The notes below the pieces were generated by a model that saw only the letters and a list, made by a program, of their open reading frames with translations, did no database searches and had not been told where the DNA came from. A stretch of 64,000 nt of DNA, from NCBI RefSeq assembly GCF_000003605.2, contig NW_003145510.1:1-64000 (forward strand). The letters are read 5' to 3'. The stretch is from Saccoglossus kowalevskii. Its lineage: Eukaryota; Hemichordata; Enteropneusta; Harrimaniidae. Shown here piece after piece: positions 1-64,000 of the stretch (the stretch's first letter is position 1; every line of letters starts with the position of its first letter). Both the position numbers and the translations under genes were made by a program.

Positions 1-61
1 ATTTATTTCTCGACAAATCGCTGTCTGGGTAAATTACCTTTTTTAGTAGTTTATGCCACTA
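1..61. other. Non-satellite left flank of the array
   Basis: These bases do not align to the + strand monomer. They hold a short palindrome (GGTAA-A-TTACC, about 30-40). Positions 21-32 are the exact reverse complement of a 12-bp piece of class E monomers (ttacccagacag). No gene is visible in so short a piece. The segment could be unique flanking DNA or a decayed, inverted satellite fragment at the array edge. The exact boundary with the array is uncertain by about 10 bp. Confidence 0.6.
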
Positions 62-794
62 TAAACACATTTTTATACATTTTTATACATTGTTAGACAA
101 TATTATCGATAATATCGGAGAAAAACGAACAGTTGAAATAGTTGCCCAGACAGACCTGTCTAACTTAGACATTTTTAGACCTTTTTAGACATTGTTAGAC
201 GATATTATCGATAATATCGGAGAAAAACGAACTGTCCCAATAGTTGCTCAGACAGACCTGTCTAACTTAGATATTTTTAGACTTTTTTAGACATTGTTAG
301 ACGATATTATCGATAATATCGGAGAAAAACGAACGGTTGCAATAGTTGCCCAGACAGACCTGTCTAACTTAGACATTTTTAGACTTTTTTAGACATTGTT
401 AGACGATATTATAGATAATATCGGAGAAAAACAAACTGTCGCAATTGTTGCCCAGACAGACCTGTCTTACTTAGACATTTTTAGACATTGTTAGACAATA
501 TTATCGATAATATAGGAAAAAAACGAACAGTTGCAATAGTTGCCCAGACAGACCTGTCTAACTTAGACATTTTTAGACTTTTTTTAGACATCGTTAGACG
601 ATATTATCGATAATATCGGAGAAAAACGAACTGTCACAATAGTTGCCCAGACAGACCTGTCTAACTTAGACATTTTTTAGACATTGTTAGACGATATTAT
701 CGATAATATCGGAGAAAAACCAACTGTCGCAATAGTTGCCCAGACAGACCTGTCTAACTTAGACATTTTTAGACTTTTTTAGACGTTGTTAGAC
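62..794 (+). repeat. Divergent edge monomers of the array
   Basis: A partial monomer (62-98) in which TAGAC units read TATAC is followed by seven full monomers starting at 99, 201, 303, 405, 497, 600 and 693. Their variable segment carries forms not seen, or rarely seen, in the interior: cagttgaaatag, cggttgcaatag, tgtcgcaattg, cagttgcaatag and tgtcacaatag. The palindrome is also altered in several (first base A at 99 and 497; an internal C-to-A change in the monomer at 405). From 795 onward the interior classes take over. Divergent terminal monomers are expected at the edge of an array homogenised by unequal exchange, so this looks like a true array boundary. Confidence 0.85.
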
Positions 795-1183
795 GATATT
801 ATCGATAATATCGGAGAAAAACGAACTGTCCCCATAGTTGACCAGACAGACCTGTCTAACTTAGACATTTTTAGACTTTTTTAGACATTTTTAGACGATA
901 TTATCGATAATATCGGAGAAAAACGAACTGTCCCAAAAGTTGTCCAGACAGACCTGTCTAACTTAGACTTTTTTAGACATCGTTAGACAATATTATCGAT
1001 AATATCGTAGAAAAACGAACTGTCTCAATAGTTACCCAGACAGACCTGTCTAGCTTAGACATTTTTTAGACTTTTTTTAGACATTGTTAGACGATATTAT
1101 CGATAATATCGGAGAAAAACGAACTGTCCCCATAGTTGACCAGACAGACCTGTCTAACTTAGACATTTTTAGACATTTTAGAC

Positions 1184-1785
1184 GATATTATCGATAATAT
1201 CGGAGAAAACGAACTGTCCCAATAGTTGTCCAGACAGACCTGTCTAATTTCGACATTTTTAGAATATTTTAGACATTGTTAGACGATATTATCGATAATA
1301 TCGGAGAAAAACGAACTGTCCCCATAGTTGCCCAGACAGACCTGTCTAACTTAGACATTTTTAGACTTTTTTAGAAATTGTTAGACGATATTATCGATAA
1401 TATCGGAGAAAAACGAACTGTCCCCATAGTTGACCAGACAGACCTGTCTAACTTAGACATTTTTTTGACTTTTTTAGACATTTTTAGACGATATTATCGA
1501 TAATATCGGAGAAAAACGAACTGTCCCAAAAGTTGTCCAGACAGACCTGTCTAACTTAGACTTTTTTAGACATCGTTAGACGATATTATCGATAATATCG
1601 TAGAAAAACGAACTGTCTCAATAGTTACCCAGACAGACCTGTCTAGCTTAGACATTTTTTAGACTTTTTTAGACATTGTTAGACGATATTATCGATAATA
1701 TCTGAGAAAAACGAACTGTCCCCATAGTTGCCCAGACAGACCTGTCTAACTTGGACATTTTTAGACTTTTTTAGACATTTTAGAC
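1184..1785 (+). repeat. 602-bp 6-monomer block C-A-B-D-E-F, copy 1
   Basis: The block starts with the rare class C monomer carrying agaatattttagac, then A with agaaattg, B with ttttttgac, D, E and F. The same six variants in the same order, and with the same total of 602 bp, occur at 42294-42895 and 50054-50655. A shorter version starts at 40794. This copy is only about 0.4 kb from the divergent array edge. Confidence 0.8.
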
Positions 1786-4700
1786 GATATTATCGATAAT
1801 ATCGTAGAAAAACGAACTGTCTCAATAGTTACCCAGACAGACCTCTATAACTTAGACATTTTTAGACTATTTTAGACATTTTTAGACGATATTATCGATA
1901 ATATGGGAGAAAAACGAACTGTCCCAAAAGTTGTCCAGACAGACCTGTCTAACTTATACTTTTTTAGACATCGTTAGACAATATTATCGATAATATCGTA
2001 GAAAAACGAACTGTCGCAATAGTTACCCAGACAGACCTGTCTAGCTTAGACATTTTTTAGACTTTTTTAGACATTGTTAGACGATATTATCGATAATATC
2101 GGAGAAAAACGAACTGTCCCCATAGTTGACCAGACAGACCTGTCTAACTTAGACATTTTTAGACTTTTTTAGACATATTTAGACGATATTATCGATAATA
2201 TCGGAGAAAAACGAACTGTCCCAATAGTTGTCCAGACAGACCTGTCTAATTTCGACATTTTTAGACTTTTTTAGACATTGTTAGACGATGTTATCGATAA
2301 TATCGGAGAAAAACGAACTGTCCCCATAGTTGCCCAGACAGACCTGTCTAACTTAGACATTTTTAGACTTTTTTAGACATTTTAGACGATATTATCGATA
2401 ATATCGGAGAAAAAACGAACTGTCCCAATAGTTGTCCAGACAGACCTGTCTAATTTCGACATTTTTAGACTTTTTTAGACATTGTTAGTCGATATTATCG
2501 ATAATATCGGAGAAAAACGAACTGTCCCCATAGTTGACCAGACAGACCTGTCTAACTTAGACATTTTTTTGACTTTTTTAGACATTGTTAGACGATATTA
2601 TCGATAATATCTGAGAAAAACGAACTGTCCCCATAGTTGCCCAGACAGACCTGTCTAACTTGGACATTTTTAGACTTTTTTAGACATTTTAGACGATATT
2701 ATCGATAATATCGTAGAAAAACGAACTGTCGCGATAGTTGCCCATACAAACCTGTCTAACTTAGACATTTTTAGACATCGTTAGACGATATTATCGATAA
2801 TATCGTAGAAAAACGAACTGTCTCAATATTTACCCAGACAGACCTGTCTAGCTTAGACATTTTTTAGACTTTTTTAGACATTGTTAGACGATATTATCGA
2901 TAATATCTGAGAAAAACGAACTGTCCCCATAGTTGCCCAGACAGACCTGTCTAACTTGGACATTTTTAGACTTTTTTAGACATTTTAGACGATATTATCG
3001 ATAATATCGTAGAAAAACGAACTGTCGCGATAGTTGCCCAGACAAACCTGTCTAACTTAGACATTTTTAGACTTTTTTAGACATTGTTAGACGATATTAT
3101 CGATAATATCGGAGAAAAACGAACTGTCCCCATAGTTGCCCAGACAGACCTGTCTAACTTAGACATTTTTAGACTTTTTTAGACATTTTTAGACGATATT
3201 ATCGATAATATCAGAGAAAAACGAACTGTCCCAATAGTTGTCCAGACAGAGCTGTCTAACTTAGACATTTTTAGACTTTTTTAGACATTTTGAGACGATA
3301 TTATCGATAATATCGGAGAAAAACGAACTGTCCCAAAAGTTGTCCAGACAGACCTGTCTTACTTAGACTTTTTTAGACATCGTTAGACGATATTATCGAT
3401 AATATCGTAGAAAAACGAACTGTCTCAATAGTTACCCAGACAGACCTGTCTAGCTTAGACATTTTTTAGACTTTTTTTGACATTGTTAGACGATATTATC
3501 GATAATATCTGAGAAAAACGAACTGTCCCCATAGTTGACCAGACAGACCTGTCTAACTTAGACATTTTTAGACTTTTTTAGACATTTTTAGACGATATTA
3601 TCGATAATATCGGAGAAAAACGAACTGTACCAATAGTTGTCCAGACAGACCTGTCTAATTTCGACATTATTAGACTTTTTAGACATTGTTAGACGATATT
3701 ATCGATAATATCGGAGAAAAACGAACTGTCCCCATAGTTGCCCAGACAGACCTGTCTAACTTAGACATTTTTAGACTTTTTTAGACATTGTTAGACGATA
3801 TTATCGATAATATCGGAGAAAAACGAACTGTCCCCATAGTTGACCAGACAGACCTGTCTAACTTAGACATTTTTTAGACTTTTTTAGACATTTTAGACGA
3901 TATTATCGATAATATCGGAGAAAAACGAACTGTCCCAATAGTTGTCCAGACAGACCTGTCTAATTTCGACATTTTTAGACTTTTTTAGACATTGTTAGAC
4001 GATATTATCGATAATATCGGAGAAAAACGAACTGTCCCCATAGTTGACCAGACAGACCTGTCTAACTTAGACATTTTTTTGACTTTTTTAGACATTGTTA
4101 GACGATATTATCGATAATATCGGAGAAAAACGAACTGTCCCCATAGTTGACCAGACAGACCTGTCTAACTTAGACATTTTTAGACTTTTTTAGACATTTT
4201 TAGACGATATTATCGATAATATCGGAGAAAAACGAACTGTCCCAATAGTTGTCCAGACAGACCTGTCTAATTTCGACATTATTAGACTTTTTTAGACATT
4301 GTTAGACGATATTATCGATAATATCGGAGAAAAACGAACTGTCCCAATAGTTGTCCAGACAGACCTGTCTTACTTAGACTTTTTTAGACATCGTTAGACG
4401 ATATTATCGATAATATCGTAGAAAAACGAACTGTCTCAATAGTTACCCAGACAGACCTGTCTAGCTTAGACATTTTTTAGACTTTTTTTGACATTGTTAG
4501 ACGATATTATCGATAATATCTGAGAAAAACGAACTGTCCCCATAGTTGACCAGACAGACCTGTCTAACTTAGACATTTTTAGACTTTTTAGACATTTTTA
4601 GACGATATTATCGATAATATCGGAGAAAAACGAACTGTCCCCATAGTTGACCAGACAGACCTGTCTAACTTCGACATTTTTAGACTTTTTTAGACATTGT

Positions 4701-4994
4701 TAGACGATATTATCGATAATATCGGAGAAAAACGAACTGTCCCCATAGTTGCCCAGACAGACCTGTCTAACTTAGACATTTTTAGACTTTTTTAGACATT
4801 GTTAGACGATATTATCGATAATATCGGAGAAAAACGAACTGTCCCCATAGTTGACCAGACAGACCTGTCTAACTTAGACATTTTTAGACTTTTTTAGACA
4901 TTTTAGACGATATTATCGATAATATCGGAGAAAAACGAACTGTCCCAATAGTTGTCCAGACAGACCTGTCTAATTTCGACATTTTTAGACTTTT

Positions 4995-5215
4995 TTAGAC
5001 ATTGTTAGACGATATTATCGATAATATCGGAGAAAACGAACTGTCCCCATAGTTGACCAGACAGACCTGTCTACTTAGACATTTTAGACTTTTTAGACAT
5101 TTTAGACGATATATCGATAATATCGGAGAAAAACGAACTGTCCCCATAGTTGACCAGACAGACCTGTCTAACTTAGACATTTTAGACTTTTTTAGATATT
5201 TTAGACGATATTATC
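4995..5215 (+). other. Cluster of small deletions within monomers
   Basis: Within two to three monomers there are many 1-bp losses: GGAGAAAACG, CTGTCTACTTAG, short T runs in three successive units, and GATATATCGATAATATC. Neighbouring monomers are normal. The pattern resembles a locally poor consensus as much as real change. Confidence 0.6.
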
Positions 5216-8200
5216 GATAATATCGGAGAAAAACGAACTGTCCCAAAAGTTGTCCAGACAGACCTGTCTAATTTCGACATTTTTAGACTTTTTTAGACAT
5301 TGTTAGACGATATTATCGATAATATCGGAGAAAAACGAACTGTCCTCATAGTTGCCCAGACAGACCTGTCTAACTTAGACATTTTTAGACTTTTTAGACA
5401 TTGTTAGACGATATTATCGATAATATCGGAGAAAAACGAACTGTCCCCATAGTTGACCAGACAGACCTGTCTAACTTAGACATTTTTAGACTTTTTTAGA
5501 TATTTTTAGACGATATTATCGATAATATCGGAGAAAAACGAACTGTCCCAAAAGTTGTCCAGACAGACCTGTCTAACTTAGACTTTTTTAGACATCGTTA
5601 GACGATATTATCGATAATATCGTAGAAAAACGAACTGTCTCAATAGTTACCCAGACAGACCTGTCTAATTTCGACATTTTTAGACTTTTTTAGACTTTGT
5701 TAGACGATATTATCGATAATATCTGAGAAAAACGAACTGTCCCCATAGTTGCCCAGACAGACCTGTCTAGCTCAGACATTTTTTAGACTTTTTTACACAT
5801 TGTTAGACGATATTATCGATAATATCGGAGAAAAACGAACTGTCCCCATAGTTGACCAGACAGACCTGTCTAACTAAGACATTTTTAGAATTTTTTAGAC
5901 ATTTTTAGACGATATTATCGATAATATCGGAGAAAAACGAACTGTCCCAATTGTTGTCCAGACAGACCTGTCTAACTTAGACATTTTTAGACTTTTTAGA
6001 CATTTTTAGACGATATTATCGATAATATCGGAGAAAAACGAACTGTCGCGATAGTTGCCCAGACAAACCTGTCTAACTTAGACATTTTTAGACTTTTTTA
6101 GACATTTTTAGACGATATTATCGATAATATCGGAGAAAAACGAACTGTCCCTATAGTTGTCCAGACAGACCTGTCTAATTTCGACATTTTTAGACTTTTT
6201 TAGACATTGTTAGACGATATTATCGATAATATCGGAGAAAAACGAACTGTACCCATAGTTGTCCAGACAGACCTGTCTAACTTAGACATTTTTAGACTTT
6301 TTTTAGACATTTTTAGACGATATTATCGATAATATCGGAGAAAAACGAACTGTCCCAATAGTTGTCCAGACAGACCTGTCTAATTTCGACATTTTTAGAC
6401 TTTTTTAGACATTGTTAGACGATATTATCGATAATATCGGAGAAAAACGAACTGTCCTCATAGTTGCCCAGACAGACCTGTCTAACTTAGACATTTTTAG
6501 ACTTTTTAGACATTGTTAGACGATATTATCGATAATATCGGAGAAAAACGAACTGTCCCCATAGTTGACCAGACAGACCTGTCTAACTTAGACATTTTTA
6601 GACTTTTTTAGATATTTTTAGACGATATTATCGATAATATCGGAGAAAAACGAACTGTCCCAAAAGTTGTCCAGACAGACCTGTCTAACTTAGACTTTTT
6701 TAGACATCGTTAGACGATATTATCGATAATATCGTAGAAAAACGAACTGTCTCAATAGTTACCCAGACAGACCTGTCTAATTTCGACATTTTTAGACTTT
6801 TTTAGACATTGTTAGACGATATTATCGATAATATCTGAGAAAAACGAACTGTCCCCATAGTTGCCCAGACAGACCTGTCTAGCTCAGACATTTTTTAGAC
6901 TTTTTTAGACATTGTTAGACGATATTATCGATAATATCTGAGAAAAACGAACTGCCCCCATAGTTGCCCAGACAGACCTGTCTAACTTAGACATTTTTAG
7001 ACTTTTTTTTAGAAATTTTTAGACGATATTATCGATAATATCGGAGAAAAACGAACTGTCCCAATTGTTGTCCAGACAGACCTGTCTAACTTAGACATTT
7101 TTAGACTTTTTTAGACATTGTTAGACGATATTATCGATAATATCGGAGAAAAACGAACTGTCGCGATAGTTGACCAGACAGACCTGTCTAGCTTAGACAT
7201 TTTTTAGACTTTTTTTGACATTGTTAGACGATATTATCGATAATATCTGAGAAAAACGAACTGTCCCCATAGTTGACCAGACAGACCTGTCTAACTTAGA
7301 CATTTTTAGACTTTTTTAGACATTTTTAGACGATATTATCGATAATATCGGAGAAAAACGAACTGTCCCAATAGTTGTCCAGACAGACCTGTCTAATTTC
7401 GACATTATTAGACTTTTTTAGACATTGTTAGACGATATTATCGATAATATCGGAGAAAAACGAACTGTCCCCATATTTGCCCAGACAGACCTGTCTAACT
7501 TAGACATTTTTAGACTTTTTTAGACATTGTTAGACGATATTATCGATAATATCGGAGAAAAACGAACTGTCCCCATAGTTGACCAGACAGACCTGTCTAA
7601 CTTAGACATTTTTAGACTTTTTTAGACATTTTAGACGATATTATCGATAATATCGGAGAAAAACGAACTGTCCCAATAGTTGTCCAGACAGACCTGTCTT
7701 ACTTAGACTTTTTTAGACATCGTTAGACGATATTATCGATAATATCGTAGAAAAACGAACTGTCTCAATAGTTACCCAGACAGACCTGTCTAGCTTAGAC
7801 ATTTTTTAGACTTTTTTAGACATTGTTAGACGATATTATCGATAATATCTGAGAAAAACGAACTGTCCCCATAGTCGCCCAGACAGACCTGTCTAACTTA
7901 GACATTTTTAGACTTTTTTAGACATTTTGAGACGATATTATCGATAATATCGGAGAAAAACGAACTGTCCCAATTGTTGTCCAGACAGACCTGTCTAACT
8001 TAGACATTTTTAGACATTTTTAGACGATATTATCGATAATATCGGAGAAAAACGAACTGTCGCGATAGTTGCCCAGACAAACCTGTCTAACTTAGACATT
8101 TTTAGACTTTTTTAGACATTTTTAGACGATATTATCGATAATATCTGAGAAAAACGAACTGTCCCCATAGTTGCCCAGACAGACCTGTCTAACTTGGACA

Positions 8201-9839
8201 TTGTTAGACTTTTTTAGACATTTTAGACGATATTATCGATAATATCGGAGAAAAACGAACTGTCCCAAAAGTTGTCCAGACAGACCTGTCTAACTTAGAC
8301 TTTTTTAGACATCGTTAGACGATATTATCGATAATATCGTAGAAAAACGAACTGTCTCAATAGTTACCCAGACAGACCTGTCTAGCTTAGACATTTTTTA
8401 GACTTTTTTAGACGTTGTTAGACGATATTATCGATAATATCTGAGAAAAACGAACTGTCCCCATAGTTGCCCAGACAGACCTGTCTAACTTGGACATTTT
8501 TAGACTTTTTTAAACATTTTAGACGATATTATCGATAATATCGTAGAAAAACGAACTGTCGCGATAGTTGCCCAGACAAACCTGTTTAACTTAGACATTT
8601 TTAGACTTTTTTTAGACATTGTTAGACGATATTATCGATAATATCGGAGAAAAACGAACTGTCCCCATAGTTGTCCAGACAGACCTGTCTAATTTCGACA
8701 TTTTTAGACTTTTTTAGACATTGTTAGACGATATTATCGATAATATCGGAGAAAAACGAACTGTCCCCATACTTGCCCAGACAGACCTGTCTAACTTAGA
8801 CATTTTTAGACTTTTTTAGACATTGTTAGACGATATTATCGATAATATCGGAGAAAAACGAACTGTCCCCATAGTTGACCAGACAAACCTGTCTAACTTA
8901 GACATTTTTAGACTTTTTAGACATTGTTAGACGATATTATCGATAATATCGAAGAAAAACGAAATGTCCCAATAGTTGTCCAGACAGACCTGTCTAATTT
9001 CGACATTTTTAGACTTTTTTAGACATTGTTAGACGATATTATCGATAATATCGGAGAAAAACGAACTGTCCCCATAGTTGCCCAGACAGACCTGTCTAAC
9101 TTAGACATTTTTAGACTTTTTTAGACATTGTTAGACGATATTATCGATAATATCGGAGAAAAACGAACTGTCCCCATAGTTGACCAGACAGACCTGTCTA
9201 ACTTAGACATTTTTAGACTTTTTTAGACATTTTTAGACGATATTATCGATAATATCGGAGAAAAACGAACTGTCTCAAAAGTTGTCCAGACAGACCTGTC
9301 TAACTTAGACTTTTTTAGACATCGTTAGACGATATTATCGATAATATCGTAGAAAAACGAACTGTCTCAATAGTTACCCAGACAGACCTGTCTAGCTTAG
9401 ACATTTTTTAGACTTTTTTAGACATTGTTAGACGATATTATCGATAATATCTGAGAAAAACGAACTGTCCCCATAGTCGCCCAGACAGACCTGTCTAACT
9501 TAGACATTTTTAGACTTTTTTTAGACATTTTGAGACGATATTATCGATAATATCGGAGAAAAACGAACTGTCCCAATTGTTGTCCAGACAGACCTGTCTA
9601 ACTTAGACATTTTTAGACATTTTTAGACGATATTATCGATAATATCGGAGAAAAACGAACTGTCGCGATAGTTGCCCAGACAAACCTGTCTAACTTAGAC
9701 ATTTTTAGAATTTTTTAGACATTTTTAGACGATATTATCGATAATATCTGAGAAAAACGAACTGTCCCCATAGTTGCCCAGACAGACCTGTCTAATTTCG
9801 ACATTTTTAGACTTTTTTAGACATTGTTAGACGATATTA

Positions 9840-10275
9840 TCGATAATATCGGAGAACAACGAACTGTGCCCCATAGTTGCCCAGACAGACCTGTCTAACT
9901 TAGACATTTTTAGACTTTTTTAGACATTTTTAGACGATATTATCGATAATATCGGAGAAAAACGAACTGTCGCGATAGTTGTCCAGACAGACCTGTCTAA
10001 CTTAGACTTTTTTAGACCTCGTTAGACGATATTATCGATAATATTGTAGAAAAATCGAACTGTCTCAATAGGTACCCAGACTGACCTGTCTAGCTTAGAC
10101 ATTTTTTAAACTTTTTTAAACTTTGTTAGACGATATTATCGATAATATCTGAGAAAAACGAACTGTCCCCATAATGGCCCAGACGGACCTGTCTAACTTG
10201 GACATTTTTAGACTTTTTTTTAGACATTTTAGACGATATTATCGATAATATTCGTAGAAAACGAACTGTCGCGAT
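9840..10275 (+). other. Cluster of substitutions and 1-bp indels
   Basis: The monomers contain GAGAACAACG, TGTGCCCC, AAAATCGAAC, ATAGGTACC, GACTGACC, AATGGCCC, CAGACGGACC, T8 and ATATTCGTAG, all rare or unique in the window. The stretch stands out against near-identical neighbours. Confidence 0.6.
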
Positions 10276-10438
10276 AGTTGCCCAGACAGACCTGTCTAGC
10301 TTAGACATTTTTAGACTTTTTTAGACATTGTTAGACGATATTATCGATAATATCGGAGAAAAACGAACTGTCCCCATAGTTGCCCAGACAGACCTGTCTA
10401 ACTTAGACATTTTTAGACTTTTTTAGACATTTTTAGAC

Positions 10439-10540
10439 GATATTATCGATAATATCGGAGAAAAACGAACTGTCCCAATAGTTGTCCAGACAGACCTGTC
10501 TAATTTCGACATTTTTAGACTTTTTTAGACATTGTTAGAC
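10439..10540 (+). repeat. Representative class C monomer (102 bp)
   Basis: It is recognised by CCCAATAG, GTTGTCC and TAATTTCGAC. The last segment replaces TAACTTAGAC, which adds a CpG and breaks the second small hairpin. A subclass with gacattattagac marks the 602-bp higher-order repeat. Another with agaatattttagac occurs only at 1261, 40871, 42371 and 50131. Confidence 0.85.
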
Positions 10541-11861
10541 GATATTATCGATAATATCGGAGAAAAACGAACTGTCCCCATAGTTGCCCAGACAGACCTG
10601 TCTAACTTAGACATTTTTAGACTTTTTTAGACATTGTTAGACGATATTATCGATAATATCGGAGAAAAACGAACTGTCCCCATAGTTGACCAGACAGACC
10701 CGTCTAACTTAGACATTTTTAGACTTTTTTAGACATTTTAGACGATATTATCGATAATATCGGAGAAAAACGAACTGTCCCAATAGTTGTCCAGACAGAC
10801 CTGTCTAATTACGACATTTTTAGACTTTTTTAGACATTGTTAGACGATATTATCGATAATATCGGAGAAAAACGAACTGTCCCAAAAGTTGTCCAGACAG
10901 ACCTGTCTAACTTAGACTTTTTTAGACATCGTTAGACGATATTATCGATAATATCGTAGAAAAACGAACTGTCTCAATAGTTACCCAGACAGACCTGTCT
11001 AGCTTAGACATTTTTTAGACTTTTTTAGACATTGTTAGACGATATTATCGATAATATCTGAGAAAAACGAACTGTCCCCATAGTTGCCCAGACAGACCTG
11101 TCTAACTTGGACATTTTTAGACTTTTTTAGACATTTTAGACGATATTATCGATAATATCGTAGAAAAACGAACTGTCGCGATAGTTGCCCATACAAACCT
11201 GTCTAACTTAGACATTTTTAGACATCGTTAGACGATATTATCGATAATATCGTAGAAAAACGAACTGTCTCAATATTTACCCAGACAGACCTGTCTAGCT
11301 TAGACATTTTTTAGACTTTTTTAGACATTGTTAGACGATATTATCGATAATATCTGAGAAAAACGAACTGTCCCCATAGTTGCCCAGACAGACCTGTCTA
11401 ACTTGGACATTTTTAGACTTTTTTAGATATTTTAGACGATATTATCGATAATATCGTAGAAAAACGAACTGTCGCGATAGTTGCCCAGACAAACCTGTCT
11501 AACTTAGACATTTTTAGACTTTTTTAGACATTGTTAGACGATATTATCGATAATATCGGAGAAAAACGAACTGTCCCCATAGTTGCCCAGACAGACCTGT
11601 CTAACTTAGACATTTTTAGACTTTTTTAGACATTTTTAGACGATATTATCGATAATATCGGAGAAAAACGAACTGTCCCAATAGTTGTCCAGACAGACCT
11701 GTCTAATTTCGACATTTTTAGACTTTTTTAGACATTGTTAGACGATATTATCGATAATATCGGAGAAAAACGAACTGTACCCATAGTTGTCCAGACAGAC
11801 CTGTCTAACTTAGACATTTTTAGACTTTTTTTAGACATTTTTAGACGATATTATCGATAAT

Positions 11862-12060
11862 ATCGGAGAAAACGAACTGTCCCCATAGTTGTCAGGACAG
11901 ACCTGTCTAATTTCGACATTTTTAGACTTTTTTAGACATTGTTAGACGATATTATCGATAAATATCGGAGAAAAAACGAACTGTCCCCCATAGTTGCCCA
12001 GACAGACCTGTCTAACTTAGACATTTTTAGACTTTTTTAGACATTTGTTACACGATATTA
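11862..12060 (+). other. Cluster of 1-bp insertions
   Basis: GTTGTCAGGACAG, GATAAATATCGG, GAGAAAAAACG, TGTCCCCCATAG and ACATTTGTTACACG fall within two monomers. Most lie in homopolymer runs, which suggests read or consensus error. Confidence 0.6.
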
Positions 12061-13074
12061 TCGATAATATCGGAGAAAAACGAACTGTCCCCATAGTTGA
12101 CCAGACAGACCTGTCTAACTTAGACATTTTTAGACTTTTTTAGACATTGTTAGACGATATTATCGATAATATCGAAGAAAAACGAAATGTCCCAATAGTT
12201 GTCCAGACAGACCTGTCTAATTTCGACATTTTTAGACTTTTTTAGACATCGTTAGACGATATTATCGATAATATCGTAGAAAAACGAACAGCCTCAATAG
12301 TTACCCAGACAGACCTGTCTAACTTAGACATTTTGTAGACTTTTTTAGACATTGTTAGACGATATTATCGATAATATCTGAGAAAAACGAACTGTCCCCA
12401 TAGTTGCCCAGACAGACCTGTCTAACTTACACATTTTTAGACTTTTTTAGACATTTTTAGACGATATTATCGATAATATCGGAGAAAAACGAACTGTCCC
12501 AATTGTTGTCCAGACAGACCTGTCTAACTTAGATATTTTTAGACTTTTTTAGACATTTTTAGACGATATTATCGATAATATCGGAGAAAAACGAACTGTC
12601 GCGATAGTTGCCCAGACAAACCTGTCTAACTTAGACATTTTTAAACTTTTTTAGACATTTTTAGACGATATTATCGATAATATCTGAGAAAAACGAACTG
12701 TCCCCATAGTTGCCCAGACAGACCTGTCTAACTTAGACATTTTTAGACTTTTTTAGACATTGTTAGACGATATTATCGATAATATCGGAGAAAAACGAAC
12801 TGTCCCCATAGTTGCCCAGACAAACCAGTCTAACATAGACATTTTTAGACGTTTTTAGACATTGTTAGACGATATTATTGATAATATCGGAGAAAAACGA
12901 ACTGTCCCAATAGTTGTCCAGACAGACCTGTCTAACTTAGACATTTTTAGACTTTTTTTAGACATTTTTAGACGATATTATCGATAATATCGGAGAAAAA
13001 CGAACTGTCCCAATAGTTGCCCAGACAGACCTGTCTAATTTCGACATTTTTAGACTTTTTTAGACATTGTTAGA

Positions 13075-13094
13075 CGATATTATCGATAATATCG
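13075..13094. other. Core palindrome, example copy (20 bp perfect)
   Basis: CGATATTATCGATAATATCG is its own reverse complement. It is present once per monomer, so several hundred times in the window, with only scattered exceptions. The centre is TATCGATA, identical to the Drosophila DRE octamer bound by DREF; the flanking CGATA pentamers match the BEAF-32 core motif. Each 9-bp half is itself GATA-W-TATC. What is seen is the symmetry and conservation. Binding by any protein is inference and depends on the organism. Cruciform extrusion is another possibility. Confidence 0.9.
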
Positions 13095-13124
13095 GAGAAA
13101 AACGAACTGTCCCCATAGTTGCCC

Positions 13125-13148
13125 AGACAGACCTGTCTAACTTAGACA
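13125..13148. other. Overlapping AGAC/GTCT inverted repeats, example copy
   Basis: AGACAG (13125-13130), a 2-bp spacer and CTGTCT (13133-13138) form one inverted repeat. TGTCTAA (13134-13140), one base and TTAGACA (13142-13148) form a second that shares TGTCT with the first. The two hairpins are therefore mutually exclusive. GTCTAAC can also pair with the GTTAGAC that precedes each core palindrome. Class C (taatttcgaca) and class E (tagcttagaca) weaken or alter the second hairpin. Confidence 0.8.
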
Positions 13149-13177
13149 TTTTTAGACTTTTTTAGACATTGTTAGAC
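13145..13177 (+). repeat. Three 10-bp subrepeats (gac + T-rich heptamer), example copy
   Basis: The units gacattttta, gactttttta and gacattgtta follow each other exactly 10 bp apart and are closed by a fourth gac. T5-T6 tracts at 10-bp spacing lie on one face of the helix, the classic arrangement for intrinsically curved DNA. Across the array this block gains or loses single T residues (9-12 bp units) and sometimes a whole unit, producing the 92-bp monomers. Confidence 0.9.
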
Positions 13178-13279
13178 GATATTATCGATAATATCGGAGA
13201 AAACCGAACTGTCCCCATAGTTGACCAGACAGACCTGTCTAACTTAGACATTTTTAGACTTTTTTCGACATTTTTAGAC

Positions 13280-13371
13280 GATATTATCGATAATATCGGA
13301 GAAAAACGAACTGTCCCAAAAGTTGTCCAGACAGACCTGTCTAACTTAGACTTTTTTAGACATCGTTAGAC
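13280..13371 (+). repeat. Representative class D monomer (92 bp)
   Basis: It is recognised by CCCAAAAG (or CCCAATAG), GTTGTCC and CTTAGACTTTTTTAGACATCG. It is exactly one 10-bp unit shorter than class A, because only two of the three T-rich units are kept. A subclass has TTACTTAGAC in place of TAACTTAGAC. D is almost always followed by class E, a strong ordered pair across the window. Confidence 0.85.
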
Positions 13372-13474
13372 GATATTATCGATAATATCGTAGAAAAACG
13401 AACTGTCTCAATAGTTACCCAGACAGACCTGTCTAGCTTAGACATTTTTTAGACTTTTTTAGACATTGTTAGAC
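13372..13474 (+). repeat. Representative class E monomer (103 bp)
   Basis: It is recognised by CGTAG after the palindrome, CTCAATAG, GTTACCC and TAGCTTAGAC. The T after CG extends the perfect palindrome from 20 to 22 bp, because it pairs with the A before CG on the left. An extra T gives 103 bp. Subclasses have TTTTTTTGACATTG or AATATTTACCC. Class E typically follows D and precedes F. Confidence 0.85.
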
Positions 13475-13678
13475 GATATTATCGATAATATCTGAGAAAA
13501 ACGAACTGTCCCCATAGTTGCCCAGACAGACCTGTCTAACTTACACATTTTTAGACTTTTTTAGACATTTTTAGACGATATTATCGATAATATCGGAGAA
13601 AAACGAACTGTCCCAATTGTTGTCCAGACAGACCTGTCTAACTTAGACATTTTTAGACTTTTTTAGACATTTTTAGAC

Positions 13679-13696
13679 GATAATATCGATAATATC
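13679..13696 (+). other. Core palindrome altered in the left arm only
   Basis: GATAATATCGATAATATC is the reciprocal single-arm change. It is also present at 35217 and 37863, always in the class G monomer with CTGTGTAAC, which shows that these three copies share descent. Confidence 0.9.
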
Positions 13697-16600
13697 GGAG
13701 AAAAACGAACTGTCGCGATAGTTGCCCAGACAAACCTGTGTAACTTAGACATTTTTAAACTTTTTTAGACATTTTTAGACGATATTATCGATAATATCTG
13801 AGAAAAACGAACTGTCCCCATAGTTGCCCAGACAGACCTGTCTAACTTAGACATTTTTAGACTTTTTTAGACATTGTTAGACGATATTATCGATAATATC
13901 GGAGAAAAACGAACTGTCCCCATAGTTGCCCAGACAAACCTGTCTAACTTAGACATTTTAGACTTTTTAGACGATATTATCGATAATATCGAAGAAAAAC
14001 GAACTGTCCCCATAGTTGCCCAGACAGACCTGTCTAACTTAGACATTTTTAGACTTTTTTAGACATTTTGAGACGATATTATCGATAATATCGGAGAAAA
14101 ACGAACTGTCCGCATAGTTGCCCAGACAGACCTGTCTAACTTAGACATTTTTAGACTTTTTTAGACATTGTTAGACGATATTATCGATAATATCGGAGAA
14201 AACCGAACTGTCCCCATAGTTGACCAGACAGACCTGTCTAACTTAGACATTTTTAGACTTTTTTAGACATTTTTAGACGATATTATCGATAATATCGGAG
14301 AAAAACGAACTGTCCCAAAAGTTGTCCAGACAGACCTGTCTAACTTAGACATTTTTTAGACTTTTTTAGACGTTGTTAGACGATATTATCGATAATATCT
14401 GAGAAAAACGAACTGTCCCCATAGTTGCCCAGACAGACCTGTCTAACTTGGACATTTTTAGACTTTTTTAAACATTTTAGACGATATTATCGATAATATC
14501 GTAGAAAAACGAACTGTCGCGATAGTTGCCCAGACAAACCTGTTTAACTTAGACATTTTTAGACTTTTTTAGACATTGTTAGACGATATTATCGATAATA
14601 TCGGAGAAAAACGAACTGTCCCCATAGTTGACCAGACAAACCTGTCTAACTTAGACATTTTTAGACTTTTTAGACATTGTTAGACGATATTATCGATAAT
14701 ATCGAAGAAAAACGAAATGTCCCAATAGTTGTCCAGACAGACCTGTCTAATTTCGACATTTTTAGACTTTTTTAGACATTGTTAGACGATATTATCGATA
14801 ATATCGGAGAAAAACGAACTGTCCTCATAGTTGCCCAGACAGACCTGTCTAACTTAGACATTTTTAGACTTTTTTAGACATTGTTAGACGATATTATCGA
14901 TAATATCGGAGAAAAACGAACTGTCCCCATAGTTGACCAGACAGACCTGTCTAACTTAGACATTTTTAGACTTTTTTAGACATTTTTAGACGATATTATC
15001 GATAATATCGGAGAAAAACGAACTGTCCCAAAAGTTGTCCAGACAGACCTGTCTAACTTAGACTTTTTTAGACATCGTTAGACGATATTATCGATAATAT
15101 CGTAGAAAAACGAACTGTCTCAATAGTTACCCAGACAGACCTGTCTAATTTCGACATTTTTAGACTTTTTTAGACATTGTTAGACGATATTATCGATAAT
15201 ATCTGAGAAAAACGAACTGTCCCCATAGTTGCCCAGACAGACCTGTCTAACTTAGACATTTTTAGACTTTTTTTAGAAATTTTTAGACGATATTATCGAT
15301 AATATCGGAGAAAAACTAACTGTCCCAATTGTTGTCCAGACAGACCTGTCTAACTTAGACATTTTTAGACTTTTTTAGACATTTTTAGACGATATTATCG
15401 ATAATATCGGAGAAAAACGAACTGTCGCGATAGTTGCCCAGACAAACTTGTCTAACTTAGACATTTTTTAGACTTTTTTAGACATTGTTAGACGATATTA
15501 TCGATAATATCGGAGAAAAACGAACTGTCCCCATAGTTGACCAGACAGACCTGTCTAACTTAGACATTTTTAGACTTTTTTAGACATTGTTAGACGATAT
15601 TATCGACAATATCGAAGAAAAACGAAATGTCCCAATAGTTGTCCAGACAGACCTGTCTAATTTCGACATTTTTAGACTTTTTTAGACATCGTTAGACGAT
15701 ATTATCGATAATATCGTAGAAAAACGAACAGCCTCAATAGTTACCCAGACAGACCTGTCTAACTTAGACATTTTGTAGACTTTTTTAGACATTGTTAGAC
15801 GATATTATCGATAATATCTGAGAAAAACGAACTGTCCCCATAGTTGCCCAGACAGACCTGTCTAACTTACACATTTTTAGACTTTTTTAGACATTTTTAG
15901 ACGATATTATCGATAATATCGGAGAAAAACGAACTGTCCCAATTGTTGTCCAGACAGACCTGTCTAACTTAGATATTTTTAGACTTTTTTAAACATTTTT
16001 AGACGATATTATCGATAATATCGGAGAAAAACGAACTGTCGCGATAGTTGCCCAGACAAACCTGTCTAACTTAGACATTTTTAGACTTTTTTAGACATTG
16101 TTAGACGATATTATCGATAATATCGAAGAAAAACGAAATGTCCCAATAGTTGTCCAGACAGACCTGTCTAATTTCGACATTTTTAGACTTTTTTAGACAT
16201 CGTTAGACGATATTATCGATAATATCGTAGAAAAACGAACAGCCTCAATAGTTACCCAGACAGACCTGTCTAACTTAGACATTTTGTAGACTTTTTTAGA
16301 CATTGTTAGACGATATTATCGATAATATCTGAGAAAAACGAACTGTCCCCATAGTTGCCCAGACAGACCTGTCTAACTTACACATTTTTAGACTTTTTTA
16401 GACATTTTTAGACGATATTATCGATAATATCGGAGAAAAACGAACTGTCCCAATTGTTGTCCAGACAGACCTGTCTAACTTAGATATTTTTAGACTTTTT
16501 TAGACATTTTTAGACGATATTATCGATAATATCGGAGAAAAACGAACTGTCGCGATAGTTGCCCAGACAAACCTGTCTAACTTAGACATTTTTAAACTTT

Positions 16601-18426
16601 TTTAGACATTTTTAGACGATATTATCGATAATATCTGAGAAAAACGAACTGTCCCCATAGTTGCCCAGACAGACCTGTCTAACTTAGACATTTTTAGACT
16701 TTTTTAGACATTGTTAGACGATATTATCGATAATATCGGAGAAAAACGAACTGTCCCAATAGTTGTCCAGACAGACCTGTCTAACTTAGACATTTTTAGA
16801 CTTTTTTTAGACATTTTTAGACGATATTATCGATAATATCGGAGAAAAACGAACTGTCCCAATAGTTGTCCAGACAGACCTGTCTAATTTCGACATTTTT
16901 AGACTTTTTTAGACATTGTTAGACGATATTATCGATAATATCGGAGGAAAAACGAACTGTCCCCATAGTTGCCCAGACAGACCTGTCTAACTTAGACATT
17001 TTTAGACTTTTTTAGACATTGTTAGACGATATTATCGATAATATCGGAGAAAAACGAACTGTCCCCATAGTTGACCAGACAGACCTGTCTAACTTAGACA
17101 TTTTTAGACTTTTTTAGACATTGTTAGACGATATTATCGATAATATCGGAGAAAAACGAACTGTCCCAAAAGTTGTCCAGACAGACCTGTCTAACTTAGA
17201 CTTTTTTAGACATCGTTAGACGATATTATCGATAATATCGTAGAAAAACGAACTGTCTCAATAGTTACCCAGACAGACCTGTCTAGCTTAGACATTTTTT
17301 AGACTTTTTTAGACATTGTTAGACGATATTATCGATAATATCTGAGAAAAACGAACTGTCCCCATAGTTGCCCAGACAGACCTGTCTAACTTGGACATTT
17401 TTAGACTTTTTTAGACATTTTAGACGATATTATCGATAATATCGTAGAAAAACGAACTGTCGCGATAGTTGCCCATACAAACCTGTCTAACTTAGACATT
17501 TTTAGACATCGTTAGACGATATTATCGATAATATCGTAGAAAAACGAACTGTCTCAATATTTACCCAGACAGACCTGTCTAGCTTAGACATTTTTTAGAC
17601 TTTTTTAGACATTGTTAGACGATATTATCGATAATATCTGAGAAAAACGAACTGTCCCCATTGTTGCCCAGACAGACCTGTCTAACTTAGACATTTTTAG
17701 ACTTTTTTAGACATTTTTAGACGATATTATCGATAATATCAGAGAAAAACGAACTGTCCCAATAGTTGTCCAGACAGACCTGTCTAACTTAGACATTTTT
17801 AGACTTTTTTAGACATTTTGAGACGATATTATCGATAATATCGGAGAAAAACGAACTGTCCCAAAAGTTGTCCAGACAGACCTGTCTTACTTAGACATTT
17901 TTAGACATCGTTAGACGATATTATCGATAATATCGTAGAAAAACGAACTGTCTCAATAGTTAACCAGACAGACCTGTCTAGCTTAGACATTTTTTAGACT
18001 TTTTTTGACATTGTTAGACGATATTATCGATAATATCTGAGAAAAACGAACTGTCCCCATAGTTGACCAGACAGACCTGTCTAACTTAGACATTTTTAGA
18101 CTTTTTTAGACATTTTTAGACGATATTATCGATAATATCGGAGAAAAACGAACTGTCCCAATAGTTGTCCAGACAGACCTGTCTAATTTCGACATTATTA
18201 GACTTTTTTAGACATTGTTAGACGATATTATCGATAATATCGGAGAAAAACGAACTGTCCCCATAGTTGCCCAGACAGACCTGTCTAACTTAGACATTTT
18301 TAGACTTTTTTAGACATTGTTAGACGATATTATCGATAATATCGGAGAAAAACGAACTGTCCCCATAGTTGACCAGACAGACCTGTCTAACTTAGACATT
18401 TTTAGACTTTTTTAGACATTTTAGAC

Positions 18427-19100
18427 GATATTATCGATAATATCGGAGAAAAACGAACTGTCCCAAAAGTTGTCCAGACAGACCTGTCTAACTTAGACTT
18501 TTTTAGACATCGTTAGACGATATTATCGATAATATCGTAGAAAAACGAACTGTCTCAATAGTTACCCAGACAGACCTGTCTAGCTTAGACATTTTTTAGA
18601 CTTTTTTAGACATTGTTAGACGATATTATCGATAATATCTGAGAAAAACGAACTGTCCCCATAGTTGCCCAGACAGACCTGTCTAACTTGGACATTTTTA
18701 GACTTTTTTAGACATTTTAGACGATATCGATAATATCGTAGAAAAACGAACTGTCGCGATAGTTGCCCATACAAACCTGTCTAACTTAGACATTTTTAGA
18801 CATCGTTAGACGATATTATCGATAATATCGTAGAAAAACGAACTGTCTCAATATTTACCCAGACAGACCTGTCTAGCTTAGACATTTTTTAGACTTTTTT
18901 AGACATTGTTAGACGATATTATCGATAATATCTGAGAAAAACGAACTGTCCCCATTGTTGCCCAGACAGACCTGTCTAACTTGGACATTTTTAGACTTTT
19001 TTAGACATTTTAGACGATATTATCGATAATATCGTAGAAAAACGAACTGTCGCGATAGTTGCCCAGACAAACCTGTCTAACTTAGACATTTTTAGACTTT
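18427..19100 (+). repeat. ~0.7-kb block duplicated 36.1 kb away
   Basis: It holds D, E, F, G with CATACAAACC, E with AATATTTACCC, F with CCCATTGTTGCCC, and G. A 3-bp deletion inside one palindrome (GATATCGATAATATC, 18723) is shared with 54809. The block at 54513-55190 matches in order and spacing at a constant 36086-bp offset. Confidence 0.8.
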
Positions 19101-19117
19101 TTTAGACATTTTGAGAC

Positions 19118-19719
19118 GATATTATCGATAATATCGGAGAAAAACGAACTGTCCCAAAAGTTGTCCAGACAGACCTGTCTTACTTAGACTTTTTTAGACA
19201 TCGTTAGACGATATTATCGATAATATCGTAGAAAAACGAACTGTCTCAATAGTTACCCAGACAGACCTGTCTAGCTTAGACATTTTTTAGACTTTTTTTG
19301 ACATTGTTAGACGATATTATCGATAATATCTGAGAAAAACGAACTGTCCCCATAGTTGACCAGACAGACCTGTCTAACTTAGACATTTTTAGACTTTTTT
19401 AGACATTTTTAGACGATATTATCGATAATATCGGAGAAAAACGAACTGTCCCAATAGTTGTCCAGACAGACCTGTCTAATTTCGACATTATTAGACTTTT
19501 TTAGACATTGTTAGACGATATTATCGATAATATCGGAGAAAAACGAACTGTCCCCATAGTTGCCCAGACAGACCTGTCTAACTTAGACATTTTTAGACTT
19601 TTTTAGACATTGTTAGACGATATTATCGATAATATCGGAGAAAAACGAACTGTCCCCATAGTTGACCAGACAGACCTGTCTAACTTAGACATTTTTAGAC
19701 TTTTTTAGACATTTTAGAC
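19118..19719 (+). repeat. 602-bp higher-order repeat D-E-F-C-A-B
   Basis: The monomer lengths are 92, 103, 102, 102, 102 and 101 bp. Diagnostic variants are D with TTACTTAGAC, E with TTTTTTTGACATTG, F with GTTGACC, C with ACATTATTAG, then A and B. The next unit begins at 19720, with D, E and F present before it switches to another order. This is the best defined higher-order repeat in the window. Confidence 0.85.
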
Positions 19720-19811
19720 GATATTATCGATAATATCGGAGAAAAACGAACTGTCCCAATAGTTGTCCAGACAGACCTGTCTTACTTAGACTTTTTTAGA
19801 CATCGTTAGAC

Positions 19812-19829
19812 GATATTATCGATATTATC
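19812..19829 (+). other. Core palindrome altered in the right arm only
   Basis: GATATTATCGATATTATC makes the two 9-bp halves direct repeats. Perfect symmetry is lost but the central TATCGATA is kept. The same form occurs at 20936, 26779, 43912, 49144 and 52802; those five share a different cassette (before TCGGAG). Confidence 0.9.
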
Positions 19830-22742
19830 GTAGAAAAACGAACTGTCTCAATAGTTACCCAGACAGACCTGTCTAGCTTAGACATTTTTTAGACTTTTTT
19901 TGACATTGTTAGACGATATTATCGATAATATCTGAGAAAAACGAACTGTCCCCATAGTTGACCAGACAGACCTGTCTAACTTAGACATTTTTAGACTTTT
20001 TAGACATTTTTAGACGATATTATCGATAATATCGGAGAAAAACGAACTGTCCCCATAGTTGACCAGACAGACCTGTCTAACTTAGACATTTTTAGACTTT
20101 TTTAGATATTTTTAGACGATATTATCGATAATATCGGAGAAAAACGAACTGTCCCAAAAGTTGTCCAGACAGACCTGTCTAATTTCGACATTTTTAGACT
20201 TTTTTAGACATTGTTAGACGATATTATCGATAATATCGGAGAAAAACGAACTGTCCTCATAGTTGCCCAGACAGACCTGTCTAACTTAGACATTTTTAGA
20301 CTTTTTAGACATTGTTAGACGATATTATCGATAATATCGGAGAAAAACGAACTGTCCCCATAGTTGACCAGACAGACCTGTCTAACTTAGACATTTTTAG
20401 ACTTTTTTAGATATTTTTAGACGATATTATCGATAATATCGGAGAAAAACGAACTGTCCCAAAAGTTGTCCAGACAGACCTGTCTAACTTAGACTTTTTT
20501 AGACATCGTTAGACGATATTATCGATAATATCGTAGAAAAACGAACTGTCTCAATAGTTACCCAGACAGACCTGTCTAATTTCGACATTTTTAGACTTTT
20601 TTAGACTTTGTTAGACGATATTATCGATAATATCTGAGAAAAACGAACTGTCCCCATAGTTGCCCAGACAGACCTGTCTAGCTCAGACATTTTTTAGACT
20701 TTTTTACACATTGTTAGACGATATTATCGATAATATCTGAGAAAAACGAACTGCCCCCATAGTTGCCCAGACAGACCTGTCTAACTTAGACATTTTTAGA
20801 CTTTTTTTTAGAAATTTTTAGACGATATTATCGATAATATCGGAGAAAAACGAACTGTCCCAATTGTTGTCCAGACAGACCTGTCTAACTTAGACATTTT
20901 TAGACTTTTTTAGACATTTTTAGACGATATTATCGATATTATCGGAGAAAAACGAACTGTCGCGATAGTTGCCCAGACAAACCTGTCGAACTTAGACATT
21001 TTTTAGACTTTTTTAGACATTGTTAGACGATATTATCGATAATATCGGAGAAAAACGAACTGTCCCCATAGTTGACCAGACAGACCTGTCTAACTTAGAC
21101 ATTTTTAGACTTTTTTAGACATTTTTAGACGATATTATCGATAATATCGGAGAAAAACGAACTGTCCCAATAGTTGTCCAGACAGACCTGTCTAATTTCG
21201 ACATTATTAGACTTTTTTAGACATTTTTAGACGATATTATCGATAATATCGGAGAAAAACGAACTGTCCCAATAGTTGTCCAGACAGACCTGTCTAATTT
21301 CGACATTATTAGACTTTTTTAGACATTGTTAGACGATATTATCGATAATATCGGAGAAAAACGAACTGTCCCCATAGTTGCCCAGACAGACCTGTCTAAC
21401 TTAGACATTTTTAGACTTTTTTAGACATTGTTAGACGATATTATCGATAATATCGGAGAAAAACGAACTGTCCCCATAGTTGACCAGACAGACCTGTCTA
21501 ACTTAGACATTTTTAGACTTTTTTAGACATTTTAGACGATATTATCGATAATATCGGAGAAAAACGAACTGTCCCAATAGTTGTCCAGACAGACCTGTCT
21601 TACTTAGACTTTTTTAGACATCGTTAGACGATATTATCGATAATATCGTAGAAAAACGAACTGTCTCAATAGTTACCCAGACAGACCTGTCTAGCTTAGA
21701 CATTTTTTAGACTTTTTTTGACATTGTTAGACGATATTATCGATAATATCTGAGAAAAACGAACTGTCCCCATAGTTGACCAGACAGACCTGTCTAACTT
21801 AGACATTTTTAGACTTTTTAGACATTTTTAGACGATATTATCGATAATATCGGAGAAAAACGAACTGTCCCCATAGTTGACCAGACAGACCTGTCTAACT
21901 TAGACATTTTTAGACTTTTTTAGACATTTTAGACGATATTATCGATAATATCGGAGAAAAACGAACTGTCCCAATAGTTGTCCAGACAGACCTGTCTAAT
22001 TTCGACATTTTTAGACTTTTTTAGACATTGTTAGACGATATTATCGATAATATCGGAGAAAAACGAACTGTCCCCATAGTTGTCCAGACAGACCTGTCTA
22101 ACTTATACTTTTTTAGACATCGTTAGACAATATTATCGATAATATCGTAGAAAAACGAACTGTCGCAATAGTTACCCAGACAGACCTGTCTAGCTTAGAC
22201 ATTTTTTAGACTTTTTTAGACATTGTTAGACGATATTATCGATAATATCGGAGAAAAACGAACTGTCCCCATAGTTGACCAGACAGACCTGTCTAACTTA
22301 GACATTTTTAGACTTTTTTAGACATATTTAGACGATATTATCGATAATATCGGAGAAAAACGAACTGTCCCAATAGTTGTCCAGACAGACCTGTCTAATT
22401 TCGACATTTTTAGAATTTTTTTTTAGACATTGTTAGACGATATTATAGATAATATCGGAGAAAAACGAACTGTCCCCATAGTTGCCCAGACAGACCTGTC
22501 TAACTTAGACATTTTTAGACTTTTTTAGACATTTTAGACGATATTATCGATAATATCGGAGAAAAACGAACTGTCCCAATAGTTGTCCAGACAGACCTGT
22601 CTAATTTCGACATTTTTAGACTTTTTCAGACATTGTTAGACGATATTATCGATAATATCTGAGAAAAACGAACTGTCCCCATAGTTGCACAGACAGACCT
22701 GTCTAACTTGGACATTTTTAGACTTTTTTAGACATTTTAGAC

Positions 22743-22844
22743 GATATTATCGATAATATCGTAGAAAAACGAACTGTCGCGATAGTTGCCCAGACAAACC
22801 TGTCTAACTTAGACATTTTTAGACTTTTTTAGACATTGTTTGAC
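22743..22844 (+). repeat. Representative class G monomer (102 bp)
   Basis: It is recognised by CGTAG, TCGCGATAG and CAGACAAACC (instead of CAGACAGACC), here with attgtttgac at the end. TCGCGA adds two CpGs and a further 6-bp palindrome, while AAACC weakens the AGACAG hairpin. Variants: CATACAAACC (six places), GTAGCGATAG with TGTTTAAC (38903 and six places after 56 kb), and CTGTGTAAC (three places). Confidence 0.8.
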
Positions 22845-25264
22845 GATATTATCGATAATATCGGAGAAAAACGAACTGTCCCCATAGTTGCCCAGACAGA
22901 CCTGTCTAATTTCGACATTTTTAGACTTTTTTAGACATTGTTAGACGATATTATCGATAATATCGGAGAAAAACGAACTGTCCCCATAGTTGACCAGACA
23001 GACCTGTCTAACTTAGACATTTTTAGACTTTTTTAGACATTTCAGACGATATTATCGATAATATCTGAGAAAAACGAACTGTCTCAATAGTTACCCAGAC
23101 AGACCTGTCTAGCTTAGACATTTTTTAGACTTTTTTAGACATTTTTAGACGATATTATCGATAATATCGGAGAAAAACGAACTGTCCCAAAAGTTGTCCA
23201 GACAGACCTGTCTAACTTAGACTTTTTTAGACATCGTTAGACGATATTATCGATAATATCGTAGAAAAACGAACTGCCTCAATAGTTACCCAGACAGACC
23301 AGTCTAGCTTAGACATTTTTTAGACTTTTTTAGACATTGTTAGACGATATTATCGATAATATCTGAGAAAAACGAACTGTCCCCATAGTTGCCCAGACAG
23401 ACCTGTCTAACTTGGACATTTTTAGACTTTTTTAGACATTTTAGACGATATTATCGATAATATAGTAGAAAAACGAACTGTCGCGATAGTTGCCCTGACA
23501 AACCTGTCTAACTTAGACATTTTTAGACTTTTTTAGACATTGTTTGACGATATTATCGATAATATCGGAGAAAAACGAACTGTCCCCATAGTTGCCCAGA
23601 CAGACCTGTCTAACTTAGACATTTTTAGACTTTTTTAGACATTTTAGACGATATTATCGATAATATCGGAGAAAAACGAACTGTGCAAAGAGTTGTCCAG
23701 ACAGACCTGTCTAATTTCGACATTTTTAGACTTTTTTAGACATTGTTAGACGATATTATCGATAACATCGGAGAAAAACGAACTGTCCCCATAGTTGCCC
23801 AGACAGACCTGTCTAACTTAGACATTTTTAGACTTTTTTAGAAATTGTTAGACGATATTATCGATAATATCGAAGAAAAACGAAATGTCCCAATAGTTGT
23901 CCAGACAGACCTGTCTAATTTCGACATTTTTAGACTTTTTTAGACATTGTTAGACGATATTATCGATAATATCGGAGAAAAACGAACTGTCCCCATAGTT
24001 GCCCAGACAGACCTGTCTAACTTAGACATTTTTAGACTTTTTTTAGATATTTTAGACGATATTATCGATAATATCGGAGAAAAACGAACTGTCCCAATAG
24101 TTGTCCAGACAGACCTGTCTAATTTCGACATTTTTAGACTTTTTTAGACATTGTTAGACGATATTATCGATAATATCGGAGAAAAACGAACTGTCCCCAT
24201 AGTTGCCCAGACAGACCTGTCTAACTTAGACATTTTTTTGACTTTTTTAGACATTTTTAGACGATATTATCGATAATATCGGAGAAAAACGAACTGCCCC
24301 AAAAGTTGACCAGACAGACCTGTCTAACTTAGACTTTTTTAGACATCGTTAGACGATATTATCGATAATATCGTAGAAAAACAAACTGCCTCAATAGTTA
24401 CCCAGACAGACCTGTCTAGCTTAGACATTTTTTAGACTTTTTTAGACATTGTTAGACGATATTATCGATAATATCTGAGAAAAACGAACTGTCCCCATAG
24501 TTGCCCAGACAGACCTGTCTAACTTGGACATTTTTTAGACTTTTTTAGACATTGTTTGACGATATTATCGATAATATCGGAGAAAAACGAACTGTCCCCA
24601 TAGTTGCCCAGACAGACCTGTCTAATTTCGACATTTTTAGACTTTTTTAGACATTGTTAGACGATATTATCGATAATATCGGAGAAAAACGAACTGTCCC
24701 CATAGTTGCCCAGACAGACCTGTCTAACTTAGACATTTTTAGACTTTTTTAGAAATTGTTAGACGATATTATCGATAATATCGGAGAAAAACGAACTGTC
24801 CCCATAGTTGACCAGACAGACCTGTCTAACTTAGACATTTTTTTGACTTTTTTAGACATTTTTAGACGATATTATCGATAATATCGGAGAAAAACGAACT
24901 GCCCCAAAAGTTGTCCAGACAGACCTGTCTAACTTAGACTTTTTTAGACATCGTTAGACGATATTATCGATAATATCGTAGAAAAACAAACTGCCTCAAT
25001 AGTTACCCAGACAGACCTGTCTAGCTTAGACATTTTTAGACTTTTTAGACATTGTTAGACGATATTATCGATAATATCTGAGAAAAACGAACTGTCCCCA
25101 TAGTTGCCCAGACAGACCTGTCTAACTTAGACATTTTTAGACTTTTTTAGACATTTTTAGACGATATTATCGATAATATCAGAGAAAAACGAACTGTCCC
25201 AATAGTTGTCCAGACAGACCTGTCTAACTTAGACATTTTTAGACTTTTTTAGACATTTTGAGAC

Positions 25265-25866
25265 GATATTATCGATAATATCGGAGAAAAACGAACTGTC
25301 CCAAAAGTTGTCCAGACAGACCTGTCTTACTTAGACTTTTTTAGACATCGTTAGACGATATTATCGATAATATCGTAGAAAAACGAACTGTCTCAATAGT
25401 TACCCAGACAGACCTGTCTAGCTTAGACATTTTTTAGACTTTTTTTGACATTGTTAGACGATATTATCGATAATATCTGAGAAAAACGAACTGTCCCCAT
25501 AGTTGACCAGACAGACCTGTCTAACTTAGACATTTTTAGACTTTTTTAGACATTTTTAGACGATATTATCGATAATATCGGAGAAAAACGAACTGTCCCA
25601 ATAGTTGTCCAGACAGACCTGTCTAATTTCGACATTATTAGACTTTTTTAGACATTGTTAGACGATATTATCGATAATATCGGAGAAAAACGAACTGTCC
25701 CCATAGTTGCCCAGACAGACCTGTCTAACTTAGACATTTTTAGACTTTTTTAGACATTGTTAGACGATATTATCGATAATATCGGAGAAAAACGAACTGT
25801 CCCCATAGTTGACCAGACAGACCTGTCTAACTTAGACATTTTTAGACTTTTTTAGACATTTTAGAC
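25265..25866 (+). repeat. 602-bp higher-order repeat D-E-F-C-A-B
   Basis: It has the same six variants and the same length as the unit at 19118. A partial second unit (D, E, F) starts at 25867. That second unit contains the doubly altered palindrome at 25959. Confidence 0.85.
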
Positions 25867-25958
25867 GATATTATCGATAATATCGGAGAAAAACGAACTG
25901 TCCCAATAGTTGTCCAGACAGACCTGTCTTACTTAGACTTTTTTAGACATCGTTAGAC

Positions 25959-25976
25959 GATAATATCGATATTATC
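25959..25976. other. Core palindrome altered in both arms
   Basis: GATAATATCGATATTATC has the central base of both 9-bp halves changed relative to the canonical form, yet it is still perfectly self-complementary. With its flanks it forms a 22-bp palindrome, as usual for class E. The monomer at the equivalent place of the 602-bp repeat at 19812 carries only the right-arm change. Confidence 0.9.
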
Positions 25977-28900
25977 GTAGAAAAACGAACTGTCTCAATA
26001 GTTACCCAGACAGACCTGTCTAGCTTAGACATTTTTTAGACTTTTTTTGACATTGTTAGACGATATTATCGATAATATCTGAGAAAAACGAACTGTCCCA
26101 ATAGTTGACCAGACAGACCTGTCTAACTTAGACATTTTTAGACTTTTTAGACATTTTTAGACGATATTATCGATAATATCGGAGAAAAACGAACTGTCCC
26201 CATAGTTGACCAGACAGACCTGTCTAACTTAGACATTTTTAGACTTTTTTAGACATTTTAGACGATATTATCGATAATATCGGAGAAAAACGAACTGTCC
26301 CAATAGTTGACCAGACAGACCTGTCTAATTTCGACATTTTTAGACTTTTTTAGACATCGTTAGACGATATTATCGATAATATCGTAGAAAAACGAACTGT
26401 CTCAATAGTTACCCAGACAGACCTGTCTAATTTCGACATTTTTAGACTTTTTTAGACTTTGTTAGACGATATTATCGATAATATCTGAGAAAAACGAACT
26501 GTCCCCATAGTTGCCCAGACAGACCTGTCTAGCTCAGACATTTTTTAGACTTTTTTAGACATTGTTAGACGATATTATCGATAATATCTGAGAAAAACGA
26601 ACTGCCCCCATAGTTGCCCAGACAGACCTGTCTAACTTAGACATTTTTAGACTTTTTTTTTAGAAATTTTTAGACGATATTATCGATAATATCGGAGAAA
26701 AACGAACTGTCCCAATTGTTGTCCAGACAGACCTGTCTAACTTAGACATTTTTAGACTTTTTTTAGACATTTTTAGACGATATTATCGATATTATCGGAG
26801 AAAAACGAACTGTCGCGATAGTTGCCCAGACAAACTTGTCGAACTTAGACAGTTTTTAGACTTTTTTAGACATTGTTAGACGATATTATCGATAATATCG
26901 GAGAAAAACGAACTGTCCCCATAGTTGACCAGACAGACCTGTCTAACTTAGACATTTTTAGACTTTTTTAGACATTTTTAGACGATATTATCGATAATAT
27001 CGGAGAAAAACGAACTGTCCCAATAGTTGTCCAGACAGACCTGTCTAATTTCGACATTTTTAGACTTTTTTAGACATTGTTAGACGATATTATCGATAAT
27101 ATCGGAGAAAAACGAACTGTCCCCATAGTTGCCCAGACAGACCTGTCTAACTTAGACATTTTTAGACTTTTTTAGACATTGTTAGACGATATTATCGATA
27201 ATATCGGAGAAAAACGAACTGTCCCCATAGTTGACCAGACAGACCTGTCTAACTTAGACATTTTTAGACTTTTTTAGATATTTTTAGACGATATTATCGA
27301 TAATATCGGAGAAAAACGAACTGTCCCAAAAGTTGTCCAGACAGACCTGTCTAACTTAGACTTTTTTAGACATCGTTAGACGATATTATCGATAATATCG
27401 TAGAAAAACGAACTGTCTCAATAGTTACCCAGACAGACCTGTCTAATTTCGACATTTTTAGACTTTTTTAGACATTGTTAGACGATATTATCGATAATAT
27501 CTGAGAAAAACGAACTGTCCCCATAGTTGCCCAGACAGACCTGTCTAGCTCAGACATTTTTTAGACTTTTTTAGACATTGTTAGACGATATTATCGATAA
27601 TATCGGAGAAAAACGAACTGTCCCCATAGTTGCCCAGACAGACCTGTCTAACTTAGACATTTTTAGACTTTTTTAGACATTTTTAGACGATATTATCGAT
27701 AATATCGGAGAAAAACGAACTGTCCCTATAGTTGTCCAGACAGACCTGTCTAATTTCGACATTTTTAGACTTTTTTAGACATTGTTAGACGATATTATCG
27801 ATAATATCGGAGAAAAACGAACTGTACCCATAGTTGTCCAGACAGACCTGTCTAACTTAGACATTTTTAGACTTTTTTAGACGATATTATCGATAATATC
27901 GAAGAAAAACGAACTGTCCCCATAGTTGCCCAGACATACCTGTCTAACTTAGACATTTTTAGACTTTTTTAGACATCGTTAGACGATATTATCGATAATA
28001 TCAGAGAAAAACGAACTGTCCCAATAGTTGTCCAGACAGACCTGTCTAACTTAGACATTTTTTAGACATTTTTAGACGATATTATCGATAATATCGGAGA
28101 AAGACGAACTGTCCCCATAGTTGTCCAGACAGACCTGTCTAACCTAGACATTTTTAGACTTTTTTAGACATTTTAGACGATATTATCGATAATATCGGAG
28201 AAAAATGAACTGTCGCAATAGTTGCCCAGACAGACCTGTCTAACATAGACATTTTTAGACTTTTTTAGACATTGTTAGACGATATTATTGATAATATCGG
28301 AGAAAAACGAACTGTCCCAATAGTTGTCCAGACAGACCTGTCTAACTTAGACATTTTTAGACTTTTTTTAGACATTTTTAGACGATATTATCGATAATAT
28401 CGGAGAAAAACGAACTGTCCCAATAGTTGTCCAGACAGACCTGTCTAATTTCGACATTTTTAGACTTTTTTAGACATTGTTAGACGATATTATCGATAAT
28501 ATCGGAGAAAAACGAACTGTCCCCATAGTTGCCCAGACAGACCTGTCTAACTTAGACATTTTTAGACTTTTTTAGACATTGTTAGACGATATTATCGATA
28601 ATATCGGAGAAAACCGAACTGTCCCCATAGTTGACCAGACAGACCTGTCTAACTTAGACATTTTTAGACTTTTTTAGACATTTTTAGACGATATTATCGA
28701 TAATATCGGAGAAAAACGAACTGTCCCAAAAGTTGTCCAGACAGACCTGTCTAACTTAGACATTTTTTAGACTTTTTTAGACGTTGTTAGACGATATTAT
28801 CGATAATATCTGAGAAAAACGAACTGTCCCCATAGTTGCCCAGACAGACCTGTCTAACTTGGACATTTTTAGACTTTTTTAAACATTTTAGACGATATTA

Positions 28901-29403
28901 TCGATAATATCGTAGAAAAACGAACTGTCGCGATAGTTGCCCAGACAAACCTGTTTAACTTAGACATTTTTAGACTTTTTTAGACATTGTTAGACGATAT
29001 TATCGATAATATCGGAGAAAAACGAACTGTCCCCATAGTTGTCCAGACAGACCTGTCTAATTTCGACATTTTTAGACTTTTTTAGACATTGTTAGACGAT
29101 ATTATCGATAATATCAGAGAAAAACGAACTGTCCCCATATTTGCCCAGACAGACCTGTCTAACTTAGACATTTTTAGACTTTTTTAGACATTGTTAGACG
29201 ATATTATCGATAATATCGGAGAAAAACGAACTGTCCCCATAGTTGACCAGACAAACCTGTCTAACTTAGACATTTTTAGACTTTTTTAGACATTGTTAGA
29301 CGATATTATCGATAATATCGAAGAAAAACGAAATGTCCCAATAGTTGTCCAGACAGACCTGTCTAATTTCGACATTTTTAGACTTTTTTAGACATTGTTA
29401 GAC

Positions 29404-30005
29404 GATATTATCGATAATATCGGAGAAAAACGAACTGTCCCAAAAGTTGTCCAGACAGACCTGTCTTACTTAGACTTTTTTAGACATCGTTAGACGATAT
29501 TATCGATAATATCGTAGAAAAACGAACTGTCTCAATAGTTACCCAGACAGACCTGTCTAGCTTAGACATTTTTTAGACTTTTTTAGACATTGTTAGACGA
29601 TATTATCGATAATATCTGAGAAAAACGAACTGTCCCCATAGTTGACCAGACAGACCTGTCTAACTTAGACATTTTTAGACTTTTTTAGACATTTTTAGAC
29701 GATATTATCGATAATATCGGAGAAAAACGAACTGTCCCAATAGTTGTCCAGACAGACCTGTCTAATTTCGACATTATTAGACTTTTTTAGACATTGTTAG
29801 ACGATATTATCGATAATATCGGAGAAAAACGAACTGTCCCCATAGTTGCCCAGACAGACCTGTCTAACTTAGACATTTTTAGACTTTTTTAGACATTGTT
29901 AGACGATATTATCGATAATATCGGAGAAAAACGAACTGTCCCCATAGTTGACCAGACAGACCTGTCTAACTTAGACATTTTTAGACTTTTTTAGACATTT
30001 TAGAC
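29404..30005 (+). repeat. 602-bp higher-order repeat D-E-F-C-A-B
   Basis: The order and length match the units at 19118 and 25265. Its class E monomer lacks the TTTGAC change that marks E in those units. A partial next unit starts at 30006. Confidence 0.8.
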
Positions 30006-32119
30006 GATATTATCGATAATATCGGAGAAAAACGAACTGTCCCAATAGTTGTCCAGACAGACCTGTCTTACTTAGACTTTTTTAGACATCGTTAGACGAT
30101 ATTATCGATAATATCGTAGAAAAACGAACTGTCTCAATAGTTACCCAGACAGACCTGTCTAGCTTAGACATTTTTTAGACTTTTTTTGACATTGTTAGAC
30201 GATATTATCGATAATATCTGAGAAAAACGAACTGTCCCCATAGTTGACCAGACAGACCTGTCTAACTTAGACATTTTTAGACTTTTTAGACATTTTTAGA
30301 CGATATTATCGATAATATCGGAGAAAAACGAACTGTCCCCATAGTTGACCAGACAGACCTGTCTAACTTCGACATTTTTAGACTTTTTTAGACATTGTTA
30401 GACGATATTATCGATAATATCGGAGAAAAACGAACTGTCCCCATAGTTGCCCAGACAGACCTGTCTAACTTAGACATTTTTAGACTTTTTTAGACATTGT
30501 TAGACGATATTATCGATAATATCGGAGAAAAACGAACTGTCCCCATAGTTGACCAGACAGACCTGTCTAACTTAGACATTTTTAGACTTTTTTAGACATT
30601 TTAGACGATATTATCGATAATATCGGAGAAAAACGAACTGTCCCAATAGTTGTCCAGACAGACCTGTCTAATTTCGACATTTTTAGACTTTTTTAGACAT
30701 TGTTAGACGATATTATCGATAATATCGGAGAAAAACGAACTGTCCCCATAGTTGACCAGACAGACCTGTCTAACTTAGACATTTTTTTGACTTTTTTAGA
30801 CATTGTTAGACGATATTATCGATAATATCGGAGAAAAACGAACTGTCCCCATAGTTGACCAGACAGACCTGTCTAACTTAGACATTTTTAGACTTTTTTA
30901 GACATTTTTAGACGATATTATCGATAATATCGGAGAAAAACGAACTGTCCCAATAGTTGTCCAGACAGACCTGTCTAATTTCGACATTATTAGACTTTTT
31001 TAGACATTGTTAGACGATATTATCGATAATATCGGAGAAAAACAAACTGTCCCCATAGTTGCCCAGACAGATATGTCTAACTTAGACATTTTTAGACTTT
31101 TTTAGACATTGTTAGACGATATTATCGATAATATCGGAGAAAAACGAACTGTCCCCATAGTTGACCAGACAGACCTGTCTAACTTAGACATTTTTAGACT
31201 TTTTTAGACATTTTAGACGATATTATCGATAATATCGGAGAAAAACGAACTGTCCCAATAGTTGTCCAGACAGACCTGTCTAACTTCGACATTTTTAGAC
31301 TTTTTTAGACATTGTTAGACGATATTATCGATAATATCGGAGAAAAACGAACTCTCCCCATAGTTGACCAGACAGACCTGTCTAACTTAGACATTTTTTT
31401 GATTTTTTTAGACATTTTTAGACGATATTATCGATAATATCGGAGAAAAACGAACTGTCCGAAAAGTTGTCCAAACAGACCTGTCTAACTTAGACTTTTT
31501 TAGACATCGTTACACGATATTATCGATAATATCTTAGAAAAACGAACTGTCTCAATAGTTACCCAGACAGACCTGTCTAGCTTAGACATTTTTTAGACTT
31601 TTTTAGACATTGTTAGACGATATTATCGATAATATCGGAGAAAAACGAACTGTCCCCATAGTTGCCCAGACAGACCTGTCTAACTTAGACATTTTTAGAC
31701 TTTTTTAGACATTGTTAGACGATATTATCGATAATATCGGAGAAAAACGAACTGTCCCCATAGTTGACCAGACAGACCTGTCTAACTTAGACATTCTTAG
31801 ACTTTCTTAGACATTTTTAGACGATATTATCGATAATATCGGAGAAAAACGAACTGTCCCAAAAGTTTTCCAGACAGACCTGTCTAACTTAGACTTTTTT
31901 AGACATTTTTAGACGATATTATCGATAATATCGTAGAAAAACGAACTGTCTCAATAGTTACCCAGACAGACCTGTCTAGCTTAGACATTTTTTAGACTTT
32001 TTTAGACATTGTTAGACGATATTATCGATAATATCGGAGAAAAACGAACTGTCCCCATAGTTGACCAGACAGACCTGTCTAACTTAGACATTTTTAGACT
32101 TTTTTAGACATTTTTAGAC

Positions 32120-34613
32120 GATATTATCGATATATCGGAGAAAACGAACTGTCCCAATAGTTGTCCAGACAGACCTGTCTAATTTCGACATTATTAGACT
32201 TTTTTAGACATTGTTAGACGATATTATCGATAATATCGGAGAAAAACGAACTGTCCCCATATTTGCCCAGACAGACCTGTCTAACTTAGACATTTTTAGA
32301 CTTTTTTAGACATTCTTAGACGATATTATCGATAATATCGGAGAAAAACGAACTGTCCCCATAGTTGACCAGACAGACCTGTCTAACTTAGACATTTTTA
32401 GACTTTTTTAGACATTTTAGACGATATTATCGATAATATCGGAGAAAAACGAACTGTCCCAATAGTTGTCCAGACAGACCTGTCTTACTTAGACTTTTTT
32501 AGACATCGTTAGACGATATTATCGATAATATCGTAGAAAAACGAACTGTCTCAATAGTTACCCAGACAGACCTGTCTAGCTTAGACATTTTTTAGACTTT
32601 TTTTGACATTGTTAGACGATATTATCGATAATATCTGAGAAAAACGAACTGTCCCCATAGTTGACCAGACAGACCTGTCTAACTTAGACATTTTTAGACT
32701 TTTTAGACATTTTTAGACGATATTATCGATAATATCGGAGAAAAACGAACTGTCCCCATAGTTGACCAGACAGACCTGTCTAACTTAGACATTTTTAGAC
32801 TTTTTTAGACATTTTAGACGATATTATCGATAATATCGGAGAAAAACGAACTGTCCCAATAGTTGTCCAGACAGACCTGTCTAATTTCGACATTTTAAGA
32901 CTTTTTTAGACATTGTTAGACGATATTATCGATAATATCGGAGAAAAACGAACTGTCCCCATAGTTGACCAGACAGACCTGTCTAACTTAGACTTTTTTA
33001 GACATTGTTAGACGATATTATCGATAATATCGGAGAAAAACGAACTGTCCCCATAGTTGCCCAGACAGACCTGTCTAACTTAGACATTTTTAGACTTTTT
33101 TAGACATTGTTAGACGATATTATCGATAATATCGGAGAAAAACGAACTGTCCCAAAAGTTGTCCAGACAGACCTGTCTTACTTAGACTTTTTTAGACATC
33201 GTTAGACGATATTATCGATAATATCGTAGAAAAACGAACTGTCTCAATAGTTACCCAGACAGACCTGTCTAGCTTAGACATTTTTTAGACTTTTTTAGAC
33301 ATTGTTAGACGATATTATCGATAATATCTGAGAAAAACGAACTGTCCCCATAGTTGACCAGACAGACCTGTCTAACTTAGACATTTTTAGACTTTTTTAG
33401 ACATTTTTAGACGATATTATCGATAATATCGGAGAAAAACGAACTGTCCCAATAGTTGTCCAGACAGACCTGTCTAATTTCGACATTATTAGACTTTTTT
33501 AGACATTGTTAGACGATATTATCGATAATATCGGAGAAAAACGAACTGTCCCCATAGTTGCCCAGACAGACCTGTCTAACTTAGACATTTTTAGACTTTT
33601 TTAGACATTGTTAGACGATATTATCGATAATATCGGAGAAAAACGAACTGTCCCCATAGTTGACCAGACAGACCTGTCTAACTTAGACATTTTTAGACTT
33701 TTTTAGACATTTTTAGACGATATTATCGATAATATCGGAGAAAAACGAACTGTACCAATAGTTGTCCAGACAGACCTGTCTAATTTCGACATTATTAGAC
33801 TTTTTAGACATTGTTAGACGATATTATCGATAATATCGGAGAAAAACGAACTGTCCCCATAGTTGCCCAGACAGACCTGTCTAACTTAGACATTTTTAGA
33901 CTTTTTTAGACATTGTTAGACGATATTATCGATAATATCGGAGAAAAACGAACTGTCCCCATAGTTGACCAGACAGACCTGTCTAACTTAGACATTTTTA
34001 GACTTTTTTAGACATTTTAGACGATATTATCGATAATATCGGAGAAAAACGAACTGTCCCAATAGTTGTCCAGACAGACCTGTCTTACTTAGACTTTTTT
34101 AGACATCGTTAGACGATATTATCGATAATATCGTAGAAAAACGAACTGTCTCAATAGTTACCCAGACAGACCTGTCTAGCTTAGACATTTTTTAGACTTT
34201 TTTTGACATTGTTAGACGATATTATCGATAATATCTGAGAAAAACGAACTGTCCCCATAGTTGACCAGACAGACCTGTCTAACTTAGACATTTTTAGACT
34301 TTTTAGACATTTTTAGACGATATTATCGATAATATCGGAGAAAAACGAACTGTCCCCATAGTTGACCAGACAGACCTGTCTAACTTAGACATTTTTAGAC
34401 TTTTTTAGACATTTTAGACGATATTATCGATAATATCGGAGAAAAACGAACTGTCCCAATAGTTGTCCAGACAGACCTGTCTAATTTCGACATTTTTAGA
34501 CTTTTTTAGACATTGTTAGACGATATTATCGATAATATCGGAGAAAAACGAACTGTCCCCATAGTTGACCAGACAGACCTGTCTAACTTAGACTTTTTTA
34601 GACATTGTTAGAC
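32120..34613 (+). repeat. ~1.6-kb tandem duplication
   Basis: The series C, A, B, D, E, F, B, C, short B, A from 32120 recurs from 33719, an offset of about 1.6 kb. D monomers of the two copies start at 32423 and 34023, exactly 1600 bp apart. Both copies contain the unusual short B monomer with TAACTTAGACTTTTTTAG. Confidence 0.75.
33116..33718 (+). repeat. 603-bp higher-order repeat D-E-F-C-A-B
   Basis: The order is the same; the last monomer is 1 bp longer. It is followed by an extra C-A-B half unit (33719-34022) and then D-E-F from 34023. An unequal exchange inside the unit explains this. Confidence 0.8.
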
Positions 34614-35931
34614 GATATTATCGATAATATCGGAGAAAAACGAACTGTCCCCATAGTTGCCCAGACAGACCTGTCTAACTTAGACATTTTTAGACTTTTT
34701 TAGACATTGTTAGACGATATTATCGATAATATCGGAGAAAACCGAACTATCCCCATAGTTGACCAGACAGACCTGTCTAACTTAGACATTTTTAGACTTT
34801 TTTCGACATTTTTAGACGATATTATCGATAATATCGGAGAAAAACGAACTGTCCCAAAAGTTGTCCAGACAGACCTGTCTAACTTAGACTTTTTTAGACA
34901 TCGTTAGACGATATTATCGATAATATCGTAGAAAAACGAACTGTCTCAATAGTTACCCAGACAGACCTGTCTAGCTTAGACATTTTTTAGACTTTTTTAG
35001 ACATTGTTAGACGATATTATCGATAATATCTGAGAAAAACGAACTGTCCCCATAGTTGCCCAGACAGACCTGTCTAACTTACACATTTTTAGACTTTTTT
35101 AGACATTTTTAGACGATATTATCGATAATATCGGAGAAAAACGAACTGTCCCAATTGTTGTCCAGACAGACCTGTCTAACTTAGACATTTTTAGACTTTT
35201 TTAGACATTTTTAGACGATAATATCGATAATATCGGAGAAAAACGAACTGTCGCGATAGTTGCCCAGACAAACCTGTGTAACTTAGACATTTTTAAACTT
35301 TTTTAGACATTTTTAGACGATATTATCGATAATATCTGAGAAAAACGAACTGTCCCCATAGTTGCCCAGACAGACCTGTCTAACTTAGACATTTTTAGAC
35401 TTTTTTAGACATTGTTAGACGATATTATCGATAATATCGGAGAAAAACGAACTGTCCCCATAGTTGCCCAGACAAACCAGTCTAACATAGACATTTTTAG
35501 ACTTTTTTAGACATTGTTAGACGATATTATTGATAATATCGGAGAAAAACGAACTGTCCCAATAGTTGTCCAGACAGACCTGTCTAACTTAGACATTTTT
35601 AGACTTTTTTTAGACATTTTTAGACGATATTATCGATAATATCGGAGAAAAACGAACTGTCCCAATAGTTGTCCAGACAGACCTGTCTAATTTCGACATT
35701 TTTAGACTTTTTTAGACATTGTTAGACGATATTATCGATAATATCGGAGAAAAACGAACTGTCCCCATAGTTGCCCAGACAGACCTGTCTAACTTAGACA
35801 TTTTTAGACTTTTTTAGACATTGTTAGACGATATTATCGATAATATCGGAGAAAACCGAACTGTCCCCATAGTTGACCAGACAGACCTGTCTAACTTAGA
35901 CATTTTTAGACTTTTTTAGACATTGTTACAC
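34614..35931 (+). repeat. ~1.3-kb 13-monomer block, copy at 34.6 kb
   Basis: It starts with A, then a B variant with GAAAACCGAACTATCC and TTTTTTCGAC, D, E, F with TTACAC, H, G with CTGTGTAAC, F, and A with AAACCAGTCTAACATAG, followed by four more monomers. The same series lies at 37262-38577, offset 2648 bp at the left end and 2646 bp at the right because of a 2-bp difference. Confidence 0.85.
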
Positions 35932-36340
35932 GATATTATCGATAATATCGGAGAAAAACGAACTGTCCCCATAGTTGACCAGACAGACCTGTCTAACTTA
36001 GACATTTTTAGACTTTTTTAGACATTGTTAGACGATATTATCGATAATATCGAAGAAAAACGAAATGTCCCAATAGTTGTCCAGACAGACCTGTCTAATT
36101 TCGACATTTTTAGACTTTTTTAGACATCGTTAGACGATATTATCGATAATATCGTAGAAAAACGAACAGCCTCAATAGTTACCCAGACAGACCTGTCTAA
36201 CTTAGACATTTTGTAGACTTTTTTAGACATTGTTAGACGATATTATCGATAATATCTGAGAAAAACGAACTGTCCCCATAGTTGCCCAGACAGACCTGTC
36301 TAACTTACACATTTTTAGACTTTTTTAGACATTGTTAGAC

Positions 36341-38066
36341 GATATTATCGATAATATCGAAGAAAAACGAAATGTCCCAATAGTTGTCCAGACAGACCTG
36401 TCTAATTTCGACATTTTTAGACTTTTTTAGACATCGTTAGACGATATTATCGATAATATCGTAGAAAAACGAACAGCCTCAATAGTTACCCAGACAGACC
36501 TGTCTAACTTAGACATTTTGTAGACTTTTTTAGACATTGTTAGACGATATTATCGATAATATCTGAGAAAAACGAACTGTCCACATAGTTGCCCAGACAG
36601 ACCTGTCTAACTTACACATTTTTAGACTTTTTTTAGACATTTTTAGACGATATTATCGATAATATCGGAGAAAAACGAACTGTCCCAATTGTTGTCCAGA
36701 CAGACCTGTCTAACTTAGATATTTTTAGACTTTTTTAGACATTTTTAGACGATATTATCGATAATATCGGAGAAAAACGAACTGTCGCGATAGTTGCCCA
36801 GACAAACCTGTCTAACTTAGACATTTTTAAACTTTTTTAGACATTTTTAGACGATATTATCGATAATATCTGAGAAAAACGAACTGTCCCCATAGTTGCC
36901 CAGACAGACCTGTCTAACTTAGACATTTTTAGACTTTTTTAGACATTGTTAGACGATATTATCGATAATATCGGAGAAAAACGAACTGTCCCCATAGTTG
37001 CCCAGACAAACCAGTCTAACATAGACATTTTTAGACTTTTTTAGACATTGTTAGACGATATTATTGATAATATCGGAGAAAAACGAACTGTCCCAATAGT
37101 TGTCCAGACAGACCTGTCTAACTTAGACATTTTTAGACTTTTTTTAGACATTTTTAGACGATATTATCGATAATATCGGAGAAAAACGAACTGTCCCAAT
37201 AGTTGCCCAGACAGACCTGTCTAATTTCGACATTTTTAGACTTTTTTAGACATTGTTAGACGATATTATCGATAATATCGGAGAAAAACGAACTGTCCCC
37301 ATAGTTGCCCAGACAGACCTGTCTAACTTAGACATTTTTAGACTTTTTTAGACATTGTTAGACGATATTATCGATAATATCGGAGAAAACCGAACTATCC
37401 CCATAGTTGACCAGACAGACCTGTCTAACTTAGACATTTTTAGACTTTTTTCGACATTTTTAGACGATATTATCGATAATATCGGAGAAAAACGAACTGT
37501 CCCAAAAGTTGTCCAGACAGACCTGTCTAACTTAGACTTTTTTAGACATCGTTAGACGATATTATCGATAATATCGTAGAAAAACGAACTGTCTCAATAG
37601 TTACCCAGACAGACCTGTCTAGCTTAGACATTTTTTAGACTTTTTTAGACATTGTTAGACGATATTATCGATAATATCTGAGAAAAACGAACTGTCCCCA
37701 TAGTTGCCCAGACAGACCTGTCTAACTTACACATTTTTAGAATTTTAGACATTTTTAGACGATATTATCGATAATATCGGAGAAAAACGAACTGTCCCAA
37801 TTGTTGTCCAGACAGACCTGTCTAACTTAGACATTTTTAGACTTTTTTAGACATTTTTAGACGATAATATCGATAATATCGGAGAAAAACGAACTGTCGC
37901 GATAGTTGCCCAGACAAACCTGTGTAACTTAGACATTTTTAAACTTTTTTAGACATTTTTAGACGATATTATCGATAATATCTGAGAAAAACGAACTGTC
38001 CCCATAGTTGCCCAGACAGACCTGTCTAACTTAGACATTTTTAGACTTTTTTAGACATTGTTAGAC
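36341..38066 (+). repeat. ~1.7-kb block duplicated 24.2 kb away
   Basis: It starts with class I, then E with ACAGCC, F with TTACAC, H, G, F, and A with AAACCAGTC. It goes on through the B variant with ACCGAAC to the G monomer with CTGTGTAAC and the F monomer after it. The same series lies at 12156-13882 at an offset of 24185-24186 bp over most of its length. From 37262 on it overlaps the 13-monomer block shared with 34614. Confidence 0.85.
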
Positions 38067-39793
38067 GATATTATCGATAATATCGGAGAAAAACGAACTG
38101 TCCCCATAGTTGCCCAGACAAACCAGTCTAACATAGACATTTTTAGACTTTTTTAGACATTGTTAGACGATATTATTGATAATATCGGAGAAAAACGAAC
38201 TGTCCCAATAGTTGTCCAGACAGACCTGTCTAACTTAGACATTTTTAGACTTTTTTTAGACATTTTTAGACGATATTATCGATAATATCGGAGAAAAACG
38301 AACTGTCCCAATAGTTGTCCAGACAGACCTGTCTAATTTCGACATTTTTAGACTTTTTTAGACATTGTTAGACGATATTATCGATAATATCGGAGAAAAA
38401 CGAACTGTCCCCATAGTTGCCCAGACAGACCTGTCTAACTTAGACATTTTTAGACTTTTTTAGACATTGTTAGACGATATTATCGATAATATCGGAGAAA
38501 ACCGAACTGTCCCCATAGTTGACCAGACAGACCTGTCTAACTTAGACATTTTTAGACTTTTTTAGACATTTTTAGACGATATTATCGATAATATCAGAGA
38601 AAAACGAACTGTCGCGATAGTTGTCCAGACAGACCTGTCTAACTTAGACTTTTTTAGACATCGTTAGACGATATTATCGATAATATCGTAGAAAAACGAA
38701 CTGTCTCAATAGTTACCCAGACAGACCTGTCTAGCTTAGACATTTTTTAGACTTTTTTAGACGTTGTTAGACGATATTATCGATAATATCTGAGAAAAAC
38801 GAACTGTCCCCATAGTTGCCCAGACAGACCTGTCTAACTTGGACATTTTTAGACTTTTTTAGACATTTTAGACGATATTATCGATAATATCGTAGAAAAA
38901 CGAACTGTAGCGATAGTTGCCCAGACAAACCTGTTTAACTTAGACATTTTTAGACTTTTTTAGACATTGTTAGACGATATTATCGATAATATCGGAGAAA
39001 AACGAACTGTCCCCATAGTTGTCCAGACAGACCTGTCTAATTTCGACATTTTTAGACTTTTTTAGACATTGTTAGACGATATTATCGATAATATCGGAGA
39101 AAAACGAACTGTCCCCATAGTTGCCCAGACAGACCTGTCTAACTTAGACATTTTTAGACTTTTTTAGACATTGTTACACGATATTATCGATAATATCGGA
39201 GAAAAACGAACTGTCCCCATAGTTGACCAGACAGACCTGTCTAACTTAGACATTTTTAGACTTTTTTAGACATTGTTAGACGATATTATCGATAATATCG
39301 AAGAAAAACGAAATGTCCCAATAGTTGTCCAGACAGACCTGTCTAATTTCGACATTTTTAGACTTTTTTAGACATCGTTAGACGATATTATCGATAATAT
39401 CGTAGAAAAACGAACAGCCTCAATAGTTACCCAGACAGACCTGTCTAACTTAGACATTTTGTAGACTTTTTTAGACATTGTTAGACGATATTATCGCTAA
39501 TATCTGAGAAAAACGAACTGTCCCCATAGTTGCCCAGACAGACCTGTCTAACTTACACATTTTTAGACTTTTTTAGACATTTTTAGACGATATTATCGAT
39601 AATATCGGAGAAAAACGAACTGTCCCAATAGTTGTCCAGACAGACCTGTCTAACTTATACATTTTTAGACTTTTTTTAGACATTTTTAGACGATATTATC
39701 GATAATATCGGAGAAAAACGAACTGTCCCAATAGTTGCCCAGACAGACCTGTCTAATTTCGACATTTTTAGACTTTTTTAGACATTGTTAGAC

Positions 39794-42694
39794 GATATTA
39801 TCGATAATATCGGAGAAAAACGAACTGTCCCCATAGTTGACCAGACAGACCTGTCTAACTTAGACATTTTTAGACTTTTTTAGATATTTTTAGACGATAT
39901 TATCGATAATATCGGAGAAAAACGAACTGTCCCAATAGTTGTCCAGACAGACCTGTCTAATTTCGACATTTTTAGACTTTTTTAGACATTGTTAGACGAT
40001 ATTATCGATAATATCGGAGAAAAACGAACTGTCCCCATAGTTGCCCAGACAGACCTGTCTAACTTAGACATTTTTAGACTTTTTTAGACATTTTGAGACG
40101 ATATTATCGATAATATAGGAGAAAAACGAACTGTCCCCATAGTTGCCCAGACAGACCTGTCTAACTTAGACATTTTTAGACTTTTTTAGACATTGTTAGA
40201 CGATATTATCGATAATATCGGAGAAAAACGAACTGTCCCCATAGTTGACCAGACAGACCTGTCTAACTTAGACATTTTTAGACTTTTTTAGACATTTTTA
40301 GACGATATTATCGATAATATCGGAGAAAAACGAACTGTCCCAAAAGTTGTCCAGACAGACCTGTCTAACTTAGACTTTTTTAGACATCGTTAGACAATAT
40401 TATCGATAATATCGTAGAAAAACGAACTGTCTCAATAGTTACCCAGACAGACCTGTCTAGCTTAGACATTTTTTAGACTTTTTTAGACATTGTTAGACGA
40501 TATTATCGATAATATCGGAGAAAAACGAACTGTCCCCATAGTTGACCAGACAGACCTGTCTAACTTAGACATTTTTAGACTTTTTTAGACATTTTTAGAC
40601 GATATTATCGATAATATCGGAGAAAAACGAACTGTCCCAATAGTTGTCCAGACAGACCTGTCTAATTACGACATTTATAGACTTTTTTAGACATTGTTAG
40701 ACGATATTATCGATAATATCGGAGAAAAACGAACTGTCCCCATAGTTGCCCAGACAGACCTGTCTAACTTAGACATTTTTAGACATTTTAGACGATATTA
40801 TCGATAATATCGGAGAAAACGAACTGTCCCAATAGTTGTCCAGACAGACCTGTCTAATTTCGACATTTTTAGAATATTTTAGACATTGTTAGACGATATT
40901 ATCGATAATATCGGAGAAAAACGAACTGTCCCCATAGTTGCCCAGACAGACCTGTCTAACTTAGACATTTTTAGACTTTTTTAGAAATTGTTAGACGATA
41001 TTATCGATAATATCGGAGAAAAACGAACTGTCCCCATAGTTGACCAGACAGACCTGTCTAACTTAGACATTTTTTTGACTTTTTTAGACATTTTTAGACG
41101 ATATTATCGATAATATCGGAGAAAAACGAACTGTCCCAAAAGTTGTCCAGACAGACCTGTCTAACTTAGACTTTTTTAGACATCGTTAGACGATATTATC
41201 GATAATATCGGAGAAAACGAACTGTCCCAATAGTTGTCCAGACAGACCTGTCTAATTACGACATTTTTAGACTTTTTTAGACATTGTTAGACGATATTAT
41301 CGATAATATCGGAGAAAAACGAACTGTCCCCATAGTTGACCAGACAGACCTGTCTAACTTAGACATTTTTAGACTTTTTTAGACATTTTTAGACGATATT
41401 ATCGATAATATCGGAGAAAAACGAACTGTCCCAATAGTTGTCCAGACAGACCTGTCTAATTTCGACATTTTTAGACTTTTTTAGACATTGTTAGACGATA
41501 TTATCGATAATATCGGAGAAAAACGAACTGTCCCCATAGTTGCCCAGACATACCTGTCTAACTTAGACATTTTTAGACTTTTTTAGACATTTTGAGACGA
41601 TATTATCGATAATATAGGAGAAAAACGAACTGTCCCCATAGTTGCCCAGACAGACCTGTCTAACTTAGACATTTTTAGACTTTTTTAGACGTTGTTAGAC
41701 GATATTATCGATAATATCGGAGAAAAACGAACTGTCCCCATAGTTGACCAGACAGACCTGTCTAACTTAGACATTTTTAGACTTTTTTAGACATTTTTAG
41801 ACGATATTATCGATAATATCGGAGAAAAACGAACTGTCCCAAAAGTTGTCCAGACAGACCTGTCTAACTTAGACTTTTTTAGACATCGTTAGACAATATT
41901 ATCGATAATATCGTAGAAAAACGAACTGTCTCAATAGTTACCCAGACAGACCTGTCTAGCTTAGACATTTTTTAGACTTTTTTTAGACATTGTTAGACGA
42001 TATTATCGATAATATCGGAGAAAAACGAACTGTCCCCATAGTTGACCAGACAGACCTGTCTAACTTAGACATTTTTAGACTTTTTTAGACATTTTTAGAC
42101 GATATTATCGATAATATCGGAGAAAAACGAACTGTCCCAATAGTTGTCCAGACAGACCTGTCTAATTACGACATTTTTAGACTTTTTTAGACATTGTTAG
42201 ACGATATTATCGATAATATCGGAGTAAAACGAACTGTCCCCATAGTTGCCCAGACAGACCTGTCTAACTTAGACATTTTTAGACATTTTAGACGATATTA
42301 TCGATAATATCGGAGAAAACGAACTGTCCCAATAGTTGTCCAGACAGACCTGTCTAATTTCGACATTTTTAGAATATTTTAGACATTGTTAGACGATATT
42401 ATCGATAATATCGGAGAAAAACGAACTGTCCCCATAGTTGCCCAGACAGACCTGTCTAACTTAGACATTTTTAGACTTTTTTAGAAATTGTTAGACGATA
42501 TTATCGATAATATCGGAGAAAAACGAACTGTCCCCATAGTTGACCAGACAGACCTGTCTAACTTAGACATTTTTTTGACTTTTTTAGACATTTTTAGACG
42601 ATATTATCGATAATATCGGAGAAAAACGAACTGTCCCAAAAGTTGTCCAGACAGACCTGTCTAACTTAGACTTTTTTAGACATCGTTAGACGAT
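39794..42694 (+). repeat. ~1.5-kb tandem duplication (39794 and 41293)
   Basis: B, C, A, A with AATATAGGAG, B, D, E, B, C with AATTACGAC, short A, C with agaatatttt, A, B, D appear twice in order. The offset is 1499 bp at the left end and 1500 bp after one extra T near 41981. The second copy continues into E and F, whereas the first is cut after D. Confidence 0.8.
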
Positions 42695-42895
42695 ATTATC
42701 GATAATATCGTAGAAAAACGAACTGTCTCAATAGTTACCCAGACAGACCTGTCTAGCTTAGACATTTTTTAGACTTTTTTAGACATTGTTAGACGATATT
42801 ATCGATAATATCTGAGAAAAACGAACTGTCCCCATAGTTGCCCAGACAGACCTGTCTAACTTGGACATTTTTAGACTTTTTTAGACATTTTAGAC
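42294..42895 (+). repeat. 602-bp 6-monomer block C-A-B-D-E-F, copy 2
   Basis: It has the same variants as the block at 1184. It continues into two further monomers (a GTAGGAA, GCCTCAATAG type and a TCCACATAG, AGCTCAGAC type) to 43099. Those are shared with the copy at 50054 at a constant offset of 7760 bp, but not with the copy at 1184. Confidence 0.8.
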
Positions 42896-43704
42896 GATAT
42901 TATCGATAATATCGTAGGAAAACGAACTGCCTCAATAGTTACCCAGACAGACCTGTCTAATTTCGACATTTTTAGACTTTTTTAGACATTGTTAGACGAT
43001 ATTATCGATAATATCGTAGAAAAACGAACTGTCCACATAGTTGCCCAGACAGACCTGTCTAGCTCAGACATTTTTTAGACTTTTTTAGACATTGTTAGAC
43101 GATATTATCGATAATATCGGAGAAAAACGAACTGTCCCCATAGTTGACCAGACAGACCTGTCTAACTTAGACATTTTTTTGACTTTTTTAGACATTTTTA
43201 GACGATATTATCGATAATATCGGAGAAAAACGAACTGTCCCAAAAGTTGTCCAGACAGACCTGTCTAACTTAGACTTTTTTAGACATCGTTAGACGATAT
43301 TATCGATAATATCGTAGAAAAACGAACTGTCTCAATAGTTACCCAGACAGACCTGTCTAGCTTAGACATTTTTTAGACTTTTTTAGACATTGTTAGACGA
43401 TATTATCGATAATATCTGAGAAAAACGAACTGTCCCCATAGTTGCCCAGACAGACCTGTCTAACTTGGACATTTTTAGACTTTTTTAGACATTTTAGACG
43501 ATATTATCGATAATATCGTAGAAAACGAACTGCCTCAATAGTTACCCAGACAGACCTGTCTAATTTCGACATTTTTAGACTTTTTTAGACATTGTTAGAC
43601 GATATTATCGATAATATCGTAGAAAAACGAACTGTCCACATAGTTGCTCAGACAGACCTGTCTAGCTCAGACATTTTTTAGACTTTTTTACACATTGCCT
43701 ATGA
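42497..43704 (+). repeat. ~604-bp 6-monomer tandem pair
   Basis: B with TTTTTTTGAC, D, E, F, an E-like monomer with GCCTCAATAG and TTTCGAC, and a monomer with TCCACATAG and AGCTCAGAC run from 42497. They repeat from 43101. The second copy ends in a disordered junction near 43694. Confidence 0.75.
42795..42895 (+). repeat. Representative class F monomer (101 bp)
   Basis: It is recognised by CTGAG after the palindrome and by TAACTTGGAC. The T after C limits the perfect palindrome to 18 bp. Related F-like monomers keep CTGAG but have GTTGACC, TTACAC or AGCTCAGAC. F nearly always follows E, and often precedes G. Confidence 0.85.
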
Positions 43705-43706
43705 CG
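43691..43706 (+). other. Anomalous junction acattgcctatgacg
   Basis: Where other monomers read ACATTGTTAGACG, this one reads ACATTGCCTATGACG. The GTTAGAC element before the palindrome is replaced by unrelated bases. It lies at the end of the second 604-bp unit, so it may mark an exchange breakpoint, or it may be a sequencing error. Confidence 0.6.
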
Positions 43707-46700
43707 ATATTATCGATAATATCTGAGAAAAACGAACTGCCCCCATAGTTGCCCAGACAGACCTGTCTAACTTAGACATTTTTAGACTTTTTTTTAGAAA
43801 TTTTTAGACGATATTATCGATAATATCGGAGAAAAACGAACTGTCCCAATTGTTGTCCAGACAGACCTGTCTAACTTAGACATTTTTAGACTTTTTTAGA
43901 CATTTTTAGACGATATTATCGATATTATCGGAGAAAAACGAACTGTCGCGATAGTTGCCCAGACAAACCTGTCGAACTTAGACATTTTTTAGACTTTTTT
44001 AGACATTGTTAGACGATATTATCGATAATATCGGAGAAAAACGAACTGTCCCCATAGTTGACCAGACAGACCTGTCTAACTTAGACATTTTTAGACTTTT
44101 TTAGACATTTTTAGACGATATTATCGATAATATCGGAGAAAAACGAACTGTCCCAATAGTTGTCCAGACAGACCTGTCTAATTTCGACATTTTTAGACTT
44201 TTTTAGACATTGTTAGACGATATTATCGATAATATCGGAGAAAAACGAACTGTCCCCATAGTTGCCCAGACAGACCTGTCTAACTTAGACATTTTTAGAC
44301 TTTTTTAGACATTGTTAGACGATATTATCGATAATATCGGAGAAAAACGAACTGTCCCCATAGTTGACCAGACAGACCTGTCTAACTTAGACATTTTTAG
44401 ACTTTTTTAGACATTTTAGACGATATTATCGATAATATCGGAGAAAAACGAACTGTCCCAATAGTTGTCCAGACAGACCTGTCTAATTACGACATTTTTA
44501 GACTTTTTTAGACATTGTTAGACGATATTATCGATAATATCGGAGAAAAACGAACTGTCCCAAAAGTTGTCCAGACAGACCTGTCTAACTTAGACTTTTT
44601 TAGACATCGTTAGACGATATTATCGATAATATCGTAGAAAAACGAACTGTCTCAATAGTTACCCAGACAGACCTGTCTAGCTTAGACATTTTTTAGACTT
44701 TTTTAGACATTGTTAGACGATATTATCGATAATATCTGAGAAAAACGAACTGTCCCCATAGTTGCCCAGACAGACCTGTCTAACTTGGACATTTTTAGAC
44801 TTTTTTAGACATTTTAGACGATATTATCGATAATATCGTAGAAAAACGAACTGTCGCGATAGTTGCCCATACAAACCTGTCTAACTTAGACATTTTTAGA
44901 CATCGTTAGACGATATTATCGATAATATCGTAGAAAAACGAACTGTCTCAATATTTACCCAGAAAGACCTGTCTAGCTTAGACATTTTTTAGACTTTTTT
45001 AGACATTGTTAGACGATATTATCGATAATATCGGAGAAAAACGAACTGTCCCCATAGTTGCCCAGACAGACCTGTCTAACTTAGACATTTTTAGACTTTT
45101 TTAGACATTTTTAGACGATATTATCGATAATATCGGAGAAAAACGAACTGTCCCAATAGTTGTCCAGACAGACCTGTCTAACTTAGACATTTTTAGACTT
45201 TTTTAGACATTTTGAGACGATATTATCGATAATATCGGAGAAAAACGAACTGTCCCCAAAGTTGTCCAGACAGACCTGTCTTACTTAGACTTTTTTAGAC
45301 ATCGTTAGACGATATTATCGATAATATCGTAGAAAAACGAACTGTCTCAATAGTTACCCAGACAGACCTGTCTAGCTTAGACATTTTTTAGACTTTTTTT
45401 GACATTGTTAGACGATATTATCGATAATATCTGAGAAAAACGAACTGTCCCCATAGTTGACCAGACAGACCTGTCTAACTTAGACATTTTTAGACTTTTT
45501 TAGACATTTTTAGACGATATTATCGATAATATCGGAGAAAAACGAACTGTCCCAATAGTTGTCCAGACAGACCTGTCTAATTTCGACATTATTAGACTTT
45601 TTTAGACATTGTTAGACGATATTATCGATAATATCGGAGAAAAACGAACTGTCCCCATAGTTGCCCAGACAGACCTGTCTAACTTAGACATTTTTAGACT
45701 TTTTTAGACATTTTAGACGATATTATCGATAATATCGGAGAAAAACGAACTGTCCCAATAGTTGTCCAGACAGACCTGTCTAATTGCGACATTTTTAGAC
45801 TTTTTTAGACATTGTTAGACGATATTATCGATAATATCGGAGAAAAACGAACTGTCCCCATAGTTGCCCAGACAGACCTGTCTAACTTAGACATTTTTAG
45901 ACTTTTTTAGAAATTGTTAGACGATATTATCGATAATATCGGAGAAAAACGAACTGTCCCAAAAGTTGTCCAGACAGACCTGTCTAACTTAGACTTTTTT
46001 AGACATCGTTAGACGATATTATCGATAATATCGTAGAAAAACGAACTGTCTCTTACCCAGACAGACCTGTCTAGCTTAGACATTTTTTAGACTTTTTTAG
46101 ACATTGTTAGACGATATTATCGATAATATCTGAGAAAAACGAACTGTCCCCATAGTTGCCCAGACAGACCTGTCTAACTTGGACATTTTTAGACTTTTTT
46201 AGACATTTTAGACTATATTATCGATAATATCGTAGAAAAACGAACTGTCGCGATAGTTGCCCAGACAAACCTGTCTAACTTAGACATTTTTAGACTTTTT
46301 TAGACATTGTTTGACGATATTATCGATAATATCGGAGAAAAACGAAATGTCCCCATAGTTGCCCAGACAGACCTGTCTAACTTAGACATTTTTAGACTTT
46401 TTTAGACATGTTTAGACGATATTATCGATAATATCGGAGAAAAACGAACTGTCCCAATAGTTGTCCAGACAGACCTGTCTAATTTCGACATTTTTAGACT
46501 TTTTTAGACATTGTTAGACGATATTATCGATAATATCGGAGAAAAACGAACTGTCCCCATAGTTGACCAGACAGACCTGTCTAACTTAGACATTTTTAGA
46601 CTTTTTTTAGACATTTTTAGACGATATTATCGATAATATCGGAGAAAAACGAACTGTCCCAATAGTTGTCCAGACAGACCTGTCTAGCTTAGACATTTTT

Positions 46701-47233
46701 TAGACTTTTTTAGACATTGTTAGACGATATTATCGATAATATCTGAGAAAAACGAACTGTCCCCATAGTTGCCCAGACAGACCTGTCTAACTTGGACATT
46801 TTTAGACTTTTTTAGACATTTTAGACGATATTATCGATAATATCGTAGAAAAACGAACTGTCGCGATAGTTGCCCAGACAAACCTGTCTAACTTAGACAT
46901 TTTTAGACTTTTTTAGACATTGTTTGACGATATTATCGATAATATCGGAGAAAAACGAACTGTTCCCATAGTTGCCCAAACAGACCTGTCAAATTTCGAC
47001 ATTTTTAGACTTTTTTAGACATTGTTAGACGATATTATCGATAATATCGGAGAAAAACGAACTGTCCCCATAGTTGCCCAGACAGACCTGTCTAACTTAG
47101 ACATTTTTAGACTTTTTTAGACATTTTAGACGATATTATCGATAATATCGGAGAAAAACGAACTGTGCAAATAGTTGTCCAGACAGACCTGTCTAATTTC
47201 GACATTTTTAGACTTTTTTAGACATTGTTAGAC

Positions 47234-47335
47234 GATATTATCGATAATATCGAAGAAAAACGAAATGTCCCAATAGTTGTCCAGACAGACCTGTCTAATT
47301 TCGACATTTTTAGACTTTTTTAGACATTGTTAGAC
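47234..47335 (+). repeat. Representative class I monomer (102 bp)
   Basis: It is recognised by CGAAG, CGAAATGTCCCAATAG and TAATTTCGAC, so it is a derivative of class C with two linked changes. Copies occur near 8950, 12172, 14702, 15612, 16127, 23872, 29320, 36052, 36360, 39300, 56416, 57340 and 59855. It is often followed by a class E variant with ACAGCCTCAATAG. Confidence 0.75.
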
Positions 47336-50053
47336 GATATTATCGATAATATCGGAGAAAAACGAACTGTCCCCATAGTTGCCCAGACAGACCTGTCTAA
47401 CTTAGACATTTTTAGACTTTTTTTAGACATTTTAGACGATATTATCGATAATATCGGAGAAAAACGAACTGTCCCAATAGTTGTCCAGACAGACCTGTCT
47501 AATTTCGACATTTTTAGACTTTTTTAGACATTGTTAGACGATATTATCGGTAATATCGGAGAAAAACGAACTGTCCCCATTGTTGCCCAGACAGACCTGT
47601 CTAACTTAGACATTTTTAGACTTTTTTAGAAATTGTTAGACGATATTATCGATAATATCGGAGAAAAACGAACTGTCCCCATAGTTAACCAGACAGACCT
47701 GTCTAACTTAGACATTTTTTTGACTTTTTTAGACATTTTTAGACGATATTATCGATAATATCGGAGAAAAACGAACTGTCCCAAAAGTTGTCCAGACAGA
47801 CCTGTCTAACTTAGACTTTTTTAGACATTTTTAGACGATATTATCGATAATATCGAAGAAAAACGAACTGTCCCAATAGTTGTCCAGACAGACCTGTCTA
47901 ATTTCGACATTTTTAGACTTTTTTAGACATTGTTAGACGATATTATCGATAATATCGGAGAAAAACGAACTGTCCCCATAGTTGCCCAGACAGACCTGTC
48001 TAACTTAGACATTTTTAGACTTTTTTAGAAATTGTTAGACGATATTATCGATAATATCGGAGAAAAACGAACTGTCGCCATAGTTGACCAGACAGACCCG
48101 TCTAACTTAGACATTTTTTTGACTTTTTTAGACATTTTTAGACGATATTATCGATAATATCGGAGAAAAACGAACTGTCCCAAAAGGTGTCCAGACAGAC
48201 CTGTCTAACTTAGACTTTTTTAGACATCGTTAGACGATATTATCGATAATATCGTAGAAAAACGAACTGTCGCGATAGTTGCCCAGACAAACCTGTCTAA
48301 CTTAGACATTTTTAGACTTTTTTAGACATTGTTTGACGATATTATCGATAATATCGGAGAAACGAACTGTCCCAATAGTTGTCCAGACAGACCTGTATAA
48401 TTTCGACATTTTTAGACTTTTTTAGACATTGTTAGACGATATTATCGATAATATCGGAGAAAAACGAACTGTCCTCATAGTTGCCCAGACAGACCTGTCT
48501 AACTTAGACATTTTTAGACTTTTTAGACATTGTTAGACGATATTATCGATAATATCGGAGAAAAACGAACTGTCCCCATAGTTGACCAGACAGACCTGTC
48601 TAACTTAGACATTTTTAGACTTTTTTAGATATTTTTAGACGATATTATCGATAATATCGGAGAAAAACGAACTGTCCCAAAAGTTGTCCAGACAGACCTG
48701 TCTAACTTAGACTTTTTTAGACATCGTTAGACGATATTATCGATAATATCGTAGAAAAACGAACTGTCTCAATAGTTACCCAGACAGACCTGTCTAATTT
48801 CAACATTTTTAGACTTTTTTAGACTTTGTTAGACGATATTATCGATAATATCTGAGAAAAACGAACTGTCCCCATAGTTGCCCAGACAGACCTGTCTAGC
48901 TCAGACATTTTTTAGACTTTTTTAGACATTGTTAGACGATATTATCGATAATATCTGAGAAAAACGAACTGCCCCCATAGTTGCCCAGACAGACCTGTCT
49001 AACTTAGACATTTTTAGACTTTTTTTTAGAAATTTTTAGACGATATTATCGATAATATTGGAGAAAAACGAACTGTCCCAATTGTTGTCCAGACAGACCT
49101 GTCTAACTTAGACATTTTTAGACTTTTTTAGACATTTTTAGACGATATTATCGATATTATCGGAGAAAAACGAACTGTCCCCATAGTTGCCCAGACAAAC
49201 CTGTCGAACTTAGACATTTTTTAGACTTTTTTAGACATTGTTAGACGATATTATCGATAATATCGGAGAAAAACGAACTGTCCCCATAGTTGACCAGACA
49301 GACCTGTCTAACTTAGACATTTTTAGACTTTTTTAGACATTTTTAGACGATATTATCGATAATATCGGAGAAAAACGAACTGTCCCAATAGTTGTCCAGA
49401 CAGACCTGTCTAATTTCGACATTTTTAGACTTTTTTAGACATTGTTAGACGATATTATCGATAATATCGGAGAAAAACGAACTGTCCCCATAGTTGCCCA
49501 GACAGACCTGTCTAACTTAGACATTTTTAGACTTTTTTAGACATTGTTAGACGATATTATCGATAATATCGGAGAAAAACGAACTGTCCCCATAGTTGAC
49601 CAGACAGACCTGTCTAACTTAGACATTTTTAGACTTTTTTAGACATTTTAGACGATATTATCGATAATATCGGAGAAAAACGAAACTGTCCCAAAAGTTG
49701 TCCAGACAGACCTGTCTAACTTAGACTTTTTTAGACATCGTTAGACAATATTATCGATAATATCGTAGAAAAACGAACTGTCTCAATAGTTACCCAGACA
49801 GACCTGTCTAGCTTAGACATTTTTTAGACTTTTTTAGACATTGTTAGACGATATTATCGATAATATCGGAGAAAAACGAACTGTCCCAATAGTTGTCCAG
49901 ACAGACCTGTCTAATTACGACATTTTTAGACTTTTTTTAGACATTGTTAGACGATATTATCGATAATATCGGAGAAAAACGAACTGTCCCCATAGTTGTC
50001 CAGACAGACCTGTCTAACTTAGACATTTTTAGACTTTTTTAGACATTTTAGAC

Positions 50054-50860
50054 GATATTATCGATAATATCGGAGAAAACGAACTGTCCCAATAGTTGTC
50101 CAGACAGACCTGTCTAATTTCGACATTTTTAGAATATTTTAGACATTGTTAGACGATATTATCGATAATATCGGAGAAAAACGAACTGTCCCCATAGTTG
50201 CCCAGACAGACCTGTCTAACTTAGACATTTTTAGACTTTTTTAGAAATTGTTAGACGATATTATCGATAATATCGGAGAAAAACGAACTGTCCCCATAGT
50301 TGACCAGACAGACCTGTCTAACTTAGACATTTTTTTGACTTTTTTAGACATTTTTAGACGATATTATCGATAATATCGGAGAAAAACGAACTGTCCCAAA
50401 AGTTGTCCAGACAGACCTGTCTAACTTAGACTTTTTTAGACATCGTTAGACGATATTATCGATAATATCGTAGAAAAACGAACTGTCTCAATAGTTACCC
50501 AGACAGACCTGTCTAGCTTAGACATTTTTTAGACTTTTTTAGACATTGTTAGACGATATTATCGATAATATCTGAGAAAAACGAACTGTCCCCATAGTTG
50601 CCCAGACAGACCTGTCTAACTTGGACATTTTTAGACTTTTTTAGACATTTTAGACGATATTATCGATAATATCGTAGGAAAACGAACTGCCTCAATAGTT
50701 ACCCAGACAGACCTGTCTAATTTCGACATTTTTAGACTTTTTTAGACATTGTTAGACGATATTATCGATAATATCGTAGAAAAACGAACTGTCCACATAG
50801 TTGCCCAGACAGACCTGTCTAGCTCAGACATTTTTTAGACTTTTTTAGACATTGTTAGAC
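50054..50860 (+). repeat. Block C-A-B-D-E-F plus two monomers, copy 3
   Basis: Markers agaatatttt (50131) and atcgtaggaa (50671) are both exactly 7760 bp from their counterparts at 42371 and 42911, so about 0.8 kb has moved or been exchanged as a unit. The last of its monomers (from 50758) is also the first unit of the 714-bp tandem repeat. Confidence 0.8.
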
Positions 50861-52185
50861 GATATTATCGATAATATCTGAGAACAACGAACTGTCCCCA
50901 TAGTTGCCCAGACAGACCTGTCTAACTTAGACATTTTTAGACTTTTTTAGACATTTTGAGACGATATTATCGATAATATCGGAGAAAAACGAACTGTCCC
51001 CATAGTTGCCCAGACAGACCTGTCTAACTTGGACATTTTTAGACTTTTTTAGACATTTTAGAAGATATTATCGATAATATCGTAGAAAAACGAACTGTCG
51101 CGATAGTTGCCCAGACAAACCTGTCTAACTTAGACATTTTTAGACTTTTTTAGACATTGTTTGACGATATTATCGATAATATCGGAGAAAAACGAACTGT
51201 CCCCATAGTTGCCCAGACAGACCTGTCTAATTTCGACATTTTTAGACTTTTTAGACATTGTTAGACGATATTATCGATAATATCGGAGAAAAACGAACTG
51301 TCCCCATAGTTGACCAGACAGACCTGTCTAACTTAGACATTTTTAGACTTTTTTTAGACATTTTTAGACGATATTATCGATAATATCGGAGAAAAACGAA
51401 CTGTCCCAATAGTTATCCAGACAGACCTGTCTAATTTCGACATTTTTAGACTTTTTTAGACATTGTTAGACGATATTATCGATAATATCGTAGAAAAACG
51501 AACTGTCCACATAGTTGCCCAGACAGACCTGTCTAGCTCAGACATTTTTTAGACTTTTTTAGACATTGTTAGACGATATTATCGATAATATCTGAGAACA
51601 ACGAACTGTTCCCATAGTTGCCCAGACAGACCTGTCTAACTTAGACATTTTTAGACTTTTTTAGACATTTTGAGACGATATTATCGATAATATCGGAGAA
51701 AAACGAACTGTCCCCATAGTTGCCCAGACAGACCTGTCTAACTTGGACATTTTTAGACTTTTTTAGACATTTTAGACGATATTATCGATAATATCGTAGA
51801 AAAACGAACTGTCGCGATAGTTGCCCAGACAAACCTGTCTAACTTAGACATTTTTAGACTTTTTTAGACATTGTTTGACGATATTATCGATAATATCGGA
51901 GAAAAACGAACTGTCCCCATAGTTGCCCAGACAGACCTGTCTAATTTCGACATTTTTAGACTTTTTTAGACATTGTTAGACGATATTATCGATAATATCG
52001 GAGAAAAACGAACTGTCCCCATAGTTGAACAGACAGACCTGTCTAACTTAGACATTTTTAGACTTTTTTTAGACATTTTTAGACGATATTATCGATAATA
52101 TCGGAGAAAAACGAACTGTACCAATAGTTATCCAGACAGACCTGTCTAATTTCGACATTTTTAGATTTTTTAGACATTGATAGAC
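50758..52185 (+). repeat. 714-bp 7-monomer tandem pair (50758 and 51472)
   Basis: The unit is seven monomers, 7 x 102 bp exactly: a GTAG monomer with TCCACATAG and AGCTCAGAC; a CTGAG monomer with AGAACAACG; a GGAG monomer with CTTGGAC; G with TTTGAC; an A/C hybrid; B; and a C variant with GTTATCC. Starts at 50758, 51472 and 52186, and the rare AGAACAACG at 50881 and 51595, all give 714 bp. The two copies differ at only a handful of bases by eye. Confidence 0.85.
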
Positions 52186-53129
52186 GATATTATCGATAAT
52201 ATCGGAGAAAAACGAACTGTACCCATAGTTGTCCAGACAGACCTGTCTAACTTAGACATTTTTAGACTTTTTTTAGACATTTTTAGACGATATTATCGAT
52301 AATATCGGAGAAAAACGAACTGTCCCAATAGTTGTCAAGACAGACCTGTCTAATTTCGACATTTTTAGACTTTTTTAGACATTGTTAGACGATATTATCG
52401 ATAATATCGGAGAAAAACGAACTGTCCTCATAGTTGCCCAGACAGACCTGTCTAATTTCGACATTTTTAGTCTTTTTTAGACATTGTTAGACGATATTAT
52501 CGATAATATCTGAGAAAAACGAACTGTCCCCATAGTTGCCCAGACAGACCTGTCTAGCTCAGACATTTTTTAGACTTTTTTAGACATTGTTAGACGATAT
52601 TATCGATAATATCTGAGAAAAACGAACTGCCCCCATAGTTGCCCAGACAGACCTGTCTAACTTAGACATTTTTAGACTTTTTTTTAGAAATTTTTAGACG
52701 ATATTATCGATAATATCGGAGAAAAACGAACTGTCCCAATTGTTGTCCAGACAGACCTGTCTAACTTAGACATTTTTAGACTTTTTTAGACATTTTTAGA
52801 CGATATTATCGATATTATCGGAGAAAAACGAACTGTCGCGATAGTTGCCCAGACAAACCTGTCGAACTTAGACATTTTTTAGACTTTTTTAGACATTGTT
52901 AGACGATATTATCGATAATATCGGAGAAAAACGAACTGTCCCCATAGTTGACCAGACAGACCTGTCTAACTTAGACATTTTTAGACTTTTTTAGACATTT
53001 TTAGACGATATTATCGATAATATCGGAGAAAAACGAACTGTCCCAATAGTTGTCCAGACAGACCTGTCTAATTTCGACATTTTTAGACTTTTTTAGACAT
53101 TGTTAGACGATATTATCGATAATATCTGA

Positions 53130-53350
53130 GAAAAACGAACTGTTCCCCATAGTTGCCCAGACAGACCTGTCTAGCTCAGACATTTTTTAGACTTTTTTTA
53201 GACATTGTTAGACGATATTATCGATAAATATCTGAAGAAAAACGAACTGTCGCGATAGTTGCCCAGACAAACCTGTCTAACTTAGACACTTTTAGACTTT
53301 TTTAGACATTGTTTGACGATATTATCGATAATATCGGAGACAACCGAACT
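53130..53350 (+). other. Cluster of 1-bp insertions and substitutions
   Basis: TGTTCCCCATAG, a T7 run, GATAAATATCTGAAG, GACACTTTTAG and GAGACAACCG occur within about 220 bp, unlike the flanking monomers. Confidence 0.6.
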
Positions 53351-54512
53351 GTCCCCATAGTTGCCCAGACAGACCTGTCTAGTTTCGACATTTTTAGACT
53401 TTTTTAGACATTGTTAGACGATATTATCGATAATATCGGAGAAAAACGAACTGTCCCCATAGTTGCCCAGACAGACCTGTCTAACTTAGACATTTTTAGA
53501 CTTTTTTAGACATTTTAGACGATATTATCGATAATATCGGAGAAAAACGAACTGTCCCAATAGTTGTCCAGACAGACCTGTCTAATTGCGACATTTTTAG
53601 ACTTTTTTAGACATTGTTAGACGATATTATCGATAATATCGGAGAAAAACGAACTGTCCCCATAGTTGCCCAGACAGACCTGTCTAACTTAGACATTTTT
53701 AGACTTTTTTAGAAATTGTTAGACGATATTATCGATAATATCGGAGAAAAACGAACTGTCCCAAAAGTTGTCCAGACAGACCTGTCTAACTTAGACATTT
53801 TTTAGACATTTTTAGACGATATTATCGATAATATCGGAGAAAAATGAACTGTCGCAATAGTTGCCCAGACAGACCTGTCTAACTTAGACATTTTTAGACT
53901 TTTTTAGACGATATTATCGATAATATCGAAGAAAAACGAACTGTCCCCATAGTTGCCCAGACATACCTGTCTAACTTGGACATTTTTAGACTTTTTTAGA
54001 CATCGTTAGACGATATTATCGATAATATCGTAGAAAAACGAACTGTCGCGATAGTTGCCCAGACAGACCTGTCTAACTTAGACATTTTTTAGACATTTTT
54101 AGACGATATTATCGATAATATCGGAGAAAGACGAACTGTCCCCATAGTTGCCCAGACAGACCTGTCTAACCTAGACATTTTTAGACTTTTTTAGACATTT
54201 TAGACGATATTATCGATAATATCGGAGAAAAATGAACTGTCCCAATAGTTGCCCAGACAGACCTGTCTAACATAGACATTTTTTGACTTTTTTAGACATT
54301 GTTAGACGATATTATCGATAATATCGGAGAAAAACGAACTGTCCCAATAGTTGTCCAGACAGACCTGTCTAACTTAGACATTTTTAGACGTTTTTTAGAC
54401 ATTTTTAGACGATATTATCGATAATATCGGAGAAAAACGAACTGTCCCAATAGTTGTCCAGACAGACCTGTCTAATTTCGACATTTTTAGACTTTTTTAG
54501 ACATCGTTAGAC

Positions 54513-55190
54513 GATATTATCGATAATATCGGAGAAAAACGAACTGTCCCAAAAGTTGTCCAGACAGACCTGTCTAACTTAGACTTTTTTAGACATCGTT
54601 AGACGATATTATCGATAATATCGTAGAAAAACGAACTGTCTCAATAGTTACCCAGACAGACCTGTCTAGCTTAGACATTTTTTAGACTTTTTTAGACATT
54701 GTTAGACGATATTATCGATAATATCTGAGAAAAACGAACTGTCCCCATAGTTGCCCAGACAGACCTGTCTAACTTGGACATTTTTAGACTTTTTTAGACA
54801 TTTTAGACGATATCGATAATATCGTAGAAAAACGAACTGTCGCGATAGTTGCCCATACAAACCTGTCTAACTTAGACATTTTTAGACATCGTTAGACGAT
54901 ATTATCGATAATATCGTAGAAAAACGAACTGTCTCAATATTTACCCAGACAGACCTGTCTAGCTTAGACATTTTTTAGACTTTTTTAGACATTGTTAGAC
55001 GATATTATCGATAATATCTGAGAAAAACGAACTGTCCCCATTGTTGCCCAGACAGACCTGTCTAACTTGGACATTTTTAGACTTTTTTAGACATTTTAGA
55101 CGATATTATCGATAATATCGTAGAAAAACGAACTGTCGCGATAGTTGCCCAGACAAACCTGTCTAACTTAGACATTTTTAGACTTTTTTA
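54513..55190 (+). repeat. ~0.7-kb block, partner of 18427-19100
   Basis: It shares the 3-bp palindrome deletion, CATACAAACC, AATATTTACCC and CCCATTGTTGCCC with the copy at 18.4 kb. The sequences diverge after the class G monomer. Confidence 0.8.
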
Positions 55191-55889
55191 GACATTGTTA
55201 GACGATATTATCGATAATATCGGAGAAAAACGAACTGTCCCCATAGTTGCCCAGACAGACCTGTCTAACTTAGACATTTTTAGACTTTTTTAGACATTTT
55301 TAGACGGTATTATCGATAATATCAGAGAAAAACGAACTGTCCCAATAGTTGTCCAGACAGACCTGTCTAACTTAGACATTTTTAGACTTTTTTAGACATT
55401 TTGAGACGATATTATCGATAATATCGGAGAAAAACGAACTGTCCCAAAAGTTGTCCAGACAGACCTGTCTTACTTAGACTTTTTTAGACATCGTTAGACG
55501 ATATTATCGATAATATCGTAGAAAAACGAACTGTCTCAATAGTTACCCAGACAGACCTGTCTAGCTTAGACATTTTTTAGACTTTTTTTGACATTGTTAG
55601 ACGATATTATCGATAATATCTGAGAAAAACGAACTGTCCCCATAGTTGACCAGACAGACCTGTCTAACTTAGACATTTTTAGACTTTTTTAGACATTTTT
55701 AGACGATATTATCGATAATATCAGAGAAAAACGAACTGTCGCGATAGTTGTCCAGACAGACCTGTCTAACTTAGACATTTTTAGACATCGTTAGACGATA
55801 TTATCGATAATATCGTAGAAAAACGAACTGTCTCAATAGTTACCCAGACAGACCTGTCTAGCTTAGACATTTTTTAGACGTTGTTAGAC

Positions 55890-57729
55890 GATATTATCGA
55901 TAATATCTGAGAAAAACGAACTGTCCCCATAGTTGCCCAGACAGACCTGTCTAACTTGGACATTTTTAGACTTTTTTAGACATTTTAGACGATATTATCG
56001 ATAATATCGTAGAAAAACGAACTGTAGCGATAGTTGCCCAGACAAACCTGTTTAACTTAGACATTTTTAGACTTTTTTAGACATTGTTAGACGATATTAT
56101 CGATAATATCGGAGAAAAACGAACTGTCCCCATAGTTGTCCAGACAGACCTGTCTAATTTCGACATTTTTAGACTTTTTTAGACATTGTTAGACGATATT
56201 ATCGATAATATCGGAGAAAAACGAACTGTCCCCATAGTTGCCCAGACAGACCTGTCTAACTTAGACATTTTTAGACTTTTTTAGACATTGTTAGACGATA
56301 TTATCGATAATATCGGAGAAAAACGAACTGTCCCCATAGTTGACCAGTCAGATCTGTCTAACTTAGACATTTTTAGACTTTTTTTAGACATTGTTAGACG
56401 ATATTATCGATAATATCGAAGAAAAACGAAATGTCCCAATAGTTGTCCAGACAGACCTGTCTAATTTCGACATTTTTAGACTTTTTTAGACATCGTTAGA
56501 CGATATTATCGATAATATCGTAGAAAAACGAACTGTCTCAATAGTTACCCAGATAGACCTGTCTAACTTAGACATTTTTTAGACTTTTTTAGACATTGTT
56601 AGACGATATTATCGATAATATCTGAGAAAAACGAACTGTCCCCATAGTTGCCCAGACAGACCTGTCTAACTTACACATTTTTAGACTTTTTTAGACATTT
56701 TTAGACGATATTATCGATAATATCGGAGAAAAACGAACTGTCCCAATTGTTGTCCAGACAGACCTGTCTAGCTTAGACATTTTTTAGACTTTTTTAGACG
56801 TTGTTAGACGATATTATCGATAATATCTGAGAAAAACGAACTGTCCCCATAGTTGCCCAGACAGACCTGTCTAACTTGGACATTTTTAGACTTTTTTAGA
56901 CATTTTAGACGATATTATCGATAATATCGTAGAAAAACGAACTGTAGCGATAGTTGCCCAGACAAACCTGTTTAACTTAGACATTTTTAGACTTTTTTAG
57001 ACATTGTTAGACGATATTATCGATAATATCGGAGAAAAACGAACTGTCCCCATAGTTGTCCAGACAGACCTGTCTAATTTCGACATTTTTAGACTTTTTT
57101 AGACATTGTTAGACGATATTATCGATAATATCGGAGAAAAACGAACTGTCCCCATAGTTGCCCAGACAGACCTGTCTAACTTAGACATTTTTAGACTTTT
57201 TTAGACATTGTTAGACGATATTATCGATAATATCGGAGAAAAACGAACTGTCCCCATAGTTGACCAGACAGACCTGTCTAACTTAGACATTTTTAGACTT
57301 TTTTTAGACATTGTTAGACGATATTATCGATAATATCGAAGAAAAACGAAATGTCCCAATAGTTGTCCAGACAGACCTGTCTAATTTCGACATTTTTAGA
57401 CTTTTTTAGACATCGTTAGACGATATTATCGATAATATCGTAGAAAAACGAACTGTCTCAATAGTTACCCAGATAGACCTGTCTAACTTAGACATTTTTT
57501 AGACTTTTTTAGACATTGTTAGACGATATTATCGATAATATCTGAGAAAAACGAACTGTCCCCATAGTTGCCCAGACAGACCTGTCTAACTTAGACATTT
57601 TTAGACTTTTTTTAGACATTTTTAGACGATATTATCGATAATATCGGAGAAAAACGAACTGTCCCAATTGTTGTCCAGACAGACCTGTCTAACTTAGACA
57701 TTTTTAGACTTTTTTAGACATGTTTAGAC
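55890..57729 (+). repeat. 920-bp 9-monomer tandem pair (55890 and 56810)
   Basis: Each unit runs F, G with GTAGCGATAG and TGTTTAAC, C-like, A, B, I, E with CAGATAGACC, F-like, H. Units start at 55890 and 56810, and the next monomer after the pair starts at 57730. ACTGTAGCGA at 56021 and 56941 gives the same 920-bp period. The copies differ at few positions, including AGTCAGATC in the first copy. Confidence 0.85.
57628..57729 (+). repeat. Representative class H monomer (102 bp)
   Basis: It is recognised by CCCAATTG with GTTGTCC and TAACTTAGAC. It usually follows a CTGAG monomer with TTACAC or TAACTTAGAC, and often precedes class G. This copy ends the second 920-bp repeat. Confidence 0.75.
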
Positions 57730-57933
57730 GATATTATCGATAATATCGGAGAAAAACGAACTGTCCCAATAGTTGTCCAGACAGACCTGTCTAATTTCGA
57801 CATTTTTAGACTTTTTTAGACATTGCTAGACGATATTATCGATAATATCGGAGAAAAACGAACTGTCCCCATAGTTGCCCAGACAGACCTGTCTAACTTA
57901 GACATTTTTAGACTTTTTTAGACATTGTTAGAC

Positions 57934-58035
57934 GATATTATCGATAATATCGGAGAAAAACGAACTGTCCCCATAGTTGACCAGACAGACCTGTCTAACT
58001 TAGACATTTTTAGACTTTTTTAGACATTTTTAGAC
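57934..58035 (+). repeat. Representative class B monomer (102 bp)
   Basis: Class B differs from class A by GTTGACC instead of GTTGCCC in the variable segment. Its last 10-bp unit is usually gacattttta or the shorter gacatttta rather than gacattgtta. A subclass, for example that starting at 42497, carries TTTTTTTGAC in place of TTTTTAGAC. B usually follows A and precedes C or D. Confidence 0.85.
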
Positions 58036-61000
58036 GATATTATCGATAATATCGGAGAAAAACGAACTGTCCCAAAAGTTGTCCAGACAGACCTGTCTAA
58101 CTTAGACTTTTTTAGACATCGTTAGACGATATTATCGATAATATCGGAGAAAAACGAACTGTCTCAATAGTTACCCAGACAGACCTGTCTAGCTTAGACA
58201 TTTTTTAGACATTTTTAGACATTGTTAGACGATATTATCGATAATATCTGAGAAAAACGAACTGTCCCCATAGTTGCCCAGACAGACCTGTCTAACTTAG
58301 ACTTTTTAGACCTCGTTAGAAGATATTATCGATAATATCGTAGAAAAACGAACTGTCTCAATAGTTACCCAGACAGACCTGTCTAGCTTAGACATTTTTT
58401 AGACTTTTTTAGACGTTGTTAGACGATATTATCGATAATATCTGAGAAAAACGAACTGTCCCCATAGTTGCCCAGACAGACCTGTCTAACTTAGACATTT
58501 TTAGACTTTTTTAGACATTTTTAGACGATATTATCGATAATATCAGAGAAAAACGAACTGTCGCGATAGTTGTCCAGACAGACCTGTCTAACTTAGACAT
58601 TTTTAGACATCGTTAGACGATATTATCGATAATATCGTAGAAAAACGAACTGTCTCAATAGTTACCCAGACAGACCTGTCTAGCTTAGACATTTTTTAGA
58701 CGTTGTTAGACGATATTATCGATAATATCTGAGAAAAACGAACTGTCCCCACAGTTGCCCAGACAGACCTGTCTAACTTGGACATTTTTAGACTTTTTTA
58801 GACATTTTAGACGATATTATCGATAATATCGTAGAAAAACGAACTGTAGCGATAGTTGCCCAGACAAACCTGTTTAACTTAGACATTTTTAGACTTTTTT
58901 AGACATTGTTAGACGATATTATCGATAATATCGGAGAAAAACGAACTGTCCCCATAGTTGTCCAGACAGACCTGTCTAATTTCGACATTTTTAGACTTTT
59001 TTAGACATTGTTAGACGATATTATCGATAATATCGGAGAAAAACGAACTGTCCCCATAGTTGCCCAGACAGACCTGTCTAACTTAGACATTTTTAGACTT
59101 TTTTAGACATTGTTAGACGATATTATCGATAATATCGTAGAAAAACGAACTGTCTCAATAGTTACCCAGATAGACCTGTCTAACTTAGACATTTTTTAGA
59201 CTTTTTTAGACATTGTTAGACGATATTATCGATAATATCTGAGAAAAACGAACTGTCCCCATAGTTGCCCAGACAGACCTGTCTAACTTACACATTTTTA
59301 GACTTTTTTAGACATTTTTAGACGATATTATCGATAATATCGGAGAAAAACGAACTGTCCCCATAGTTGCCCAGACAGACCTGTCTAACTTGGACATTTT
59401 TAGACTTTTTTAGACATTTTAGACGATATTATCGATAATATCGTAGAAAAACGAACTGTAGCGATAGTTGCCCAGACAAACCTGTTTAACTTAGACATTT
59501 TTAGACTTTTTTAGACATTGTTAGACGATATTATCGATAATATCGGAGAAAAACGAACTGTCCCCATAGTTGTCCAGACAGACCTGTCTAATTTCGACAT
59601 TTTTAGACTTTTTTAGACATTGTTAGACGATATTATCGATAATATCGGAGAAAAACGAACTGTCCCCATAGTTGCCCAGACAGACCTGTCTAACTTAGAC
59701 ATTTTTAGACTTTTTTAGACATTGTTAGACGATATTATCGATAATATCGGAGAAAAACGAACTGTCCCCATAGTTGACCAGACAGACCTGTCTAACTTAG
59801 ACATTTTTAGACTTTTTTTAGACATTGTTAGACGATATTATCGATAATATCGAAGAAAAACGAAATGTCCCAATAGTTGTCCAGACAGACCTGTCTAATT
59901 TCGACATTTTTAGACTTTTTTAGACATCGTTAGACGATATTATCGATAATATCGTAGAAAAACGAACTGTCTCAATAGTTACCCAGATAGACCTGTCTAA
60001 CTTAGACATTTTTTAGACTTTTTTAGACATTGTTAGACGATATTATCGATAATATCTGAGAAAAACGAACTGTCCCCATAGTTGCCCAGACAGACCTGTC
60101 TAACTTACACATTTTTAGACTTTTTTAGACATTTTTAGACGATATTATCGATAATATCGGAGAAAAACGAACTGTCCCAATTGTTGTCCAGACAGACCTG
60201 TCTAACTTAGACATTTTTAGACTTTTTTAGACATTTTTAGACGATATTATCGATAATATCGGAGAAAAACGAACTGTCCCCATAGTTGCCCAGACAGACC
60301 TGTCTAACTTAGACATTTTTAGACTTTTTTAGACATTTTTAGACGATATTATCGATAATATCAGAGAAAAACGAACTGTCGCGATAGTTGTCCAGACAGA
60401 CCTGTCTAACTTAGACTTTTTAGACCTCGTTAGACGATATTATCGATAATATCGTAGAAAAACGAACTGTCTCAATAGTTACCCAGACAGACCTGTCTAG
60501 CTTAGACATTTTTTAGACTTTTTTAGACGTTGTTAGACGATATTATCGATAATATCTGAGAAAAACGAACTGTCCCCATAGTTGCCCAGACAGACCTGTC
60601 TAACTTAGACATTTTTAGACTTTTTTAGACATTTTTAGACGATATTATCGATAATATCAGAGAAAAACGAACTGTCGCGATAGTTGTCCAGACAGACCTG
60701 TCTAACTTAGACTTTTTTAGACATCGTTAGACGATATTATCGATAACATCGTAGAAAAACGAACTGCCTCAATAGTTACCCAGACAGACCTGTCTAGCTT
60801 AGACATTTTTTAGACTTTTTTAGACGTTGTTAGACGATATTATCGATAATATCTGAGAAAAACGAACTGTCCCCATAGTTGCCCAGACAGACCTGTCTAA
60901 CTTGGACATTTTTAGACTTTTTTAGACATTTTAGACGATATTATCGATAATATCGGAGAAAAACGAAGTGTCCCCATAGTTGACCAGACAGACCTGTCTA

Positions 61001-62600
61001 ACTTAGACATTTTTAGACTTTTTTAGACATTTTTAGACGATATTATCGATAATATCGGAGAAAAACGAACTGTCCCAAAAGTTGTCCAGACAGACCTGTC
61101 TAACTTAGACTTTTTTAGACATCGTTAGACGATATTATCGATAATATCGGAGAAAAACGAACTGTCTCAATAGTTACCCAGACAGACCTGTCTAGCTTAG
61201 ACATTTTTTAGACATTTTTAGACATTGTTAGACGATATTATCGATAATATCTGAGAAAAACGAACTGTCCCCATAGTTGCCCAGACAGACCTGTCTAACT
61301 TAGACTTTTTAGACCTCGTTAGACGATATTATCGATAATATCGTAGAAAAACGAACTGTCTCAATAGTTACCCAGACAGACCTGTCTAGCTTAGACATTT
61401 TTTAGACTTTTTTAGACGTTGTTAGACGATATTATCGATAATATCTGAGAAAAACGAACTGTCCCCATAGTTGCCCAGACAGACCTGTCTAACTTAGACA
61501 TTTTTAGACTTTTTTAGACATTTTTAGACGATATTATCGATAATATCAGAGAAAAACGAACTGTCGCGATAGTTGTCCAGACAGACCTGTCTAACTTAGA
61601 CATTTTTAGACATCGTTAGACGATATTATCGATAATATCGTAGAAAAACGAACTGTCTCAATAGTTACCCAGACAGACCTGTCTAGCTTAGACATTTTTT
61701 AGACGTTGTTAGACGATATTATCGATAATATCTGAGAAAAACGAACTGTCCCCACAGTTGCCCAGACAGACCTGTCTAACTTGGACATTTTTAGACTTTT
61801 TTAGACATTTTAGACGATATTATCGATAATATCGTAGAAAAACGAACTGTAGCGATAGTTGCCCAGACAAACCTGTTTAACTTAGACATTTTTAGACTTT
61901 TTTAGACATTGTTAGACGATATTATCGATAATATCGGAGAAAAACGAACTGTCCCCATAGTTGTCCAGACAGACCTGTCTAATTTCGACATTTTTAGACT
62001 TTTTTAGACATTGTTAGACGATATTATCGATAATATCGTAGAAAAACGAACTGTCTCAATAGTTACCCAGATAGACCTGTCTAACTTAGACATTTTTTAG
62101 ACTTTTTTAGACATTGTTAGACGATATTATCGATAATATCTGAGAAAAACGAACTGTCCCCATAGTTGCCCAGACAGACCTGTCTAACTTACACATTTTT
62201 AGACTTTTTTAGACATTTTTAGACGATATTATCGATAATATCGGAGAAAAACGAACTGTCCCCATAGTTGCCCAGACAGACCTGTCTAACTTGGACATTT
62301 TTAGACTTTTTTAGACATTTTAGACGATATTATCGATAATATCGTAGAAAAACGAACTGTAGCGATAGTTGCCCAGACAAACCTGTTTAACTTAGACATT
62401 TTTAGACTTTTTTAGACATTGTTAGACGATATTATCGATAATATCGGAGAAAAACGAACTGTCCCCATAGTTGTCCAGACAGACCTGTCTAATTTCGACA
62501 TTTTTAGACTTTTTTAGACATTGTTAGACGATATTATCGATAATATCGGAGAAAAACGAACTGTCCCCATAGTTGCCCAGACAGACCTGTCTAACTTGGA
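57934..62600 (+). repeat. 3003-bp duplication (57934 and 60937)
   Basis: Markers ACAGTTGCCC (58751 and 61754) and ACTGTAGCGA (58843 and 61846) are 3003 bp apart. The next ACTGTAGCGA pair (59455 and 62356) is 2901 bp apart, so the second copy lacks exactly one 102-bp monomer. The copies agree from about 57934 to 59695 and from 60937 to about 62596. Confidence 0.85.
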
Positions 62601-64000
62601 CATTTTAGACTTTTTTAGACATTTTAGACTATATTATCGATAATATCGTAGAAAAACGAACTGTCGCGATAGTTGCCCAGACAAACCTGTCTAACTTAGA
62701 CATTTTTAGACTTTTTTAGACATTGTTTGACGATATTATCGATAATACCGGAGAAAAACGAACTGTCCCCATAGTTGCCCAGACAGACCTGTCTAACTTA
62801 GACAATTTTAGACTTTTTTAGACATGTTTAGACGATATTATCGATAATATCGGAGAAAAACGAACTGTCCCAATAGTTGTCCAGACAGACCTGTCTAATT
62901 TCGACATTTTTAGACTTTTTTAGACATTGTTAGACGATATTATCGATAATATCGGAGAAAAACGAACTGTCCCCATAGTTGCCCAGACAGACCTGTCTAA
63001 CTTAGACATTTTTAGACTTTTTTAGACATTTTAGACGATATTATCGATAATATCGGAGAAAAACGAACTGTCCCAATAGTTGTCCAGACAGACCTGTCTA
63101 ATTTCGACATTTTTAGACTTTTTTAGACATTGTTAGACGATATTATCGATAATATCGGAGAAAAACGAACTGTCCCCATAGTTGCCCAGTCAGACCTGTC
63201 TAACTTAGACATTTTTAGACTTTTTTAGAAATTGTTAGACGATATTATCGATAATATCGGAGAAAAACGAACTGTCCCCATAGTTGACCAGACAGACCTG
63301 TCTAACTTAGACATTTTTTTGACTTATTTAGACATTTTTAGACTATATTATCGATAATATCGGAGAAAAACGAACTGTCCCAAAAGTTGTCCAGACAGAC
63401 CTGTCTAACTTAGACTTTTTTAGACATCGTTAGACGATATTATCGATAATATCGTAGAAAAACGAACTGTCTCAATAGTTACCCAGACAGACCTGTCTAG
63501 CTTAGACATTTTTTAGACTTTTTTAGACATTGTTAGACGATATTATCGATAATATCGGAGAAAAACGAACTGTCCCCATAGTTGCCCAGACAGACCTGTC
63601 TAACTTAGACATTTTTAGACTTTTTTAGACATTTTAGACGATATTATCGATAATATCGGAGAAAAACGAACTGTCCCAATAGTTGTCCAGACAGACCTGT
63701 CTAATTTCGACATTTTTAGACTTTTTTAGACATTGTTAGACGATATTATCGATAATATCGGAGAAAAACGAACTGTCCCCATAGTTGACCAGACAGACCT
63801 GTCTAACTTAGACATTTTTTTGACTTATTTAGACATTTTTAGACTATATTATCGATAATATCGGAGAAAAACGAACTGTCCCAAAAGTTGTCCAGACAGA
63901 CCTGTCTAACTTAGACTTTTTTAGACATCGTTAGACGATATTATCGATAATATCGTAGAAAACGAACTGTCTCAATAGTTACCCAGACAGACCTGTCTAG

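Follow-up and report, generated by a model that had tools for sequence, protein, structure and literature searches.

A palindrome repeated throughout a long satellite array shares its half-motif with both ends of a small DNA transposon and may derive from a transposase-recognition motif

A satellite in which nearly every monomer carries the same palindrome raises the question of what has kept that palindrome uniform, and whether any protein binds it or ever did. The window analyzed here, the whole 64,000-bp stretch at the start of contig C3635 (in a genome of 572 Mb and 4830 contigs), is occupied by such a satellite. Tandem Repeats Finder (TRF) and cyclic alignment delineated a head-to-tail array on the forward strand (67–64,000) with a period of about 102 bp and about 635 monomers, and this array runs on through the last 723 bp (L005) to the contig end at 64,723 bp. 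The monomers are mainly 101–103 or 92 bp long, the shorter ones having one fewer 10-bp unit in a T-rich segment. In the 102-bp monomer at 13,073–13,174 (forward strand, alignment columns 1–102), this segment occupies 13,142–13,174 and shows an internal 10-bp periodicity of TTAGACATTT units (TRF period-10 rows). Gaps present in more than 2% of monomers are confined to the T-tract segment (gap columns 70–86 and 99), as are the main insertion sites. The phasing of T-tracts at about 10 bp, observed at 13,142–13,174 and in most monomers, may allow DNA bending.

The array has no regular higher-order repeat: differences between monomers are nearly independent of lag, and the order of classes is irregular. 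CpG is not depleted in it (observed/expected 1.43), the window contains no open frame of at least 100 codons, and the portion scanned against Rfam (12,900–13,700) gave no match at gathering score. The pre-array contig end (1–66; the TRF array begins at 67) was matched to nothing and, on reading, does not resemble the left end of the transposon described below; it includes a CTGTCTGGG stretch that agrees, in reverse complement, with CCCAGACAG of the monomer. A phage origin was rejected, as a pattern of 34 specified letters had no exact match in viral contigs, and so was a bacterial or archaeal origin, a pattern of 24 specified letters having no exact match in bacterial and archaeal contigs. Text searches of the literature found no paper for TTATCGATAATATCG and a single match, to unrelated aptamer work, for GAAGGCGCGACA; among the matches listed for '102 bp' combined with satellite terms there was no '102-bp' satellite.

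Columns 3–22 of the monomer at 13,073–13,174, read directly, form the perfect 20-bp palindrome CGATATTATCGATAATATCG (13,075–13,094), which consists of the 11-bp half-motif CGATATTATCG and its reverse complement CGATAATATCG with the central CG in common. When the 102-bp consensus was shuffled 3000 times, one shuffle contained a palindrome as long. The central octamer TATCGATA is found 625 times in the window and the 18-bp form 585 times, mostly at a spacing of 101–103 or 92 bp; when 634 monomers were aligned with affine gaps, 621 proved to carry an unaltered octamer, 584 an unaltered 18-bp form, and 477 an unaltered 20-bp form. The original prediction of several hundred sites about 102 bp apart, with the octamer central in nearly every monomer, is thus confirmed. 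Its description of the palindrome as near-invariant over 18 to 22 bp is accurate for the 18-bp form but not for the 22-bp form, which is present in 96 of the 634 monomers. The symmetry of the 20-bp form is not strictly kept, since the right base of its outer pair (column 22) is altered in 107 monomers and the left base (column 3) in two. The palindrome is real and was rightly located, while its special status was somewhat overstated.

The conservation figures come from the same affine-gap alignment of 634 monomers; an earlier linear-gap alignment had scattered the 10-bp deletion. For the 18-bp form the substitution frequency is 0.0039, and for columns 24–37, 51–66, 67–102, and 38–50 it is 0.0062, 0.0115, 0.0387, and 0.1241, respectively. 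Columns 53–66 hold a second dyad, AGACAG-AC-CTGTCT (13,125–13,138, read directly), which is seen in most monomers and is well conserved yet less uniform than the palindrome. Among the 102 circular windows of 18 bp, the 18-bp form ranks fourth, the three better windows all overlap the palindrome, and the best window outside it has a substitution frequency of 0.0071. The expectation that this segment is kept more than the rest therefore holds insofar as rates inside and outside differ and the palindrome is the least diverged stretch of the window array, but the margin is modest. Singletons, a proxy for new mutations, number 7 over the 18 palindrome columns and 42 over the 84 outside columns. Variants in more than 10 copies account for none of the 16 alleles inside the palindrome, whereas beyond it they make up 33 of 131 (Fisher p = 0.023; six copy-number cut-offs were tried, and the remaining five gave p = 0.09 to 0.79). 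In a rank test over the non-independent columns of the linear-gap alignment, the p values were 0.001 (substitution frequency) and 0.13 (rare alleles).

The second array, on contig C1252 (32,157 bp, 297 monomers aligned), holds 283 copies of the 18-bp palindrome and has 72 monomer types in common with the window array (of 177 and 255 types, respectively). Its monomers were cut at intact octamers, hence the octamer columns were left out of the comparison; the remaining palindrome columns have a substitution frequency of 0.0081, versus 0.0041 in columns 24–37 and 0.0147 in columns 51–66. The palindrome is thus more uniform than the neighboring columns 24–37 in the window array but less so in C1252, and, judged from the arrays alone, the indication of selection on it is weak. 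An explanation without any binding role, past or present, has to be weighed here: the palindrome would be simply a part of a transposon-derived founder monomer, made uniform by homogenization among a few classes. We consider this possible, though doubtful. It agrees with the near-uniformity of most columns, diversity being concentrated at 24 diagnostic or indel columns (linear-gap alignment), with a near-equal input of singletons inside and outside the palindrome, and with the lack of a conservation excess over columns 24–37 in C1252; the evidence against it comes from copies outside the long arrays.

A search of the 572-Mb genome found 1191 copies of the 18-bp form, compared with 0 for the reversed-letter control, and among the matches listed some copies sit in short arrays inside long contigs. 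Six such loci (L021–L026) share their outer sequence: all of them have the left end, four also have the right end, and in the other two, one of which runs into N, the right end was not recognized. Three of the six are complete elements with perfect 8-bp duplications, 418 bp (ATTTAAGC), 1124 bp (TAAATTTT), and 650 bp (GAAAAGAG) long. The left tip reads CATGAAGGCGCGACAATG and the right tip, read inward, GAGGAAGGCGCGACATTG. As the first and third bases of the tips differ (CATGAAGGCGCGACA on the left versus GAGGAAGGCGCGACA on the right), the element was not assigned to a superfamily.

To choose loci independently of the palindrome, we searched the genome with the tip GAAGGCGCGACAWTG, which is found at 38 places (reversed-letter control 0). 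The element set comprises 34 loci, namely L021–L026 and 28 further tip-chosen ones. Both ends were scored as present in 19 of them: the duplication matches at all eight bases in seven loci, at seven bases in one, and at zero to six bases in ten, some of which are probably truncated or wrongly paired, and one locus had no right flank for scoring. The seven elements with 8/8 duplications are 216, 325, 418, 629, 650, 1124, and 2002 bp long. The shortest (L044) contains about one repeat, which is under the score cut-off of the monomer search, and the longest (L063) has 12 monomer matches. Terminal inverted repeats and 8-bp target-site duplications are thus present, as in cut-and-paste DNA transposons, and the repeat is found both in these end-defined dispersed elements and in long arrays (64 kb and 32 kb). 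The transposon is apparently non-autonomous; the ATG-started frames in its two longest copies (L051 and L063) do not exceed 56 codons.

Several loci differ from this common layout. In L041, L043, and L046 (contigs C1299, C1730, and C2110) the 15-bp tip is common and the interiors are largely different; a shared transposase may mobilize these elements, and L041 has just behind its tip a hairpin-like inverted repeat that proved imperfect when computed. Four other copies, L039, L047, L054, and L059 (contigs C168, C2112, C2892, and C3467), have a common flank at the right-type tip (83–97% over 30 bases) and are duplicated with their surroundings or lie inside another repeat. In L022 and L025 an inverted partial monomer stands opposite a direct one, a foldback-like layout.

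Examination of the 38 tip-defined ends revealed that 25 of them have the half-motif (GATAATTATCG / GATATTATCG) starting at a distance of 36 bases from the tip: as GATAATTATCG at 10 of the 15 left-type ends, and at 15 of the 23 right-type ends (14 GATATTATCG, 1 GATAATTATCG). With the common-flank loci merged, it is found at 22 of 35 distinct ends (left 10/15, right 12/20); because the copies share ancestry, the constant spacing effectively counts as a single observation for each side. Both strands of 21,214 bp of flanking DNA contain no match. Six of the 13 ends lacking the exact half-motif keep TATCG, and some of the 13 belong to elements that have only the tip in common. The bases between tip and motif are mostly different at the left and right ends, yet the spacing is equal. 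The right end reads TTAGAC-GATAATATCGGA, which is the monomer minus the left half of the palindrome; similarly, read outward, it gives TTAGACGATAATATCGGATAACG, the monomer's TTAGACGATATTATCGATAATATCGGA minus that same left half, and its TTAGACGATAATATCGGA resembles part of the monomer. The internal repeat and the terminal domain of the element therefore have sequence in common.

The occurrence of the half-motif at an equal distance from both tips supports the palindrome as a past or present protein-binding motif, and it argues against homogenization as the whole explanation. Together, the spacing and the repetition would plausibly fit a transposase-binding site, although a longer inverted repeat with no part in binding could have left the fixed spacing behind. 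The protein-binding role put forward in the original prediction is thus plausible, on the ground of the element ends; the argument from selection within the array is weak.

The dispersed copies also allow conservation to be assessed outside the long arrays. In 106 monomers from 21 of the 28 tip-chosen loci (the other seven have none above the alignment cut-off), the substitution frequency is 0.033 in the palindrome columns versus 0.058 in columns 24–75. The ratio of 0.55 (bootstrap interval 0.30–0.90 by locus, 0.26–0.92 over 18 merged loci) means that the palindrome changes about half as fast, which again speaks against homogenization alone. Among the 101 dispersed monomers spanning the palindrome, the 18-bp form is intact in 51 and TATCGATA in 77, and 13 have gaps in the palindrome, mostly in its left half (8–10 gaps per column at columns 4–11, 0–2 at columns 12–21). 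An 18-column window from column 41, with a frequency of 0.029, is slightly better conserved, so that these copies have two conserved blocks, the palindrome being one. The left arm of the second dyad falls within this best-conserved window. Judged from the dispersed copies, the indication of selection on the palindrome is moderate.

The original prediction linked the palindrome to the binding sites of DREF and BEAF-32. In this reading a host BED protein of either type would bind the array, which would act as an insulator or a sink. The presence of TATCGATA, which we take to be the DREF octamer, in 621 of 634 monomers is in line with such binding, and so are the counts of the pentamers in the window, 1298 of CGATA and 1144 of TATCG. 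However, the genome contains TTAGGG telomere-type repeats, the type searched for, and contig C4632 ends in them; they make an arthropod unlikely and point away from insects, and BEAF-32 is not known outside Drosophila. In addition, the motif also belongs to a mobile element. We therefore set aside the insulator part of the prediction and regard binding of the array by a host DREF- or BEAF-like protein as most unlikely. Several TTAGGG blocks also occur within contig C3217 (5892–10,280), where they are possibly interstitial or subtelomeric.

The palindrome and the second dyad might instead act through a hairpin or cruciform, aiding amplification or centromere function. The predicted fold of the single-stranded monomer, in which the palindrome forms a hairpin, has an energy of −10.7 kcal/mol, versus a shuffle mean of −4.3 (sd 1.9), and none of 200 shuffles was as low. 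A conserved structure would leave paired changes in its arms, whereas over the ten pairs of the palindrome 158 changes are one-sided and two are two-sided, one of these two being complementary. Comparison with the consensus of the CENP-B box gave at best 6 of 9 fixed positions, which is at shuffle level, 1363 of 2000 shuffles equaling or beating it; the CENP-B box was thus rejected. Action through DNA structure appears very unlikely.

Comparison with known systems supplies precedents for a passage from transposon to satellite. Satellite DTC84 of a clam is reportedly derived from an element carrying tandem repeats. A close parallel is the foldback transposon Tetris of Drosophila virilis, whose internal repeats have a stretch in common with the outer terminal domain and have expanded into the TIR-220 satellite, and for which a transposase-binding role was suggested (PMC4079207). 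As described there, Tetris is, like our element, a DNA transposon without coding capacity, complete copies of which have 8–9 bp target-site duplications, and its internal tandem repeats likewise share a terminal stretch and expand into satellite arrays. In contrast to Tetris, the complete elements found here are small (216–2002 bp), the unit is 82–102 bp rather than about 220 bp long, and the shared stretch contains a half-palindrome. In Galileo, transposase binding to THAP sites was demonstrated by footprinting (PMC3688188); the site there lies tens of base pairs from the tip (about 70 bp), and more sites lie in internal tandem repeats, much as the motif is placed in our element, for which, unlike Galileo, binding is inferred.

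The BED zinc fingers of the hAT transposase Hermes bind repeats in the subterminal region, a pair of which makes up a quasi-palindrome bound by two BED domains (PMC10368747). Our element resembles Hermes in its short subterminal motifs, and the BED domain type takes its name from BEAF and DREF; the Hermes motif AAGT and the Hermes tips differ from those seen here, and the accessible part of that report contains no mention of a satellite. Satellites grown from tandem-repeat MITEs and similar elements include CvA/HindIII and BIV160 of bivalves and miDNA4 of Xenopus (PMC9659126). In these, too, arrays come from repeats inside non-autonomous elements, but they are other families, likened to ours by description.

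Taken with the element ends, these data lead us to favor, with limited confidence, the view that the palindrome is the amplified transposase-recognition motif of an apparently non-autonomous transposon that has grown into a satellite. The transposase of the element would have bound the motif, probably via a zinc-finger domain. The inner repeats would have arisen by inward duplications of the subterminal region, and additional copies of the motif may have helped recognition. Unequal exchange could then have expanded some arrays to tens of kilobases, in which the sequence would be kept mostly by homogenization from a few founder classes, any further constraint being at most weak. The direction from element to satellite is suggested by the shared terminal sequence and by precedent, and is unproven.

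A point against the recognition role is that the analysis revealed neither a transposase that goes with these tips nor an autonomous copy. Two extended candidates for such a copy were considered, one of which has no frame of at least 120 codons and the other is partly N. The hAT dimerization domain has 34 matches in the genome; the exact tip was present at none of the 8 of these 34 loci scanned for tips, and one of the hAT-domain loci (L037) has a single tip-like match with two mismatches. The profile of the P-element transposase (PF12017) had no match in the genome, though its controls also gave none.

The array edge was considered as a possible trace of the element. All of the first seven monomers (96–791, forward strand) show the two states that are commonest in the elements, A at column 42 and C at column 50; the array as a whole, too, has both at high frequency (0.42 and 0.51, respectively). 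The distances of these seven monomers from the nearest element monomer are 0.014–0.043, compared with interior means of 0.024–0.031; overall, the edge lies no nearer to the elements than the interior does, and the idea of a transposon-like edge was rejected. The 102-bp monomer type with the extra T6 unit is already found at 4 of the 34 element loci, which speaks for the favored view.

The long arrays might act as a decoy that titrates the transposase, or a domesticated host derivative of it, and thereby restrains the parent family. The assembled 18-bp palindromes available for such titration number at least 868 (585 in the window and 283 in C1252). In that case the satellite would owe part of its maintenance to acting as a self-limiting sink for the very element from which it arose and which it controls. 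DREF-type proteins have BED fingers like those of hAT transposases, and because of this likeness the resemblance of the motif to the DREF octamer could reflect family resemblance and not chance. We consider the decoy role unlikely.

Satellites that arose from transposons have been described for many organisms (PMC9659126, PMC12628747); the point of interest here is that several stages of repeat expansion are found in one genome, whose copies go from about one repeat, through a few and about a dozen, up to hundreds. The uniform motif of the satellite can be traced to a motif equally spaced from both ends of a transposon. This suggests a general idea that can be tested in other repeat families, namely that uniform motifs in satellites may be fossil or active transposase-binding sites and not regulatory sites of the host.
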